Below the pieces are notes generated by a model that worked only from the letters and a program-made list of their open reading frames with translations, was not told where the DNA came from and ran no database searches. Source: Alphaproteobacteria bacterium (GTDB lineage Bacteria; Pseudomonadota; Alphaproteobacteria; ATCC43930; CGMCC-115725). From it: DNA of 64,000 bases. The translations under genes were made by a program, and so were the position numbers. Below, piece after piece: positions 1 through 64,000 of the stretch; the first letter of the stretch is position 1; the number at the start of each line of letters is the position of its first letter. Location of the stretch: positions 124,001 through 188,000 of the forward strand of contig JAGWON010000002.1 in assembly GCA_028871055.1 (NCBI GenBank), read 5' to 3'.

Positions 1-765
1 TGCCTCGAGCGCGCGCTGACGCCGTTGTCGCTGACCGAGATCGCGCAGACGACCGGCATGGCCGCCAGCAAGGTTCATTTCTATCTGATCAGCTTCGCGC
101 GGGTCGGCCTCGTGACGCAGGATGCCTACGGCGGCCGATATCGATTGGGGCCGGCGGCGTTGCGGCTTGGATTGTCGGCTCTGGCCCAGCTCGACATTCT
201 CGAGCTGGCACGCCGCGAGATTGCGAATTTGCGCGAGCGCACAGGCGACACGGTGTTTCTATCGGTCTGGGGAACGCGCGGGCCGACGGTGGTAAGCCGG
301 CTCGACGGGCGCAAGATCGCGCCGCTCGAGGTGCGAGTTGGCGCCGTGATGCCGGTGCTGACCTCGGCGACCGGCAAGTCGTTCCTCGCCCGGCTGCCGC
401 GCCGGGTCACGGCGAAATTCGTGCGGCGCGAGCTGGATTCCGTGGCCGTGGACGGCGCACCGCGTAATCTTCGAGACGTCGAGCACCTGATCGCCGACGC
501 GCAAGCCGAAGGCGTCACGAGCGCGCTCGGCACGGTGATCCCCGGTATTCTCACCTTCGCCGCGCCGGTCGTCGATTACGAGGGTGCGGCGCGTTGCGTC
601 GTCACCATCATGGGCTATTCGGGCCAGATGGATCGCGATCCGCGCGGCGCCGCGGCCGACGCGCTGCGCGACTGCGCGCGCGCCGCTTCGCGGGCTGCAG
701 GTTTCACCGGCGACATCTGGAAGCCGCAGCCCGGCCGGGACGGGATAAAATCCCGCCGACGGTAG
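1..765 (+). CDS. IclR-family transcriptional regulator (5' end cut by window)
   Basis: The reading frame is open from base 1, so the start codon lies upstream; probably only some 10-20 residues are missing. The visible N-terminus is the recognition part of a winged helix (LTEIAQTTGMAASKVHFYL), followed by the IclR link segment (GGRYRLGPAALRLGLSAL) and the IclR effector-binding domain, with SATGKSFLA and a C-terminal section typical of the family. IclR proteins bind DNA as dimers and respond to small aromatic or organic acids. The FAD monooxygenase gene starts 13 bases after the stop, so the regulator probably controls it, in one operon. The ligand cannot be told from sequence. Confidence 0.9.
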   Translation, partial: CLERALTPLSLTEIAQTTGMAASKVHFYLISFARVGLVTQDAYGGRYRLGPAALRLGLSALAQLDILELARREIANLRERTGDTVFLSVWGTRGPTVVSRLDGRKIAPLEVRVGAVMPVLTSATGKSFLARLPRRVTAKFVRRELDSVAVDGAPRNLRDVEHLIADAQAEGVTSALGTVIPGILTFAAPVVDYEGAARCVVTIMGYSGQMDRDPRGAAADALRDCARAASRAAGFTGDIWKPQPGRDGIKSRRR

Positions 766-778
766 AGGGCGGGATCGG

Positions 779-2437
779 GTGAGCGAGACATTCGACGCCG
801 ATGTCGTCGTCGCCGGCGGCGGGCCGTGCGGCCTGATGCTGGCGAACGAGCTCGGACGGCGCGGCGTACGGACGTTGCTGCTGACCGAGAAGCCGTCGAC
901 CACGACCTTTCCGCAGGCCAACGCGACCCAGGCGCGCACCATGGAGCATTACCGCCGCCTCGGCTTCGCGGCGAAGGTGCGCGCGCTGGGCCTGCCGCCC
1001 GATTATCCGACCGACGTCACCTATTGGACGCGCTTTGCCAAGCACGAGCTGGCGCGCTTCGCCCTGCCGGCGTCGGGCCGGGCGCAGGATCTGGCGAGAC
1101 AGCTCGGCGGCTCGTGGAGCGCGGCCGAGCTGCCGCATCGCTGCTCGCAGATCTACATCGAGCGCGTGCTGCGCGAGGAGGCGGAGAAGCATCGATCGGT
1201 ACGGCTGCAGTTCGGCTCGCGCATGACCGGCTTCACCGATCGTGGCGACCGCGTCGAAGTCGCCGCCGAGCCGGCTGCGGGCGGTGCGCCGCGCGTCGTC
1301 ACCGGCCGTTATCTCATTGCCGCCGATGGACCGCGCAGCCTCGCGCGCAAGGCGCTCGGTATCTCGTATCTCGGCGAGAGCGGCGCGGTGCGCGAATACA
1401 TGGGCGGGCCGCAGCATGCGATCCATTTTCGCTCACGTGATTTGCTGGGATGCATCGCCGGCGCCAAGGCGTGGCAATACATCAGCGTCAACCGCGACCG
1501 CCGGGGCGTGCTGCTGCCGCTCGATGGGGCGCAGAGCTTCGTCTTCCATGCCCAGCTCAAGCCCGGCGAGACCGGGCGTGAATTTAGCGACACCGAGGCG
1601 CGCGCGCTGTTCTTCGCCGCGCTCGGCGCCGAATGCGACCTGGAGATGGTCGAGCGCCGTAGCTGGACCGCGGGCTACACGCTGGTCGCCGAGCGCTTTG
1701 GCTCCGGACGCGTGTTGCTCGGCGGCGACGCGGTGCATCTGTTCACGCCGACCGGCGGCCTCGGCTACAACACCGCGGTCGAGGATGCCGTCAATCTCGG
1801 CTGGAAGCTCGCGGCGCTGGTGCACGGCTGGGGCGGTCCCGGGCTGTTCGCGAGCTACGAGGCCGAGCGCAAGCCAGTGGCGCAGCGCAACACTGCCTAT
1901 GCGCGCGGCTTCGCGGACTCGGTCGGACTCTACCAAATTCCCGACGAGTTCGAAGACGGGACGCCGGAAGGCGAAGCCGCGCGGCGCGCAGCTGGCGCCT
2001 ATCTGCTCGCGCACGCGCGCGCCGAGTTCGACATTCCCGGCGTCACCTTCGGCGCGCGCTACGATGCTTCGACGATCATTGCGGGAGACGGTTCCTCGCC
2101 GCCGCCCGACGCGGCCAACGCCTACGTGCCGTCGTCGGTGCCGGGCGGCCGCGCGCCGCATCTCTGGCTCGACGACGGACGCTCGCTCTACGACGCGCTC
2201 GGCTTCGAGTTCACGCTGCTGCGGCTCGGCAAGGCTGCGCCCGATGTGGCGCCGTTCGCCGCCGCCGCCGCCGCGCGCGGCGTGCCGCTTGCCGTCGTGG
2301 ACATCGCAGAGGATCGCGCGCGCGACCTCTACGAGACCGATCTTGCGCTGATCCGGCCGGACCAGATCGTCGCCTGGCGCGGCAATCGCCTGCCGGACGA
2401 TCCCGCCGCGCTGCTGGCCAGAGTGACGGGCCATTAA
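779..2437 (+). CDS. FAD-dependent aromatic-ring monooxygenase (PheA/TfdB type)
   Basis: Protein of 552 residues with a GTG start. It is a flavoprotein hydroxylase of the PheA/TfdB/MhpA class, which uses NAD(P)H and O2 to hydroxylate phenolic substrates. The N-terminal dinucleotide motif VVVAGGGPCG (residues about 9-18) binds the FAD adenosine. The second FAD motif GGDAVHLFTPTGGLGYN lies near residues 315-331. The C-terminal about 120 residues match the thioredoxin-like tail of this class (DDGRSLYDALG, then FTLLRLG). It lies 13 bases after the IclR gene and is probably regulated by it. The substrate is unknown. Confidence 0.88.
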   Translation: MSETFDADVVVAGGGPCGLMLANELGRRGVRTLLLTEKPSTTTFPQANATQARTMEHYRRLGFAAKVRALGLPPDYPTDVTYWTRFAKHELARFALPASGRAQDLARQLGGSWSAAELPHRCSQIYIERVLREEAEKHRSVRLQFGSRMTGFTDRGDRVEVAAEPAAGGAPRVVTGRYLIAADGPRSLARKALGISYLGESGAVREYMGGPQHAIHFRSRDLLGCIAGAKAWQYISVNRDRRGVLLPLDGAQSFVFHAQLKPGETGREFSDTEARALFFAALGAECDLEMVERRSWTAGYTLVAERFGSGRVLLGGDAVHLFTPTGGLGYNTAVEDAVNLGWKLAALVHGWGGPGLFASYEAERKPVAQRNTAYARGFADSVGLYQIPDEFEDGTPEGEAARRAAGAYLLAHARAEFDIPGVTFGARYDASTIIAGDGSSPPPDAANAYVPSSVPGGRAPHLWLDDGRSLYDALGFEFTLLRLGKAAPDVAPFAAAAAARGVPLAVVDIAEDRARDLYETDLALIRPDQIVAWRGNRLPDDPAALLARVTGH

Positions 2438-2450
2438 ACCCTTTCGATCA

Positions 2451-2523
2451 TCATGGCCGGGCGAAGGCCCCGGCCATCCACGCCTTCAAGACGTGGATGC
2501 CCGGCACAAGGCCGGGCATGACA
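2451..2523. repeat. Intergenic palindrome, family A (TCATGGCCGGGC...GCCGGGCATGA)
   Basis: Imperfect palindrome whose ends read TCATGGCCGGGC and GCCGGGCATGACA, with an inner inverted pair ATCCACGCCTT/AAGACGTGGAT. Related elements lie at 8801-8907 and in the right part of 17251-17370. It sits in the 143-base gap between the monooxygenase and the glycosyltransferase genes and could fold in RNA, but it lacks a T-run, so I call it a dispersed repeat rather than a terminator. Confidence 0.7.
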
Positions 2524-2580
2524 AGCAGGATTGACTGCGTATGGAGCGTCGTGGCCATGTTCCGCGGGGCAGGGGGATGA

Positions 2581-3345
2581 ATGGCGGAATCGGCGAAGCT
2601 CTCGGCGCTGGTGGTGGCGCGCAACGAAGCGGCGCAGCTCGGCGCCTGTCTCGCGACGCTGGGCTTTGCCGACGAGGTCGTCGTGCTGCTCGACCGCTCG
2701 ATCGACAGCTCGGCAACGATCGCGCGCGACGCCGGCGTCAAGGTGATCGAGGGCGCCTGGGACATCGAAGGGCCGCGCCGTAACGCCGGCTATGAGTCCT
2801 GCGCGGGTCCCTGGATCCTCGAAGTCGACGCCGACGAGCGCGTGACGCCCGAACTCGCGGCCGAGATCCGCGCTGCGCTGCCCGACGCCAAGGCGGATTA
2901 TTTCCTGGTGCCGATGGCCAACCACATCGGCAGCCGGCTGGTGCGCTACGGCTGGGGCGCCTATAACGGCGTGGCCGCCAAGCCGGTGCTGTTCCGCAAA
3001 GGTGCGAAGCGCGTGCTCGGCGGCCGCGTTCATCCGAAGATCGAGATCCACGGCAAGCGCCGCACGCTCAGGACCCCGATGCTCCATTTCGTCGACCGCG
3101 ATTTCTCCGATCTGTTCGCCCGGCTCAATCGCTACACCGACCTGGCGGCGCTCGACGCGCGCGATTTTGGCCGCAAGCCGAACGTGGCGCAGGCCTTCCG
3201 CCGTTTCTGGAGCCGCGGCTGGAAATCCTACGTCGCGCGGCGCGGCTATCGCGAGGGCGCCTACGGCATCGCGCTCGCCTTGTTCTCGGCGCTCTATCCG
3301 CTGCTGATCGAACTGAAACTGGCGACGCTGGGAGACAAGCCATGA
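2581..3345 (+). CDS. Family 2 glycosyltransferase (WaaE/LpcC-like)
   Basis: Protein of 254 residues. It is a GT-A fold glycosyltransferase of the subgroup that includes lipopolysaccharide-core enzymes WaaE/KdtX and LpcC. The nucleotide-sugar binding start ARNEAAQLGACLATL is near residues 14-28, and the metal-binding DxD-like motif VDADERV near 82-88. The R-N-A-G-Y segment typical of this subgroup is present, and a C-terminal hydrophobic stretch (ALALFSALYPLLIELKL) may contact the membrane. A GGGGGATGA ribosome-binding site precedes the ATG. Its stop overlaps the start of the methyltransferase by four bases (ATGA), so the two are co-translated, probably for cell-surface glycan synthesis. Confidence 0.88.
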   Translation: MAESAKLSALVVARNEAAQLGACLATLGFADEVVVLLDRSIDSSATIARDAGVKVIEGAWDIEGPRRNAGYESCAGPWILEVDADERVTPELAAEIRAALPDAKADYFLVPMANHIGSRLVRYGWGAYNGVAAKPVLFRKGAKRVLGGRVHPKIEIHGKRRTLRTPMLHFVDRDFSDLFARLNRYTDLAALDARDFGRKPNVAQAFRRFWSRGWKSYVARRGYREGAYGIALALFSALYPLLIELKLATLGDKP

Positions 3346-4091
3346 GCGAGCGCCGGCCGATACCGCTGAGCGAGCGGCTCTATCGCCGTTTCGCGCTCAA
3401 GTATCATGGCCGCTATCTCATCACCGGACTGCAGGCGCGGGCGCGCGAACGCAGCCTCGACTACATCGAGAAATACATGAGCGAGGCGACGATCTTCGCC
3501 GACCGGTGGGACCTGTTGTCGTTCGCGCTCGGCGCGGCGGCGAAGGACGGCCTCGCGCTCGAATTCGGCGTCGGCGACGGCGGCAGCCTGCGGCACTTAT
3601 CTGTCGCGTCAGGCCGACAGTTTCATGGCTTCGACAGCTTCGAGGGTCTGCCCGAGGCGTGGTCCGGCACCTTCGAGCGCGCCGGCAAGTTCTCGCGCAA
3701 GGGCATGCTGCCGCCGGTGCCGACCAACGTCGTCCTGCACAAGGGCTGGTTCGACGCGACGCTGCCCGAATTCCTCCGCGCGCATCCCGAGCCGGTCGCC
3801 TTCCTGCACGTCGATTGCGACATCTATTCCTCGACCAGGACGGTGCTCGAGCAGCTCGCGCCGCGGCTCGGCGCCGGCGCGGTCATCGTCTTCGACGAGT
3901 ATTTCAACTACCCGAACTGGGAGCGCCACGAGTTCAAGGCGTTCCAGGAATTCATCCGCGACACTGGCTTCGCCTACCGCTATCTCGGCTTTGCCCAGAA
4001 GAACGGCCACGTCGCGGTGAAGCTGAGCGAGAAAAGCGAGGCGGCGAAGGCGCTCGCGGCGGCGAAGCTGAAGGCGGCGGGCGGGGATTAG
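3342..4091 (+). CDS. TylF/MycF-like SAM-dependent methyltransferase
   Basis: Protein of 249 residues in the TylF/macrocin O-methyltransferase family, which methylates sugars. The SAM-binding motif EFGVGDGGSL lies near residues 73-82, followed by FHGFDSFEGLPEAW, typical of TylF-type enzymes. DCDIYSST (near 160) and VFDEYFNYPNWERHE supply the expected metal and substrate residues. The start overlaps the glycosyltransferase stop by ATGA. Together they suggest methylation of a surface sugar. The C-terminus is a short alanine/lysine-rich tail. Confidence 0.85.
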   Translation: MSERRPIPLSERLYRRFALKYHGRYLITGLQARARERSLDYIEKYMSEATIFADRWDLLSFALGAAAKDGLALEFGVGDGGSLRHLSVASGRQFHGFDSFEGLPEAWSGTFERAGKFSRKGMLPPVPTNVVLHKGWFDATLPEFLRAHPEPVAFLHVDCDIYSSTRTVLEQLAPRLGAGAVIVFDEYFNYPNWERHEFKAFQEFIRDTGFAYRYLGFAQKNGHVAVKLSEKSEAAKALAAAKLKAAGGD

Positions 4092-4110
4092 CGACGGTTC
4101 GCTCACGGCT

Positions 4111-4210
4111 GTCATTGCGACGCTGCGCAGAGCGCAGCGGAAGCAATCCAGCATCGCGTAATGGCCCGCTTTCTCTCTGGATTGCTTCGCCTCGCGGCTC
4201 GCAATGACGA
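4111..4210. repeat. Intergenic palindrome, family B (GTCATTGCGA...AGCAATCCAG...CTGGATTGCTTCG...GCAATGAC)
   Basis: About 100-base palindrome between the convergent methyltransferase and flavin-reductase genes. Outer arms read GTCATTGCGA and CTCGCAATGAC; inner arms read AGCAATCCAG and CTGGATTGCT. The same family recurs, diverged, at 62327-62445. Confidence 0.75.
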
Positions 4211-4216
4211 CCAACT

Positions 4217-4858
4217 CTAGCCGCGATAGAGCGCTTCCGAGATTTCCGCCAATCGTGACTCATGCACCTGGCCCGGCGCGAGCTGGTAGAATTTCTGAAA
4301 GCTCATGATCAGCGGCCGCCATTTGTCGGGATCGACGCGGTTCGGCTCGCCTTCCATCAGGATCGACTCTTCGATGTGGACGCAGCGGATGCGGACCTCG
4401 AAGGCAAGCTGCCGGCCGCGCGCCGTTAGATCGTTCTCCGCCAACGGATGCACCGCCTCGACCGTCGCTTCGAGCTGCACCGGGCATTCGCGCACGCGCG
4501 GCGCGGCGACGATCTCGGACGGTTCGGGCGTCAGGCCGGCGAGCGCGAACTTGTCGCGCACGAAGCGGTAACCGCGGCGCAGCTTGGCCGCAGGCACTAC
4601 CTCGGTGCCGGTGGTCTTGGCCAGCCGGTTGACAGCGGTGGCCTGGGCCGCACTCGGCAGGTTGAGCACGCATTCGCGTGTGCGCAGCATGTTCTGCGGC
4701 GTCAGCGACGACGCGGCGAGGCCGAGCAGGCAGCGCCAGCCCAGCCACCAGGCCGACGACATCGGCGCAAGGTTGTAGGAGCCGTCCTCGTTGACCGTGC
4801 TGATCAGCACGACCGGCGTGCCGAAATAAAGAATCGCGGGTTCGATCGTCCGGTGCAT
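4217..4858 (-). CDS. Flavin reductase-like FMN-binding protein
   Basis: Protein of 213 residues with the split-barrel flavin-reductase-like domain. The N-terminal strand region FGTPVVLISTVNEDGSYNLAP and the loop SSAWWLGWRCLLGL are characteristic FMN-contacting segments. The chosen ATG at 4858 is supported by AGGAG six bases upstream; an in-frame upstream ATG at 4885 lacks this. Family members reduce FMN for two-component oxygenases or bind flavin in other roles. The partner is not evident; the gene is divergent from an SRPBCC protein across a long perfect inverted repeat. Confidence 0.82.
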   Translation of the reverse strand: MHRTIEPAILYFGTPVVLISTVNEDGSYNLAPMSSAWWLGWRCLLGLAASSLTPQNMLRTRECVLNLPSAAQATAVNRLAKTTGTEVVPAAKLRRGYRFVRDKFALAGLTPEPSEIVAAPRVRECPVQLEATVEAVHPLAENDLTARGRQLAFEVRIRCVHIEESILMEGEPNRVDPDKWRPLIMSFQKFYQLAPGQVHESRLAEISEALYRG

Positions 4859-4915
4859 GGTGCGCTCCTGTTGCATGACCAGCATCGAACTTGACGCGTC
4901 GGCGGCCCGGTTACA

Positions 4916-4985
4916 CTCCGGCGCTTGCGCTCGAACTGGTCATGCGGCATCTCGGCTCGAACTGATTCGAGCGCAAGCGCCGGAG
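4916..4985. promoter_or_regulatory. Perfect 20-bp inverted repeat in a divergent promoter region
   Basis: Bases 4916-4935 are the exact reverse complement of 4966-4985 (core GGCGCTTGCGCTCGAA), separated by 30 bases. Inside the loop GCTCGAACTG is repeated directly (4929-4938 and 4955-4964). It lies between the flavin-reductase start (4858, minus) and the SRPBCC start (5052, plus). It could be an operator, a looped cruciform or a small-RNA hairpin. Confidence 0.6.
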
Positions 4986-5051
4986 CGTCCGGAGCGGCCG
5001 GTCGAGTCATCGTGCGCCTTGGCGGCGTCGGCCGCGATGGAGAGAAGCACG

Positions 5052-5495
5052 ATGGCAAGGTCCTATTACAGCGCCGTCCTCGACCACTCGGCCGAAGAAG
5101 TCTGGGGTGTCATTCGCTTGTTCGATCACTACGCGTGGGCAGGCGTCCCGTCCGAAACGGTCATCGAGGAGGGCAAGGCGGGCGACCAGGTCGGCGCAAT
5201 TCGCCGCGTCGGCACGCGCGACAGGACGGTCCGTCAGGTTCTTCTCGCCCATTCCGATCTCGATCGGTCCTATACCTATGCTCTGTGCGATCCGACGCCG
5301 TTTCCGGTGCGGGATTACACGGCGACGATCCGGGTGGTGCCGGTCGTCGAGAGCAACAAGGCCTTCGTCGAGTGGTGGGCAACGTTCGACTGCACCGCCG
5401 AGGATCGCGACCGCTGGGTCGGCTACTTCACCAATGACGGCTTTGCAAAATGGCTTGGCGCACTGGGCCGGTTCATGCGGACAGGTCGGACATAA
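5052..5495 (+). CDS. SRPBCC (polyketide cyclase/Bet v 1-like) family protein
   Basis: Protein of 147 residues with the helix-grip fold that binds hydrophobic ligands. It opens with SYYSAVLDHSAEEVWGVIRLFDHYAWAG, the usual first strand and helices of plant-allergen/cyclase-like proteins, and ends with an amphipathic C-terminal helix (GYFTNDGFAKWLGALGRFM). The ATG at 5052 has GGAGAG upstream. A longer in-frame reading from 4857 would run through the inverted repeat and has no domain support, so I rejected it. The ligand is unknown. Confidence 0.8.
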   Translation: MARSYYSAVLDHSAEEVWGVIRLFDHYAWAGVPSETVIEEGKAGDQVGAIRRVGTRDRTVRQVLLAHSDLDRSYTYALCDPTPFPVRDYTATIRVVPVVESNKAFVEWWATFDCTAEDRDRWVGYFTNDGFAKWLGALGRFMRTGRT

Positions 5496-5519
5496 CGGTG
5501 CCCTGGGGCCGTGGTTCGT

Positions 5520-5816
5520 TCACGCCTTCTTGTAAAGCCTTCGCAATTCGGTCTTGGCGCGCTCGAGCACCTTCTTCTGCACCGCGGGTAAGCCACGCCC
5601 GGCGCGGTTGATGTAGAAATTGAGCATCGACATCGCCGACTGGAACGGCCCGGCCTTGCGCCGCGTGCTGCGCTCAGCAGAGCGCTTGAGCGAGCGCGCG
5701 ATGCGTTTCGGATCGCGCCAGGTGAAGACGTCGTGGTTCAGATCGAGCGCGTTGCTGGTGAGCGTCACCCGCTGCGACCAGCGGCTGGTCGCGCGGCGCG
5801 GTCGCTTGCCGGTCAT
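5520..5816 (-). CDS. DUF3175 domain protein
   Basis: Protein of 98 residues made almost entirely of a DUF3175-like domain: SRWSQRVTLTSNALDLN, then FTWRDPKRIARSLKRSAE and SAMSMLNFYINRAGRGLP. It is strongly basic. The start overlaps the stop of the preceding aspartoacylase-like gene by ATGA (5813-5816), so the two are translationally coupled. The molecular role of this family is not known to me. Confidence 0.8.
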   Translation of the reverse strand: MTGKRPRRATSRWSQRVTLTSNALDLNHDVFTWRDPKRIARSLKRSAERSTRRKAGPFQSAMSMLNFYINRAGRGLPAVQKKVLERAKTELRRLYKKA

Positions 5817-6757
5817 GGCGCGTAGCGGCCCAGCCGCACCGCCGTCTGGCCGCGCATGAGGCGGAGCGACGGCATCACCAGCACGCAGTCGTCGTAGGGC
5901 GTGAGCACCGCGCGGCCGCCGTCGCGCGCGATCTCGGTGCCGGCCTTGGCGATCACTTCGAGACCGCGATAGGCGGTGGCGAAGCGGAAATCGTCGCTCG
6001 CCACCGTCACCGCATCGGTGACCTCGATCACGCGCTGCGGCGGCGCGGGCGCGAGGTATCGCGCCGCATCGCCGGACGACAGCACGCCACAGGCCGCGAG
6101 AAAACGATAGGTTGTCACGGTTGCCACCTCGGCCGCGCTCTTTTCCCCGTGCTGGCCGCATTCGACCAGCAGCGCCGTCTTGGGGGAGGCTGGATCGGCG
6201 AAATCGCCGTAGTCGCGCAGCCGCGGTCCGGCGGCATGGCCGCGGTCGCGCACGATCACCGCCGGCGATCCGACGCGCCGCGCCAGCACGACGCTCTTCT
6301 CCGTCATGCCGGCGAGCAACAGCGGCGGTCCGCCGAACTGCATGGAATGGAGATCGAGCAGGAAATCCGCCGCGTCGAACGCCGGCCGCAGCGCGCGGGC
6401 GCGCTTCAATTCGACGCTGCGGCGCGGACCGTCGAGCGTGGCGCGGTCCCACACGCGGTTCATGTCCTCGTCGATATAGCGCGCGGCGTTCGGCGCCGCG
6501 GGATCGAAGCGACGATAGGCGTCGACGTTGCAGAACGCGAAGGTGAGGGCGCCGCGCGCCGGCTCGATCCCGGAGCGCAGCAGGCGGTCGAGCGCGATCG
6601 CACCGCAAATCTCGTTGCCGTGTATCAGCGCGCCGAGCACGACGTGCGGGCCCGGCACCGCGGCGCGGGCCGTGCTGACATAGGGAATGCCGGTGTTGCC
6701 GGCGGCATAGGGCGCGAGATCGGGCGGCGTCGGTTCGATGGCAACGCGTTCGGCCAT
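5813..6757 (-). CDS. Aspartoacylase/succinylglutamate desuccinylase-like zinc hydrolase
   Basis: Protein of about 314 residues of the AstE/AspA family (M14-like zinc carboxypeptidase fold). The zinc motif ALIHGNE gives His46 and Glu49. IDEDMNRVW near residue 97 is the conserved D-x-N-R substrate-binding segment, and LDLHSMQFGG carries the third zinc ligand. The family removes acyl groups from N-acyl amino acids or related amides. A GTG four codons upstream (6769) is an alternative start. ArgE, another amide hydrolase of amino-acid metabolism, lies upstream in the same direction. Confidence 0.85.
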   Translation of the reverse strand: MAERVAIEPTPPDLAPYAAGNTGIPYVSTARAAVPGPHVVLGALIHGNEICGAIALDRLLRSGIEPARGALTFAFCNVDAYRRFDPAAPNAARYIDEDMNRVWDRATLDGPRRSVELKRARALRPAFDAADFLLDLHSMQFGGPPLLLAGMTEKSVVLARRVGSPAVIVRDRGHAAGPRLRDYGDFADPASPKTALLVECGQHGEKSAAEVATVTTYRFLAACGVLSSGDAARYLAPAPPQRVIEVTDAVTVASDDFRFATAYRGLEVIAKAGTEIARDGGRAVLTPYDDCVLVMPSLRLMRGQTAVRLGRYAP

Positions 6758-6780
6758 GCGGCTCAGCACATTATTGTCTC

Positions 6781-6857
6781 GTCGCCCCCGCGAAAGCGGG
6801 GGCCCAGGGCGATAGCATATTGTCGGCCCTGGATTCCCGCTTGCGCGGGAATGACGG
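6781..6857. repeat. Intergenic palindrome, family C (CCCGCGAAAGCGGG...CCCGCTTGCGCGGG)
   Basis: Two hairpins (CCCCCGCGAAAGCGGGGG and CCCGCTTGCGCGGG) joined by GGCCCAGGG...CCCTGGATT arms, ending in GAATGACGG. Related sequence occurs in the left half of 17251-17370 and inside 57835-57976. The centre contains GGGCGATAGCATAT, similar to the arm of the 57835 element. Confidence 0.7.
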
Positions 6858-6893
6858 ATGTAAAGGTCTGCGCCCGCATTATCTCCGCTCGGC

Positions 6894-8048
6894 TCAGCGC
6901 GCGCAGCGCTGCAACAGCCGGTGCATGAACGCCTCGCACTGCTGCACCTGGTCCAATGCTATGAACTCGTCCGGCCGGTGCGCCTGCTCGATCGAGCCCG
7001 GGCCGCAGATCACCGTCGGGATGCCGCCCTGCTGGTAGAGGCCGCCTTCGGTGGTGTAGCTGACCTTGCCGGCGGCGTTGGCGCCCGACAGCGCTTGCGC
7101 CAGCTGCGTCACCTCGGCGTCGGCTGCAGTCGAGAGCGGCGGTGTCACGTTGAGCTCGTCGAAGGCGATGCCGATCTCACGGCTCACCGCGCGCATCTCG
7201 GGCAGCAAGCCTTCGGCGAAGCGCTCGAGCTCCGCGCGCATCGCGCCGGGATCGTCGCCCGGCAGGTCGCGGATCTCGAACTCGAAGCGGCAGTCGCGCG
7301 GCACGATGTTGAGCGCGGTGCCGCCTTGGATGGTGCCGACATGGATCGTGCTGTAGGGCGGCGTGAAGTCGCGATCGAACGGACCCTCGCGGCGGCGCTT
7401 GCGCGCGATCGCCTTGAGGTGGGCGACGATCTCGGCCGCGCTCTCGACCGCGTTGACGCCGGCATGGGCGAGCGCCGAGTGCGCCTCGTGGCCGCGCACG
7501 CGACAGACGTAGCTGCGCTTGCCCTTGTTGGCGATCACCGGCTGCATCAGCGTCGGCTCGCCGATAATGCACAGCCGCGGCTTGACCTTGCGCCGGGCGA
7601 GCGCCGCGATCAGCGGCCGGACGCCGAGGCAGCCGACCTCCTCGTCATAGGTGATGCCGAGATGGATCGGCGTCTTGAGCGTGGCGGCAACGAACTCCGG
7701 CACCAGGGCGAGCGCGACGGCGATGAAGCTTTTCATGTCGGAGCTGCCGCGCGCGTAGAGCCGGCCATCCTTCTCGGTCGCCTTGAACGGCTCGCTGTGC
7801 CAGTCCTGGCCGTCAACCGGCACCACGTCGCTGTGGCCGGAGAGCAGAATGCCGGGCTTGTCCTCGGGCCCGATAGTGGCGAAGAGGTTGGCCTTGCGCC
7901 GGCCGGAATCGAACACCAGCTCGGAGGCGATGCCGAAGCCGTCGAGCCAGTCGCGCGCGAATTCGATCAGCGCGAGGTTGCTCTCGCGGCTGGTGGTGTC
8001 GAAGCCCACCAGCTTGCGAATCATCTCGACGGGGGACAGTGTCTTCAT
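6894..8048 (-). CDS. argE: Acetylornithine deacetylase
   Basis: Protein of 384 residues, the usual ArgE length. It is an M20 metallopeptidase-fold amidohydrolase that removes acetate from N2-acetylornithine in arginine synthesis. Visible metal and catalytic residues are SGHSDVVP (His72, Asp74), ARGSSDMKSF (Asp104), TYDEEVGCLG (Glu136 and Glu137), IGEPT, and the C-terminal TEGGLYQQ plus GPGSIEQAHRPDEF. The GPGxIxxAHxPDE ending favours ArgE over DapE or other M20 enzymes. It is divergent from the cation transporter at 8115. Confidence 0.9.
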   Translation of the reverse strand: MKTLSPVEMIRKLVGFDTTSRESNLALIEFARDWLDGFGIASELVFDSGRRKANLFATIGPEDKPGILLSGHSDVVPVDGQDWHSEPFKATEKDGRLYARGSSDMKSFIAVALALVPEFVAATLKTPIHLGITYDEEVGCLGVRPLIAALARRKVKPRLCIIGEPTLMQPVIANKGKRSYVCRVRGHEAHSALAHAGVNAVESAAEIVAHLKAIARKRRREGPFDRDFTPPYSTIHVGTIQGGTALNIVPRDCRFEFEIRDLPGDDPGAMRAELERFAEGLLPEMRAVSREIGIAFDELNVTPPLSTAADAEVTQLAQALSGANAAGKVSYTTEGGLYQQGGIPTVICGPGSIEQAHRPDEFIALDQVQQCEAFMHRLLQRCAR

Positions 8049-8114
8049 CCTGTCACTATGCCCTAGCGCCGGTTGACTGCGCTAGACTGCGCGCGGTTGG
8101 AATGGGCGTAACCG

Positions 8115-8762
8115 ATGAGCCGCAAGGCGAAGGCGAAGGCGAAGACGTCGTCCGATCGGCCGGCGCTTCTCCGGCGCGCGCTGGCGCTGGAGTGGATCAC
8201 GGTCGCATGGATGAGCGCCGAGGGCGCCATCGGGCTGTGGGCCGGCGTCACGGCGCGGAGCCTGAGTGTCCTCGCTTTCGGCGTCGACAGCGTGATCGAG
8301 CTGATCTCGGCCGGCGTGCTGCTGTGGCGCCTCATGGTCGAGATCAAGCGGCGCGAGAGCTTTGCCGAGGCCACCGAGCATGCCGCGCGGCGGATCGCCG
8401 GCGTCCTGCTGCTGGCGGTGGCGGCCGCGGTGGTCGTCGGCGCGGCGTGGCGGCTGTGGAGCCGCACCGGCCAGAGCTTCACGCTCGCGGGCTTCGCCGT
8501 CACCGCGCTCGCCGTGCCGCTGATGTACGTGCTGGCGCGGGCCAAGCTGTCGCTGGCTGACGCGCTCGGCAGCCGGGCGTTGCACGCTGACGCGGCAGAA
8601 TCGATCGCCTGCGGCTATCTCGCCTTCGCGGTCTGCATCGGCCTCCTGGCCCAGCTTGCGCTCGGCGCGTGGTGGGTCGACGCCGTCACCGCGCTGGCGA
8701 TCGTCTATTTCATCGTCCAGGAAGGACGCGAGGCGCTGGCGGACGAGCACGACCACGAATGA
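8115..8762 (+). CDS. Cation-diffusion-facilitator-like transporter (truncated type)
   Basis: Protein of 215 residues with five to six predicted membrane helices. A lysine-rich N-terminus is followed by a first helix region (EWITVAWMSAEGAIGLWAGV). FGVDSVIEL and LHADAAESIACG resemble the paired metal-binding helices of CDF transporters, where HxxxD/DxxxD ligands sit. The C-terminus ends in a histidine/acidic tail (EHDHE) and lacks the cytoplasmic CDF domain, as in short cation-transporter homologues. It probably exports a divalent metal; the metal is not predictable. Confidence 0.78.
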   Translation: MSRKAKAKAKTSSDRPALLRRALALEWITVAWMSAEGAIGLWAGVTARSLSVLAFGVDSVIELISAGVLLWRLMVEIKRRESFAEATEHAARRIAGVLLLAVAAAVVVGAAWRLWSRTGQSFTLAGFAVTALAVPLMYVLARAKLSLADALGSRALHADAAESIACGYLAFAVCIGLLAQLALGAWWVDAVTALAIVYFIVQEGREALADEHDHE

Positions 8763-8800
8763 CCGCCGGCGGGCGCGGCGCGCGACGACATGGCTTTTTG

Positions 8801-8907
8801 TCATGCGCGGGCTTGACCCGCGCATCCACGTCTTTTGCCGGCCAAGGCGTGGATGGCCGGGTCTGATCCCCGGGTCAAGCCCGGGGACGATGGCCCGGCC
8901 ATGACGG
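8801..8907. repeat. Intergenic palindrome, family A
   Basis: Compound palindrome between convergent genes. It reads TCATGCGCGGGCTTGACCCGCGCATCCACG, an inner AAGGCGTGGATGGCCGGGTC, then CCCCGGGTCAAGCCCGGGG and a closing GGCCCGGCCATGACGG. It shares ATCCACG/CGTGGAT and GGCCGGG/CCCGGCCATGAC with 2451-2523 and 17340-17370. Confidence 0.7.
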
Positions 8908-8925
8908 CGAAGTTAGCGGCGCGAA

Positions 8926-9696
8926 CTACGTCGCGAACTGCTCCTTCATCACCCGCTCGGCGAAGCTGTGCTCGGGATCGAATAGCAGCGTGAACGAGAC
9001 GTCGCGCGTCTGGCGCACCTCGACCGAGAGCACGTCGCGCACTTCGGTGTAGTCGGCGACCGCGGTCACCGGCCGGCGCTCGGCCTCGAGCGTCTCGAAG
9101 CGGACACGAGCGGTCTGTGGCAGCAGCGCGCCGCGCCAGCGCCGCGGCCGGAACGCGCTCACCGGCGTCAGCGCCAGCAGATCGGAGCCCAGCGGAATGA
9201 TCGGTCCGTGCGCCGACAGGTTGTAGGCGGTGCTGCCGACCGGCGTCGCCACCAGCACGCCGTCGGCCATCAGCTCGGGCAGCCGCACCTGGCCGTCGAC
9301 GCTGATCTTGATCTTGGCGACTTGGCGGCCCTGGCGGCTGAGCGACACCTCGTTGATCGCCAGCGCGCTGTGGGTCTGGCCGCGCACGTCGCGCGCGGTC
9401 ATCTCGAGCGGGTTGACCACCACAGGCTCGGCGCGCGCGATGCGTTCGTTGAGGCCGTCGGGACCGTAATTGTTCATCAGGAAGCCGACGCTGCCGCGAT
9501 GCATGCCGTAGAACGACACCTTGCGGTCGAGATAGCGGTGCAGCGTCTCGAGCATGAAGCCGTCACCGCCGAGCACGACGATGGTCTCGGCCTGCTCGGG
9601 CGGCGTGCCGCCATAGCGGCTCTTGAGCTCGGCGAGCGCCTTTTGCGCTTCCGGCGCGTCGCTCGCGACGAAGCCTATGGAGCTGTCGGCGGCCAC
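8926..9696 (-). CDS. nadK: NAD kinase
   Basis: Protein of 256 residues, typical of the short alphaproteobacterial NAD kinases that phosphorylate NAD to NADP with ATP. The signature [11 protein letters not shown] (residues 43-53) supplies the catalytic Asp, followed by [10 protein letters not shown] (NE motif) and [22 protein letters not shown], the conserved nucleotide-binding block. The start is a GTG 10 bases after the moaA stop, so it probably shares the moaA transcript. Confidence 0.92.
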
Positions 9697-9706
9697 GTTG
9701 GTCGGG

Positions 9707-10705
9707 TCAGCCGCCGGTGACGCTCATGTGGCGCGGCACCGCCGGCGCCTGGTTCCGGCGGTCGATGACGAAGTCGTGGCCCTTAGGCTTGCGCGCAATC
9801 GCCGCCCGAATGGCGTCCTCGAGCGGTTCGTCGCTCTCCGACGCGCGCAGCGGCGTGCGCAAATCGGCGGCGTCCTGCTGGCCGAGGCACATGTAGAGCG
9901 TGCCGGTGCAGGTCAGCCGCACGCGGTTGCAGCTCTCGCAGAAATTATGCGTCAGCGGCGTGATGAATCCGAGCCGCCGTCCGGTCTCGCGCACCACGGT
10001 GTAGCGCGCCGGTCCGCCGGTGCGATAGTCGGTTTCGTCGAGCGTCCATTTCGTCTTGAGCTTCGCGCGCACGACGGACAAGGGAAGATATTGGTCGAGC
10101 CTTGCCCCTTCGCCGAGCTCGCCCATCGGCATGACCTCGATCAGCGTCTGGTCGAAGCCTTGCTCGCCGCACCAGGCGATGAGCTGGTCGAACTCGCCGT
10201 CGTTGACGCCCTTGAGCGCCACCGTGTTGATCTTGACGCTAAGACCGGCGTCCTTGGCCGCGCGCAGCCCGTCCAGGACCTGGTCCAATTTGCCCCAGCG
10301 CGTGATGGCGGTGAACGTCGCCGTGTCAAGCGTGTCGAGCGAGACGTTGATCCGCTTCATGCCGGCGGCTTTCAACTCGGTCGCGTAGCGCGAAAGTTGG
10401 CTGCCGTTGGTGGTGAGGGTGAGCTCGTCGAGGTCGCCACTCTGCAGATGGCGGCCGAGCGCGCGGATCAGCGCCATGACGTTGCGCCGCACCAGCGGCT
10501 CGCCGCCGGTGAGGCGGAGCTTGCGCACGCCGAGGCGCACGAAGGCGCCCGCCGTGCGGTCGAGCTCCTCGAGCGTCAGCACCTCGGCCTTGGGCAGGAA
10601 CGCCATGTCCTCGGCCATGCAATAGACGCAGCGGAAATCGCAGCGGTCGGTGACCGAGACGCGGAGATAGGTGATATGGCGGCCGAAGGGATCGATCATA
10701 GCCAT
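9707..10705 (-). CDS. moaA: GTP 3',8-cyclase (molybdenum cofactor step 1)
   Basis: Protein of 332 residues from the ATG at 10705 (an ATG at 10699 also fits). It is a radical-SAM enzyme converting GTP to 3',8-cyclo-GTP, the first committed Moco step. The N-terminal 4Fe-4S motif CDFRCVYC (Cys22, 26, 29) is intact, LTGGEPL is the SAM-binding stretch, and the second cluster [12 protein letters not shown]...C is present near residues 258-275. The protein ends in VTGG, matching the functional double-glycine tail. It lies 115 bases downstream of the type II DMSO-reductase gamma gene in the same direction, suggesting cofactor supply for that enzyme. Confidence 0.95.
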
Positions 10706-10819
10706 GGGCAAGATATAAGCCGGCGAGGGCGCCTAGCATAGCGCGCGACGCGGAATTGTCGCCCCCGATTTCCGCAGGGGTATTCAGGGGGTTGGCTGCG
10801 GCCGGCCAATGGGACCGAT

Positions 10820-11563
10820 TCAGCGTCCGGCGCCGATTTGGGTACGCTCGCCGAACGCGAGTTGCTGCCACTGGAGCGTGACCGCTTTGAAACCATCCCG
10901 CTCTTTATTGGCACCATTCCAGACGGCGAAGGCGACCGGCAGGTTCGTACCCGGTTTGACCTGGAGGGTGACGTTGTCGTCCCCCTGCGGTTTGACCGCG
11001 CGATGGAACACCACGGTCCATATTCCATGAGCGTACTTGCCCGACGCCTTGACATCTTGCACCGGTACGTGGGTTAGGGTGCCGAAGCCGTTGGCGACGA
11101 GGTTCTCCGCCGCGTTGTTGCTCGCGTTCCAGTACCAGATGTTGACGCGTCGGCCGTCGCCTCCCATGTACGGCAGCGTTTCGGCACTTCCGTCGGCGGC
11201 GAATTCGACCGCAACGGCGTCGGCGAATTGGCCGATGCCGCGGCGCTGGTCCTTTGAGGGGTTCTTCCACTGAAGACGGATGAATAATTCGTTCTTCGAT
11301 TTTGCCGCTTGGGCTTTCAGTTCGGTGGTGGTTGCCACGCCGACAATGGAAGGATGCCCGGGAGGCGCCGTGGTCACCGCCACGCGCGCCTGAGGCACGG
11401 ATTTCCATACCGTGCCGGCCGGATTGGCCAGTGCACCCGTCTTGCCCTGGGCGACGACGATCGTGGCGGGCGCGGAATCCTGGGTTTCGCCAAGCGCCGC
11501 GCCGGCAAGGGAAACGCCGGCAACCGTCGCCATGGCAAGGCAAAAGCGTCTCATGCTCTTCAT
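10820..11563 (-). CDS. Type II DMSO-reductase-family heme b (gamma) subunit
   Basis: Protein of 247 residues with a Sec signal peptide (MKSMRRFCLAMATVAGVSL, cleavage near ALG-ET). It matches the periplasmic heme-b subunit of ethylbenzene dehydrogenase, DMS dehydrogenase, and selenate and chlorate reductases. Met133 (in LPYMGGDG, followed by NIWYWNA) and Lys226 (in ERDGFKAV) align with the Met/Lys heme ligands known for EbdC-type subunits. The ATG at 11563 follows the chaperone stop by one base and has GAGGGG upstream. It would pass electrons between the FeS subunit and a periplasmic carrier. Gene order A-B-D-C matches ddh, ser and clr operons. Confidence 0.87.
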   Translation of the reverse strand: MKSMRRFCLAMATVAGVSLAGAALGETQDSAPATIVVAQGKTGALANPAGTVWKSVPQARVAVTTAPPGHPSIVGVATTTELKAQAAKSKNELFIRLQWKNPSKDQRRGIGQFADAVAVEFAADGSAETLPYMGGDGRRVNIWYWNASNNAAENLVANGFGTLTHVPVQDVKASGKYAHGIWTVVFHRAVKPQGDDNVTLQVKPGTNLPVAFAVWNGANKERDGFKAVTLQWQQLAFGERTQIGAGR

Positions 11564-11564
11564 G

Positions 11565-12233
11565 TCAGTCCCCTCGCTCGAGGTTTGTGTCGCCGATCGG
11601 GCGTTCGTCGACGGCGCCCACTTCGGCAAGCGCGTCGCCGACGACCTCCCTGTGCACGCGAGTGAAGGCGCCGAGCCAGGAAGCGAGCGTTGAATAGACT
11701 CCGCGATCGTCGCCGAACCGCCGTTTTTTCATCTCGGTCGCCCAGACCAGGACGTGACGGTCGAGGAAGTCTCTCTGCGCCAAGCGGAAAGACGTGGGAT
11801 CGCGCCCCGCCTTCAATGCCGCGGCCTCCAGTCCGACCAGGTGCATCATGAACTCAAGCTCGGTGACGACGTGGTCGGGGAAATCCCGGTTCCGCTCGCT
11901 AAGCCGGACGGCGAAGTAATGGTAGAAGCGGAGCAGTTCCTCCTGAATTCCGTCGCGCCCATCCCGGGGTCGGAAGCTGCCTTCGTAGAGTGGCATCTCG
12001 CCAACTTCGAACAGGCTCAGGTAGATGCTGGCCCGCTCGTCCTGGCTGCGGACGGGGAACACGTAGTCTCGGTCCAGGCCGTCAGCATCGTCGTCGACGA
12101 CATCGCCGGATAGCTCGCTGACTGTCCGCCCTTCCAGCTGTGCCCACAGCTCGTCGTTGGGATAGCCGAAAGCTTTGGATAGCACGGCGTAGGTGGCGCC
12201 GATCGCATCCAGTGTCTCGATCGCCGCGGTCAC
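11565..12233 (-). CDS. TorD-like chaperone of a type II DMSO-reductase-family enzyme (D protein)
   Basis: Protein of 222 residues, mostly helical, of the TorD/NarJ/DdhD chaperone group that binds the Mo subunit and its twin-arginine signal until cofactor is loaded. The family motif is seen as RDFPDHVVTELEFMMHL (near residues 115-131), with YLSLFEVGEMPLYEGSF upstream. The GTG start overlaps the beta-subunit stop as GTGA (12230-12233), indicating translational coupling. It is not found in the mature enzyme of related systems. Confidence 0.86.
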   Translation of the reverse strand: MTAAIETLDAIGATYAVLSKAFGYPNDELWAQLEGRTVSELSGDVVDDDADGLDRDYVFPVRSQDERASIYLSLFEVGEMPLYEGSFRPRDGRDGIQEELLRFYHYFAVRLSERNRDFPDHVVTELEFMMHLVGLEAAALKAGRDPTSFRLAQRDFLDRHVLVWATEMKKRRFGDDRGVYSTLASWLGAFTRVHREVVGDALAEVGAVDERPIGDTNLERGD

Positions 12234-13207
12234 AGCGCGAACCTGTCCTTGTTGGTGTAGCCGATGAGAATATCCGTCAGTTCCGAGGGCTGGGCTTGCC
12301 GACGCTTGTTCATCTCGCGGCCCAGCGTAGCCAGCGCCGGCCCGACTCCCTTGCCGAAGAGCGCTTCCAAATCAGCGATCGGAATGCGCGCCTGAGCGCT
12401 GATGCGTCCATCCTCCTCGAACATCAGGGGCGTGGTGTTGATCGGCGGCACGTAGAAGACGTTGGGCTCGGTGCCGTACTCGGCATGAAGCGGCAAAGCC
12501 ACTTTCCATTTGTCCACCAGCTTGTAGATCGGCCCGTTCGTGTCGTCGCGGTAACCCCAGAAGCGGACGCGCCCGGTGCACTGCTTGACGCAGGCCGGAG
12601 GCTCGCCCTTTTCGATCCGCGGATAGCAGCCGATGCACTTCGCGGATTTGCCGGTCTGGAGGTTGAAATACACCTTGCCGTAGGGACAGGCCTTTACGCA
12701 GTACTGGTAGCCGCGGCAGCGCTTCTGATCGAGTACAACCAGCCCGTCCTCCGGCCGTTTATAGATCGCCTGGCGCGGGCAGGCGGCAAGACAGGCCGGG
12801 TTCGAACAGTGATTGCAAATCCGCGGCAGGTAAAAATAGTGGCCGTTCGGATACTTGCCCTTGCCCTGGTCTTCATCCCAGTTCGGCCCGGCGGTCGGCG
12901 TCTTGTCCGGCACGACTTGGTTACTCGTGCCGTCCAGCAGCACCTCCTGGAAGTTGTAGTTCCACACCTCGCCGTAAGCTTCCGGCGCCGGGATATTGCC
13001 GTCGGCGCGGAGCTGGCCATGCTCGTCGAAGCCGCCGCCTTTCTGCTCCCAGTTCTTCGGATAGCCAGTGCCGGGCCGTGTTTCCACGTTGTTCCAGTAC
13101 ATGTATTCGCGGCCGTCGCGATTGGTCCACAGTTGCTTGCAGGCCATCGTGCAGGTATGGCAACCGATGCACTTATTCAGGTCGAATACGTAACCCACCT
13201 GTCTCAT
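12230..13207 (-). CDS. Type II DMSO-reductase-family iron-sulfur (beta) subunit
   Basis: Protein of 325 residues with four ferredoxin-type cysteine groups: CIGCHTCTMAC (residues about 13-23), CNHCSNPACLAAC, CRGYQYCVKAC and CIGCYPRIEKGEPPACVKQC. In the third group a Tyr replaces the second Cys, which in NarH/EbdB-type subunits goes with a 3Fe-4S cluster. Long conserved stretches (GREYMYWNNVETRPG, GPNWDEDQGKG, HYFYLPRICNHC, YGTEPNVFYVPP) are typical of DdhB, SerB, ClrB and EbdB. There is no signal peptide, so it is probably co-exported with the Tat-targeted alpha subunit. The ATG at 13207 lies 11 bases after the alpha stop. Confidence 0.9.
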   Translation of the reverse strand: MRQVGYVFDLNKCIGCHTCTMACKQLWTNRDGREYMYWNNVETRPGTGYPKNWEQKGGGFDEHGQLRADGNIPAPEAYGEVWNYNFQEVLLDGTSNQVVPDKTPTAGPNWDEDQGKGKYPNGHYFYLPRICNHCSNPACLAACPRQAIYKRPEDGLVVLDQKRCRGYQYCVKACPYGKVYFNLQTGKSAKCIGCYPRIEKGEPPACVKQCTGRVRFWGYRDDTNGPIYKLVDKWKVALPLHAEYGTEPNVFYVPPINTTPLMFEEDGRISAQARIPIADLEALFGKGVGPALATLGREMNKRRQAQPSELTDILIGYTNKDRFAL

Positions 13208-13218
13208 GGTCTGCGCCC

Positions 13219-15978
13219 TCAAGCTTTCTCTACGTCGACGGTCGTCTCGTGAAAGATGCGGTTCGGGTTGTATCCACCCGACGCATACTTGATGTGGCCG
13301 TAACCGCCGACCAGCTCCAGCGGATTGATCAGCTCGGAGCTGACCATGTTGTAGTGAGTCATGTTCTTGTACTGGTACTGCTCCCAGCCATGCTCGCTGA
13401 ACAGCATGTTCTCGGGCAGGGCAGGCCAGGGTTTTGCGGTGGCGTAGAACTCGCCTGACGAGTTGAAGATGCGCACCGTGTCGCCGTCCCGAATGCCTTT
13501 CGCTGTCATGGCCTTCGGGTTCATGCGCACGTCTGGAGCGCCGCGCTGCTGACGCAACAGCCATTCCGAGGTGCGGACAAAGGAATGGATGCCCCAGCGG
13601 GTGTGGGGCGTATTGCGCACGAAGGGGTACTTCTTTGGCCCCAGCACGCCGCCGCCGTATTGCGGTTTCGGCACCGTCGCACCGAAGCGTTGGAACCAGT
13701 CGTGGTCGACGTAGAATTGCAGGCGTCCGGTCAGGGTTCCGTACGGCTTCTTCTCGGTGACGTTTACCGTGAAGGGGCGATAGGGTTTGTCCGCCGGCAC
13801 CGGAGCCGTCTTGCCAGCCGAGGGGCCGACGGCGACGAAGCCGTTCTTCAGCAGTTCCTCGTAAGTGCCGGGGCCAAGCGCCTTCGACTTCTCCATGACG
13901 TAGCGCAACGCATCCTCGTCGCGGGCGATGACGCCCTTCATGGTGAAGTCGTCGTAGATCTTGTCGAAATCGATGGCGCTCTTGATCTCGGGGTCATCCA
14001 CGCGGGAGATGCCGCGGGCCTTGGCGCGCTCCTGGATCTTGGCGGCGAGGGCCACGCCGATCTGCCAATCGGTCTTGCGCTCGTACATCGGCTTGATCGG
14101 CTGGCCGAAGGCGTGGATGAAGCGCGTCACCGAGGTTTCGCGGATGTCGAGCTTCTCGGTGTTCTCCGCTACCGGCAGCACGATGTCGGCGTACATGGCC
14201 CCCGAGTTGACACGGAAGTCCGCCACCACGAACAACTCGCAGCGCTTAAGGAAGTTATCCCGCAGATGCTGATACCCGTTTGACGTGGCGAAGGTGTTGA
14301 TGCCGGCGTTGATGTAGACCACAGGGTCCTTGATCGACTGCCAATTCGGCATCCAGCCCTTGGCCTCGGATTCCTTGCGCAGGGTCTCCATGTCGTCGAT
14401 GCCGAATCCGATCTCCGCCCGCAACTGCTTGTCGTCGTAATAGGCCTTGGAACGCCGGTACTGCTCGCCCCATACCCACTGGGCCAGCACCATTGACACG
14501 CTGCGACCAGGCTTGCCCTTCACGCCGCCGATTTCCTTTGCTCCCTCCAGCTTCCAGCCCTCGTACGTGGCGTCATAGGAGCCGGTGGTGCCGTGGTGGC
14601 CGATGAGGGTCACGATCAGAATTTTCAGGCGGCCGCATTGGAAGCCGTCGAAATGCTTCTGATTGTTGTAGCCGTCAAGGATGCGCAGCGCCTTGCACTC
14701 GCCGATCCACGCGGCCAGCTTGCGCACCACGGACGGGTGCACGCCGGTGGTTTTCTGGGTAGCCTCCGGCGTGTAGGCGGCGATCTCGGCCTTCAGGCGC
14801 TCGAACACGGTGGTGACCCGAACGCCGTTGGCGTCGAAGGTTCCTTCCAGCGCCGGATCGATCTCACCGAGCTTGAGGGTCTTGTCCTTGCTCCCCATGC
14901 TGCCGGGGGCCATCACCGCCTTGCCGGTGCTGACGTCCCACACGTAGAAGACCTGGTCGCTGCCGTCCGCCTTGAAGTCCTTCTCGCGCAGGAACTTGCC
15001 GTTGTCGGTGCGCACCAGGAAGGGCAGGTCGGTCTGCTCCTTGAGATAATCGGCCTTGTACTTCTTTTCGGCGATCAGAACGTTGACGATCGCCGCCGCG
15101 AGGTGCGAGTCGGTGCCGGAGGCGACCGGGACATACAGATCGGAGTGAACCGAAGAGGGATTGTAGTCGGGCGAGATGTTCACCAACCGCGCCCCGTTGT
15201 AACGCGCCTCGGTGAGGAAGTGGGCGTCGGGAATCCGAGTGACGATCGGGTTTATGTGCCACATCAGGATCAGGTCGGACGTGAACCAGTCGTCGAACGT
15301 CGACGTGGTGCGCGCCGGCATCCTTACCGTCTGGACGCCGGGATAAAGGTCGCCGGTCATCGAGGACACGTCCGGCTTGATGGCGCCCAGCAGGCCGGCG
15401 AGCCGCCCATAGGCCTTGTTGCTGATGACGGCGAAGGGACGCTGGGCGACGAGGATGTTACCCGGCCCGCGCTTGAGCGTGGTGTCGATGATCTTGTCGG
15501 CGATTTCGGTGAGCGCCTCGTTCCAGGAGATGCGTTTCCACTTGCGCTCGCCGCGGGCGCCGACGCGCTTCAGCGGCCACTTGAGATGATCCGGCTGCTT
15601 CGACCATGAGCAATAGACGGCGCCCTTCTGGCAGCCGCGCGGATTCATGTCGGGGATGCCGGGCAGCTGGGGATATTTGGCGACCTGCTCTTCCCGCATC
15701 GGGATGCCGTCCTTGACGTAGACGTTCCAGGCACAGCCCGCCATGCAGCCGTTGGAATGGGTGATGAAGCCCACAGCGTCCCAAGTCCACTCCTTGCGGT
15801 AGAGGTCTTCCCAGCCGCGGTAGGGATAGTCGCCCTTAAGCGGGTCGGTGATCGGCTCGATCTTGGTCAGGGCGAACGCCTTCGACGACAGGGCCAAGCC
15901 GGCGACCGTGCCACCCGCCAGTCGAATGAAGCCGCGCCGATTGACGAAACCCTGATGCTCCGGATGATTAGCGGTCAT
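13219..15978 (-). CDS. Type II DMSO-reductase-family molybdopterin (alpha) subunit
   Basis: Protein of 919 residues. A twin-arginine signal is at the N-terminus ([19 protein letters not shown], Arg14-Arg15), so it folds with Mo-bis-MGD in the cytoplasm and is exported. The FS0 4Fe-4S motif is His74-x3-Cys78-x3-Cys82...Cys116, the His-first pattern of the nitrate/ethylbenzene/selenate/chlorate group. SMTGDLYPG contains Asp210, a candidate for the Mo-ligand Asp of type II enzymes. The substrate could be an oxyanion, DMS or a hydrocarbon; sequence alone does not decide. An ATG at 15993 is possible, but 15978 has GAGG upstream. An FNR-like box lies about 95 bases upstream. Confidence 0.92.
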
Positions 15979-16067
15979 TATTACTGGCCTCATGTCCGAC
16001 AGAGGAATTCCTAATGATCGCGCCGCCAAGCGCACCATTACCTATTGGTCGTGCCGCATCGAAGGCG

Positions 16068-16081
16068 TTGACGCAGATCAA
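16068..16081 (-). promoter_or_regulatory. FNR/Anr-type box (TTGAC-N4-ATCAA)
   Basis: The sequence TTGACGCAGATCAA differs from the FNR/FixK consensus TTGAT-N4-ATCAA at one position. It sits in the 332-base region between the alpha-subunit start (15978, minus) and fdhD (16311, plus), centred about 96 bases from the alpha ATG. If used at a class II position it would place transcription start near 16033. It predicts low-oxygen induction of the operon. Nothing else assignable was seen in the rest of 15979-16310. Confidence 0.55.
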
Positions 16082-16310
16082 TCGTCAAAAGGGTGTGGCG
16101 TTACATCGCAGCAATCGAGCGACCATTTTTTCGCTCGGTTCAACTGTGGGCGGCTTTTGCGGTGCTCTCCATCGGTCCGACAAGGAACACGGCGTCACGC
16201 GTGAATCGACCGCTCTGCGACGCGGTGCCGCCACAGCTCTCGTTAACCCGCTGGTCGGGACGATTCCCCCGACCTTGCACGGGCCCGGCGCAAGCCCCAT
16301 CATCTTGACC

Positions 16311-17192
16311 ATGAAGGAATTCGCCATTAGGCCGAATCCCGACGATCCGCGCCTGACGCGTACGGTGCCGGGCGTCGACGAGAGCGGCCGGCGCATCGAG
16401 ACCCAGGTGGTAGTCGAGCGGCCGTTGACCCTGTTCCTCAACGGGCAGGAGATCGTCACCATGATGACGGTCGGCGACTATCCCGATTATCTCGCCGTTG
16501 GCTATCTCGCCAACCAGAACATGCTGCGGCCGGACGACACGATCACCGGCATCGACTACGACGAGGAGCTCGAGACCGTGGTCGTGCGCACCAAGCGCAA
16601 GACCGACTACGAGAAGAAGCTGCGCAAGAAGACGCTCACCTCGGGCTGCGCCCAGGGCACCGTGTTCGGCGACCTGATGGAGAAGTTCGACGACATCCGG
16701 CTCGATCCCAAGGCGATGCTCAAGACGTCATGGCTCCATGCCCTGACCAAGAAGATCAACACCAGCCCGAGCCTCTATCTCGCCGCCGGCGCGATCCACG
16801 GCTGCGTGCTGTGCGAGGAAGACCGGCCGCTCGTCTACATGGAAGACGTCGGCCGCCACAACGCCATCGACAAGATCGCCGGCTACATGCGCATGAACAA
16901 GGTCTCGCCCAAGGGCAAGATCTTCTACACCACCGGCCGGCTGACGTCGGAGATGGTGATCAAGACGGTGCAGATGCAGGTTCCGATTTTGGTCTCGCGC
17001 TCGGGTTTCACCGCCTGGGGCGTCGAGCTCGCGCGCAAGGCGAACCTGACTTTGATCGGCCGCGCCAAGGGCAAGCGCTTCGTCGCGCTGTCGGGCGAGA
17101 CGCGCATCGTGCGCGACGACGACGGCGCGCGGGTCGAAGGCGAGGGTCCGCGCCATCGGCGCAAGGCGTCGCTCGCCGAGGACGCGGTGTGA
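16311..17192 (+). CDS. fdhD: FdhD-family sulfurtransferase for Mo enzymes
   Basis: Protein of 293 residues. FdhD carries sulfur from a cysteine desulfurase to bis-MGD before insertion into formate dehydrogenase or related enzymes. Family features are VVERPLTLFLNGQEIVTMM, PDYLAVGYLANQNML, the active loop TLTSGCAQGTVFG, HGCVLCEEDRPLVYMEDVGRHNAIDKI and TGRLTSEMV. The loop has one cysteine (Cys113) rather than the CxxC of E. coli FdhD; the retained one aligns with the first. No formate dehydrogenase is in the window; the nearest client is the divergent type II enzyme. Longer in-frame starts upstream would run through the FNR-like box and are less likely. Confidence 0.92.
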   Translation: MKEFAIRPNPDDPRLTRTVPGVDESGRRIETQVVVERPLTLFLNGQEIVTMMTVGDYPDYLAVGYLANQNMLRPDDTITGIDYDEELETVVVRTKRKTDYEKKLRKKTLTSGCAQGTVFGDLMEKFDDIRLDPKAMLKTSWLHALTKKINTSPSLYLAAGAIHGCVLCEEDRPLVYMEDVGRHNAIDKIAGYMRMNKVSPKGKIFYTTGRLTSEMVIKTVQMQVPILVSRSGFTAWGVELARKANLTLIGRAKGKRFVALSGETRIVRDDDGARVEGEGPRHRRKASLAEDAV

Positions 17193-17250
17193 CCGTTCCC
17201 GGCCGGTTGTCATGCCCGGAAATGTGTCGGGTATTCATGGTTTTTCTTTC

Positions 17251-17370
17251 GTCATTCCCGCGCAAGCGGGAATCCAGGGCGGCTGCTGTGCGGCGGCCCT
17301 GGACCCCTGCTTTCGCAGGGGTGACGACAGGAGAAGACGTGGATGGCCGGGTCAAGCCCGGCCATGACGA
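17251..17370. repeat. Composite intergenic palindrome, families C and A
   Basis: Left half: GTCATTCCCGCGCAAGCGGGAATCCAGGGC and GCCCTGGACCCCTGCTTTCGCAGGGGTGACGAC (family C). Right half: GACGTGGATGGCCGGGTCAAGCCCGGCCATGACG (family A). It fills most of the 193-base gap between fdhD and mobA. The two families being fused here suggests one element inserted beside the other. Confidence 0.7.
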
Positions 17371-17385
17371 AGGCGGAGATGTGCG

Positions 17386-18018
17386 GTGATCGTTGCAGGC
17401 GTCTTGCTGGCGGGCGGGTTGTCGCGGCGCATGGGCGGCGGCGATAAATCCCTCCGCGTCCTGGCCGGAGCGACCATCCTCGAGCGCGTGATCGCGCGCG
17501 CGCGGTCGCAGGTGGTTGCACTGGTACTGAACGCCAACGGCGATCCGGCGCGCTTCGAAGATTACGGCCTGCCGGTGGTTGCGGACAGCATACCCGACTT
17601 CGCCGGGCCGCTCGCCGGCGTGCTCGCCGGGCTCGATTGGGCGGCGGCGAGTGTCGCCGGCGCCACGCATGTCGCCAGCTTCGCCACCGATGCGCCGTTC
17701 CTGCCGGCCAACCTGGTCGCGCGGCTGGCCGACGCGGTGAAAGACGGGCGCCACGATCTCGCCTGCGCGGCGTCCGACGGCCGCAGCCATCCGGTCTTCG
17801 GCCTGTGGCCGTTGGCGTTGCGCGAGGATTTGCGGGCGGCGCTCGGCGCCGGAATGCGCAAGGTCGATCAATGGACGGCGCGCCATCGTCTGGCCGTCGT
17901 CGAATTCGCGGCCCGGCCCTATGATCCGTTCTTCAACGCCAATACGCCGGACGATTTGAGCGAAGGCGAGCGGGTCAGCCGCGCGGCGGACGCGGCCCGG
18001 CGGACCGTGCCGGGCTAA
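17386..18018 (+). CDS. mobA: Molybdenum cofactor guanylyltransferase
   Basis: Protein of 210 residues with a GTG start. It transfers GMP to Mo-molybdopterin, giving the guanine dinucleotide form used by the DMSO-reductase superfamily. The nucleotide-binding start VLLAGGLSRRMGGGDKSL, FATDAPFLP (metal-binding Asp), and the late FFNANTPDDL (usual FxNxNTPxD) are all present. It is therefore the direct maturation partner of the bis-MGD enzyme at 13219-15978. Confidence 0.93.
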   Translation: MIVAGVLLAGGLSRRMGGGDKSLRVLAGATILERVIARARSQVVALVLNANGDPARFEDYGLPVVADSIPDFAGPLAGVLAGLDWAAASVAGATHVASFATDAPFLPANLVARLADAVKDGRHDLACAASDGRSHPVFGLWPLALREDLRAALGAGMRKVDQWTARHRLAVVEFAARPYDPFFNANTPDDLSEGERVSRAADAARRTVPG

Positions 18019-18046
18019 TATCCGGACGGCGTGGGGGGAGGGAGAG

Positions 18047-18580
18047 ATGGCGCGACCGAGCTGGCGAAGCGTGGCGGCACTCGCCGTTGCCGCCTGGACG
18101 CTCGCCGCCTGCGCCGCGCCCGCGACCCACGAAGGCATGACGGCGCCGGTTGCGGCGACGGCCAAACCCAACCGGGTGCTCAAGGGCGCGATTGCGGTCG
18201 GCGACGTGACCGGCGGTGCCGCGACCGATCCCATGGCGGCGTCGCGGGTCGGCAACGGCGCGCTCCAGCAGGCGCTCCAGGATAGCCTCGCCCAGGCGGG
18301 CTATCTCGCGCCGACGCCGAAAGCCGCGCGCTACCGCCTCAACGCCACGCTGCAGGAGCTCGACCAGTCGGGCTTCACGCTCACGGCCGACGCGACCGTC
18401 AAATCGACCGTGCTCTACCGGCTGGTCGGGCGGGGCGCCAACGCCGAGTATCCGGTCACCGCGACCGGCACCGCGACCTTCCAGGATTCATCCATCTTCG
18501 AGACGCGGCTGCGCATCGCCAACGAGCGGTCGATCCAGGCGAATATCGAGCAACTACTGAAACAGCTGCACGCGTTCTGA
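18047..18580 (+). CDS. Lipoprotein of unknown function
   Basis: Protein of 177 residues. The N-terminus is a lipoprotein signal (hydrophobic AALAVAAWTLAAC, lipobox L19-A-A-C22). The mature part contains alternating strand-like segments (YRLNATLQELDQSGFTLTADATVKSTVLYRLV) and ends in an amphipathic helix (IQANIEQLLKQL). A strong ribosome-binding site (GGGGGGAGGGAG) precedes the ATG. I do not recognise a named family. It lies between mobA (28-base gap) and chpT and may share either transcript. Confidence 0.75.
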   Translation: MARPSWRSVAALAVAAWTLAACAAPATHEGMTAPVAATAKPNRVLKGAIAVGDVTGGAATDPMAASRVGNGALQQALQDSLAQAGYLAPTPKAARYRLNATLQELDQSGFTLTADATVKSTVLYRLVGRGANAEYPVTATGTATFQDSSIFETRLRIANERSIQANIEQLLKQLHAF

Positions 18581-18694
18581 GCGCGGCGCAGATGCGTCGG
18601 CCGCGCACGAGTCGCCGGTGCCTGCCTCCGCGCAAGCGAGGGCATGGCGCGATCGTTGCCGCGAATCGGTCCGGCATTATACGGTGCCCGCCGA

Positions 18695-19294
18695 ATGCAG
18701 GTCGAATTCCGCGTGCTCGAATTGCTCGCCTCGCGGCTCTGCCACGAGCTCATCAGCCCGGTCGGCGCGATCAACAACGGCATCGAGCTGCTGAGCGAGG
18801 GCGATTCCGGTTTCGTGCGCGACGCCACCGCGCTGATCGGCCAGAGCGGGCGGCGTGCGGCGGCGCGGCTGCAATTCTATCGCTTCGCCTATGGCGCGGG
18901 CAGCGTCGGCGGCGGTGTGCCGGAGCCCAAGGCGCTGGTCGCCGGCCTGCTCGACGGTGGCAAGGTGCACTGCAACTGGCCCGCGTCGCTCGATGCGCTG
19001 CCGGCCGAATGGCAGAAGCTCGCCTGCAACCTGATGCTGCTCGCGGTCGAGGCTCTGCCGCGCGGCGGCACGGTAACGCTGGCGCGCGAAGGCAAGGGCG
19101 TGGCCGCGATGGTGGCGAGCGAGACGGTGAACCTGACGCCGGAGATGAAGGCGGCGCTGGCGCCGGCAGCCGAGGTGGCGACGCTCACCGCGCGCACCGT
19201 GCACGCCTATTTCACGGCGCGCTATGCCGAGCGTGTCGGCGCCCGGCTGACGCTGACCGAGGCCGACAAGCGGGCGACGTTCACCGTGACCTGA
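18695..19294 (+). CDS. chpT: ChpT-family histidine phosphotransferase
   Basis: Protein of 199 residues from the ATG at 18695 (an in-frame ATG at 18644 would add 17 residues lacking family support). The N-terminal four-helix part carries the phosphorylatable His17 in RLCHELISPVGAINNGIELL. The C-terminal part resembles a degenerate kinase ATPase fold, as in Caulobacter ChpT, which passes phosphate from CckA to CtrA and CpdR. Location next to ctrA, with cckA 13 kb away, supports this role. Confidence 0.9.
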   Translation: MQVEFRVLELLASRLCHELISPVGAINNGIELLSEGDSGFVRDATALIGQSGRRAAARLQFYRFAYGAGSVGGGVPEPKALVAGLLDGGKVHCNWPASLDALPAEWQKLACNLMLLAVEALPRGGTVTLAREGKGVAAMVASETVNLTPEMKAALAPAAEVATLTARTVHAYFTARYAERVGARLTLTEADKRATFTVT

Positions 19295-19320
19295 AATCGC
19301 TGCAATTCCGCCGTGCGTGC

Positions 19321-19429
19321 TTCGAGACGCGCTGCTATGCAGCGCTCCTCAGCATGAGGCCGGTTTCTTAATGGCATTATGGAGAATATCCTCAGCCTGA
19401 GGAGGCCGTGGAGCGGCCGTCTCGAAGGC
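19321..19429. repeat. Intergenic palindrome, family D (TTCGAGACG...CTCCTCAGCATGAGG...CCTCAGCCTGAGGAGG...GTCTCGAA)
   Basis: Outer arms TTCGAGACG and CGTCTCGAA enclose two CCTCAG-type arms (CTCCTCAGCATGAGG and CCTCAGCCTGAGGAGG). It occupies part of the 241-base gap between convergent chpT and ctrA. No other full copy was seen in this window. Confidence 0.65.
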
Positions 19430-19461
19430 CGCAGGTTGCCGATCCAGCGTCCATCTGAAAC

Positions 19462-19489
19462 AAAAACGGCGGCGCGTTCTGCGCCGCCG
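19462..19489 (-). terminator. Rho-independent terminator of ctrA
   Basis: A perfect 9-bp stem (CGGCGGCGC/GCGCCGCCG) with a 5-base loop, followed on the minus strand by five T residues. It lies about 46 bases after the ctrA stop codon. Confidence 0.85.
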
Positions 19490-19535
19490 TCCGAATATCC
19501 CCCGGATACTCCCCCCGGAAAAGGGACAAAGGAAA

Positions 19536-20261
19536 TCAGGCTTTGACTGCGACCCTCACGGTCTCGCTGGCGACCGGCTCGGCGGCCAACGGATCGCGCA
19601 GCACGTAGCCGCGGCCCCACACGGTTTCGATGTAGTTGGCGCCGCCGGTGGCATTGGCGAGCTTCTTGCGCAGCTTGCAGACGAACACGTCGATGATCTT
19701 GAGCTCGGGCTCGTCCATGCCGCCGTAGAGATGGTTGAGGAACATCTCCTTGGTCAGCGTCGTGCCCTTGCGCAGGCTCAGGAGTTCGAGAATACCGTAC
19801 TCCTTGCCGGTCAGGTGCAGCGGCGCGCCTTCGGCCTCGACGGTGCGGCTGTCCAGGTTGACCGTGAGCTTGCCGGTGCGGATCACCGATTCCGAATGGC
19901 CCTTGGCGCGGCGGACGATCGCCTGGATGCGGGCGATCAGCTCGCGGCGGTCGAACGGCTTGCCGAGGAAGTCGTCGGCGCCGAAGCCGAGGCCCTTGAT
20001 CTTGTTGTCGAGCTCGGCGAGCCCGGACAGGATCAGGATCGGCGTGCGCACCCGCGCCGCGCGCAGGCGGCGGAGCACCTCGTAGCCGTCGATATCCGGC
20101 AGCATGAGGTCGAGCACGATGATGTCGTAATCGTAGAGTTTGCCGATCTCGAGACCGTCCTCGCCGAGGTCGGTCGTGTCGCAAATAAAGCCCTCGCTCT
20201 TGAGCATCATGTCGATGCTGGCGGCGGTGGCTGAATCATCCTCGATCAGAAGCACGCGCAT
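19536..20261 (-). CDS. ctrA: Cell-cycle master response regulator CtrA
   Basis: Protein of 241 residues. The receiver begins [17 protein letters not shown] and carries the acceptor Asp51 in [16 protein letters not shown], the same position as in Caulobacter. [32 protein letters not shown] is nearly diagnostic of CtrA. The OmpR-type DNA-binding domain spans about 125-230 ([25 protein letters not shown]). The ATG at 20261 has GGAGG upstream; a TTG two codons earlier is ignored. CtrA represses replication initiation in some species and activates motility and division genes after phosphorylation through CckA and ChpT, both encoded here. Confidence 0.97.
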
Positions 20262-20326
20262 AACCAACCTCCGACGAAGCCGACCGTTTGAGGAATAGTA
20301 ACTTTAATCATCCTTACCGAGCCGCG

Positions 20327-20341
20327 TAAAAAATCGGTTAA
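20327..20341 (-). promoter_or_regulatory. CtrA-like box upstream of ctrA (TTAA-N7-TTTA)
   Basis: On the minus strand the sequence reads TTAACCGATTTTTTA, one mismatch from TTAA-N7-TTAA, about 66 bases upstream of the ctrA ATG. It could mediate autoregulation, as for the ctrA P2 promoter of Caulobacter. Confidence 0.5.
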
Positions 20342-20457
20342 TTTTAGCTGTTCCGGAGCTTTTTTTTACCTGCTGTCCATAGTTGTGATCGAAAAGAGGC
20401 CGAGTCGGCCATAACTCTGCCATATTGCGCGACTCGAAAACGCCGAATTGTCCTGAT

Positions 20458-20472
20458 TTAACCGACGATTAA
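20458..20472 (+). promoter_or_regulatory. Perfect CtrA box (TTAA-N7-TTAA)
   Basis: TTAACCGACGATTAA matches the consensus exactly. It lies 174 bases upstream of the FliJ-like gene and 197 bases upstream of ctrA, so either or both could be controlled. The remainder of the 384-base gap 20262-20645 is AT-richer than its surroundings and has two GANTC sites (20402 and 20431), which is about chance frequency. Confidence 0.65.
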
Positions 20473-20645
20473 GCCGCATCGGGCATAATGGTCCGGTGGC
20501 GTCCAAAGGATTGAATTGGGGACCACATTCGGGCGAAAGGCCTGTGACCGGTGGTCACAAAAGTTAGCTAACGCGCAATTCGCGACCCGGGATTGGACCG
20601 GCTGATAGCCGGCCCTGAGGGTCGCGCCATGGCGAAAGCAGGGGC

Positions 20646-20981
20646 ATGAAGGCCGCTGACCACGTCGTCCAGACCTATCGACGCCAGCTCGAGGAGCGCC
20701 GCCAGGAGATCGCCGGCCTCGAGCGCCTAGCGCAAGCGCTGCGCCAGCAGCAGACGAAGATCGATCGCGAGCAGAAGGCGGCCGAGGCGGCCGGATCGTC
20801 GTCGCGCCATATCGCGGCGATGGCCGAGCGCCGCGCCCGCATCGAGCAATCGCTGGCCGAAGTCGACGTCCAGATTCGCCAGGCGCGCGACGGCCTGAGC
20901 GAGGCCTATTACGGCGTGCGCCGCTACGAGATCGCCGCCTCGGCGCGCGCCGAGCAGCAGCGCCGCCGCCACGCCGGCTGA
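20646..20981 (+). CDS. FliJ-like coiled-coil flagellar export protein
   Basis: Protein of 111 residues, almost wholly a charged coiled coil (YRRQLEERRQEIAGLERLAQALRQQQ... then RRARIEQSLAEVDVQIRQARDGL). Length and pattern fit FliJ, the flagellar export stalk/chaperone between the FliI ATPase and FlhA. FliJ is poorly conserved, so the call rests on shape plus the position beside ctrA and its CtrA box. No fliI is adjacent. Confidence 0.6.
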   Translation: MKAADHVVQTYRRQLEERRQEIAGLERLAQALRQQQTKIDREQKAAEAAGSSSRHIAAMAERRARIEQSLAEVDVQIRQARDGLSEAYYGVRRYEIAASARAEQQRRRHAG

Positions 20982-21001
20982 GCGCGGTCGCACCAGCTAT
21001 T

Positions 21002-21403
21002 TCAGGCGGACGATCCGGACGATCCGCTGGTGAAACCAGCCGATGAGTTCAAACTCATACGGCGCTCTACAACATCCGCAATCATCTGCTCGATTTCGTG
21101 ATTTCGCACCGCTTGGGACTTATGGCGCAGGCGGTATCCGCTTTTGCGTAAGAATAAGTTCACGACGTAAAGCGCGGTGCGCTTGTTTCCATCGATAAAG
21201 CCGTGATTGAGGGCAAGAGAATGAGTGAGCGCCGCCGCCTTGCGGGCAATCGATCGATAATAGCCGGAATAAGGGCGGGCAATCGCCGCCTCGATCGATC
21301 CGCGGTCGCGCACGCCCGGCAATCCGCCAAAAGCCAGCGCACGATCATGGGCAGCAACCGCGTCGGCCAGCTTCACCCGATAATGGCGCCTACTTGTTGG
21401 CAA
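21002..21403 (-). CDS. Doc/Fic-family death-on-curing toxin
   Basis: Protein of 133 residues with the Fic core HGFIDGNKR (residues 67-75, consensus HxFxDGNKR), preceded by the Doc-type segment VAAHDRALAFGGLPGVRDRGSIEAAI. Doc toxins phosphorylate elongation factor Tu; Fic relatives usually AMPylate. The motif ends NKR, the Fic-like form including the final Arg. The start is uncertain: TTG at 21403 overlaps the upstream gene by 14 bases; GTG at 21376 is an alternative. The overlap with a small upstream gene is the usual antitoxin-toxin layout. Confidence 0.85.
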   Translation of the reverse strand: MPTSRRHYRVKLADAVAAHDRALAFGGLPGVRDRGSIEAAIARPYSGYYRSIARKAAALTHSLALNHGFIDGNKRTALYVVNLFLRKSGYRLRHKSQAVRNHEIEQMIADVVERRMSLNSSAGFTSGSSGSSA

Positions 21404-21653
21404 GCCGCTTCAATGCCGGTCGATACGCCGATTCTGTCTGTTTGAAAATCTCGCGCCTGATGAAATCGCTGAACGACGTTGCACCAGCCCGTTCAAGGAC
21501 CGTGCTCAATTTGGCGCCGCTACGATAGCCGCTGGCAAAATCCTCGCCATAGATACCGCGCAACGTTCCAACGCGCGCATCGCCGTGCTTCCGGCGGATT
21601 TCGCCGTTCGCCTTTGCATGCGATTTCAGGCTGGAGCTCTTCTTGTGGGGCAT
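21390..21653 (-). CDS. Candidate antitoxin of the Doc-type toxin
   Basis: Protein of 87 residues, basic at the start (HKKSSSLKSHAKANGEIRRKHGD). It has a central TLRGIYGEDFASGYRSGAKLSTVLERAGATSF that could form a small DNA-binding or toxin-binding fold and a helical C-terminus (SDFIRREIFKQ). It does not resemble Phd or a standard AbrB/RHH antitoxin that I recognise. The call as antitoxin comes only from its position directly upstream of and overlapping the toxin, and its size. Confidence 0.6.
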   Translation of the reverse strand: MPHKKSSSLKSHAKANGEIRRKHGDARVGTLRGIYGEDFASGYRSGAKLSTVLERAGATSFSDFIRREIFKQTESAYRPALKRLANK

Positions 21654-21726
21654 CGGCGATTCCCCAATCGGCCTTTAATATGGCATCCGGAGGTAAAATT
21701 TACGAGCCCCGGCTTGGAATCAGCGC

Positions 21727-23172
21727 CTAGAAATTCCGATGTTGCGCGATCCAATGACGTTCCAAATTCGCGATCAGTGCCGGACTAAAATGGCAGAAGG
21801 CTTGGTCTCTCGCATAAACCGCACAATACGAGCGAAACATATCGAGCGGCTCCTGTGCCACCCGGAAGGCGCGGCGGTTGGCGGCGGCGCTGATAACGCC
21901 GGAACTTGAAAGACCTTCCACAACGCGATCGATCGCCGTATCCATCGTTCCCGGGTCCACGATTTCATCGCAGATCAGGCGACCTTCCGGGCTGTCGCAG
22001 GCAAGACGACGTTCAGACTGTATCGCCTGGCGCGCGATGCGGTCCCCGGTCAATCGCGGCAGGCGCATGTTGGCCATTCCCGGTATGATGCCTTCCTTGC
22101 GAGCGGGCAAAGTCATGAACGCATCCCGTTCCGCGATCACGTAATCCATCGTCAGCAGGAGTTGGCAGTGACCGCCGATCGCGAAGGCTTCCACGGCTGC
22201 GATCCACGGCTTCTCAATCGTGTCGCCGGTGACGTCGTCGGGCAGAGAATCCGGCCGTGCCAGGCCGCGATAGAGCTTGTGGACGAAGCCGAGGTCGCGC
22301 CGTAGGTACCAGAGATAGGGAATCCGGCCTTCATAGAGGTGCGTAAGGTTGATGCCCGCGCCGAAGACGCGGCGATCTTTATATTTGGAATGATCGACAA
22401 GGCCGCCTCTCAGCACGCCGACGCTGGTTGTTGGGTCGAGCAGTGCGATGTCGACGCAAATCTCCATGGCATTGATCGTCGTCTCGTCCTCCGCATTGAG
22501 GTAACGCGGGTTGTGGACGGTGACGACGGCCGAATGATTTTTTCGCGTGACGGAGGCCGTCTCGAGATCGAGCACGCCGCTTTTGACGAATTTCGGCAAA
22601 AGCTCGCGCGTTTCACGATGGGGAAGCAGCATGGCATGGCAGATATGATTGCCCGAACGCTCGCCCGCGAGGACGGCGGAAAGGAACAACCCCTGATCGA
22701 TTTCGACGCCTTCCTTCTCGCGCAGCGGCAAGCCGTTCTCGACTTTCAATTGCTCGGGCGTCGGCACGAGACCCGGAACGGCAACCGACGCCGCGCGCGC
22801 GAGCTCGTCGAGCCTTAGGAATTCGGACCGTTCATGAGTCAATGAATCGTAGAGCCGTTCGCCATGTGCCTTCAGGAATTGAACGCGCGCCGCGCGGGCC
22901 TGCTGCTTGATTGTGTCGGCGGCGGCCTGCTCTGCGGCGCGGCGTTGCGCCTTTTTCGGCAGGCGCGCAACGAGCGACTCCGCCAAGTGCCAATAGCGGA
23001 CAAAGATCCCGCGATCTTCGGCGAATCCGCCGGTCGTGCGTGGCTTTGATCGGTCCCAGGCGGCAACGTCGCTGCCGGCCAAACCCGCCGTCGTCAAACA
23101 TTCAAGCGAAACGTCGGCGTTCGGTCGGACGCTCAATGGGCGATCCCCCCTGGTGGGAGACGAAAGTTCCAT
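21727..23172 (-). CDS. DpgC-like cofactor-independent dioxygenase (enoyl-CoA hydratase fold)
   Basis: Protein of 481 residues. The C-terminal about 300 residues have the crotonase fold and closely follow DpgC, the (3,5-dihydroxyphenyl)acetyl-CoA 1,2-dioxygenase of glycopeptide-antibiotic producers, which uses O2 without metal or flavin. Shared stretches are HNPRYLNAEDETTINAMEI, VLRGGLVDHSKYKDRRVFGAGINL, KPWIAAVEAFAIGGHCQLLL and LPARKEGIIPGMANMRLPR. The N-terminal about 180 residues form the extra helical domain of DpgC. No DpgA/B/D or peptide synthetase is nearby, so the substrate is probably a catabolic aryl-acetyl-CoA. A GTG one codon earlier is possible. Confidence 0.8.
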   Translation of the reverse strand: MELSSPTRGDRPLSVRPNADVSLECLTTAGLAGSDVAAWDRSKPRTTGGFAEDRGIFVRYWHLAESLVARLPKKAQRRAAEQAAADTIKQQARAARVQFLKAHGERLYDSLTHERSEFLRLDELARAASVAVPGLVPTPEQLKVENGLPLREKEGVEIDQGLFLSAVLAGERSGNHICHAMLLPHRETRELLPKFVKSGVLDLETASVTRKNHSAVVTVHNPRYLNAEDETTINAMEICVDIALLDPTTSVGVLRGGLVDHSKYKDRRVFGAGINLTHLYEGRIPYLWYLRRDLGFVHKLYRGLARPDSLPDDVTGDTIEKPWIAAVEAFAIGGHCQLLLTMDYVIAERDAFMTLPARKEGIIPGMANMRLPRLTGDRIARQAIQSERRLACDSPEGRLICDEIVDPGTMDTAIDRVVEGLSSSGVISAAANRRAFRVAQEPLDMFRSYCAVYARDQAFCHFSPALIANLERHWIAQHRNF

Positions 23173-23480
23173 CACCGGAAGACTAGCTTGCGGCTACGGC
23201 GGTTGGGAAGCGGGCGTCGATCTGCTTCGAGCGTGCTTTCAGGTATATTGTCCTGTACCGATCAGAAACAACGTTCGGCAACATTATTCGAGCGCATGCC
23301 TTTCGTTCCCAGCGCCATAGATTGAGCGGTCCCGCGTAACGGTCTCGACCGACGTGTGCTCACCGATTTAAACCGAGACCGGTAGGCGGATCGGATACGA
23401 TCGGCGTAGCTTGGTGCCCGTGGTGGTGTGCGATCCGTGGCGGGCGCCGTGGAGGTTGATCAACGCGATCGAGGGGGAGG

Positions 23481-24038
23481 ATGGACAATCGTATTCGCCG
23501 CGTCGTGACGACCCATGACGCGCAGGGCAAGGCCGTCGTGCTGTTCGACGGCGCCGCACCCAACGTCAAGGTGCGCAAGGTCGGCGGCTTCGTTTCGACC
23601 CTGCTGTGGACGCTCGATACCGCACCGGCACGTTATGCGTCGTCGGAAGATTTCGGCGCGGCTGCGATCGGCACTGCGCCACTGCCGCGCGGCGCGGCCT
23701 TCCGCGTGGTCGATTTTCCGCCGCTGGCGGCCGAGCCTTCCGCTGCGGAGCAGCGCAGACTTCTCGATGAGATGGCCGTCGCACGCCATGATGCGAACGC
23801 CGAAGCGCCGCGGCACGCCTTTACCCATCGCACGAAGAGCGTCGACTTCGCCGTCGTCGTAGCCGGTGAGATTGACATGCTGCTCGACGACACAGAGGTC
23901 CACCTCCGGGCCGGCGACGTCGTCGTCCAGCAGGCCACGAACCACGCCTGGGTCAATCGCGGCACCGAAACCTGTCGCATCGCTTTCGTGCTGATCGATG
24001 CCGAGGAACCCGCCGCGTGGCGGCAGCACCGCCACTAG
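23481..24038 (+). CDS. Cupin-domain protein
   Basis: Protein of 185 residues with a single C-terminal cupin barrel: HRTKSVDFAVVVAGEIDMLLD (cupin motif 1) and LRAGDVVVQQATNHAWVNRG (motif 2, with His). The N-terminal half may add extra strands. GAGGGGGAGG directly precedes the ATG. The next gene overlaps its end by 22 bases, so they are co-translated. It is divergent from the DpgC-like gene across a 308-base region (23173-23480) in which I found no recognisable operator. It could be a small regulator or metal-binding enzyme of the same aromatic pathway. Confidence 0.8.
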   Translation: MDNRIRRVVTTHDAQGKAVVLFDGAAPNVKVRKVGGFVSTLLWTLDTAPARYASSEDFGAAAIGTAPLPRGAAFRVVDFPPLAAEPSAAEQRRLLDEMAVARHDANAEAPRHAFTHRTKSVDFAVVVAGEIDMLLDDTEVHLRAGDVVVQQATNHAWVNRGTETCRIAFVLIDAEEPAAWRQHRH

Positions 24039-26386
24039 CCAGCGGCGCCGGCCAAATCGGACGGCCGCTGCGGCGCCTGGAGGATCGGCGCCTGCTGACG
24101 GGCCGGGGATGCTTTACCGACGACTTCCGCGATCCCGAAGCGGCGTATGCCGTCGTCGTCCGCGCACCGCACGCCCATGCCGAAATCCGTAGCGTCGAGA
24201 CCGCGGCTGCCCGGCGCGCAGCTGGCGTACTGGCGGTGCTGACAGCCGCGGACTATGCGGCGGACGGCCACCACGCCATCGCGCACAACCCGATTCCGGC
24301 GGACGCACACGATGTCACAAAGCCCGCCTTTCAGCCGGAGCACGGCGTCATCCGGGAGATCGCCATGCCGCCGCTCGCGCACGGCCGCGTGCGCTTCGTC
24401 GGCGAACCCGTCGCGTTGGTGGTTGCGGCAACCCTGAATCAGGCACGCGATGCAGCGGAGCTGGTGCGCGTCGATTACGCGCCGCTTCCGGCAGTAACCG
24501 GCGAAGGCGAAGCCATGCGAGCGGACGCGCCGACGTTGTGGCGCGATGCGCCGGGCAATATCGCTCTCGATTTGAACTATGGTGACGAAGCGGCGACCGG
24601 GCGGGCCTTCGCCGCCGCCGCCCGTGTCGTCGAGCGCGTATTTACCAACCAGCGCATCGCCAATTGCCAGATGGAGCCGCGCGCGGCGCTCGGCCGCTTC
24701 GATGCGGCCTCCGGCCGCTATACGCTGATCGCCGGCACGCAAGGCGTCGTCCGCCAGCGCGCGACCCTTGCGGCGGCGCTTGGCGTCGCACCTGAGCGTG
24801 TGCGCGTTATTAGCCGCGACGTTGGCGGCGGCTTCGGCCCGCGCGGCTTCCTCGAGGCCGAAGCCGTCCTGACATGTTGGGCGGCACGGCGCAGCGGGCG
24901 GCCGGTGCGCTGGATCGCCGAGCGCAGCGAGGATTTCCTCAGCGGCTATCAGGGCCGCGATCTCACCACCCGCGCCGCGCTGGCCTTCGATCAGGATGGC
25001 CGCATCCGCGCCATGCGTGTGCACCTCGTCGGCAATCTCGGCGCCTATACCGTCAATTTCGCGCCGCTGGCCAACGGCTTTCGTCTCGTCTCGACGGTCT
25101 ATGACGTGCCGATCGCAAGCGTCCGCGTCACCGGCGTACTGACCAACACGCCGGCGACGGTGGCGTTCCGCGGCGCCGGCCGGCCCGAGGCGGTCTTCGC
25201 CATCGAACGCCTGCTCGATCTCGCGGCGCCGCGCCTTGGAATCGACCGCGTCGAGCTCCGTCGCCGCAATCTCGTGAAACGCGGCGCGATGCCTTATCGC
25301 ACGGCCATGGGCATGACCTACGACTGCGGCGATTTTGCCGCCAATATGACGAGCGCGCTCGTGCGTGCCGATTGGGCCGGCTTCGCCGCACGCCGTATCG
25401 AGAGCCGCAAGCGCGGCAAGCGGCGCGGGATTGGCCTTGCCAACTATGTCGAAACGCCGGTCGGCGCGCCGCGCGAACGCGTCGAGATCACCGTGCGCGG
25501 AGACGGCGTCGTCGAGGCCGTCGCTGGCACGCAGTCGACGGGCCAAGGCCATGAGACGACCTTCGCCCAAATCATCGCTGACCAGCTGGGCGTGCCGGTT
25601 GGCGCGATCCAGCTCGTCACCGGCGATACCGACCGCGTCGCCGTCGGCGGCGGGACCCATTCCAACCGGTCGATGCGTCTAGCCGGTACGCTGCTCGTCC
25701 GCGTCGCCGCCGATGTCGTTGCGGCGGCGCACGCCCGCGCGGCGCATCGGCTCGGAATCGCGCGCGATACGGTGTGGTTTCGTGATGGCTTGTTCGGCGG
25801 ACCTGGCACCAACCGGGTCTTCAGCCTGTTCGATCTGGCGCGCGCGTGGCCGGACGATCCGCCCGGCACCGGCGCGCTCTCTGCCGCGGCCGATTTCACC
25901 GGCCGCATTCCGGCATTTCCCACCGGCTGCGCGATTTGCGAACTCGAGGTCGATCCAGAGACCGGTCTCGCCACGGTCGCGCGCTACACCTCGGTCGACG
26001 ACGTCGGCCAGCCGATCAATCCCCTCGTCGTCGCCGGCCAGACTCATGGCGGAATCGCCCAGGGCATCGGCCAGGCGCTCTGCGAAGCGGTGCGCTGGGA
26101 TGCGGCCGGCCAAATGCTGAGCGGCTCGTTCATGGATTATGCGCTGCCGCGCGGCGGCCAGCTGCCGTTCTTCGATGTTACCCTGGCGGAGGATCCGACG
26201 GCGGGCAATCCGCTGCGCGTCAAGGGCGGCGGCGAGGGCGGAATCACGCCGGCGCCGGCCGCGGTGTGCAACGCGCTGGCAGACGCCTTGGCCGAGGATG
26301 GCGTCGAGGAAATCGAAATGCCGGCGACGCCGGAGCGCGTGTGGCGCGCGCTTGCCGCCACACGGGCGCGTCAGACAAAAAGGTGA
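24017..26386 (+). CDS. Xanthine-dehydrogenase-family molybdenum hydroxylase, large subunit
   Basis: Protein of 789 residues with a GTG start inside the cupin gene. It has the aldehyde oxidase/xanthine dehydrogenase a/b hammerhead domain at about residues 15-130 (GQIGRPLRRLEDRRLLTGRGCF). The Mo-binding domain carries DVGGGFGPRGF, FRGAGRPEAVFAIE, QSTGQGHETTFAQI, and the C-terminal KGGGEGGITPAP with the catalytic Glu. Small FeS and FAD subunits are not encoded next to it. The family hydroxylates heteroaromatic or other carbon centres; the neighbours suggest an aromatic acid or thioester. The CO-dehydrogenase signature AYRCSFR is absent. Confidence 0.88.
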   Translation: MAAAPPLASGAGQIGRPLRRLEDRRLLTGRGCFTDDFRDPEAAYAVVVRAPHAHAEIRSVETAAARRAAGVLAVLTAADYAADGHHAIAHNPIPADAHDVTKPAFQPEHGVIREIAMPPLAHGRVRFVGEPVALVVAATLNQARDAAELVRVDYAPLPAVTGEGEAMRADAPTLWRDAPGNIALDLNYGDEAATGRAFAAAARVVERVFTNQRIANCQMEPRAALGRFDAASGRYTLIAGTQGVVRQRATLAAALGVAPERVRVISRDVGGGFGPRGFLEAEAVLTCWAARRSGRPVRWIAERSEDFLSGYQGRDLTTRAALAFDQDGRIRAMRVHLVGNLGAYTVNFAPLANGFRLVSTVYDVPIASVRVTGVLTNTPATVAFRGAGRPEAVFAIERLLDLAAPRLGIDRVELRRRNLVKRGAMPYRTAMGMTYDCGDFAANMTSALVRADWAGFAARRIESRKRGKRRGIGLANYVETPVGAPRERVEITVRGDGVVEAVAGTQSTGQGHETTFAQIIADQLGVPVGAIQLVTGDTDRVAVGGGTHSNRSMRLAGTLLVRVAADVVAAAHARAAHRLGIARDTVWFRDGLFGGPGTNRVFSLFDLARAWPDDPPGTGALSAAADFTGRIPAFPTGCAICELEVDPETGLATVARYTSVDDVGQPINPLVVAGQTHGGIAQGIGQALCEAVRWDAAGQMLSGSFMDYALPRGGQLPFFDVTLAEDPTAGNPLRVKGGGEGGITPAPAAVCNALADALAEDGVEEIEMPATPERVWRALAATRARQTKR

Positions 26387-26410
26387 CGGTTGGTAGGCCG
26401 AGAGCGGCCG

Positions 26411-27970
26411 TCAGCCTTGCAGGCGATAACGTCCGCGCTCGTCGTGATCGAGCTTGCCGGCGCGGCGAAACTGGTCGAGCGCGCGGACGATCTCGCGGCC
26501 GTCGCGGCTGCCCAACGCCGCCATCAGCTCCTCGAAATATTTGGGCCCGTCAACCAGCGCGGCCTCGAGCGACGGATAGCGCTTGCCCGGATAACGCGGC
26601 GCCTCGGGAATGGCATGCTCGACCGCCGCGCCGGCCTGGAACGGCCACGTCAGATCGAAGCCCGCCTTGGCGCCCGAAAGACGGCCCTCAAGCGACGGAT
26701 CGAGCGGCGTCACCCGCATGCCGCTTTGCACCACGAGGTCGCGATCGGCCTGGAAGCGCGTCGCCAGTGCCCAGTCCATCTGATCGTCCGAAAAAATGTC
26801 GATGTCAGGGTCGACGACGAAGATATGCTTGACGTTGGACAGGCTCGCCATCGCCGCGGCGATGGCGTTGCGCGCTTCTCCCGGCACCCGCTGGCGCAAG
26901 GCAATACGCACGTTGTACATGCCGCCGCTCGACGGCGTGACGTAGACGGCCTTGGGCTCGCGCACCGCGGTTTCGAGCGCGCGCCAGATCATGACCTCGG
27001 TGCGCAACGCCGTCAGTTGCGCGGTCTCGGTGCGACCCATCGAGCGGCCGCCGATGGTGGTGGTCTGAAACAGCGCGTCGCGACGCCGCGTGATCGCCGT
27101 GACGTGGAACACCGGGTTGCGCTTGACGCCGCCGTAATAGCCGAGGAACTCGCCATAGGGGCCTTCGCTCTCGACATGGCCGCGCGGATCGAGATAGCCC
27201 TCGAGGACCATTTCGGCGTCAGCGGGCACGCGAATGTCGTTGGTAACACACTTCACCACCGGCAGGGCGCCGCCGCGCAATGACGCGAGCAGCTCGAGCT
27301 CGTCGCCCGGCAACCGCAGCGTACCCGAGACGTGATCGATCGGATGCGCACCGACGACGAAGCTCACCGGCAGATTTTCACCGCGCGCCACGGCAGCCTC
27401 GTAGATGGCGCGCAGATCGCTCGGTGCGACCAAATCGATGCCCGCCTCAAGCCGGCCGCGCAGCATCAGCCGGCGCAGACCGACATTGGTCAAGCCCGTC
27501 CGCGGATCGACGACGTAGTCGATGCCCGATGAGATATATGGCGCGCCATCGAATCCATGCTGCAGGTGCACGGGCAACGCCGTCAGGTCGCAATCGCCGC
27601 CGGTCGCGACCACCTGCTGCACCGGCGCTGCGCTTCGGGAAACCACATTGAGTTGCGGCCGTTTTTTGAGCCGCTGAAGAATTTCCGGCAGCAGCGCATC
27701 CACCGCGACCCCGAAGGCGCGGGCGAGGCGGGCGCGGCTACCCATCAGATTGCCCACCAGCTCGGCGCCTTCGGGCCCGGCCTTCTTGAACAGCACGGCC
27801 TTGGGACACCCGTCGAGAATCTTCGCGATGTCGGCCAGCTCGGTCGGCGCCGCGCGGATTTCCAGCTCGTCTCCGCCGCTCAGGCTTGCGACGAAGTCGC
27901 GCAGGCGGAAGCGGTCAAGGTCTGCCGCCGTCTTTGCCGGACTGGCTGCTTTTTGCCTGACTTCGTCCAT
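26411..27970 (-). CDS. UbiD-family (prenylated-FMN) decarboxylase
   Basis: Protein of 519 residues. UbiD-type enzymes reversibly (de)carboxylate aromatic or unsaturated acids with prenyl-FMN. Visible features are LPVHLQHGFDGAPYISSGIDYVVDP, HVESEGPYGEFLGYYGG (active-site Glu), and VDPDIDIFSDDQMDWALATR (near residues 375-394), typical of metal/prFMN binding. The start is 10 bases after the MFS transporter stop, so they form an operon. No UbiX prenyltransferase is in the window. The C-terminal about 50 residues (LDQFRRAGKLDHDERGRYRLQG) are typical of the longer members. Confidence 0.9.
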   Translation of the reverse strand: MDEVRQKAASPAKTAADLDRFRLRDFVASLSGGDELEIRAAPTELADIAKILDGCPKAVLFKKAGPEGAELVGNLMGSRARLARAFGVAVDALLPEILQRLKKRPQLNVVSRSAAPVQQVVATGGDCDLTALPVHLQHGFDGAPYISSGIDYVVDPRTGLTNVGLRRLMLRGRLEAGIDLVAPSDLRAIYEAAVARGENLPVSFVVGAHPIDHVSGTLRLPGDELELLASLRGGALPVVKCVTNDIRVPADAEMVLEGYLDPRGHVESEGPYGEFLGYYGGVKRNPVFHVTAITRRRDALFQTTTIGGRSMGRTETAQLTALRTEVMIWRALETAVREPKAVYVTPSSGGMYNVRIALRQRVPGEARNAIAAAMASLSNVKHIFVVDPDIDIFSDDQMDWALATRFQADRDLVVQSGMRVTPLDPSLEGRLSGAKAGFDLTWPFQAGAAVEHAIPEAPRYPGKRYPSLEAALVDGPKYFEELMAALGSRDGREIVRALDQFRRAGKLDHDERGRYRLQG

Positions 27971-27980
27971 CGCCCTCCGC

Positions 27981-29348
27981 TTACTCGCCCGCCAATGCCG
28001 GCTGCACCTGCAGCGTGCCGATATCGCGCAGCTGCCGGCGGTAAAGCGGCGTGATGATCACGCCGACGACGAAGCCGACGACCAAGGGAATCGCCGCGAT
28101 CACGACGACGGTTTGAAGCGGCAGATGCATGCCGATCAGCACGCCGCCGATCAGCACGCTGATCGACGAGCCGACGCGGCCAGCGGTGAAGCACGAGCCG
28201 ACGCCCCACGCGCGAATATAAGTCGGAAATATTGCCGGCTCGAGCGAGATATTGCCGAACTGCAAGCCGAGCGAGCATATGCCGAGCATGAACAGCAGCG
28301 CCATGATCACCGGCGGCGCCAGTCCCGGCATGCCGATCGCGACCAAGGTCGGGATTCCGAGAGCGAACAGAATCGGCACCAGGATGAAGCCATAGCGATC
28401 GAGGGGGCGCATGATCACCAAACCACCGAAGGTGCCGCCGATCTGGAACAGGCTCGTGGCGATGGCCGCCTGCGCGACCGTGACGCCGGCGCCCGACAGC
28501 ATTGTCGGCATCCATTGATTGACGAAGTAAAGCACCATCAAGCTGCAGGCATTCGAGATCCAGAAGAGCGGAGCCAGCAAGGCGAGGCGCCCGGCAAAAA
28601 GCGCCTTGGGGTCGAATTGAGCGCGGTTCTTTTCGCCGGTGAAGACCAGCGCTGTTTGCGGCGAGATTTCGATTCCGGGCTGCACACGCCGCAGCACGCG
28701 GACCAGTTCCGCGCGACGTTCGGGCCGCAACGCAAGGAACTTGATCGATTCCGGAAATGCGAAGGCGACGATCGCCGCTATGACGATGGGCGCCAACCCG
28801 CCCACCCAGAACAGCAGCCGCCAGCCATAGGTTGCCATGGTGTGGGCGGCGATGAAGCCCGGCATGGCGCCGCCGAACGTGACGCCGCAGAAGACGAGGA
28901 CGACCACGGTTGCGCGGAAGCGCTGCGGCGCGAATTCGTTGTTGAGCGCGACGACGATCGGCAACATGCCGGCCATGCCGATTCCGGCGATGAAACGCAG
29001 CACGATCAATTCATTGAACGCGCCGACGAAGACAGAGGCCAGGGTGAAGAAACCGAAAAAGACGGCGCCGGCGACGATGACCTTTTTGCGCCCGAAGCGA
29101 TCGGCGAAATAGCCGAAGATCTGCGGTCCGAACAGGCCGGAGATAAGACCAGCGCTGAACAACGGACCGAGCGCGGAGCGCGGTACGCCGAATTCATGGA
29201 CCAGCGCCGGAGCGGCAAAGGCCACCGCGCCGAGATCGTAACCGTCGGTCGCCATCAGCAGGAACGAGACCGCCATGAAGACGACGTGAAAGATGCCGAA
29301 TGGCCGTTCGTCGACGATGCGGCCAACATCGATCCGTGATTCGGACAT
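27981..29348 (-). CDS. Aromatic-acid:H+ symporter (MFS, AAHS type)
   Basis: Protein of 455 residues with twelve predicted helices. The AAHS signature is seen as TDGYDLGAVAFAAPAL in helix 1, with the MFS loop 2-3 motif GYFADRFGRKKVI. The acidic DGYD pair in helix 1 is the substrate/proton determinant in PcaK-like carriers. The ATG at 29348 is supported by GGGGAGGAA upstream; longer in-frame starts are not. It lies immediately upstream of the UbiD gene, so the pair probably imports and decarboxylates an aromatic acid. Confidence 0.88.
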   Translation of the reverse strand: MSESRIDVGRIVDERPFGIFHVVFMAVSFLLMATDGYDLGAVAFAAPALVHEFGVPRSALGPLFSAGLISGLFGPQIFGYFADRFGRKKVIVAGAVFFGFFTLASVFVGAFNELIVLRFIAGIGMAGMLPIVVALNNEFAPQRFRATVVVLVFCGVTFGGAMPGFIAAHTMATYGWRLLFWVGGLAPIVIAAIVAFAFPESIKFLALRPERRAELVRVLRRVQPGIEISPQTALVFTGEKNRAQFDPKALFAGRLALLAPLFWISNACSLMVLYFVNQWMPTMLSGAGVTVAQAAIATSLFQIGGTFGGLVIMRPLDRYGFILVPILFALGIPTLVAIGMPGLAPPVIMALLFMLGICSLGLQFGNISLEPAIFPTYIRAWGVGSCFTAGRVGSSISVLIGGVLIGMHLPLQTVVVIAAIPLVVGFVVGVIITPLYRRQLRDIGTLQVQPALAGE

Positions 29349-29410
29349 GCAAATTCCTCCCCTATGCCTTGTGCGGCCTGTGCGCTCCGCGGCGTCTTTT
29401 GCGCCGCCTT

Positions 29411-29439
29411 GAGGCCCATTATTCTCGAGGCCCATTATT
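29411..29439. repeat. Tandem 13-base direct repeat upstream of the transporter gene
   Basis: GAGGCCCATTATT occurs at 29411-29423 and 29427-29439 (period 16), 63-91 bases upstream of the transporter ATG. It could be a tandem operator. The rest of 29349-29661 shows no gene or other clear signal. Confidence 0.4.
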
Positions 29440-29661
29440 ATCGCAATTCTGGCGTCTTGGCTTTATCGATCAATTGCGGAATGGCCCGGTCTTCCTAGCC
29501 GCAACCCGGCCGCCGCTCTCACGGCTTCAGGATTTCAAGTTACGGAAGTCCTAGTCAACCGGCTATCGCCGCACACGGCCACGACAATCTAGGGCGGGAC
29601 GGTTCTACGCCCGTTCATAACCTGAGTTTTGATGCCTGGGTCGCGGCTGACGGCTGAAAGC

Positions 29662-30468
29662 TTAGAGCTTGGCGCGCAACAGGCGCGCGGCGAGGGTCTC
29701 GGCGCTGAACGCTTCGATACCGCGGTCGAGCGCGGCGGCGCTCAGCCCCTCGGCGAAGGCGATGCCGAGCGCTTCGGGCACCGCCATTACGCTGCCCAGG
29801 CGATACGCGATGTCGAGCCGCGTCACCAGGAAGCGCTGGCAGCCGATGTCGCGGAAGACGTGCGCGGCGTCGACCGTGTCGGCGGGATCGCCGCCGGCGC
29901 CGAGCACCAAAATCGGCTCGGCCTGGGCGGCGGCGGCGAGCGCTTCGAGCGCGGCGCGGTCGCCTGGGCTGTAGGGATTGATGCCGGCGCTGTCGATCAG
30001 CAGCGTCGCGCCGGTCGCCGGGCCGAGCGCGCCGAGCGTCGCCTCGTCGGCGGCGATCTCGATTTCGAGTCCGAGCGTCGCGGCGAAATGCCGGAGCTGT
30101 TCGATGCCGCCGCTGCGCGCGGCGTCGCAGGTGACGAGCCGCACCGCGCGGCCTTTTTCCCTGGCGCGGGCCGCGAGCTTGGCGATCGCCAGCGTCTTGC
30201 CGACGCCGGGCGCGCCGACGAAGAAGAAGCGACCGGCGGCGTCGCCGAGCGGGTTGAAGAGATAGAGCTGGGTGAGGGCGCGGCTCAAGGCGGCGATCCG
30301 CTCGTCGCCCGGTTGGGGCGCGGCGAGCCGCACCAGCTTGCGAACCTGCGCGCCGGGGATGCCGTGCGCGGCCAGCGCGATGTCGAGCGCCGATTCCTCG
30401 GGCGACTGCGTGCGCGCGGACATCGGCTGGCGGCCGAGGGTTCCGCTGGTGTTGCTCGAACGGCTCAT
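29662..30468 (-). CDS. FlhF-like SRP-type GTPase
   Basis: Protein of 268 residues with a short helical N-domain and an SRP-type GTPase: P-loop GAPGVGKT (residues 85-92), TCDAARSGGIEQLRHFA, DSAG (159-162; usual DTAG) and TRLD (216-219; usual TKxD). This architecture without an M domain fits FlhF, which sets flagellar placement and number, rather than Ffh or FtsY. It is followed 64 bases upstream by sciP in the same direction, and flbT is divergent beyond that. The short N-terminus lacks the long basic B-domain of gamma-proteobacterial FlhF. Confidence 0.75.
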   Translation of the reverse strand: MSRSSNTSGTLGRQPMSARTQSPEESALDIALAAHGIPGAQVRKLVRLAAPQPGDERIAALSRALTQLYLFNPLGDAAGRFFFVGAPGVGKTLAIAKLAARAREKGRAVRLVTCDAARSGGIEQLRHFAATLGLEIEIAADEATLGALGPATGATLLIDSAGINPYSPGDRAALEALAAAAQAEPILVLGAGGDPADTVDAAHVFRDIGCQRFLVTRLDIAYRLGSVMAVPEALGIAFAEGLSAAALDRGIEAFSAETLAARLLRAKL

Positions 30469-30532
30469 ATCTTACGGCTCGCGCGGGCGATGCGCCCGCG
30501 GCAACCATAGAGTCGGGGCGGTGAAGGTCTGC

Positions 30533-30946
30533 TTAAGGCACCCGGCGCGCAGGCGGGCGGGAGGCGGGGGTGGCGGTGTTCGCGGGATTGGCGGCGGCGG
30601 GGGCTGCAGCGAGGCTACGGTAGTCCTGCAGCCGAGTGACGCGGAGGCCGGGCAGGCCGTGGCTGTCGACCAGGCGCTGCCAGGCGAGGAACTCCTCGAT
30701 CGACAGCGTATAGCGGCGGCAGGCCTCTTCGAGGCTGATGACGCCGGCACGCACGGCGGCAACGACGACCGCCTTGCGCCGGATGACCCAGCGCTTGGTT
30801 TCGGGCGGCGGCAGACTGTCGAGCGACAGCACCGGACCGATATCGAGGAGCCAATCGGCTTCGGCTTCGGCCTCGACCGGACGGGCCGCGGGCGCGGTAT
30901 TGGAACGCACGGCGGCGCTGACTGGATTGGAAAATCGCGTCTGCAT
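30533..30946 (-). CDS. sciP: CtrA inhibitor SciP (DUF1153)
   Basis: Protein of 137 residues. The core LPPPETKRWVIRRKAVVVAAV...ISLEEACRRYTLSIEEFLAWQ is the SciP/DUF1153 helix-turn-helix, which binds CtrA and blocks recruitment of RNA polymerase in Caulobacter. It carries a longer N-terminus and a proline/alanine-rich C-terminus than Caulobacter SciP (about 90 residues). TTAA-N7-CTAA lies 25 bases upstream, so its own promoter may be CtrA-responsive. Confidence 0.92.
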   Translation of the reverse strand: MQTRFSNPVSAAVRSNTAPAARPVEAEAEADWLLDIGPVLSLDSLPPPETKRWVIRRKAVVVAAVRAGVISLEEACRRYTLSIEEFLAWQRLVDSHGLPGLRVTRLQDYRSLAAAPAAANPANTATPASRPPARRVP

Positions 30947-30970
30947 GACGGCGAATTTAGGCCTCTCGAT

Positions 30971-30985
30971 TTAAGAAAGCCCTAA
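30971..30985 (-). promoter_or_regulatory. CtrA-like box upstream of sciP (TTAA-N7-CTAA)
   Basis: TTAAGAAAGCCCTAA is one mismatch from TTAA-N7-TTAA, in the divergent sciP/flbT region. The same variant occurs at 31070. Confidence 0.5.
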
Positions 30986-31069
30986 AGCCGCCGTGTCCGA
31001 GAAGTGGCTAAGCGATTGGACAATTAAGGTAAAAATCTACGAGTCCGCGCGCCCCGCGCCTCGCACGAC

Positions 31070-31084
31070 TTAACGCAATCCTAA
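31070..31084 (+). promoter_or_regulatory. CtrA-like box upstream of flbT (TTAA-N7-CTAA)
   Basis: TTAACGCAATCCTAA, one mismatch from consensus, 61 bases upstream of the flbT ATG. Confidence 0.5.
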
Positions 31085-31144
31085 AGCTTCACCCTTAGAA
31101 ACGGGTGCCGGGGCAGAACAAACAGCGTCGGGCGAAGCCGTAGA

Positions 31145-31564
31145 ATGCCGCTGACCATCAATCTGAAGCCGCGCGAGAAGCTCATCCTCAACGGCGTGGT
31201 GATCGAGAACTCCGGCCCGATGGCCAAGATTCTCATCCACACCAATGCCGCCCTGCTGCGCGAGAAGGACGTGCTGCCGGAGGAGAAGGCGACCACGCCG
31301 GCGCGCCGCATCTATTTCGCCATCCAGTGCCAGTACCTGTTCGCCGGCAAGGCGGACTTGTTCTTCGCGACCATTGACCAGCAGCTCAAGGCCTACGCCG
31401 AGGCGCAGCCCGAGTCGCGCGGCATGCTTGCCGAGATCCGGCGGCTGCTCGCCGAGGACCAGTTCTATCGCGCGCTCAAGACGGCGAAGCTGCTGATCCA
31501 GAACGAGGAAGAGGCCGCCGCGTGCGGTGTGCCGGCGCCGGCCGGCAAGCCGCCGGCCGGCTGA
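31145..31564 (+). CDS. flbT: Flagellar biosynthesis repressor FlbT
   Basis: Protein of 139 residues. It opens MPLTINLKPREKLILNGVVIENSG, characteristic of FlbT, the small RNA-binding protein that destabilises flagellin mRNA until the hook-basal body is complete. LLREKDVLPEEKATTPARRIYF and the C-terminal helical AEIRRLLAEDQFYRALKTAKLLIQNE also match. No flagellin or flaF is adjacent, so it stands as a regulatory gene beside sciP. Confidence 0.93.
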   Translation: MPLTINLKPREKLILNGVVIENSGPMAKILIHTNAALLREKDVLPEEKATTPARRIYFAIQCQYLFAGKADLFFATIDQQLKAYAEAQPESRGMLAEIRRLLAEDQFYRALKTAKLLIQNEEEAAACGVPAPAGKPPAG

Positions 31565-31716
31565 CTTGACCATACCGGTCCGTCCGGCGCGACATCGCCG
31601 GCGCAATCGGGAAACTTCCGTTACATCAATATGTTGCAGTTCTTGCCCGCGGGCCGCGCGATTCATATACTCCGCGCCGCTTTGGTCGTCCCCGTGGGAT
31701 TTGTGAGGTTTTGGTA

Positions 31717-32133
31717 ATGCGGCCGACGCTGCCTGCCGGCTACCGCCCGTCGGAAGACGAGGCGTTCATGAACCCTCTGCAGCGCGAATATTTCCGCCAG
31801 AAGCTGTTGCGCTGGCGCGCCGAGCTGCTTGCCGAATCGAATGCCACCCTGCAGCAGCTCAAGGAGGAGAGTCTGGCCGAGGCCGACATCGCCGATCGTG
31901 CCACGCTCGAGACCGACCGCTACACCGAGCTCCGCACCCGCGATCGCGAGCGCAAGCTGATCTCCAAGATCGACGCCGCGTTGCTGCGGATCGACGACGG
32001 CACCTACGGCTACTGCGAGGAGACCGCCGAGCCGATCGGCATCCGCCGGCTCGAGGCACGGCCGATCGCGACGCTAAGCCTCGAAGCGCAAGAGCGCCAC
32101 GAGCGCATGGAACGCACCCACCGCGACGACTGA
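31717..32133 (+). CDS. dksA: DksA-type RNA polymerase-binding regulator (cysteine-poor)
   Basis: Protein of 138 residues from the ATG at 31717, which has GAGG upstream (a TTG two codons earlier is not needed). The coiled-coil FRQKLLRWRAELLAESNATLQQLKEES ends with the tip segment ADIADRATLETDR, and the globular part has YGYCEETAEPIGIRRLEARPIATLSLEAQERHERMER. Only one of the four zinc cysteines of E. coli DksA is present, as in other alphaproteobacterial DksA proteins. It tunes transcription initiation with ppGpp. Confidence 0.92.
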   Translation: MRPTLPAGYRPSEDEAFMNPLQREYFRQKLLRWRAELLAESNATLQQLKEESLAEADIADRATLETDRYTELRTRDRERKLISKIDAALLRIDDGTYGYCEETAEPIGIRRLEARPIATLSLEAQERHERMERTHRDD

Positions 32134-32236
32134 GCGCCGGCGCGTCCGTCATGCGCTGTCACCGCCCCTTTCACCCAGATTTGGGGCCGAGCGTCCTGGC
32201 GGCCGCTTCGATATCGGCACCCATCGGCTTGGCCCC

Positions 32237-32251
32237 TTAACCCCTCATTAA
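32237..32251 (+). promoter_or_regulatory. Perfect CtrA box upstream of cckA (TTAA-N7-TTAAC)
   Basis: TTAACCCCTCATTAA followed by C matches the CtrA consensus exactly, 110 bases upstream of the cckA ATG. The rest of 32134-32360 has no other clear signal. Confidence 0.65.
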
Positions 32252-32360
32252 CCATATTGCGGCAAAGGTCGCGGCGCACCGCGATTCGGTGCAGGGGAGC
32301 CGCCGCCATGCCCGCGCCCGCAGCCCGGTCCGGGCGGATCGGGTTGTGTGATATGCTGCC

Positions 32361-34916
32361 ATGTTGATGGATTTGCCATACGAGGGGGATGGCGTCAGCC
32401 GCGCCGGACCGGCACCGCCGGCCTTGGCGGCGGCATCGGTGCTGTCCGATGACGCGGTCGCCGGCGGCGTCGTGGCGTGGATGCGTGCGCTCGGCGCGCT
32501 GTCGGTCTTCTTTTCCGCCGTCGCTCTCGGGATCACCGCGCTGCTGGTCTTCCATGTCGCGAACGAGGCGCTGCTGCGTCCCACCGCCGTGCTCGCGGCG
32601 ACCTTCGCCCTGGGCGCCGGCGTCGCCAGCGTCGTCGCCAAGCAGATGCACGGCCTGTTGTCGCGGCGCATCGACCTGATGAGCCAGGCGCTCGAGGCGT
32701 CGCCCGGCGCGCATCTGATCCTGTCGCCGACCGACGGGATGGTCTACGCCAACGGCGCCTTCCGCCGCTTCTTCCCCGCGCTGCACGGCGCGCCGCTCGC
32801 GGCACTGGCCGCGCGCGCCGGCGGCGTCGATCTCCAGCGCGTGAAGGGCGACGCGCTCCGCGCCGGCCAGGCGCGCAGCGTGCTCGCCGTCGTCAATCGC
32901 ACCGGCAACACGCAATGGTTCAACCTCGCGGTGGCGCCGCTCGGCGCGCGCCAGGGCTACACGCTGTGGAGCTTCGAGGACGTGACGGCGCGCCACGCGA
33001 TGGAGCAGATGCTGCGCGACGAGCGCATGAAGCTTGCCGACTTCCTCGACAACGCGCCGATCGGCTTCTACTCGGTCGACCAAGCCGGCCGCTTCCTCTT
33101 CGTCAACGAGGCGCTCGCCGGCTGGCTCGGCCGCGGCGCGCAGGAGCTTGTCGACAGCGGCGACAAGCTCGGCGATTTCCTCGACGAGGCGCCGCCGCTG
33201 GGCGCGCCGCCCCACGCGCCGTTCGAAGGCGGCGAGACGCGCGGCGAGGTCGTGCTCAAGAGCGCCGACGGCCGCCGCATCCACGCGCTTATCGGCCAGA
33301 GCGTGGTGCGCGCCGGCGACAATCTCCGCACCCGCTCGGTGGTCAGGGACCTCACGCCCGAGCGCCAGTGGGAGGAGCAGCTGCGGGTCTCGCGCCAACG
33401 CTTCCGCCGGTTTTTTGCGAATGCGCCCGTGGGCATCGCGCTGATGGACGGCGAGGGCCGCATCGGCGAGGCCAACGACGCGCTCTGCCGGCTGGTCGGG
33501 CTCCGACCGGACGAGGTGATCGGCCGGCCGCTCTTGGAGTTCCTGCGGCCCGAGGACCAGGACGCCGCCTTCGGCCAATTGAAGGCGGCGAGCGAGGACA
33601 AGATCGCGCCCGGACCCGTGGAAGCGCGGCTGGCGGGCGCGGGCAACAAATCGGCGCAGATCTTCATCAGCCGCCTCGGCGACGAAGCGGCCGAGGCCGC
33701 GGCCGGCGGCGGATTCATCCTCCACTTCATCGACCAGACCGAGCAGAAGAGCCTCCAGGCGCAGTTCGCGCAGTCGCAGAAGATGCAGGCGGTCGGCCAG
33801 CTCGCCGGCGGCGTCGCGCACGACTTCAACAATCTGCTGACGGCGATGATCGGTTTCTGCGACCTGCTGCTGGTGCGATTCCGGCCGAACGACGCGACCT
33901 ACGGCGACGTCATGCAGATCAAGCAGAACGCCAACCGCGCCGCCAATCTCGTCCGGCAACTGCTGGCCTTCTCGCGCCAGCAGGCGCTGCAGCCGCGCGT
34001 ACTCGCGGTCAAGTATGTGCTGGCGGAGCTTTCGAACCTGCTGCGCCGACTGATCGGGGAGAACATCGAGCTCAAGGTCGTGCACGATCCGAAGCTGTGG
34101 CTGGTTAAGGTCGACCAGGGCCAGCTCGAGCAGGTCATCATCAACCTTGCGGTCAACGCGCGCGACGCCATGCCCCAAGGCGGCACGCTGTCGATCCGCA
34201 CGGCGAACATCGCCAGCGACAGCGAGACGCGCCGCGGCCACGAGGTCATGCCGCCGGGCGACTACGTGCTGATCGAGGTGAAGGACACCGGCCATGGCAT
34301 TCCGCGCGATATTCAGCCGCGCATCTTCGAGCCGTTCTTCTCGACCAAGGAGCTGGGCTCGGGCACCGGCCTCGGCCTGTCGACGGTTTACGGCATCGTC
34401 AAGCAGACCGGCGGCTTCGTCTTCCTCGATAGCGAGCCGGAGAAAGGCGCGATCTTCTCGATCTTCCTGCCGCGCCACGACGGCGTCGCCGCCGCGCCGG
34501 CGCGCCATGACGCGGGTGAGGCCGGTCCGCGCGACCTGACCGGCGCCGGCACGGTGCTTTTGGTCGAGGACGAAGATCCGGTGCGGCTGTTCTCGGCGCG
34601 CGCGCTCGCCAACAACGGCTACAAGGTGCTCGAGGCCAAGAGCGGCGAGGCCGCGCTCGAGATCATGGCGCGCGGCGACAAGATCGATCTCGTCGTCACC
34701 GACGTCGTCATGCCGAAGATGGACGGGCCGGGCCTGGTGGCGAAGCTGCGCCAGCGCCATCCCGAGCTCAAGGTGATCTTCATCTCGGGCTATACCGAGG
34801 ATTCGTTCAGGAAGCGTCTCGGCGACGAGCGCGAAATCCACTTCCTGCCGAAGCCGTTCTCCTTGAAGCAGCTCGCCGGCAAGGTGAAGGAAGTCCTCGC
34901 CGAGCCGGTGGCGTAG
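32361..34916 (+). CDS. cckA: CckA hybrid histidine kinase of the CtrA phosphorelay
   Basis: Protein of 851 residues. Two membrane helices lie at about 43-66 and 73-93, three PAS-like regions at about 105-210, 222-330 and 345-460, and a HisKA domain with His487 in LAGGVAHDFNNLLT. An HATPase domain (NLAVNARDAMPQGG; DTGHGIP; GTGLGLSTVYGIVKQTGG) follows. The C-terminal receiver has Asp781 in VVTDVVMPKMDGPGL and ends with ISGYTEDSFRKRL, typical of CckA. It switches between kinase and phosphatase and passes phosphate through ChpT to CtrA. A perfect CtrA box precedes it. Confidence 0.95.
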   Translation: MLMDLPYEGDGVSRAGPAPPALAAASVLSDDAVAGGVVAWMRALGALSVFFSAVALGITALLVFHVANEALLRPTAVLAATFALGAGVASVVAKQMHGLLSRRIDLMSQALEASPGAHLILSPTDGMVYANGAFRRFFPALHGAPLAALAARAGGVDLQRVKGDALRAGQARSVLAVVNRTGNTQWFNLAVAPLGARQGYTLWSFEDVTARHAMEQMLRDERMKLADFLDNAPIGFYSVDQAGRFLFVNEALAGWLGRGAQELVDSGDKLGDFLDEAPPLGAPPHAPFEGGETRGEVVLKSADGRRIHALIGQSVVRAGDNLRTRSVVRDLTPERQWEEQLRVSRQRFRRFFANAPVGIALMDGEGRIGEANDALCRLVGLRPDEVIGRPLLEFLRPEDQDAAFGQLKAASEDKIAPGPVEARLAGAGNKSAQIFISRLGDEAAEAAAGGGFILHFIDQTEQKSLQAQFAQSQKMQAVGQLAGGVAHDFNNLLTAMIGFCDLLLVRFRPNDATYGDVMQIKQNANRAANLVRQLLAFSRQQALQPRVLAVKYVLAELSNLLRRLIGENIELKVVHDPKLWLVKVDQGQLEQVIINLAVNARDAMPQGGTLSIRTANIASDSETRRGHEVMPPGDYVLIEVKDTGHGIPRDIQPRIFEPFFSTKELGSGTGLGLSTVYGIVKQTGGFVFLDSEPEKGAIFSIFLPRHDGVAAAPARHDAGEAGPRDLTGAGTVLLVEDEDPVRLFSARALANNGYKVLEAKSGEAALEIMARGDKIDLVVTDVVMPKMDGPGLVAKLRQRHPELKVIFISGYTEDSFRKRLGDEREIHFLPKPFSLKQLAGKVKEVLAEPVA

Positions 34917-34925
34917 ACGCCCCGG

Positions 34926-35286
34926 TTAGAGCCGCACGTCGAACGTCGCGTCGACCGCGCCCTGGGCGATCGCCGAGTGTGCACTCGACATGCGCCGTGC
35001 GGGCGCCGACCGGGTGCATGCCCGGCAGCACGCGCCACGCCCATTGCACTTTGCCGTCGGCGCTGGCGGTGAGCGATAGCGGCTGGAGTCGAATCTCGTT
35101 GCCGGCATGCACTTGGCGGCGGCCGCTGCATGTCGCGCCGGGCTCGGTCGCGATCACCATGGTGACCGAGCCGCCCTGCGGTACCGGCGAGGTGATCGAC
35201 GCCACCTTGACGTCGAGACCGTCGGCGCGCGCCGGCGTGCCGAAGCTCAACAGCAAAGCAAAACCGAGTGCCGATGCCGTGCGCAT
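34926..35286 (-). pseudogene. Exported small protein with a probable one-base frameshift
   Basis: From the ATG at 35286 (GGAGGGGGA upstream) the frame encodes a signal peptide (MRTASALGFALLLSFGTPARA, cleavage after ARA) and a mature part DGLDVKVASITSPVPQGGSVTMVI... up to HVECT. After that the same frame becomes arginine/proline-rich and would run antisense into the end of cckA. One base later the next frame reads SAIAQGAVDATFDVRL and stops at 34926. Removing one base near 34972 would give a 119-residue protein. It may be a true mutation or a sequencing error. No family recognised. Confidence 0.6.
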
Positions 35287-35454
35287 GTCCCCCTCCACGA
35301 GCGCGTGCGAGTCTGTTCGAATCTGCCACGGCCGGCAGCGATCGGTTAAGCCGCCAGCGAGCAGTCTGATGCGCCAGTGCGTCCGTCGCTGTCGCCTGAC
35401 TCGCAACTCTTCCGTCAAAATCAACGCGTTGCGCATCGCACGCGCAATTATCCC

Positions 35455-35483
35455 TTGACGACAAGTACGCCAGGGTGTAGGCT
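35455..35483 (+). promoter_or_regulatory. Possible sigma-70 promoter of the transposase
   Basis: TTGACG (35455-35460) and TAGGCT (35478-35483) with 17 bases between them, 26 bases upstream of the transposase ATG. The -35 matches 5 of 6, the -10 matches 3 of 6. Confidence 0.4.
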
Positions 35484-35508
35484 ATCACCACAAGTAAGGG
35501 GTGCGGCC

Positions 35509-36405
35509 ATGAAATACACCTTCCAGCAGTTCCAAGCCGAGTTTCCGGACGACGGCACGTGCCTGGACCGCATCATGCAGGAACGGCACGGCGGGACGCA
35601 GATCACCTGTCCCGGCTGCGGGGCTGACTCCAAGTTCTCACGAATCGCCAAGCGCCGCGCCTATGCCTGCCAGTGGTGCGGCCACCATATCTATCCGTGC
35701 GCGGGCAGCATCTTCGAGAAATCGACCACGCCGCTGACCAAATGGTTCTTCGCCATGTACCTGTTCACCAGCACCCGACACGGTGTAGCGGCGAAAGAGC
35801 TACAGCGTCAGCTCGGCGTCACCTACAAGTGCGCGTGGCGGATGGCGAGTGAGCTTCGCAAGCTGATGGCCTCGGCTGATTTTCACGGTCCGATGGGCGG
35901 TCACGTCGAAATCGACGAAACGCGCGTCGGCGGCAAGTTCCGTCGTCCGCGCTTTCAGAAGCCGAGGGCTGGCAGCCGCAGCAAGAACAGCGCCATCGTG
36001 TTCGGAATGCTCCAACGTGATGGCATTGTGCGAGCCGGTCTAATTCCAAATACGCAACAGGAAACTCTCGAAGAAATCATTCTTACCAACGTGCAGCGTG
36101 GAAGCACTGTCAGCACGAATGAGCATGTTGGTTACTACAATCTCCGCCAAGCGCCTTACAACCACGGCACGGTCAACCACTCAATCGACGAATGGGTGAA
36201 AGGCATTCATCACACGAATACTATCGAGGGTCATTGGGCGCAGCTAAAGCGTTCCATTCGCGGAACGCATGTCCATGTCTCGAAAAAGCACCTGTGGAAA
36301 TACGTCAGCGAGTTCAGCTACCGCCGTAACATGCGGCACTCGCACAGTGCAATGTTCAGCCGTCTTGTTGAGGCTTTTTCACAGCGGCGGTTACAAGCTG
36401 GCTGA
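35509..36405 (+). CDS. IS1595-family transposase (ISXO2-like)
   Basis: Protein of 298 residues. An N-terminal zinc ribbon (CPGC at 34-37; CQWC at 54-57) precedes the ISXO2 catalytic domain with HVEIDETRVGGK (Asp136) and HTNTIEGHWAQLKRSIRG (Glu240). The second acidic residue is expected in the TD..GY segment, but here the sequence is STNEHVGYY with Asn204. This could reduce or abolish catalysis. Terminal inverted repeats were not identified. The last 50 bases overlap the 3' end of the protease gene on the other strand. Confidence 0.9.
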   Translation: MKYTFQQFQAEFPDDGTCLDRIMQERHGGTQITCPGCGADSKFSRIAKRRAYACQWCGHHIYPCAGSIFEKSTTPLTKWFFAMYLFTSTRHGVAAKELQRQLGVTYKCAWRMASELRKLMASADFHGPMGGHVEIDETRVGGKFRRPRFQKPRAGSRSKNSAIVFGMLQRDGIVRAGLIPNTQQETLEEIILTNVQRGSTVSTNEHVGYYNLRQAPYNHGTVNHSIDEWVKGIHHTNTIEGHWAQLKRSIRGTHVHVSKKHLWKYVSEFSYRRNMRHSHSAMFSRLVEAFSQRRLQAG

Positions 36406-37414
36406 AATCCTCTCGATGTCGTGGGTTTTGTTCCGTGGTGGGATGTGCCGATTTTACGGCGTGCGCGCCAGTAAGCATGGTGACAGGTGGAGATGGCTTG
36501 CGCCGTTTACGTATTTCTTCCATCGCATCGTTTTTTGCGGTCACAACACCCTCACTGTCTAGCAGTTCGAGCAATTTCCATGACGGTATAACGCCGCACA
36601 TTCCAGTGTGAACGGCTACTTGATCGCCGTTTTTCCACGGATGCCCGTTGCCATCACACACGCGCGACCACTCATGGAAGAGGCACCATTCTACACCAAG
36701 AAGCCACGATAGGCGCGGCGGTCCTTCCGATGCCTTCAGCCTTCGAAATTCAGGGAACTGAACAAAGACCGGGGACCCGCTATAGCCGCCAATCGCCCGC
36801 ACTTCGACCAAGAAACTTTCTTGCGGCGCAATCGCGGCGCATTCGATCTGTTCGTACGGCATCTGCGCAATGCTTCCGAAACGAATTGTCGGCAGATTTT
36901 TTTGTTTTCCTTCATTGTTGATATAACGACCGATGAGCGCGACATCATCGCCGGGTCCGAGGTTAATCTTCGCGGCCCACTCTTTCGTCAAGAGGTAGGC
37001 TCGGCTGAGCATGGTCACCAAATGAACCGATTGCTCAAGCTCCACGAGACATATGGCCAAATCAGTGCCGTCATTCAGACGGTGCCAACTTCTTTCATCG
37101 GTTGAAAGAATTTCTGTTCCGCCAGCCGCTGAATTGAGACGCACGACACAAGAGCCGCCGTCAATGATATGCGCATTTGTCACGATGTACCCAAGCCATC
37201 GGACCTGAGAACCAGGCACGAGCGACTCGCCAATCAGGAATCCAGTTCCACCTGCGCGTTCCCCTTCACGGGCCGATCGCTCATCGGGGTAGAGGTAGAT
37301 AACGCAGTGCAGATAGCCGTCGATTATGCGCGGCATTAACGGCTGCCAAATCCTGACTGGGTTCCCGCGATTGGTATATCGCGTAACCCACTCTCCACTT
37401 GGAATTTCCAGCAT
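36356..37414 (-). CDS. Trypsin-like serine protease domain protein
   Basis: Protein of 352 residues. A trypsin/Deg-like fold is indicated by GGTGFLIGE and [10 protein letters not shown] (His82), [11 protein letters not shown] (Asp118) and [10 protein letters not shown] (Ser212), giving a complete triad. There is no signal peptide, so it probably acts in the cytoplasm. A cysteine- and tryptophan-rich stretch follows the Ser motif ([21 protein letters not shown]). The final about 17 residues are encoded opposite the transposase gene, which suggests that the native 3' end was altered when the element inserted. GC content is lower than its surroundings. Function unknown. Confidence 0.75.
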
Positions 37415-37469
37415 TCAACCCCCGATTGCTCTACTTGTCTAGAGGGGATAAATGCGATCGCACGTACGC

Positions 37470-37484
37470 GAACAAAACAAGTAC
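37470..37484 (-). promoter_or_regulatory. LexA (SOS) box 1 of recA
   Basis: Minus strand GTACTTGTTTTGTTC, i.e. GTAC-N7-GTTC, one mismatch from the alphaproteobacterial GTTC-N7-GTTC. It lies just upstream of the predicted -35. Confidence 0.6.
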
Positions 37485-37512
37485 TTGCATTCAGGAACAA
37501 ACCATGTACGAT
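37485..37512 (+). promoter_or_regulatory. recA promoter candidate
   Basis: TTGCAT (37485-37490), 16 bases, TACGAT (37507-37512), 64 bases upstream of the recA ATG. LexA boxes abut the -35 and overlap the -10. Confidence 0.5.
37495..37509 (-). promoter_or_regulatory. LexA (SOS) box 2 of recA
   Basis: Minus strand GTACATGGTTTGTTC, the same GTAC-N7-GTTC variant as box 1, 25 bases downstream and overlapping the -10 hexamer. Confidence 0.6.
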
Positions 37513-37575
37513 CCTCCACCTGTCGGATCGGACATTGATGGCCGGCGAGGCTTGGCCTAGGAAGAGGAGCGGGGG

Positions 37576-38673
<1,098 letters not shown>

Positions 38674-38748
38674 GCCGCCGCTCACGCGCGAAACCGGGGC
38701 CGCGACGCCGACGACGATGTTTTGGACGCCCCCCGATGCGTCCTCCTG

Positions 38749-38788
38749 CCGGCGCCGCGCCCCCGAACGCGGCGCCGGTTTCCCTTTC
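38749..38788 (+). terminator. Rho-independent terminator of recA
   Basis: An 11-bp perfect stem (CCGGCGCCGCG/CGCGGCGCCGG) with an 8-base loop followed by TTTCCCTTT, 75 bases after the recA stop. Confidence 0.75.
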
Positions 38789-38810
38789 GGTGCGGAGGAT
38801 CGGCGCCGAG

Positions 38811-38890
38811 GAAAAATTACCGAACGAACCCAATTTCGCCCCGGCAGCCGCAAAAATTAAAATCTGCAAAACAAAGCCAATTTGGTCCGG
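38811..38890. repeat. AT-rich dispersed-repeat-like sequence (GAACGAACCCAATTT / AAACAAAGCCAATTT)
   Basis: An AT-rich stretch with two imperfect direct copies, AACGAACCCAATTT near 38823 and AAACAAAGCCAATTT near 38869. Its translations (NEPNF, KTKPI) resemble a degenerate intergenic repeat that I recall from unrelated high-GC bacteria. It lies in the 321-base gap between recA and the methyltransferase gene; the remainder holds the recA terminator and no gene. Confidence 0.4.
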
Positions 38891-38994
38891 CGGATCGCGG
38901 AAAATAGCGAGCAGGATCGGGTTTACGAGTCGGTGGGAAGGTTGACTTTCAAGCTCTGATCGAACTCTGATCGCAATCGATGAGGGGCAAAGCG

Positions 38995-39906
38995 ATGTCG
39001 GGACACGAAGATCGAAGGGTCGTCATGAAGTGCGACGATAACCTCGCTTTCATGCGACCGCTTTCCGACGAGTCGTTCCAACTCGTCGTTACGTCACCGC
39101 CATACAACATCGGGAAAACTTACGAATCGCGGATTACGCTCGACAGCTATGTCGAAAGTCAGTCGCGTGTAATCGCGGAATGTGTCCGATTGCTTCATCC
39201 GCGCGGGTCGCTCTGTTGGCAGGTGGGCAATCACGTCCAGCGGGGTGAGATTTTTCCCCTCGATATCGTGCTCTACCCAGTTTTTCAGAGGCTGGGCCTC
39301 AAGCTTCGGAACCGGATTGTTTGGCATTTCGGGCATGGCCTGCATTGCTCGAAGCGGCTTTCGGGCCGCTATGAAACCATCCTCTGGTTCACGAAAGGCG
39401 ACGACTACATTTTCAATTTGGACGCAATCCGTGTGCCGTCGAAATATCCGGGCAAGAAATATTTCAAGGGACCGAAGGCCGGTCAGCTCTCCTGCAATCC
39501 GCTCGGGAAGAACCCGGGAGACGTTTGGATTTTTCCCAACGTTAAAAACAATCACGTCGAGAAGACTATTCATCCCTGTCAGTTCCCGGTCGAGCTGGTC
39601 GAGCGCCTTGTGCTGGCGCTGACCGAGCCGCGCGGTGCGGTGCTCGATCCCTACATGGGCGTTGGTTCGACGGTGATCGCGACGGCCAAACACGGTCGCG
39701 TCGGTTATGGCTGTGATATCGTGAAGGAATACGTCGATATAGCATGGCGGCGTATGCGTGCCTTTCGCGCGGGCGCACTCAGGACGCGGCCCATGCACAA
39801 GCCGGTTTACGACCCGAGCAAGCCGAACGGCGGCCATCAAAGGCCGCAACGCGACAGCGAATCGGTTACCGCCGTGCCGCTCGTTGCCAAGGCGTACGAC
39901 GGTTGA
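38995..39906 (+). CDS. Type II DNA methyltransferase (N4-cytosine or N6-adenine, TSPPY)
   Basis: Protein of 303 residues from the ATG at 38995 (AGGGG seven bases upstream); an ATG at 38980 adds five residues. Catalytic motif IV VVTSPPYN comes early (near residues 32-39), then DVWIFPNV, HPCQFPVELVERLVLALTEP, and the SAM-binding LDPYMGVGST late: the beta-class order. SPPY is common in N4-cytosine enzymes, and M.BglII is of that type, but N6-adenine remains possible. The stop overlaps the endonuclease start by four bases. Composition differs from the surroundings, suggesting transfer. Confidence 0.9.
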   Translation: MSGHEDRRVVMKCDDNLAFMRPLSDESFQLVVTSPPYNIGKTYESRITLDSYVESQSRVIAECVRLLHPRGSLCWQVGNHVQRGEIFPLDIVLYPVFQRLGLKLRNRIVWHFGHGLHCSKRLSGRYETILWFTKGDDYIFNLDAIRVPSKYPGKKYFKGPKAGQLSCNPLGKNPGDVWIFPNVKNNHVEKTIHPCQFPVELVERLVLALTEPRGAVLDPYMGVGSTVIATAKHGRVGYGCDIVKEYVDIAWRRMRAFRAGALRTRPMHKPVYDPSKPNGGHQRPQRDSESVTAVPLVAKAYDG

Positions 39907-40559
39907 GAATCGTCGAATATTATTCGCATCTGAATGGGCTGGAATTCCTCCTGGTCCACAAGCCGGCTCTTTGGAAGGAAATAGAAGCGGTTATCGCAGG
40001 CGTCGATGCCGCAAGATTTCGAACCAAGATTTCGAAAGAGAAGACAATGAAGGGCGCAAAACTCTACGCCCCGAGGGAGATGAACAAGGCGATAGAAAAG
40101 GGATTTTCACATCGCGGATGGAAGCGGAGGCAAGCTGGTTATTACGTAACGCGTGACGCAAAGCTCATCCGCAAGACCCTCAATCTTGAGCCTGAGGAGC
40201 AAAAGGCAGAAATCGAAGCGGCTGGCGAAGAAGCCACGCGCTCTTATAACCAAACCGATTTCGTAAAAGACCGTGTAGCAGTCGAAGTTCAATTCGGAAA
40301 ATATTTTTCAGTGGCCTACGACCTATTCGTTAAGCATCTGGCCTTTTATGTCGGTGACGTCATCGATGTTGGCGTTGAGATCGTCCCAACCAAAGCGTTG
40401 ACCATGTCGACGACTGTTGTCGCCACGTCCTCCCGGAAGAAGGTTGAACGAACAATGTCTACGGGCGTCGCGTGGTACGAGAAGGAACTTTACAATCTGA
40501 TTCGGGAGGGACGTGGCGTCCCAGGGGTGCCGCTCGTTTTAGTCGGTGTTGCCCCATAA
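39903..40559 (+). CDS. BglII/BstYI-family type II restriction endonuclease
   Basis: Protein of 218 residues with a TTG start overlapping the methyltransferase stop (TTGA). It opens RIVEYYSHLNGLEFLLVHKPALW, like BstYI/BglII. The catalytic block SYNQTDFVKDRVAVEVQFGK gives Asp119, Glu128 and Gln130, with the same spacing as Asp84/Glu93/Gln95 of BglII. KHLAFYVGDVIDVGVEIVP and GVAWYEKELYNLIREGRGVPGVPLVLVGV complete the family match. Relatives cut AGATCT or RGATCY, so that is the likely target. Coupled translation after the methyltransferase would protect the host first. Confidence 0.88.
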   Translation: MRIVEYYSHLNGLEFLLVHKPALWKEIEAVIAGVDAARFRTKISKEKTMKGAKLYAPREMNKAIEKGFSHRGWKRRQAGYYVTRDAKLIRKTLNLEPEEQKAEIEAAGEEATRSYNQTDFVKDRVAVEVQFGKYFSVAYDLFVKHLAFYVGDVIDVGVEIVPTKALTMSTTVVATSSRKKVERTMSTGVAWYEKELYNLIREGRGVPGVPLVLVGVAP

Positions 40560-40569
40560 AGAAGGCCAT

Positions 40570-40872
40570 ATGCTATTTCTCAATTACTATCGGTGCTGGC
40601 GCTGCAATCATGAGTGGACCGATGAATGGTCCGCGATGTGCGATGACGATTGTCCGAAGTGCCGCGCCCGACATTGCTCTCCCGCCCGGAGCGAAGAATT
40701 GCCGCTATTTCGAAATCACTATCGATGCTGGCGCTGTGACCACAAGTGGACGGACGAATGGTCTGCGACGTGCGATGATCAATGTCCCAACTGTAATGCA
40801 CGGGCCTGCAGTCCGGTTTTTAGCGAAGAATTGAACGACGCAGCGGCTAATCTTGGTTTTGAGCTCGATTGA
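40570..40872 (+). CDS. Tandem-duplicated zinc-ribbon protein
   Basis: Protein of 100 residues made of two copies of a unit of about 44 residues: YRCWRCNHEWTDEWSAMCDDDCPKC and YRCWRCDHKWTDEWSATCDDQCPNC. Each has CxxC, a lone Cys and CxxC. The DNA repeats have a 132-base period (from 40588 and 40720). GAAGG is a few bases before the ATG at 40570. It starts 10 bases after the endonuclease stop, so it is probably co-transcribed. Single-copy relatives are common and of unknown function; a regulatory or accessory role with the restriction system is only inference. Confidence 0.75.
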   Translation: MLFLNYYRCWRCNHEWTDEWSAMCDDDCPKCRARHCSPARSEELPLFRNHYRCWRCDHKWTDEWSATCDDQCPNCNARACSPVFSEELNDAAANLGFELD

Positions 40873-40889
40873 GCCGAAAACGATGGCCG

Positions 40890-41819
40890 TTACAGCTCCA
40901 TCTCCCAATACTGCCCGATATGGTCCTTGCCCCAGCTCTGGTGCGGCTCTTCGCGCACGAGCTTGAAGCCGGCGGCCTCGTAAAGATGCCGCGCCGCGTC
41001 GAGGCCCTTCTGGGTCCACAGCACGACTTCGCGATAGCCGGCGGCGCGCGCGAAGCGCAGGCACTCGCCGATCAGTGCCTTGCCGACACCGCGGCCGCGC
41101 GCTGCGCGCGTCACCAGGAACACTCGTAGCTTGGCGACGCGCGCGCTCTGTCGCACGAGGGCGATGCAGCCGACAGCCTCGCCACCGAGCTCGGCAATCC
41201 AGCAAGCTTCGCGCGCCGGATCGTGCTGGCGCAGGAACGGCATCATGATCTCGACCATCAGTGCCTCGAAGCTCGCATCCCAGCCGTATTCCTCGGCATA
41301 AACCTGGGCATGCGTGCCGATGATCCAGCCGATGTCACCCGGTCGGTGCCGCCGCACGGTGATCGGCGCCGGCGCAGCTTCATCGCCGAGGAGCCGCTCG
41401 ATCGTCGTCATGGCGGCGAGCAGGTGGCGTCGGCCGGTTTCGGGCAGGGGACGCAGCATCTCGGCCACCGCGCGCTGCGAGCCGCGGTCGAGCGGCGCGA
41501 AGGCACACCGTCCGGCGCCGGTGAGCGTCAGATGGTGCGCGCGGCCGTCGCGCGCCGAGCGCGTCCGCGTCACCAGGCCGCGGCGGGCGAAATCCTTGAG
41601 CATGCGGCTGAGATAGCCGGCGTCGAGATCGAGCGTCGCGCCGATCTCGCCCGCGGTGGGATTCGTGCGATGCGCCAGCTCGTAGAGCACGCGCGCCTCG
41701 GTCAGCGAGAATGGGCTGCCGAGCATGCGGTCGGTGACGACGCCGATCCGCCGCGTGTAGAAGCGGTTGAAGCGCCGCACGCGGGCGACGCTGTCGGCAA
41801 GGATCGGCGGCGCTGCCAT
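40890..41819 (-). CDS. MarR-type winged helix fused to a GNAT acetyltransferase
   Basis: Protein of 309 residues from the ATG at 41819. Residues about 1-145 are a MarR domain (RFNRFYTRRIGVVTDRMLGSPFSLTEARVLYELAH; TLDLDAGYLSRMLKDFARRGLV; RTRSARDGRAHHLTLT). Residues about 155-309 are GNAT, with the acetyl-CoA loop FLVTRAARGRGVGKALIGEC. A perfect palindrome lies 20 bases upstream of the ATG. The fusion suggests that acetylation or ligand sensing is coupled to repression. Longer in-frame starts would run through the palindrome and were rejected. Confidence 0.85.
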   Translation of the reverse strand: MAAPPILADSVARVRRFNRFYTRRIGVVTDRMLGSPFSLTEARVLYELAHRTNPTAGEIGATLDLDAGYLSRMLKDFARRGLVTRTRSARDGRAHHLTLTGAGRCAFAPLDRGSQRAVAEMLRPLPETGRRHLLAAMTTIERLLGDEAAPAPITVRRHRPGDIGWIIGTHAQVYAEEYGWDASFEALMVEIMMPFLRQHDPAREACWIAELGGEAVGCIALVRQSARVAKLRVFLVTRAARGRGVGKALIGECLRFARAAGYREVVLWTQKGLDAARHLYEAAGFKLVREEPHQSWGKDHIGQYWEMEL

Positions 41820-41838
41820 GTCGTCAGCATCCGCCCGA

Positions 41839-41857
41839 TACTTGACGGAGTCAAGTA
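41839..41857. promoter_or_regulatory. MarR-type operator palindrome (TACTTGAC-GGA-GTCAAGTA)
   Basis: Perfect 8-bp arms around a 3-base spacer, 20 bases upstream of the MarR-GNAT ATG, where an autoregulatory operator is expected. TTGAC in the arm could also act as a -35. Confidence 0.6.
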
Positions 41858-41971
41858 AATGGTATGCAACCGCCGCCTCATGGCCGGCGTGACCCGGCAT
41901 CCGCGATTTCGCGTCGACGACGCAGAGGCACGGCTGCCCGGAACACGTCCGGGCACGACGGGTTGGGCGGG

Positions 41972-42595
41972 CTACCCCCGCTTCACGAGCGCGAAAGCGA
42001 AATCGCGGCCGCGGCCGCGCGCGAAGACTTGATCGATCCACAGCATCGCGAGCGGCTCGAGAAGGCGCGCGTTCGACAGTGGTCCGGCGTCGATCGCGTC
42101 GAAGCCGAGATCGCTCACCAGCTTCAGCACGGCCGGCTTCTTCGCCGCGTCATCGCCGGCGACGAACATCGCCGGCTTCACCTTGAAGCGAGCGGCGTTG
42201 GCCATGTTGTCGGCGCCGGTGTGGTTGAGCGTCTTGAACACCGACGCGCCCTTGGCCCATTGTGCGACGCGCTTGCCAGCCGAGACGCTGTGGCCGATTT
42301 CGAGGCTCATGCCCTGCGCGCCGCGCGTCAGCGGATTGGTGCAGTCGATGACGATGCGGCCGGCGAGGTTGCCGAGGCCGCCGATCGCCGCCTCGGTCTT
42401 GGGCCAGGGCGTCGCCAGCACGATCGCCTCGGCATCGGCCGCCGCTGCCGCCGGCGTCGTCGGCTGCGGCCGCAGGCCCTGATATTTCGCCGCCTTGGGA
42501 TCGGGCACGCCCAGCTTCACCGTGTGTCCGGCCGTGCTCCAACCCTGCGCCAATGCCTGGCCTACGGCACCGGCACCGATGATCGCGATCCGCAT
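41972..42595 (-). CDS. NADPH-dependent F420-reductase-like (NAD(P)-binding) protein
   Basis: Protein of 207 residues from the ATG at 42595, which has GGAGG upstream. The Rossmann start MRIAIIGAGAVGQALAQGWSTAGHTV is followed by VLATPWPKTEAAI and IDCTNPLT, the pattern of the FNO/NADP-oxidoreductase-coenzyme-F420 family. In bacteria without F420 such proteins probably reduce other substrates. Longer in-frame starts are unsupported. Confidence 0.82.
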   Translation of the reverse strand: MRIAIIGAGAVGQALAQGWSTAGHTVKLGVPDPKAAKYQGLRPQPTTPAAAAADAEAIVLATPWPKTEAAIGGLGNLAGRIVIDCTNPLTRGAQGMSLEIGHSVSAGKRVAQWAKGASVFKTLNHTGADNMANAARFKVKPAMFVAGDDAAKKPAVLKLVSDLGFDAIDAGPLSNARLLEPLAMLWIDQVFARGRGRDFAFALVKRG

Positions 42596-42759
42596 GTCCG
42601 CCTCCGCTTGTGCTTGGACGAGAGCGCCGATGCTAGGCCGGCCGCGACACGCCGCCAACTGGACAGCGCGGCAAGCCTTGGGCTTAATGCGCGAACGCCG
42701 CGCCGGCGGGGAGGCGCGGCCCACTTGGTTCCTGGCGGGGGAAGGACCAGATTACCGGC

Positions 42760-45435
<2,676 letters not shown>

Positions 45436-45457
45436 CGAGCGGCACGGAGCGGGGGAC

Positions 45458-45742
45458 GTGAGACGCGCGCTGATCGCCGCAACGGTTGCCGTGGCGCTGT
45501 CCGCCGCATTCTCCGGCTCTGCCCTCAGCCGGAGCGGCGGTTCGTCCCATGAGCCGCGTCAACCGCGCCTCAGCAGCGGCCACTCGCGCAGTAGCCACAG
45601 CGGCCGAAGCAGCCGCCCGCACCGCACGAGCAATAAGTCAGGCATCCGGTTCATCAAACGGACCTGCAAGACCGACGCGTGCCGGAAGAAGCACCCGAGC
45701 GGCACCTACATGATCGCCGTCAAGCCGAAGAAGTCACGCTGA
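45458..45742 (+). CDS. Small secreted basic protein
   Basis: Protein of 94 residues with a GTG start, preceded by GGAGCGGGGGAC. It has a signal peptide (RRALIAATVAVALSAAFSGSALS), a serine/arginine/histidine-rich middle and a compact C-terminus with two cysteines (GIRFIKRTCKTDACRKKHPSGTYMIAV). It lies 22 bases after alaS. I do not recognise the family; the conserved-looking C-terminus and leader make it a plausible gene. Confidence 0.6.
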   Translation: MRRALIAATVAVALSAAFSGSALSRSGGSSHEPRQPRLSSGHSRSSHSGRSSRPHRTSNKSGIRFIKRTCKTDACRKKHPSGTYMIAVKPKKSR

Positions 45743-45787
45743 TCGCGCCGCGCGCGGCGATTCCGTCGGCCGGCCGCCGCGACCGGG

Positions 45788-46231
45788 CTAATGCGGCAAC
45801 AGCTCCGCCGCGTGCCGTGCATCGCGCGACGTGAGCCGCGAAATATCGAGCGACAGCTCCCGCGGTCCGCGCAGTGCCAGGTCGGAGAGCGACAGGATGC
45901 CGACCAGCCGCTTCTGGCGATTGATGACCGGCATATGATGAATCTTCTTCTCCTCCATGCGCTGCACGGCGCCGTCGACGGTCTCGTCGTCGAAGCACCA
46001 GGTGACGCCCTTCGTCATCACCTGCTTGGCCTTGGTCGTCTTCGGGTCGAGGCCGTCGGCGACCGCGCGACAGGCGAGATCGCGGTCGGTGATCATGCCG
46101 ACCATGCGGTCGTGCGCTCCGACCGGCAGGCACCCGATGCCATAATCGCGCATTTTCCGCGCCACCTCGGCGAGCGAGCTGTCCGGGCCGATCCATTCGG
46201 CGTGTTGAGTCATGGCTTCGCGAACGAACAT
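45788..46231 (-). CDS. CBS-pair domain protein
   Basis: Protein of 147 residues consisting of two CBS motifs: VREAMTQHAEWIGPDSSLAEVARKM...GCLPVGAHDRMVGMITDRDLACRAV, and KQVMTKGVTWCFDDETVDGAVQRM...HHMPVINRQKRLVGILSLSDLA. Such stand-alone proteins bind adenine nucleotides and sense energy or stress. No partner domain. The upstream 368 bases (46232-46599) contain no gene I can support. Confidence 0.87.
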   Translation of the reverse strand: MFVREAMTQHAEWIGPDSSLAEVARKMRDYGIGCLPVGAHDRMVGMITDRDLACRAVADGLDPKTTKAKQVMTKGVTWCFDDETVDGAVQRMEEKKIHHMPVINRQKRLVGILSLSDLALRGPRELSLDISRLTSRDARHAAELLPH

Positions 46232-46599
46232 TGCTACCTCCTGCGCTCATCGGCGTCGGCGCGGGCGCGCCGCATTCGTCGCGCGGGATATCGTTCCACG
46301 CCCGCGCGCGTCAGGAACTCCGCCGCTCGCGGCGGACCGCCCTGTCTTGCGGATCGAGCCACGTTCCGGAGGCCGGAACCGGATTTAAGATCTGTTTCCG
46401 CAGAAGGGGGACACGGCGTCCCAGAAATCCTCCTGCTGGACGCATGATATCCGCTCTACGCGGGTCGGCCAACGACAATCAAATCGATTGCTATTGTTTC
46501 TTCCGTTGGCAACGGCTCGCGATGTTTCATCTCGCGCCGTGCAAAGTTGCTTGCGCCCGGGCGCCGCCGTCGGCTCAGCGGGAGAGTACGGCTGCGCGG

Positions 46600-47340
46600 T
46601 CACAACGCGCGCTCATGCGCCAGCCACAGCACGTCGCCCTCGCGCGGCCGGTCGAGCGGCGCCATGCCCGGATCGCCGCTATAGGCGCGATAGCCGAGCT
46701 CGCTCAGCATCCGCCACAGCGAAGCGACGCTGCCGCCGCCGCGCATCAGGTGCTGCTCGTTGAATTCGATCAGCAGCGCAGGTCTGAAGCGCATGAGCGT
46801 TTGCCGCCCGCCCTCGACCATCGCCTGCTCCCAGCCTTCGATATCCGCCTTGATGAAATCGAGGCGCGGGAGTGAGAGGCGGGCGGCGAGAGCATCGAGC
46901 GTCGTCACCTCGACCGTCTCGGTCTCGGCCGCTCCGGCGCGCGTCTGCGGTCCCAGATGCGCGAGGCCGAAACCGTAGCTGCCCGATCGTTTCACCGGAA
47001 TGGTGAGCGTCGCCGTACCGGGCGCCGATCCGAGCGCCAGCGGCAGGATCTCGACGTTGTGCAGGCGGTTTAGGCGGATCGCCGTGCGCAGGATGCGGCG
47101 CGCATAGCTCTGCGGCTCGATCGCGTAGACGCGGCCAAGTCGGGCCAGACGGGCGAACAGCTTGGCGTATTGGCCGGCATGCGCGCCGACGTCGAGCACT
47201 ACCGCGTCGGCCGGAACGAGCCGCCGCAACAGCGGCAGCATGTCGCGATGGTGCTGCTTGAAGACCGCCTTGAAGAGATGGGCGAACAGCCCGGCGGTGA
47301 TCCGACCGCGATAGGGCGAAACGGCCGGCCCGCCGGCCAT
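46600..47340 (-). CDS. FkbM-family methyltransferase
   Basis: Protein of 246 residues from the ATG at 47340, two bases after the icd stop. The SAM-binding motif VVLDVGAHAGQYAKLFARL, EPQSYARRILR and the FkbM signature LDFIKADIEGWEQAMVEGG are present. The family O-methylates sugars, lipids or secondary metabolites. Reading the frame further upstream would only run through icd. Confidence 0.87.
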   Translation of the reverse strand: MAGGPAVSPYRGRITAGLFAHLFKAVFKQHHRDMLPLLRRLVPADAVVLDVGAHAGQYAKLFARLARLGRVYAIEPQSYARRILRTAIRLNRLHNVEILPLALGSAPGTATLTIPVKRSGSYGFGLAHLGPQTRAGAAETETVEVTTLDALAARLSLPRLDFIKADIEGWEQAMVEGGRQTLMRFRPALLIEFNEQHLMRGGGSVASLWRMLSELGYRAYSGDPGMAPLDRPREGDVLWLAHERAL

Positions 47341-47342
47341 GC

Positions 47343-48557
47343 TCACGCCATCTTCTGCTTCAGCCGCGCGTCGAGCCGGTCGAGGAAGGCGGTGGTGTCG
47401 AGGAATGGCGTCGTCGGGCCGATCAGGATGGCGAGGTCCTTGGTCATCTCGCCGGACTCGACTGCTTCGATGCACACCTTCTCGAGCGTTTCGGCGAAGC
47501 GGATGACGTCGGGCGTCTTGTCGAACGTGCCGCGATACCAGAGGCCGCGCGTCCAGGCGAAGATCGAGGCGATCGGATTGGTCGAGGTCGCCTTGCCCTG
47601 CTGGTGCAGGCGGAAGTGCCGCGTTACCGTGCCGTGCGCCGCCTCGGCCTCGACCGTCTTGCCGTCGGGCGTCATCAGCACCGAGGTCATCAAGCCAAGC
47701 GAGCCGTAGCCCTGTGCCACCACGTCGGATTGCACGTCGCCGTCGTAGTTCTTGCACGCCCAGAGGTAGCCGCCGGTCCACTTGAGCGCCGACGCCACCA
47801 TGTCGTCGATCAGCCGGTGCTCGTAGGTCAGCTTCTTGGCCTTGAACTTGTCGACGAACTCGCGTTCGAACACCTCCTGGAACAGGTCCTTGAAGCGCCC
47901 GTCATAGACCTTGAGGATGGTGTTCTTGGTCGAGAGGTAGACCGGCCAGCCGCGTTGCAGGCCATAGTTGAAGCAGGCGCGGGCAAAGCCGCGGATCGAT
48001 TCATCGAGATTGTACATGCCCATCGCGATGCCCGCCTCGGAGAAGTCGAACACGTCGTAGGTCACGGGCTTGCCGCCTCCCGTCGGCGTGAACGTCATGG
48101 TCAGCGTGCCCGGCCCCGGCACCTTGAAGTCCGTGGCGCGGTATTGGTCGCCGTAGGCGTGGCGGCCGATGACGATCGGCGCGGTCCAGCTGGGCACCAG
48201 CCGTGGGATGTTCTTGATGACGATCGGCTCGCGGAAGATGGTGCCGCCGAGGATGTTTCTTATTGTTCCGTTCGGCGACCGATACATCTTCTTGAGGTTG
48301 AATTCCTTCACCCGCGCCTCGTCGGGCGTGATGGTGGCGCACTTGACGGCGACGCCGTATTTCCGGTTCGCGTTGGCGGAATCGACCGTGACCTGATCGT
48401 CGGTGCGGTCGCGCTCCTCGATGCCCAGGTCGTAATATTTCAGGTCGATATCGAGATAGGGCAGGATCAGCTTGTCCTTGATGAACTTCCAGATGATGCG
48501 GGTCATTTCGTCGCCGTCCATCTCGACGACGGGGGTGGCGACCTTGATCTTCTTCAT
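47343..48557 (-). CDS. icd: NADP-dependent isocitrate dehydrogenase
   Basis: Protein of 404 residues of the eukaryote-like type II dimeric subfamily typical of alphaproteobacteria. It begins [21 protein letters not shown], has [19 protein letters not shown] (the substrate-binding Ser-Asn-Arg region) and [24 protein letters not shown] (metal-binding Asp), and ends in a typical FLDRLDARL helix. It makes 2-oxoglutarate and NADPH. Confidence 0.97.
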
Positions 48558-48671
48558 GCGCGGGAGGCCTTCCGTACGGACTGGGCAGAAACCGCGGGCG
48601 GGCGCCGCGCGGCGGGCGCGACAATAGCTACGCGCTCCAGGCCACGCAAGCCGCCCGGTGCCGCACCTGGA

Positions 48672-49256
48672 TCAAACCAGGCCGCTTTTCGCCGGTGTCG
48701 TCGGCTGCGGCGCGGCCGCGAGCGCCGCCGGCAATTCCTCGACCCGCGGCAGGACCTGGAACAGCGTCCGCGTGCTGAGCGGCGCGAAGCCGGAATCGAT
48801 GACGTGCTCGAACAGGCGGAGCAGCGGCACCCAGTAATCCTGCACGTCGATCAGGAAGATCGGCTTGTCGTGCAGGCCGAGCTGCCGCCACGTGATGCAT
48901 TCGAGCGCCTCTTCCAGCGTGCCGAAGCCGCCCGGCAGGATGGCGAAGGCATCGGCCAGCTCAAACATGGTCTGCTTCCGTTCGTGCATGCTGCCGACCA
49001 CCATCAGCCGCGTCAGGCCGGTATGGCCGATTTCGCGGTCGTGCAGGTGGCCCGGAATGATGCCGACGACCTCGCCGCCATAGGCCAGCGCGGTATCGGC
49101 CATCAGCCCCATGAGCCCGACGCGGCCGCCGCCATAGACGAGGCCGATCCGGTTCTCGGCCAGCAGGCTGCCCATGCGGATGGCGGCGGCGCGATAGGAT
49201 TCGTCGACGTCGCCTGCGGCGCCGCAATAGACGCAGATACGGTTGATCACTGCCAT
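48672..49256 (-). CDS. LOG-family nucleotide phosphoribohydrolase
   Basis: Protein of 194 residues from the ATG at 49256 (GAGGGAAGC upstream). RICVYCGAAGDVDESY opens the domain; LVYGGGRVGLMGLMADTAL and LPGGFGTLEEALECITW (PGGxGTxxE) are the LOG/lysine-decarboxylase-like signatures. It cleaves nucleoside monophosphates, including cytokinin ribotides. Confidence 0.9.
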   Translation of the reverse strand: MAVINRICVYCGAAGDVDESYRAAAIRMGSLLAENRIGLVYGGGRVGLMGLMADTALAYGGEVVGIIPGHLHDREIGHTGLTRLMVVGSMHERKQTMFELADAFAILPGGFGTLEEALECITWRQLGLHDKPIFLIDVQDYWVPLLRLFEHVIDSGFAPLSTRTLFQVLPRVEELPAALAAAPQPTTPAKSGLV

Positions 49257-49491
49257 GCTTCCCTCGTGACCGGCCCGCAGAATGCCCGCAAGCAGTGGGC
49301 CGGGTCGAGCGCTCCGTGCGCCGATGCGGACGTCGGCCGATTTGACGCCGATGCCGGACGCGGTGTCCGCGTTCACGCCGCAGCCGCGGAATTCCGCAGG
49401 CGGGCGGAACCGGCACGGAGTTTGCGACGGTGTCGGCAAAACACTGGAAAAGCCCCGTTAACCAACGCCGCCAAGAAAGGCGAAAGACGAA

Positions 49492-49875
49492 ATGAAGCCC
49501 GTTACCCTAACTGCGCTGGCGGGGACTGGCGCACTGACCGCTGCGCTGGCGGCGCTACCGCTCGGCGGCGCGGCATTCGGCGGCGCTGTCGGACTGGCGC
49601 TGACCGGCGCCGGCATGATCGCCTGCGGCATGGCCTTCCGCCGCCACACGCACGAAGCCGCCGCGGCTGAGGGCCCGGCACGGATGGCGCCGGCGCCGCT
49701 CGCGCCGGTGCCGCGGTTCTTTCCCGCCGGCGGACCGACCGGACTTTTGGTGCCGTTCGGCCGCAAAGGCCAGACGATGTCGGAGGCCAGTCTGACGCGC
49801 GACCTCGTGCGCCGCGCCGAGCGCGTCTGCGCCATCGCGCGCGCCCGAACCGAGCATGAGACCGAAACCCGCTGA
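49492..49875 (+). CDS. Small putative membrane protein
   Basis: Protein of 127 residues with two adjacent hydrophobic segments (TALAGTGALTAALAALPLGG and GGAVGLALTGAGMIACGMA), a proline/alanine-rich linker and a charged C-terminal helix (LVRRAERVCAIARARTEHET). A possible ribosome-binding site (AAAGGCGAAAGACG) precedes the ATG. Not a family I recognise. The minus strand is also open in high-GC DNA here, so this is uncertain. Confidence 0.5.
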   Translation: MKPVTLTALAGTGALTAALAALPLGGAAFGGAVGLALTGAGMIACGMAFRRHTHEAAAAEGPARMAPAPLAPVPRFFPAGGPTGLLVPFGRKGQTMSEASLTRDLVRRAERVCAIARARTEHETETR

Positions 49876-49891
49876 GCGCGGTCGCGCGCGG

Positions 49892-50227
49892 TTACAGCAC
49901 CGGCCCGGCGAAGACCTGCCGGCCCTCGCGATCCTCGATCTCGACGACCCAGACATCGGGATCGCGTTGGACCTGGCGGGCGATGTAGGCGTCGGCGGTT
50001 GGCTCGTCGACGAGGCCCTCGCCGGTAGCGCGGAACCAAGCGAGTTCGCCGTTCTTGCCGCGGGTCTGGGCGAGGACCGTGCAGCCGAGATCGAGCCGAT
50101 TGAGCTTGACCAGGATGGTGCCGGCGTCCTCGTCACCGCGCCGCGCCACGGCGATCGGCACCGCGCGAAGCGTGCATAGCCGGACCGCCGCCTGCACCAC
50201 CAGCTTGGTCTTGAGCCGCGCTTCCAA
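49892..50227 (-). CDS. DUF1491 family protein
   Basis: Protein of about 111 residues. ARLKTKLVVQAAVRLC, then VARRGDEDAGTILVKLNRLDLG, and the ending DAYIARQVQRDPDVWVVEIEDREGRQVF match DUF1491, widespread in alphaproteobacteria and of unknown function. The start is taken as TTG at 50227, eight bases after the VOC protein stop, because the domain begins there. Confidence 0.75.
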   Translation of the reverse strand: MEARLKTKLVVQAAVRLCTLRAVPIAVARRGDEDAGTILVKLNRLDLGCTVLAQTRGKNGELAWFRATGEGLVDEPTADAYIARQVQRDPDVWVVEIEDREGRQVFAGPVL

Positions 50228-50235
50228 CGCGCGGC

Positions 50236-50622
50236 TCAGCCGCTCTTGGGGAAGTTGAGCTCGATCATCACGCCGTTCGGATCGGGAAAGAAGATTTGTT
50301 GCACGCCGGCGCCGGGCGGGTCGCGCACCTCGAACTTGATGCCGCGCGCGGCGATGTGCTTGCGCATGCCGGCGAAGTCCTCGCCGACGAAGGCGACGTG
50401 GTCGAAATTGCCGGTGTGCGCGCCGTCGGGGCCGGCGCCGATCGCGCCGCTGTCGGGCACCAGGTGGACGACCGGCTGCTCGCCGCAATAGAGCCAATAG
50501 CCGGGGAAGGTGAGCGGCGGGCGCCAGCCGGCGCGGAAGCCGAGCACGGTCTCGTAAAACGTCTTGGTGCCCTCCATGTCCCGGGTCCGCACGGTGACGT
50601 GATTGAGCTGGGTCAACGGCAT
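50236..50622 (-). CDS. VOC-family (glyoxalase-like) protein
   Basis: Protein of 128 residues from the ATG at 50622 (AGGAGA upstream). It has a paired beta-alpha-beta-beta-beta fold: LNHVTVRTRDMEGTKTFYETVLGFRAG, then FDHVAFVGEDFAGMRKHIAARG and QIFFPDPNGVMIELNF, with His and Glu metal ligands. It could be a lyase, dioxygenase or resistance protein; the substrate is unknown. Confidence 0.87.
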   Translation of the reverse strand: MPLTQLNHVTVRTRDMEGTKTFYETVLGFRAGWRPPLTFPGYWLYCGEQPVVHLVPDSGAIGAGPDGAHTGNFDHVAFVGEDFAGMRKHIAARGIKFEVRDPPGAGVQQIFFPDPNGVMIELNFPKSG

Positions 50623-50704
50623 GGGTGTCTCCTGTCGCGGCAATTTTAGCGCAGCGCCATGCCGCCGCGCGACAGCGGAAAACCATCGCCGCGGCCGATG
50701 CGGT

Positions 50705-51751
50705 CTAGCGTCGATGCACCAGGCGCTTGAACGTCTGCGCCGCCGCTTCGCGCCAGCCGAGGATGCGGCCGCGCGCGGTGTGCGGATTGGCGATCAGCAG
50801 GCCCCAGCGCTCGCGCCGCTGTGCCAGGAACGATTTCTTGTAGCGATCGTCGCCGCGGCCGAAATCGATCTCGTGCGGCTTGTCGCGCTCGAGCACGCGC
50901 TCCATCATGCGCATGGTCAGAATGGTGCCGATCGAGAGATCGTCGAAGCGCATCGCATGCGCGAGCTTGTAGATCGTGACGCGGCCGCGCCAGGCGATCC
51001 AGCATTGCGCCGCGGCCGGCACGTCATCGACCTTGAGGATGCCGAGACGCAGCGCGCCGGTGGTCGCCGCTGCGCGGATCAGATGCGGCATGAAATCGGG
51101 AAAAGGTTCCGCGTGCTTCCAGCTTTCGGCGTAGACGCGCTGGTAATCGGCGACGCCCCCCGCGATCGCGGACTCGTCATCGTGGAAGACGTAGTCGACG
51201 CGATGCGCCGCGGCGAGCGCCTTGCTCTTGCGCCTCCAGGTGTTGCGCACCTCGCCCGGCCGCGCGGCGACATAGCGCGCGAAATCGACGCCGGCAGTCT
51301 CCTCGTACCAAGTACCGCTGTCGAAGTAGCGCTGCGGTCGGAAGCCGGTGGCGGCGAAAGCGTCGCTCAACCGCGCGAACGATTCGTCGTGCGGGTCGAG
51401 GCCGGCCAGCTGAACCGCGTCGAAGCGCGCATCGGCGATTTCGCGCGCAATCTCACCGAGCGCCTCGCCGAGGGCGCCGCCGCCGGCGGCGTAAACCGGC
51501 CCGTGCTCGGTGCTGTAATAGTTCGACAGGCTGAGCAGGCGGTGCCCCTTCGCCAGCAGGCGGCAGACCAGCGCCGCGCGCGTTCGACCGTCGACATAGA
51601 GTCGCGCGTGGCTGCCGCCTTCGGTTCCGTAGCGCGCCAGGACGTGGTACCAGAGCGGCAGGGAGAAAAAGCTTCGCTCGGCCGCGCGCGCGAACAGATC
51701 GGCGAGCGGCGCGGGCAGGCGGCTGAAATCGGGATCGTCGTGAACGGCCAT
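50705..51751 (-). CDS. GNAT acetyltransferase (BioF2-like/CelD-type), copy 1
   Basis: Protein of 348 residues of the PF13480 type: an N-terminal GNAT-like half with SFFSLPLWYHVLARYG and a C-terminal half with VRNTWRRKSKALAAAH, RLGILKVDDVPAAAQCWIAWRGRVTIYKLAH, and DFGRGDDRYKKSFLAQRRERWGL, the conserved substrate block. Divergent from a second member 83 bases away. Such proteins often acylate cell-surface or polysaccharide precursors. Confidence 0.82.
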   Translation of the reverse strand: MAVHDDPDFSRLPAPLADLFARAAERSFFSLPLWYHVLARYGTEGGSHARLYVDGRTRAALVCRLLAKGHRLLSLSNYYSTEHGPVYAAGGGALGEALGEIAREIADARFDAVQLAGLDPHDESFARLSDAFAATGFRPQRYFDSGTWYEETAGVDFARYVAARPGEVRNTWRRKSKALAAAHRVDYVFHDDESAIAGGVADYQRVYAESWKHAEPFPDFMPHLIRAAATTGALRLGILKVDDVPAAAQCWIAWRGRVTIYKLAHAMRFDDLSIGTILTMRMMERVLERDKPHEIDFGRGDDRYKKSFLAQRRERWGLLIANPHTARGRILGWREAAAQTFKRLVHRR

Positions 51752-51834
51752 TGGACGTCGGCTTGCCCGGGATGCAACAGCTTACACCGGCACGGCGCGC
51801 GCGATAGCGCGACTCGTGGTGGTGGCGGCCGGCG

Positions 51835-52932
51835 ATGAAGGGCATCGCGCTCGAACTCGCGCCCGTCGAGTCGCGGCCGGCGCTCGAGGCCGAATGGCGT
51901 GCGTTCGAGGCACGCGCGGCACATGGCTTCTTCTTGTCGGCGGCCTGGATCGGGACTTGGCTTGCGACGCTTCCGCCCGCGCTGCGGCTCTACCGCGCCG
52001 TCGGGCGCCGGAGCGGCCAAGCGATCGGTCTCGCGGTCGTTGCCGTCACCACGACGCGGCCGTTTTTGCGCGCGCCGTCGCGGGGGCTCCATCTCAATTC
52101 CACCGGCGACGAGCGCTGGGACTGCATCGCCATCGAGCACAACGGGTTTCTCGCTGCGCCCGCCGACCAGGCGGTGCTGATCGCCGCCCTCGGCGACTGG
52201 TTCACCGCCGGCGCCGGCGGCCTCGGCGACGAGTTGCGCCTGCCCGGCATCGGTGGCGGCCTGGCGACGGATTTTCTCGACCGCAACCGGCTGCTGCACA
52301 GCACGCAACAGCGGCCGGGCTTCGCCGTCGATCTCGCGCGCGTGCGCGATGCCGATGATTTCACTGCCGTCCTGTCGAGCAACGCGCGCCAGCAGCTTCG
52401 CCGCGCTCAGCGCGAATTCGAACGCGATGGGGCGATCGCGGTGACCGAAGCGCGCGATGCGGGCGAGGCGCTCGCCTTTTTCGCCGCACTCAAGGAACTG
52501 CACGTGCGCTCGTGGCAGCGGCGCGGCCAGCGCCACGCCTTCGTCGAGCCATATTTCGAGGTCTTCCACCGCGCTCTGATCGAGCGCGAGTTCGGGCACG
52601 GCGCGATTCAGCTGCTGCGCATCACGGTGGCGGAACGCGCCATCGGCTATCTCTACAACTTCCGCCGCGCCGGGCGCGTCTATGCCTATCAAAGCGGCTT
52701 CGACGATGGCGAGCGCAAGCGCCGCCCAGGTGTGCTGAGCCATGCGCTGGCGATCGGCCACAACGCGGCGGCGGGCGCGGCGGTCTACGACTTTCTCGCC
52801 GGCGAGAACCAGCTCAAGACGAGCTTCGCCACCGATCGCTACGCGCTGGCGTGGCAGGTGATCCGCTTCCCGCGGCTCAAGTACCGGCTGGAATCGGCGG
52901 CGCGCCACGCCAAGCAGCGGCTGTTCGGTTAG
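51835..52932 (+). CDS. GNAT acetyltransferase (BioF2-like/CelD-type), copy 2
   Basis: Protein of 365 residues with the same arrangement: HGFFLSAAWIGTWLATLPPALRLYRAV, SSNARQQLRRAQREFERDG, LLRITVAERAIGYLYNFRRAGRVYAYQSGFD, and YDFLAGENQLKTSFATDRYALAW. The last 56 bases overlap the 3' end of the amine oxidase on the other strand. It is a diverged paralogue of the 50705-51751 gene. Confidence 0.85.
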   Translation: MKGIALELAPVESRPALEAEWRAFEARAAHGFFLSAAWIGTWLATLPPALRLYRAVGRRSGQAIGLAVVAVTTTRPFLRAPSRGLHLNSTGDERWDCIAIEHNGFLAAPADQAVLIAALGDWFTAGAGGLGDELRLPGIGGGLATDFLDRNRLLHSTQQRPGFAVDLARVRDADDFTAVLSSNARQQLRRAQREFERDGAIAVTEARDAGEALAFFAALKELHVRSWQRRGQRHAFVEPYFEVFHRALIEREFGHGAIQLLRITVAERAIGYLYNFRRAGRVYAYQSGFDDGERKRRPGVLSHALAIGHNAAAGAAVYDFLAGENQLKTSFATDRYALAWQVIRFPRLKYRLESAARHAKQRLFG

Positions 52933-54202
52933 GCGAGTCCTCCGGCCGCGCCGCCTTCAGCGCCGCGACGGCGTCGATCGCGGCGGCTTCGCCCGACAGA
53001 TAGGCGCCGTGCGCGGTGCCGAAATGCGGGATCGAGCACGCCTCGCCGGCGAAGAACAGCCGGCCGTCCACCGGCGCTGCGAGCACCTTGCGGTCGCTGG
53101 CGTGGCCGGGCAGCGCCATCGAATAGGATCCGCGCGAGAACGCATTGCGGCCCCAGGCGGACGCCGCGATCGGCGAAAGATGTGGCTTGATCGCGGCACC
53201 GAACAGGCCGGCGAGCTCGTTCCTGGCGAATTCGGCCATGGCGTCGGCACCGTCGCGCTCGAGTTCAGCCGAGAGCTCGCCGCCGAAGAATCCGGCGACG
53301 ACTGGCCAACCGTGCGGCTTGATCTGATAGCTCCCGGTCTCGACGCGGTCGAGCGCGCCGACCAGGTGCCGATCGCTCTCGCGCGCGAGCTCGCGGGCGC
53401 CGGCCTCGTCGAGGCGCAGAAACAGCTTGTTGACGATGCCGAGCGGCAAGCCGGCGGCGGCCGCGACCTTGTCGGCAAGCGGCGGCGAGAATTTCACCCG
53501 CTCTTCGGCGAGCACGGTGGTCGGCAGCGTCACGATGACCGCGCACGCCGTGAGCTCGCCGCGGTTGGTGGCAATGCGGATGTTGTGGCCGCCGTGATCG
53601 ATGCGCTCGACCGTGGTGCCGAGCTCGATCGGCAGGCCTTCACCGTAGCGCGCGATGACCGTGCCGTAACCTTCGATCACGCGCCAATTGAGATAGGTTG
53701 AATCGTAACCGCCGTAGTCCCAGACCGAGACCTTGTCGAGCTCGGCGCCGTTGGCCCAGTTGCTGATCGCGCCGAGGAGCGCATTCCACTTGCCGCCGGG
53801 TTCGAGCACGCTCGACGCTGGCCGGTCCTCGCCGTCCTGGGCGGCGCGATCGAGCCGGTCGTAGAACGCTTCCATGGCCTCCTGCCACTCGCGCTGCGCG
53901 GCGTCGCCCTCGAACCAGGCGACCCGTCGTCCCCAATCCGGCAGCGTCTCGTCGACGGTGAAGCCGAGGTCGCGGGCGATGCGCGTCCACGGGTTGATAT
54001 CGGCGGAATGGAGCCATTCGCAACCGAGATCGATGCCGAAGCCGAGGCCGCTGGGCACGGTATGGGCGCGGCCGCCGAGCCGCTCGCGCGCCTCGATGAC
54101 CTTGACCGCGAGCCGCGCCGATACCAGGTGCTTGGCGGCAGCGATTCCCGCCGCGCCCGCGCCCACGACCACGACATCGAATTCGCCGCTGCTTTCCGTC
54201 AT
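52877..54202 (-). CDS. FAD-dependent amine oxidase-like protein
   Basis: Protein of 441 residues from the ATG at 54202. The FAD motif VVVVGAGAAGIAAAKHL is followed by IEARERLGGRAHTV, the monoamine-oxidase signature. FAGEACSIPHFGTAHGAYLSGEAAA closes the FAD site. It oxidises an amine or polyamine; no neighbour tells which. Convergent overlap of 56 bases with the GNAT gene is small enough to be real. Confidence 0.87.
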   Translation of the reverse strand: MTESSGEFDVVVVGAGAAGIAAAKHLVSARLAVKVIEARERLGGRAHTVPSGLGFGIDLGCEWLHSADINPWTRIARDLGFTVDETLPDWGRRVAWFEGDAAQREWQEAMEAFYDRLDRAAQDGEDRPASSVLEPGGKWNALLGAISNWANGAELDKVSVWDYGGYDSTYLNWRVIEGYGTVIARYGEGLPIELGTTVERIDHGGHNIRIATNRGELTACAVIVTLPTTVLAEERVKFSPPLADKVAAAAGLPLGIVNKLFLRLDEAGARELARESDRHLVGALDRVETGSYQIKPHGWPVVAGFFGGELSAELERDGADAMAEFARNELAGLFGAAIKPHLSPIAASAWGRNAFSRGSYSMALPGHASDRKVLAAPVDGRLFFAGEACSIPHFGTAHGAYLSGEAAAIDAVAALKAARPEDSPNRTAAAWRGAPPIPAGT

Positions 54203-54245
54203 AGTGACCCTATCCGCCGCACCTATCATAAAACCGTCGTTCCCG

Positions 54246-55052
54246 ATGCCCGATCCCGAAACCGTCGCCCGGTTGATCCGCGAAACCGCGCAAAGCGTCA
54301 TACTGCCGCGCTTCGGAACGCTCAAGCGCGAGGAGATGCGCGAGAAAGCTCCGGGCGACCTGGTGACGATCGCCGATCTCGAGGCCGAGCGCATGCTGAC
54401 GGCGCGACTAAGTGAAATGGCGCCCGGTTCCGCGGTCTTGGGCGAGGAGGGGGTTGCCGAAGACCCGACGCGGCTGAGGCTAACGTCGACGTGTGACAAT
54501 TTGTGGATCATCGATCCGGTGGATGGGACCGCCAATTTCGCCCGCGGCCAGCCCGGCTTCTCGGTCATCGTCGCCTATGTCGAGCGCGGCCGCACGCGCG
54601 CCGGCTGGATCCTCGATCCGCTCGGTGATCGCCTGGTCTGGGCACGCGCGGGTGACGGTGCATGGTCGGGCGGCCGCCGCCTGCGTCTCGCGCCGGCGCC
54701 GGCCGATGCGATCGGTTCCGCCTATGGCCGCGCCGCCGCCGGCATGCGCTCGGCCAACGCGATCGAACAGGCGGGGATGCGCACCCGCAATCTCGGTTCG
54801 AGCGGACTCGAATACATCGCGCTGGCGCTGGGCGAAGCGCATTTCGCGCTGCATACGCGGTCGCTGCCGTGGGATCACGCCGCCGGCATGCTGATCGCGA
54901 CGGAGGCCGGCGGCCGCGCCGCATTTCTCGACGGGACGCGCTACGATCCGGGCATCCATGATCGGGCGCCGCTGGCGGCGAGCGACGCCACGTGCTGGGC
55001 GCGAGTGCGCGACGTCGTTACGGCGCCGGCACACGACGCAGCGACGCCATGA
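54246..55052 (+). CDS. Inositol monophosphatase-family protein
   Basis: Protein of 268 residues from the ATG at 54246. Metal-binding motifs are VLGEEG (Glu67-Glu68), DPVDGTANF (Asp90, Asp93) and LPWDHAAGMLIATEAGG. The family includes SuhB, histidinol-phosphatase and fructose bisphosphatase; the substrate is unassigned. The stop overlaps the SDR start by ATGA. Confidence 0.88.
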   Translation: MPDPETVARLIRETAQSVILPRFGTLKREEMREKAPGDLVTIADLEAERMLTARLSEMAPGSAVLGEEGVAEDPTRLRLTSTCDNLWIIDPVDGTANFARGQPGFSVIVAYVERGRTRAGWILDPLGDRLVWARAGDGAWSGGRRLRLAPAPADAIGSAYGRAAAGMRSANAIEQAGMRTRNLGSSGLEYIALALGEAHFALHTRSLPWDHAAGMLIATEAGGRAAFLDGTRYDPGIHDRAPLAASDATCWARVRDVVTAPAHDAATP

Positions 55053-55894
55053 CGTCGATGCGGGGCAAAACGGTGATCGTCACCGGCGCGACCGCCGGTA
55101 TCGGCCGCGTGGTCTGCGGACGCCTGGCGACGATGGGCGCGTCGCTCGCCCTGGTGGCGCGTGACCCGGCCAAAACCGACGCGCTCGCCGCCGAGTTGGT
55201 GCGCGGCGGCGCCGCGCACGTCAGCGTTCACGTCGCCGATCTGTCGTGCGTCGCCGAGGTGCGGCGCGTTGCCGGCGAGCTCGCGGCGCTGCCGCGGCTC
55301 GACGTGCTGCTCAACAACGCCGGCGCGATCTTCAGCCGGCGCGAGCAGACGGCGGACGGATTCGAGCGCACCTTCGCGCTCAACCACCTGGCCTATTTCG
55401 CGTTGACCAACCTGTTGCTCGATCGATTCAAGGCGACGGCACCTGCGCGCATCGTCAACGTCGCCTCCGAGGCGCATCGCGGCGCCGCGCTCGACTTCGC
55501 CGATCTGCAGACGGCGCGCGGCTACAGCGGCTGGCTCGCCTACAAGCGGTCGAAGCTGTGCAACATCCTGTTCACGCGGACGCTCGCGCGGCGTCTGGCC
55601 AGTTCGGGCGTCACCGCCAACGCACTCCATCCCGGCTTCGTCGCGACGAGCTTCGGCAACAACAACGGCGGCCTTTTTCGCGCCGGCCTCGGTCTCGCCA
55701 AGCGCGTCATGGCGGTTCCGCCCGCAGAAGGCGCCAAGACGCCGGTCTATCTCGTTTCCGCGCCCGAGGTCGCGGGCCTGTCGGGACTCTACTTCGACAA
55801 GTGCGCGTCCCGCGAACCGTCCGCCGCGGCGCAGGACGACGACGCAGCCGAGCGGCTGTGGCGCGAAAGTGCGCGCCTCGCGGCGATCGGCTGA
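55049..55894 (+). CDS. Short-chain dehydrogenase/reductase
   Basis: Protein of 281 residues from the ATG at 55049, overlapping the phosphatase stop. TGATAGIG (residues 12-19) binds the cofactor; LLNNAG, SEAHRG and LAYKRSKL (YxxxK) are the SDR catalytic set. LFTRTLARRLASSGVTANALHPGFVAT and CASREPSAAAQDDDAAERLW resemble the retinol-dehydrogenase-like branch. Substrate unknown. Confidence 0.9.
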   Translation: MTSMRGKTVIVTGATAGIGRVVCGRLATMGASLALVARDPAKTDALAAELVRGGAAHVSVHVADLSCVAEVRRVAGELAALPRLDVLLNNAGAIFSRREQTADGFERTFALNHLAYFALTNLLLDRFKATAPARIVNVASEAHRGAALDFADLQTARGYSGWLAYKRSKLCNILFTRTLARRLASSGVTANALHPGFVATSFGNNNGGLFRAGLGLAKRVMAVPPAEGAKTPVYLVSAPEVAGLSGLYFDKCASREPSAAAQDDDAAERLWRESARLAAIG

Positions 55895-55902
55895 GACTGG
55901 AT

Positions 55903-56430
55903 TCAATCGAGGGGAAAGAAATCGACGGCCTCGGCGACGACGCTCTGACGCGCCGCTTCGCCCGGCTGACCCGTCGGCTGGGGCGCATAGATCGTGGCGC
56001 CAAAGATGCCGTCGCCGTGATTGCCGTCGCTCGCCAGCGGCATGATGATTCGCTCGCCCTGGCCGTGACGCCCGGCGTGGATGAAGACCGGACCGCTGCC
56101 GTGCGCAAAGGTGGGCTCGGTGACGACGCGTTTGTGCCGCGCAAACATCCGCTCGTACTGGCGACCGGCGAAGAATTCCTTCATCGGCTTGCCGCGCAGG
56201 CTCTCGCCGAATGCGTCGGTGATGGCATCGCCCGCGAGCCGGCCGGTGAAGGTGTCGCTGGCGCTATCGTACTTCCAGGACCAGACGATCCGCAGGTACG
56301 GGGCGATCGCGGCCGGATCGAGGTCCTTCCAGCCGGGCATGCGCTTGGTGCCGCGGGCCGCCTGCCAGTGCAGCGCGATGCTGCGAAGCTCGGGCGATCT
56401 GATCGCCGCGAGAAAATCCTGAAAGCTCAT
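55903..56430 (-). CDS. PAS-domain protein of the PAS_5 type
   Basis: Protein of 175 residues with one PAS-like domain ([33 protein letters not shown], then [23 protein letters not shown]). Frequent in alphaproteobacteria as stand-alone sensors with unknown output. Only eight bases separate its stop from the convergent SDR gene. Confidence 0.85.
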
Positions 56431-56578
56431 CGGTTATCACCTGACCGCGCAAACCGTCGCGCGTTTCGAGCCCGAGCCGCTTTTGCCCCTATGCTCTACG
56501 GCGCCGGCCGCGCCAGAGCCAGGATATACGCGGCACCCGCCTGGAGCGACCCTGCCATATGTCCTATATGATGGGGCC

Positions 56579-57514
56579 ATGGCGCGAAATCCCTATGAAG
56601 TGCTGGGCGTGGCGCGCGACGCGAGCGAGGACGACATTCGCCGCGCCTATCGCCGCCTCGCCAAGCAGTATCATCCCGACCTCAATCCGGGGAACAAGGA
56701 GGCCGAGGCGCGCTTCAAGGAGGTCAGCGCCGCCAACGATCTCCTCGCCGATGCGGCCAAGCGCGCGCGCTACGACCGCGGCGAGATCGACGAGACCGGC
56801 GCCGAGAAGCCGCAATACCGCGCCGACTATCGCGGCTTCGCCGAAGGGCCCGACGGCGCGAAATACTATACCAGCGAAGGCGTCGCGCCCGAGGACCTGG
56901 AGGACCTGTTCGCGATCTTCGGCCGCGGCGCGGCGGGCGGCGCGGGACCGTTCACGCGGCGCACGCATGTCCGCATGCGCGGCGCCGATCAGCGCTACAT
57001 GCTGACCATCGATTTTCTCGAGGCGATCAACGGCGCGCGGAAGCGCCTCCTGCTCGCGCCCGACAAGAGCCTCGACGTTACCATCCCGCCCGGCCTCAAG
57101 GACGGCCAGATCCTGCGCTTGAAGGAGCAGGGCGCCGACGGCATCGGCGGCGGGCCGAAGGGCGACGCCTTGATCGAGGTGCACGTCGCGCCGCATCCGC
57201 TGTTCCGGCGCGAGGGCGACGACATCCATCTCGAGCTGCCGGTGACGATCGCCGAGGCGGCGCTCGGCGGCAAGATCTCGGTGCCGACGCCGAGCGGCGC
57301 GGTGACGATGACGGTGCCGGCCGGCTCGAACACCGGCACGCGACTCAGGCTGCGGGGCAAGGGCGCGCCGACATCCGACGGCGGTCAGGGCGACGAATAC
57401 GTCACGCTGAAGGTCGTGCTGCCCGAGGGCGGCGACCAGGCGCTTGCCGACTTCTTGCGCGACTGGGCGCCGAAGCATCCTTATGACCCGCGTCGCGCCA
57501 CGGGGCCGGCATGA
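56579..57514 (+). CDS. DnaJ-type co-chaperone (CbpA-like)
   Basis: Protein of 311 residues: J domain at 4-68 with HPD at 32-34, a short glycine-poor linker, then two C-terminal substrate-binding domains ([51 protein letters not shown]). No zinc-finger, so CbpA-like rather than canonical DnaJ. It overlaps the CbpM-like gene by ATGA, which supports a CbpA-CbpM pair. Confidence 0.92.
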
Positions 57515-57828
57515 TCACCTTCGACGCGGTCTGCCGCATGGTGAGCCTGGAGCCGCGCGAGCTCGAGCGCTGGATCGCCGAGTGCTGGGTGCTGCCCGAG
57601 AGCGAGGCGTCGGGTTACGTCTTCAGCGAATTCGACGTGGCGCGCGTGCGACTGATCGTCGAGCTGCGCCGCGACCTCGCCGTCGGCGAGGAGGCGGTGC
57701 CGGTCGTGCTGCGGCTGCTCGATCAGCTTTATGCCACGCGGCGCCGCATGCGGTCGCTGCTGCAGGCGCTCGAGACCTTGCCCGATGAGCACCGAGCGGC
57801 GGTGCTCCGGCGCCTCGGCGAGGAGTAA
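57511..57828 (+). CDS. CbpM-like chaperone modulator (MerR-like fold)
   Basis: Protein of 105 residues, [50 protein letters not shown], with the helix-turn-helix-like CbpM fold and a C-terminal helix [21 protein letters not shown]. CbpM binds the J domain and inhibits DnaK stimulation. Coupled to the CbpA-like gene. Confidence 0.88.
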
Positions 57829-57834
57829 GCGCCC

Positions 57835-57976
57835 AGGGCTATCGCATTTGGATTCTTTGTACGGTAGCTCTGTTCACCTCATACCGGCGAAAGCCGGTAT
57901 CCATTGGCGAAATGGGTCCCGGCTGTCGCCGGGACGGCAGATTTTCATTCACCGAATCCTCATATGCGATTGCCCT
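57835..57976. repeat. Nested palindrome, MITE-like (about 140 bases)
   Basis: Outer imperfect arms are AGGGCTATCGCATTTGGATTC (57835-57855) and the reverse complement near 57954-57976 (GAATCCTCATATGCGATTGCCCT). The centre contains a family C hairpin (ATACCGGCGAAAGCCGGTAT and GTCCCGGCTGTCGCCGGGAC). It lies in the 207-base gap before the CopD gene. Ends resemble the centre of 6781-6857. Confidence 0.6.
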
Positions 57977-58035
57977 AAGTAGGCGCCAAAGGCGGGTTCC
58001 GCGGCCGGGCCGATGGCGCTAGACTGCCGGCCGCC

Positions 58036-58476
58036 ATGATCTTCGGACTGCTGCTCCACATCCTCGCTGCCACGATCTGGGTGGGCGGCATGTTCTTCGC
58101 CCATTTCATGCTGCGGCCCGCGGCGGCGCCGCTCGAGCCCGGCGTCCGGCTGCCGTTGATGCGCCGCGCGCTCGCCCGCTTTTTCCCTTGGGTGTGGGTG
58201 TCGATCGCGCTGCTCGCGTTGTCGGGCGCCGGCATGATCAAGCTCGGCGCCGACAGCCTCTCCATCCAGATCATGATGGGGCTCGGTATCGTGATGATGT
58301 TGGCCTTCGGCCACCTTTATTTCGCGCCGTGGCGGCGGTTCCAGCGCGCACTCGACGGCGGCGACCTGCCGGCGGCGGCGGCGCAGCTCACCCAGGTCCG
58401 CGCCATCGTCACGTTCAATCTCGTCCTCGGCCTCGTCGTCGTCGCGATCGGCGCGACCGGACGGTATTGGCAATGA
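58036..58476 (+). CDS. CopD-like membrane protein
   Basis: Protein of 146 residues with four hydrophobic helices: IFGLLLHILAATIWVGGMFFAHFML, FPWVWVSIALLALSGAGMI, IQIMMGLGIVMMLAFGHLYF and AIVTFNLVLGLVVVAIGATG. HILAATIWVGG resembles the CopD/YcnJ copper or heme-binding family. Stop overlaps the GST start. Confidence 0.78.
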   Translation: MIFGLLLHILAATIWVGGMFFAHFMLRPAAAPLEPGVRLPLMRRALARFFPWVWVSIALLALSGAGMIKLGADSLSIQIMMGLGIVMMLAFGHLYFAPWRRFQRALDGGDLPAAAAQLTQVRAIVTFNLVLGLVVVAIGATGRYWQ

Positions 58477-59177
58477 GCGGCGCCGCACTCAAGCTCTACG
58501 ATCTCGCCGGCGCCGATGACAACTGCCGCTTCAGCCCGTTTTGCTGGCGTGCCAAGCTCGCCCTCGCGCACAAGAGGCTCGCGGTCGAGACCATTCCCTG
58601 GCGCTTCACCGAGAAGGACCGCATCGCGGCTTCGGGCCAGGGCCGGGTGCCGGTGTTGGTCGACGGCGACAAATGGATCGCGGATTCCTGGAACATCGCC
58701 TGCTATCTCGAGGACGCCTATCCCGACCGGCCGTCGCTGTTCGGCGGCGGCGCGGGCCGCGCGCTCACGTGCTTCTATGTCGGCTGGGCCGATACCGTGC
58801 TGCAGCCGGCGATGGTGCGGCTGATCGTGCGCGACATCGTCGATCACCTCCATCCCAAGGACCGCGACTATTTTCGCAAATCGCGCGAGGAACGCCTCGG
58901 CAAGACGCTCGAAGAGGTGGTGGCCGACCGCGACAAGAGCCTGCCGGCGTTCCGTGCCAGCCTGGCACCGCTGCGCACGGTGCTGAAGGACCAGCCATTC
59001 CTCGGCGGCGCCTCGCCGCTCCAGGCCGACTATGTCGTCTTCGGCGGCTTCCAATGGGCGCGCGCGATCAGCGCCTTCGCGCTGCTCGACAAGAACGACG
59101 TGGTCCATGCCTGGCGCGAGCGCCTTCTCGATCTCTACGACGGGCTGGCCCGCAAGGCGCCTGCGGTGGCAGCCTAA
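58473..59177 (+). CDS. Glutathione S-transferase-family protein
   Basis: Protein of 234 residues: N-terminal thioredoxin-like half (NCRFSPFCWRAKLALAHKRLAVE, then GRVPVLVDGDKWIADSWNIACYLEDAYP) and an all-helical half (DYVVFGGFQWARAISAFALL). The start overlaps the CopD-like stop (ATGA). Substrate unknown; could be a detoxification or isomerase enzyme. Confidence 0.88.
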   Translation: MSGAALKLYDLAGADDNCRFSPFCWRAKLALAHKRLAVETIPWRFTEKDRIAASGQGRVPVLVDGDKWIADSWNIACYLEDAYPDRPSLFGGGAGRALTCFYVGWADTVLQPAMVRLIVRDIVDHLHPKDRDYFRKSREERLGKTLEEVVADRDKSLPAFRASLAPLRTVLKDQPFLGGASPLQADYVVFGGFQWARAISAFALLDKNDVVHAWRERLLDLYDGLARKAPAVAA

Positions 59178-59300
59178 ATCGCTGAATGCGCATGTTATTT
59201 CAGGGTTGGTGAAGGCGGTTAGCCTGTATTATCCTGCCGGCAAGGCAGGCGGAATGGCACGGGGCCGGGCCGTAGCCACAACATCGGGGAGGAGTTTTCC

Positions 59301-60392
59301 ATGGATCGACGTAATTTCATCAAGGCCGGCGGCGTCGGCCTTGCGGCGACGACCATTGCCGCGCCGGCGATTGCGCAAACGACGCCGACGCTGAGCTGGC
59401 GCCTCGTGGCGAGCTGGCCCAAGAGCCTCGATACGCTCTTTGGCGGGGCCGACTACTTCGCCAAGCTCGTGGCGGAGATGACCGACAACAAGTTCCAGAT
59501 CCGCACCTTTGCCGGCGGCGAGCTGGTGCCGCCCTTGCAGGTGCTCGACGCGGTGCAGAACGGCACCGTCGAACTGGGCCACACCGCGCCCTACTATTAC
59601 GTCGGCAAGGATCCGACCTTCACCTTCGACTGCACGGCGCCGTTCGGCGCGAACTACCGCATCCAGAACTCGTGGCTGCGGAACGGCGGCGGCCGCGCGC
59701 TGATGGACGAGTTCTATGCGGGCTATAACGTTGTTTCCATCCCGTGCGGCAACACCGGCACCCAGTCGGGCGGCTGGTGGAAGAAGGAGATCAAGACGGT
59801 CAGCGATCTCAAGGGTGTCAAATTCCGCATCGGCGGCTGGGGCGGCGCGGTGTTGTCGAAGCTCGGCGTCGTGCCGCAGATGCTCGCCGGCGGTGACATC
59901 TATCCTGCGCTCGAGAAGGGCACGATCGACGGCGCCGAGTGGGTGGGGCCGTACGACGACGAGAAGCTCGGCTTCCAGAAGGTCTGCAAGTACTACTACC
60001 ATCCCGGCTGGTGGGAAGGTCAGGCGCAACTCTCGGCCTACATCAATTTGGGCAAGTGGCACAGCCTGTCGAAGACCTATCAGACGGTGATCAAAGCCGC
60101 CGCAGCCGAGGCCAACAACTGGATGATCGGCAAATACGACGCGGACAACCCGGCGGCGCTGAAACGGCTGATCGCCGGCGGCACGCAACTCCGTTACTGG
60201 TCGCGGCCGATCATGGAGGCCTGCTTCAAGGCGTCGCGCCAGCTTTACGCCGAGGAATCGGCGCGCAATCCGAAGTTCAAGAAGGTCTACAGCGAGTGGA
60301 CGCCCTTCTTGGCCACCGAAGACGAATGGATGCGCGTCGACGAGCAGCAGTTCGACAACTTCATGTACGCCAAGGTCGGCGCCAGGGCATAG
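59301..60392 (+). CDS. TRAP-transporter substrate-binding protein (DctP type)
   Basis: Protein of 363 residues with a twin-arginine signal (MDRRNFIKAGGVGLAATTIAAP). The mature part carries SWPKSLDTLFGGADYFAKLVAEM, DAVQNGTVELGHTAPYYYVG, LKGVKFRIGGWGG and EKGTIDGAEWVGPYDD, typical of the DctP family that includes the keto-acid-binding TakP-like proteins. A terminator follows at 60452. The matching permease gene at 62482-64000 is on the opposite strand, beyond an inserted gene. Confidence 0.9.
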   Translation: MDRRNFIKAGGVGLAATTIAAPAIAQTTPTLSWRLVASWPKSLDTLFGGADYFAKLVAEMTDNKFQIRTFAGGELVPPLQVLDAVQNGTVELGHTAPYYYVGKDPTFTFDCTAPFGANYRIQNSWLRNGGGRALMDEFYAGYNVVSIPCGNTGTQSGGWWKKEIKTVSDLKGVKFRIGGWGGAVLSKLGVVPQMLAGGDIYPALEKGTIDGAEWVGPYDDEKLGFQKVCKYYYHPGWWEGQAQLSAYINLGKWHSLSKTYQTVIKAAAAEANNWMIGKYDADNPAALKRLIAGGTQLRYWSRPIMEACFKASRQLYAEESARNPKFKKVYSEWTPFLATEDEWMRVDEQQFDNFMYAKVGARA

Positions 60393-60416
60393 CCGCGGCG
60401 CGGATCCAAACGACGA

Positions 60417-60463
60417 AAGCCCCGCCGGCGACGGCGCGTGTTGGAGCAAGTGGGGCGGCAGTT
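60417..60463 (+). repeat. Left arm of the inverted repeat flanking the membrane-GNAT gene
   Basis: AAGCCCCGCCG...GTGTTGGAGCAAGTGGGGCGGCAGTT. It aligns with the reverse complement of 62245-62290 over 47 positions with four mismatches and one gap. It overlaps the dctP terminator. Confidence 0.65.
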
Positions 60464-60492
60464 GCCAGATTTGGCAACGCCGCCCCTTTTTC
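60452..60492 (+). terminator. Rho-independent terminator of the TRAP binding-protein gene
   Basis: GGGGCGGC-A-GTTGCCA, a 4-base loop, TGGCAAC-GCCGCCCC, followed by TTTTTC. One bulged base. 60 bases after the stop. Confidence 0.85.
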
Positions 60493-60609
60493 TTTGGCGC
60501 TAATCTGTCAACTCAGATTTTCGGGTTAGTGTGTCTCGACCGCTTTCAATATGGCATCGCCTTGTGAATGTCGATAGGACACCGGGACCTAAGGCGACGC
60601 AGCGCTCGG

Positions 60610-62094
60610 CTAGTTCGGATGCAACACGCGTTGCGGTCTCAAGGACCGCCGCCAAATCCCTACTGACGTCTTTACGCCATCAGGGTTCTTAAGCGCGTAC
60701 ATTTCTTTCTTCTCCCATCCGATCTTTTTGTGAAATTTGATGGACGGAAGATTGAGCGGTTGTTCCCAAATGAAAGTCAAAGCTGTTTGATATTGAGAGG
60801 ACGCTTCCGCGAACAATTCATTATACAACATGCGACCATACTGGTTGAACCTATAGTCGGGATCGATGCAAATTTGTCTAACTATGATAGAGGGCTCAGA
60901 CGCTAACTGAGCAATATGATCATAAACCTCGTGTCGCGGGAACGCGTTCATTTTAGAGCTGCTGTGGGCCAACACGAATCCTACAAGCTTGCCAGAAATA
61001 ACCAGCATGAAGAAGTATTCAGCCTGCTCAATGAACGTACGGTATTCGTCTTCCCTATAAGGGAACAAAAATCCTTGCTGTAGCTGGCTTGCATCCGAAG
61101 TAAACCCGATCTTATTCGCGAGCGCCCCGATCGCATGGAGAGCTTCATTTGCACTGTGTGATTCAGCTGCACTGGGAGTTTCGGTTGCACGCAGGGTGGT
61201 CGGCACCCTAATAACCTGGGGCCAAGGTTGTGACAGCGACAAATGCTTTTCAAATTGATCGAGGTAAAACTTGAACCAATCAGGTTCGTTAGGACGCAGC
61301 ACCATAATTGGTTTGTCTACGCCGGCATCTAGCGGATAATGGCGGACATAGATAATGCCGTCTGCGGACTTTCGGTCTACGATATCCAGGCCAAAGCCGA
61401 GGGGAAAATCTACCGTTGAAACCTCAACCCGATCCCAGGCCTTTTGTGTCAGGTCTTTCAATCCATGTAGGGATGATTCAAGTCGCCCCGAAAATGCTCT
61501 TATCAATCCGTCAGTGAGTTTCCCGGTTTCTTGTAATGCGCCGTATTTGACAGCGTCGCTTCCCGGCTTCCCGATAATTGCCATAATGCGTCCGCCATTC
61601 TGGAGAACGTCCCGGAGGCACGGAATGTAATCTGTGAAGATTCGCCTGAGATTTGTCCCCGTAACACATAGCTCTTTGGCTCGAGCGAGATCATCGCGGT
61701 AGCTGTCCGGATATTTATGTAAGAGAATATCGCTTGGCTGAGTGATCTCACCGCGCTCAATTTGCCGATTAAATCGTTTCAGGATGAACACGAAAGAAAA
61801 GAGAACCAACAAAACAATGTCCAGAACGGACTGATTCCCAAGCGGATGAAACGACAGTACAAATCCCAATATGATTGCAATCAGTAAAAGCAGCCCACGT
61901 AGTTTCCAGTCACCTATCCAGTGGGTGAGCTGTAACAATTGATATGTCAATAAGAGGACTGCTCCCAGAACGAGGAACGAAATCAAATGTGCATCAGGAT
62001 CGAAGTGACTTAAGGGGATGCTTGCGAGGGCCGCCATCAAAGCTACATAGAGCGCCGGATGTTTCTCAAAGTCCTTAAAGAATTTATCCATCAT
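60610..62094 (-). CDS. Membrane protein with a C-terminal GNAT domain (low GC)
   Basis: Protein of 494 residues. The N-terminal about 105 residues form four hydrophobic helices (ALYVALMAALASIPL; FLVLGAVLLLTYQLL; GLLLLIAIILGFVLSF; VLDIVLLVLFSFVFIL). A middle region (about 125-300) with RAKELCVTGTNLRRIFTDYI and GGRIMAIIGKPGSDAVKYG resembles predicted effector/sensor domains of phospholipase-D-like type, but I cannot assign it. The C-terminal about 170 residues are GNAT (KLVGFVLAHSSSK; IVRQICIDPDYRFNQYGRML; WEQPLNLPSIKFHKKIGW). Base composition is clearly AT-richer than the flanks, indicating transfer. ATG at 62091 is also possible. Confidence 0.75.
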   Translation of the reverse strand: MMDKFFKDFEKHPALYVALMAALASIPLSHFDPDAHLISFLVLGAVLLLTYQLLQLTHWIGDWKLRGLLLLIAIILGFVLSFHPLGNQSVLDIVLLVLFSFVFILKRFNRQIERGEITQPSDILLHKYPDSYRDDLARAKELCVTGTNLRRIFTDYIPCLRDVLQNGGRIMAIIGKPGSDAVKYGALQETGKLTDGLIRAFSGRLESSLHGLKDLTQKAWDRVEVSTVDFPLGFGLDIVDRKSADGIIYVRHYPLDAGVDKPIMVLRPNEPDWFKFYLDQFEKHLSLSQPWPQVIRVPTTLRATETPSAAESHSANEALHAIGALANKIGFTSDASQLQQGFLFPYREDEYRTFIEQAEYFFMLVISGKLVGFVLAHSSSKMNAFPRHEVYDHIAQLASEPSIIVRQICIDPDYRFNQYGRMLYNELFAEASSQYQTALTFIWEQPLNLPSIKFHKKIGWEKKEMYALKNPDGVKTSVGIWRRSLRPQRVLHPN

Positions 62095-62244
62095 AGAAGT
62101 CTCTGTATGCAGTTCTGGAATTTCATCGACTAAAAATCATCCTCGTCAAATACGGTATTCAGACTCATTCGACCTGCTCCCCGATTTGCCCTCGGTCATA
62201 GGTAGGGTCTGTTCTGGTTATGCCCCGGATTGGGGCGGACTGCA

Positions 62245-62290
62245 AACTGCCACCCCACTTGCTCTAACACCGCCGGCGACGGCGGGGCTT
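62245..62290 (-). repeat. Right arm of the inverted repeat flanking the membrane-GNAT gene
   Basis: AACTGCCACCCCACTTGC...CGGCGGGGCTT, the inverted counterpart of 60417-60463. The 387-base gap 62095-62481 contains this arm, the family B repeat at 62327-62445 and no gene. Confidence 0.65.
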
Positions 62291-62326
62291 TTTGATGCTG
62301 GCCGGGCGCTGAACAACACTCAGCGG

Positions 62327-62445
62327 GTCATTGCAAGGAGGCCGAAGGCCGACGTAGCAATCCAGGAAACCTGTGGATTTCCGCTGCCTTTCTGGATCGC
62401 CGCGGCCCCGCCGCGCTGCGCTCGCGGGGCCTCGCGATGACGACG
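62327..62445. repeat. Intergenic palindrome, family B (diverged copy)
   Basis: GTCATTGCAAGGAGGCCGAAGGC...AGCAATCCAGG and TTTCTGGATCGCC...CTCGCGATGACGACG. Same outer and inner arm scheme as 4111-4210. Confidence 0.65.
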
Positions 62446-62481
62446 GAAGGACTTTTCAGCGTGCCAGGACGACGGCCGACG

Positions 62482-64000
62482 CTACTTGAAATCGGTCGGC
62501 GGTGCGGTGCTCTCCTCCGCGGGCGGCGCAGAAAAATGAATGGTGTTGAGATTGACCTTCGGCCCGATGTCGAGCGAGGCGAGCACGAGATTCGGGAACA
62601 CGATGATGACCGCCACCATGATGATCTGGATGAACACGAAGGGGATGACGCCCCAATAGATCTGTCCGGTAGTGAGCGGCGCCAGCCGCTTGCCGGTGAC
62701 GCGGTCGGTGTATTCCTCGCTCGGCGCGACGCTGCGCAGATAGAACAGCGCATAGCCGAACGGCGGGTGCATGAACGAAGTCTGCATGTTGACGCCGATC
62801 AGCACGCCGAACCAGATCAGGTCGATGCCGAGCTTCTCGGCCACCGGGCCCAGCAGCGGAATGATGATGAACGCGAGCTCGAAGAAATCGAGAAAGAACG
62901 CGAGAAAGAAGGTCAGCAGGTTGACCACGATCAGGAATCCGAGCCGGCCGCCGGGCAGGCTGGTGAGCAGATGTTCGACCCAGAGGTCGCCGTTGACGCC
63001 GCGGAACACCAGGCTGAACACGGTCGAGCCGACCAGGATAAACATGACGAAGGACGACAGCTTGGCGGTCGTATCCATCGCCTGCTTGAGCAGCTTCCAG
63101 TCGAGCCGGCGGTTGGCGAGCGCCAGCGCCAATGCGCCCGTGGCGCCCATCGCGCCGCCTTCGGTCGGCGTGGCGATGCCGAGGAAGATGGTGCCGAGCA
63201 CCAGGAAGATCAGCGCCAAGGGCGGCATCATGACGATGATGACCTGGCGCGTCAGCTTGCTGAGGATGCGCAGATTCAGGAACTTGTCGGCGAGCGCGAT
63301 CGCGTAATCGGCGGCGCCGACGGAGGCACAGGCCCAGATCGGGTGAAGGTAGGCTCTGTCGATGATGTACCACGCGGCGACGACGCTGCCGAGCACGATC
63401 GCGGCGAGCGACAGGTAGCCCGCCTTGCCGTTCGGCTCGCGTACGGTGATCGCGTCGGGCGGCAGCCCCGGCACCGCCTTCGGCCAGAAGATCGAGACGA
63501 TGAACATATAGACGCCGTAGAGCACGGCGAGGCCGATGCCGGGAATGAACGCACCCTGGTACATGTCGCCGACGGAGCGGCCGAGCTGGTCGGCCAGCAC
63601 GATGAGCACGAGGCTCGGCGGAATGATCTGCGCCAGCGTGCCGGACGCCGCGATCACGCCCGCAGCAACGCGCCGGTCGTAGCCGTAGCGCAGCATGATC
63701 GGCAGCGAGATCAGGCCCATCGAGATCACCGACGCCGCGACCACGCCGGTCGTCGCTGCGAGCAAAGCGCCGACGAAGATCACGGCATAGGCGAGACCGC
63801 CGCGGATCCGCCCGAACATCTGGCCGATGGTGTCGAGCAGGTCCTCGGCCATGCCGCTGCGCTCGAGGATCAAACCCATGAAGGTGAAGAACGGAATCGC
63901 GAGCAGCGTGTCGTTCGACATGATGCCGAAAACGCGCTGCGGCAGGCCCTGGAGCAGTTGGGGATCAAACAGTCCGTAATGGATGGCAATCGCGCCGAAC
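62482..64000 (-). CDS. TRAP-transporter large permease, DctM type (5' end beyond window)
   Basis: The frame is open to base 64000 on the minus strand, so the start lies outside. At least 505 residues are visible, with about 12 hydrophobic helices: MSNDTLLAIPFFTFMGLILERSGMAEDLL, GGLAYAVIFVGALLAATTGVVAASVISMG, and ASGTLAQIIPPSLVLIVLADQLGRSV, the conserved DctM segments. FLDFFELAFIIIPLLGPV and LIGVNMQTSFMHPPFGYALFYL occur near the end. The DctQ small permease would be expected just upstream. With the binding protein at 59301 it probably forms one uptake system, although the genes are convergent. Confidence 0.92.
   Translation of the reverse strand, partial: FGAIAIHYGLFDPQLLQGLPQRVFGIMSNDTLLAIPFFTFMGLILERSGMAEDLLDTIGQMFGRIRGGLAYAVIFVGALLAATTGVVAASVISMGLISLPIMLRYGYDRRVAAGVIAASGTLAQIIPPSLVLIVLADQLGRSVGDMYQGAFIPGIGLAVLYGVYMFIVSIFWPKAVPGLPPDAITVREPNGKAGYLSLAAIVLGSVVAAWYIIDRAYLHPIWACASVGAADYAIALADKFLNLRILSKLTRQVIIVMMPPLALIFLVLGTIFLGIATPTEGGAMGATGALALALANRRLDWKLLKQAMDTTAKLSSFVMFILVGSTVFSLVFRGVNGDLWVEHLLTSLPGGRLGFLIVVNLLTFFLAFFLDFFELAFIIIPLLGPVAEKLGIDLIWFGVLIGVNMQTSFMHPPFGYALFYLRSVAPSEEYTDRVTGKRLAPLTTGQIYWGVIPFVFIQIIMVAVIIVFPNLVLASLDIGPKVNLNTIHFSAPPAEESTAPPTDFK

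Follow-up and report, generated by a model that had tools for sequence, protein, structure and literature searches.

A putatively mosaic and horizontally acquired serABDC/clrABDC-type operon for a probable periplasmic oxyanion reductase in an alphaproteobacterium

An A-B-D-C gene set for a molybdenum enzyme lies between moaA and fdhD in a 64,000-nucleotide stretch of alphaproteobacterial DNA (the window). The preliminary description, which covered positions 8926–18018, read the locus as a compact type II DMSO-reductase-family module. Every gene that it listed was found as an open frame in the order described, with an intact A-B-D-C operon, and nadK, which its text did not name, also lies within that span (Table 1). 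In profile searches, alpha scores 1328.8 bits against TIGR03479 (cut-off 984.75), beta 563.7 bits against TIGR03478 (cut-off 480.7) and gamma 180 bits against TIGR03477 (cut-off 169.85). Delta reaches 132.5 bits against TIGR03482, under the cut-off of 152.3, with an E value of 1.9e-38. The scores of moaA (TIGR02666) and mobA (TIGR02665) exceed the cut-offs, and fdhD scores 142.5 bits against TIGR00129 (cut-off 140.9). Homologues in the PDB were found at E 1e-150. The predicted product is a molybdenum enzyme of the periplasm that belongs, within the type II DMSO reductase family, to the selenate/chlorate reductase group, and the earlier family call is borne out by the alpha profile score and by an aligned Mo-ligand Asp residue.

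Table 1. Features of the locus, in positions of the window
Feature	Coordinates	Strand	Evidence
alpha, predicted Mo-bisPGD catalytic subunit (SerA/ClrA type)	13219..15978	-	TIGR03479; identity to ClrA; tree; Mo loop
beta, predicted Fe-S subunit	12230..13207	-	TIGR03478; homologue of 4ydd_B and 2ivf_B; inner-clade signal
delta, TorD-like putative chaperone, divergent type	11565..12233	-	TIGR03482 under cut-off; groups with L031 and L048
gamma, predicted heme b (Met/Lys) subunit, exported, of divergent type	10820..11563	-	TIGR03477; EbdC alignment; tree position with L031 and L048
FNR-like box TTGACGCAGATCAA, upstream of alpha	16068..16081	.	pattern match
segment absent from three sister genomes	10808..16264 (ends approximate to a few bases)	.	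flank alignment; GC
moaA, host gene outside the insert	9707..10711	-	identity to sister moaA
nadK, host gene	8926..9696	-	NF003406 over cut-off; same place in sisters
fdhD, one-cysteine GCAQG subfamily, host gene	16311..17192	+	identity to sisters; motif common
mobA, host gene	17386..18018	+	TIGR02665; same place in sisters

The longest alpha ORF extends to 16038, and the coordinates in Table 1 assume a start at Met21. The subunit contains a twin-arginine signal (NRRGFIRL). Its GD motif aligns with the GD of PcrA at the Mo-ligand position; this Asp has number 230 in the longest ORF and number 210 when counted from the likely Met21 start, matching the Asp210 of the preliminary description. 4ydd, presumably the perchlorate reductase PcrAB, and the ethylbenzene dehydrogenase EbdABC (2ivf) share sequence homology and the aligned Mo-ligand Asp with the window enzyme but are much more distant, and the PcrA residues F164 and Y165, which we take to be gate residues, correspond to V and S in the window alpha.

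The alpha subunit is 82.2% identical to the named ClrA proteins of Ideonella and Alicycliphilus, close to the 83.6% identity between Thauera SerA and ClrA given in PMC12724226. This closeness places alpha in the SerA/ClrA group, and both proven substrates therefore occur at this distance. The earlier verdict of an undetermined substrate was thus too open. In a tree of alpha subunits with ClrA rows included, the window alpha falls within a 24-row SerA/ClrA clade (100/100) that holds both ClrA proteins. It groups with loci L031 and L032 (100/96) and then with Sedimenticola L033 and L053 (100/98), and the resulting group is sister (94/96) to the ClrA clade and outside it. One molybdenum loop sequence is common to 22 of the 24 rows, the two exceptions being the ClrA proteins linked to chlorite dismutase (Cld). 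The window loop lacks the changes of this pair and is identical to that of L033.

The beta subunit contains 15 Cys residues, and 4ydd_B and 2ivf_B, both beta chains, align to almost all of its length. In gamma, Met155 and Lys248 of the TTG ORF (133 and 226 from an assumed Met23 start) are matched in EbdC by a Met and a Lys, which we take to be its heme ligand residues, and are invariant in all 24 aligned gammas. The assignment of Met133 and Lys226 as heme b ligands in the preliminary description is thereby strengthened as a prediction. Met/Lys heme ligation in EbdC is stated in PMC8840923.

A new element of this operon is that it appears mosaic, with alpha and beta carrying the SerA/ClrA-clade signal and delta and gamma pointing to an outer lineage. 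In the delta and gamma trees, the window groups with L031 and L048, the latter labelled Rhodospirillales. A position inside the SerA/ClrA inner clade was rejected for delta and gamma (AU p 0.0302 and 0.0185, respectively) and for the two combined (0.0158), and a single clade of the window, L031 and L048 was rejected for alpha plus beta in a test built on a quick tree (AU p 6e-77). The trees omit L010, L062, L051 and L049 (partial or distant) and L063 (short match), L036 contributes alpha only, and the gamma tree further omits L054, L056 and L060, with L057 also left out for delta plus gamma. Counts of sites with inner-clade versus outer states in the window are 75 to 2 for alpha and 27 to 2 for beta, versus 6 to 6 for delta and 11 to 10 for gamma. 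A grouping of beta with the delta/gamma block was considered and rejected, given the inner-clade signal of beta and an AU p of 0.248 that allows the inner clade. The operon is probably a natural chimera of an alpha-beta unit from the SerA/ClrA clade and a delta-gamma unit from an outer lineage with L048 nearest, the junction lying close to the beta/delta border.

The incongruence of delta and gamma could instead be a rate artefact, in which the fast subunits of the window and L031 lineage are pulled to the long L048 branch. The L048 and L045 branches are long, the evolutionary rate of delta and gamma exceeds that of alpha and beta, the AU p values are 0.016–0.03 for sets defined post hoc from the trees, and the pattern is limited to two rows. 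However, inner-clade states persist in the controls (delta 20 to 0, gamma 21 to 4), among which L033 has a long delta/gamma stem, and such an artefact is rather unlikely, if well short of negligible. No unit swap in this family is described in the titles and abstract openings listed by a literature search on mosaic or transferred operons, a sample that does not show such swaps to be absent from print.

As the substrate of this putative chimera, selenate or a similar oxyanion is favored over chlorate. SerABDC of Thauera selenatis has the same A-B-D-C order (PMC12724226). PMC5052931 describes Sedimenticola selenatireducens as using selenate, with chlorate and perchlorate also usable with peptone, and as carrying one clr-like and one serABDC-like operon. 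L035 and L033, respectively, are taken as these operons by clade and elimination. L033 resembles the window in its alpha clade and molybdenum loop and gives no match to Cld. Unlike the Ser systems, the window has a delta and a gamma of another lineage and an operon beside the host moaA. The locus is probably a horizontally acquired, mosaic operon of the serABDC/clrABDC type that encodes a soluble periplasmic oxyanion reductase, most likely for selenate, and carries its own FNR-type element.

A chlorate reductase used in respiration, comparable to ClrABDC of Ideonella dechloratans, would be in keeping with the alpha identity to ClrA and with the A-B-D-C order, which is shared by the operons of that species and of Alicycliphilus denitrificans BC. 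Moreover, at 72 positions that are fixed differently between five Clr-clade alphas and two Sedimenticola Ser-like alphas (a Ser set of only two close sequences), the window agrees with Clr at 38 and with Ser at 19 and differs from both at 15; this count did not decide the substrate. Both plasmid clr loci (Ideonella and Alicycliphilus) carry cld beside the operon, whereas a search for chlorite dismutase (PF06778) at E 0.001 gave 0 matches in the window's own genome, which is 99.05% complete, and matches in 7 of 14 control genomes. The cld, cyc, mobB and arsR genes of Ideonella have no match in the window. With alpha outside the ClrA clade and a molybdenum loop free of the ClrA changes, a chlorate reductase is unlikely.

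The FNR-like box upstream of alpha is the sole match in the window, where 0.13 matches are expected, and at least one match occurred in 12 of 100 shuffles. The survey of related operons covered 25 of the 35 loci L029–L063 (L049, L051, L054, L056–L060, L062 and L063 were left out). A box lies at most 500 bp upstream in 12 of these 25, with a background of 1.75%, and no box of the pattern used was found in the other 13, which include the nearest loci, L031 and L032, and L033. At L051, outside this count, a box is located about 180 bp before its match.

DMS dehydrogenase (DdhABDC) has the same subunit set and gene order as the window operon, and an enzyme of this kind would oxidize a small substrate and release electrons via gamma. 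The conserved Met/Lys pair is consistent with such a role, and the heme potentials that PMC8840923 lists, +324 mV for DMS dehydrogenase and +256 mV for EbDH, would suit a cytochrome c acceptor. However, alpha belongs to the clade of ClrA and, by the identity given in PMC12724226, SerA, both of which are reductases, and the FNR-like boxes point to anaerobic induction, which makes a dehydrogenase very unlikely. Sequence by itself settles neither the substrate nor the direction of catalysis, which is presumably reductive.

The acquisition of this presumed reductase is suggested by the three sister genomes of the same genus (G001, G002 and G003), in which moaA adjoins fdhD, fdhD adjoins mobA and the operon is absent; it occurs in one of the four genus genomes. 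Relative to the sisters, the operon is a clean extra piece of ~5.46 kb between moaA and fdhD, with flanks that align at 87–91%, on one side as far as about 10807 and on the other beginning at about 16265–16291. The GC content of the segment is 62.1%, versus 67.9% on both sides. GC3 is lower in beta, delta and gamma, and that of alpha (0.863) is above the value of host mobA (0.844) and below those of the remaining host genes (0.895–0.922). Among 385 genomes of the class, this alpha type is found only in its own genome, with two others matching at 34–37% identity, and among 398 genomes of the phylum, only its own genome matches at E 1e-200. The window moaA, the sole MoaA over the cut-off in its genome, is 89–91% identical to the full-length moaA of three same-genus genomes, and fdhD is 91–93% identical to those of the sisters. 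By these identities and their shared positions, moaA, nadK, fdhD and mobA are host genes outside the insert, and the operon appears to have been acquired horizontally, by gain rather than loss.

An operon ancestral in the genus and cleanly lost from the three sisters would be compatible with the empty site taken alone. It would also be in line with the ends of the segment, where inverted matches reach at most 7 bp (about 70 bp per end) and direct matches at the junctions at most 6 bp, so that transposon ends were rejected, and with the lack of space for a transposase gene in a segment filled by the four genes and a leader. The restricted occurrence of the alpha type, the lower segment GC and GC3 values, and nearest alphas in L031, L032 and Sedimenticola argue against ancestry and loss, which is very unlikely. 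The first reading, in which the enzyme and moaA, fdhD and mobA make up a single co-evolved unit, has gene adjacency in its favor, and 10 of 33 related loci have a same-strand moaA in the flank examined. It is nevertheless scarcely credible, as the sisters keep the three genes together without the operon, contradicting it by occupied/empty-site comparison and ruling out a dedicated cofactor module, and the window moaA is native, with that of L031 59% identical to it. The one-cysteine FdhD, initially regarded as unusual, belongs to a conserved subfamily that is also present in the sisters without the operon. At 30 FdhD loci from the window's own genome and relatives, the motif is GCAQG in 17, including the window, GCG[LM]CG in eight and unreadable at that column in five; an unusual FdhD was discarded on this count.

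In the proposed scheme, the operon would have been inserted between the host moaA and fdhD as a mosaic of SerA/ClrA-clade alpha-beta and outer-lineage delta-gamma. Alpha, with its Mo-bisPGD cofactor and twin-arginine signal, would reduce an oxyanion, most likely selenate, in the periplasm, and beta would be exported together with alpha. Electrons may enter from the bc1 complex through a periplasmic c-type cytochrome to the gamma heme b and pass from there to the beta Fe-S clusters; a proteobacterial Rieske protein scores over the cut-off. Delta would act as a maturation chaperone, and the FNR-type element that the operon brings with it may regulate expression.

An uncharacterized operon is now assigned to a defined enzyme group, and the occupied/empty-site comparison indicates that an anaerobic respiratory operon can occur as a bare unit beside host cofactor genes. 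The operon also bears on the origin of chlorate reductases: the two Cld-linked ClrA proteins branch within a set of operons whose examined flanks showed no Cld, and they are the only ones of the 24 clade alphas to deviate from a molybdenum loop that is otherwise conserved. Should the mosaic be borne out, type II enzymes could exchange their catalytic and electron-entry halves in nature, and a true chimera would mean that a substrate-determining half and a host-facing electron-entry half exchange as units between hosts.

All four minus-strand genes and the neighbouring genes claimed in the preliminary description were found with open reading frames. The alpha, beta and gamma subunits score above the curated cut-offs of the NCBIfam models for type II DMSO reductases, and the TorD-like chaperone delta reaches 132.5 bits (E 1.9e-38) against its own type II model, under the cut-off of 152.3. 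The moaA, fdhD, mobA and nadK genes were likewise identified by NCBIfam. The Mo-ligand Asp of alpha aligns with that of 4ydd_A, which we take to be perchlorate reductase PcrA. The Met and Lys of gamma align with one Met and one Lys of EbdC and are both invariant in 24 of 24 aligned gammas. The residue numbers proposed earlier are correct provided that alpha starts at Met21 (Asp210) and gamma at Met23 (Met133/Lys226) of the longest ORF.

The operon is of the SerA/ClrA kind and was most likely acquired horizontally. Two same-genus sister genomes (G001 and G003) have the order nadK-moaA-fdhD-mobA with a moaA-fdhD gap of about 155 bp. In a third sister (G002), the fdhD-mobA contig runs, at an equal spacing, into the start of moaA (96% over 47 residues) and ends there; nadK-moaA lies on a second contig. 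At the DNA level, the window aligns with all three sisters on the moaA side (87-88%) and again on the fdhD side (89-91%), and the extra segment of about 5.46 kb consists of the A-B-D-C operon and its leader, a well-supported pair of occupied and empty sites. The GC content of the extra segment is 62.1%, versus 67.9% on either side; GC3 is 0.863, 0.806, 0.789 and 0.750 for alpha, beta, delta and gamma, respectively, and 0.844-0.922 for five host genes. This alpha type is confined to the window's own genome among 4 genus genomes, 385 class genomes (where two others have matches of 34-37% identity) and, at E 1e-200, 398 phylum genomes. A type II set more remote from the window's (871.7 bits, below the cut-off; alpha 33% to ClrA) is present in one same-family genome of the first 41-genome set (G015). 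That set (L010, contig C590) comprises alpha, beta and gamma, with beta at 55% and gamma at 36% to Clr. Another small difference between the window and G003 lies between argE and nadK, an interval of about 65 bp in G003.

Coordinates of features in the window
Feature	Position	Remark
argE/nadK interval	8048-8926	
Membrane protein gene	8115-8762 (+)	in argE/nadK interval; cation-efflux-like by eye
End of moaA-side alignment	about 10807	three sisters
Mosaic breakpoint	about 12230	near beta/delta border
FNR-like box	16068-16081	roughly 80-95 bp upstream of alpha start, within extra segment
Start of fdhD-side alignment	about 16265, 16270, 16291	G003, G001, G002, respectively

Among named plasmids, alpha matches best the two proteins annotated as chlorate reductase in Ideonella dechloratans and Alicycliphilus denitrificans BC, with 82.2% identity across 98% of its length; the remaining 440 of 442 matching records stand at <60%. 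Thauera SerA and Ideonella ClrA are 83.6% identical according to an excerpt of PMC12724226, and both proven substrates are thus found at the distance of the window alpha. A scan of named genomes supplied 33 related loci. In the 32-row alpha tree, the window groups with L031 and L032 (100/96) and then with Sedimenticola L033 and L053 (100/98). The sister group of these five (94/96) is the ClrA clade, to which L034, L035 and L046 also belong. S. selenatireducens has one clr-like and one serABDC-like operon (PMC5052931, in excerpt), to which we assigned L035 and L033, respectively, by clade and elimination. The contig that carries the nearest operon, L031, was assigned to a Stygiobacter (Ignavibacteriota) bin, perhaps wrongly; the moaA of L031 shares 57-60% identity with the best 13 moaA listed from the window's genome and relatives.

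The two halves of the operon differ in phylogenetic signal, and a subunit block was probably swapped. We counted positions at which reference inner-clade (SerA/ClrA) rows agree and the outer-lineage row L048 differs, with L029, L032, L033, L034 and L050 as controls. Inner versus L048 states number 75 to 2 in the window, 72 to 4 in L031 and 70-81 to 0-4 in the controls for alpha, and 27 to 2, 32 to 1 and 30-35 to 0-2 for beta. The corresponding counts are 6 to 6, 7 to 7 and 20-25 to 0-4 for delta, and 11 to 10, 12 to 11 and 21-28 to 1-4 for gamma. L039, near the clade base, gives 16 to 2 for delta and 20 to 4 for gamma. When L045 replaces L048, delta is 2 to 3 in the window (controls 12-15 to 0-1), and gamma, at 12 to 7 (controls 16-22 to 0-2), shows a weaker contrast than with L048. 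The window and L031 join L048 in the delta (98/89), gamma (97/99) and combined (100/98) trees, in which long branches call for remaining caution. AU tests reject the two among inner rows (p 0.0302, 0.0185 and 0.0158, respectively) and a single window-L031-L048 clade for alpha plus beta (p 6e-77, quick tree), p values that are optimistic because the sets were named after the trees were seen. L032 is 88% in alpha, yet its delta and gamma are of the inner-clade type.

Chlorite dismutase (Cld; PF06778, E 0.001) has no match in the window's genome, which is 99.05% complete, and the same search was positive in 7 of 14 control genomes. Cld matches within loci L029-L063 (35 in all) come solely from the two plasmid loci, the flanks searched in the 33 genome loci being ≤10 kb and often shorter. 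In the 24-row SerA/ClrA clade, 22 alphas, that of the window included, share an identical 13-residue Mo-ligand loop; the only exceptions are the two Cld-linked ClrA, which count as one lineage because they are near-identical. At 72 positions fixed differently in Clr and Ser-like sets, the window alpha has 38 Clr, 19 Ser and 15 other states, and at the sequence level these positions do not decide the substrate. From the Cld absence, the Mo loop and these undecided positions, we infer an approximately even chance that the substrate is selenate or a related oxyanion; chlorate is an unlikely substrate. Between the Ideonella and Alicycliphilus clrA genes (L029:14007-16751 and L030:14007-16751), 9 of 2745 bases and 8 residues are different; three of these residues lie within the Mo-ligand loop (post hoc P 1.2e-4), and another just ahead of it. 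clrB and clrD are without differences, and clrC has 2 in 720. The active site of this transposon-borne ClrA may have been under selection.

The window moaA is the sole MoaA above the cut-off in its genome, which holds three FdhD. The one-cysteine FdhD motif occurs in 17 of 30 fetched FdhD loci, the window's own included. Since moaA lies inside the fetched flanks of 10 of the 33 related loci, the operon's position upstream of the native copy reproduces an arrangement common among its relatives. The cofactor genes are also needed by the genome's other Mo enzymes, which include three formate dehydrogenase alphas above the cut-off and, below its own cut-off, a tetrathionate-reductase-like protein. 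A formate dehydrogenase-N alpha (G000 contig C29; L123, C29:52000-68000) contains a TGA in frame that could be a selenocysteine codon. On a Haloferax plasmid (L145), a distant type II set (Mo subunit, 4Fe-4S, ethylbenzene dehydrogenase-related and TorD-like proteins) adjoins bc-type cytochrome b and Rieske genes.

The leader contains TTGACGCAGATCAA, the sole match in 64 kb to the FNR-like pattern TTGAYNNNNRTCAA (0.13 expected; at least one in 12 of 100 shuffles). Of the 25 related operons examined, 12 carry such a box ≤500 bp upstream, compared with a rate of 1.75% in 4000 random stretches from the same loci; the 13 operons without one include L031, L032 and L033. Ideonella cld is under FNR control via a box of the same kind, as stated in an excerpt of PMC7349173. 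Three other own-genome loci with Mo-enzyme genes (L125, L126 and L129; contigs C30 and C33) carry two FNR-like boxes each, consistent with a host FNR regulon. The genome also encodes a proteobacterial Rieske protein, which makes it plausible that electrons would reach gamma by a bc1-to-cytochrome-c route.
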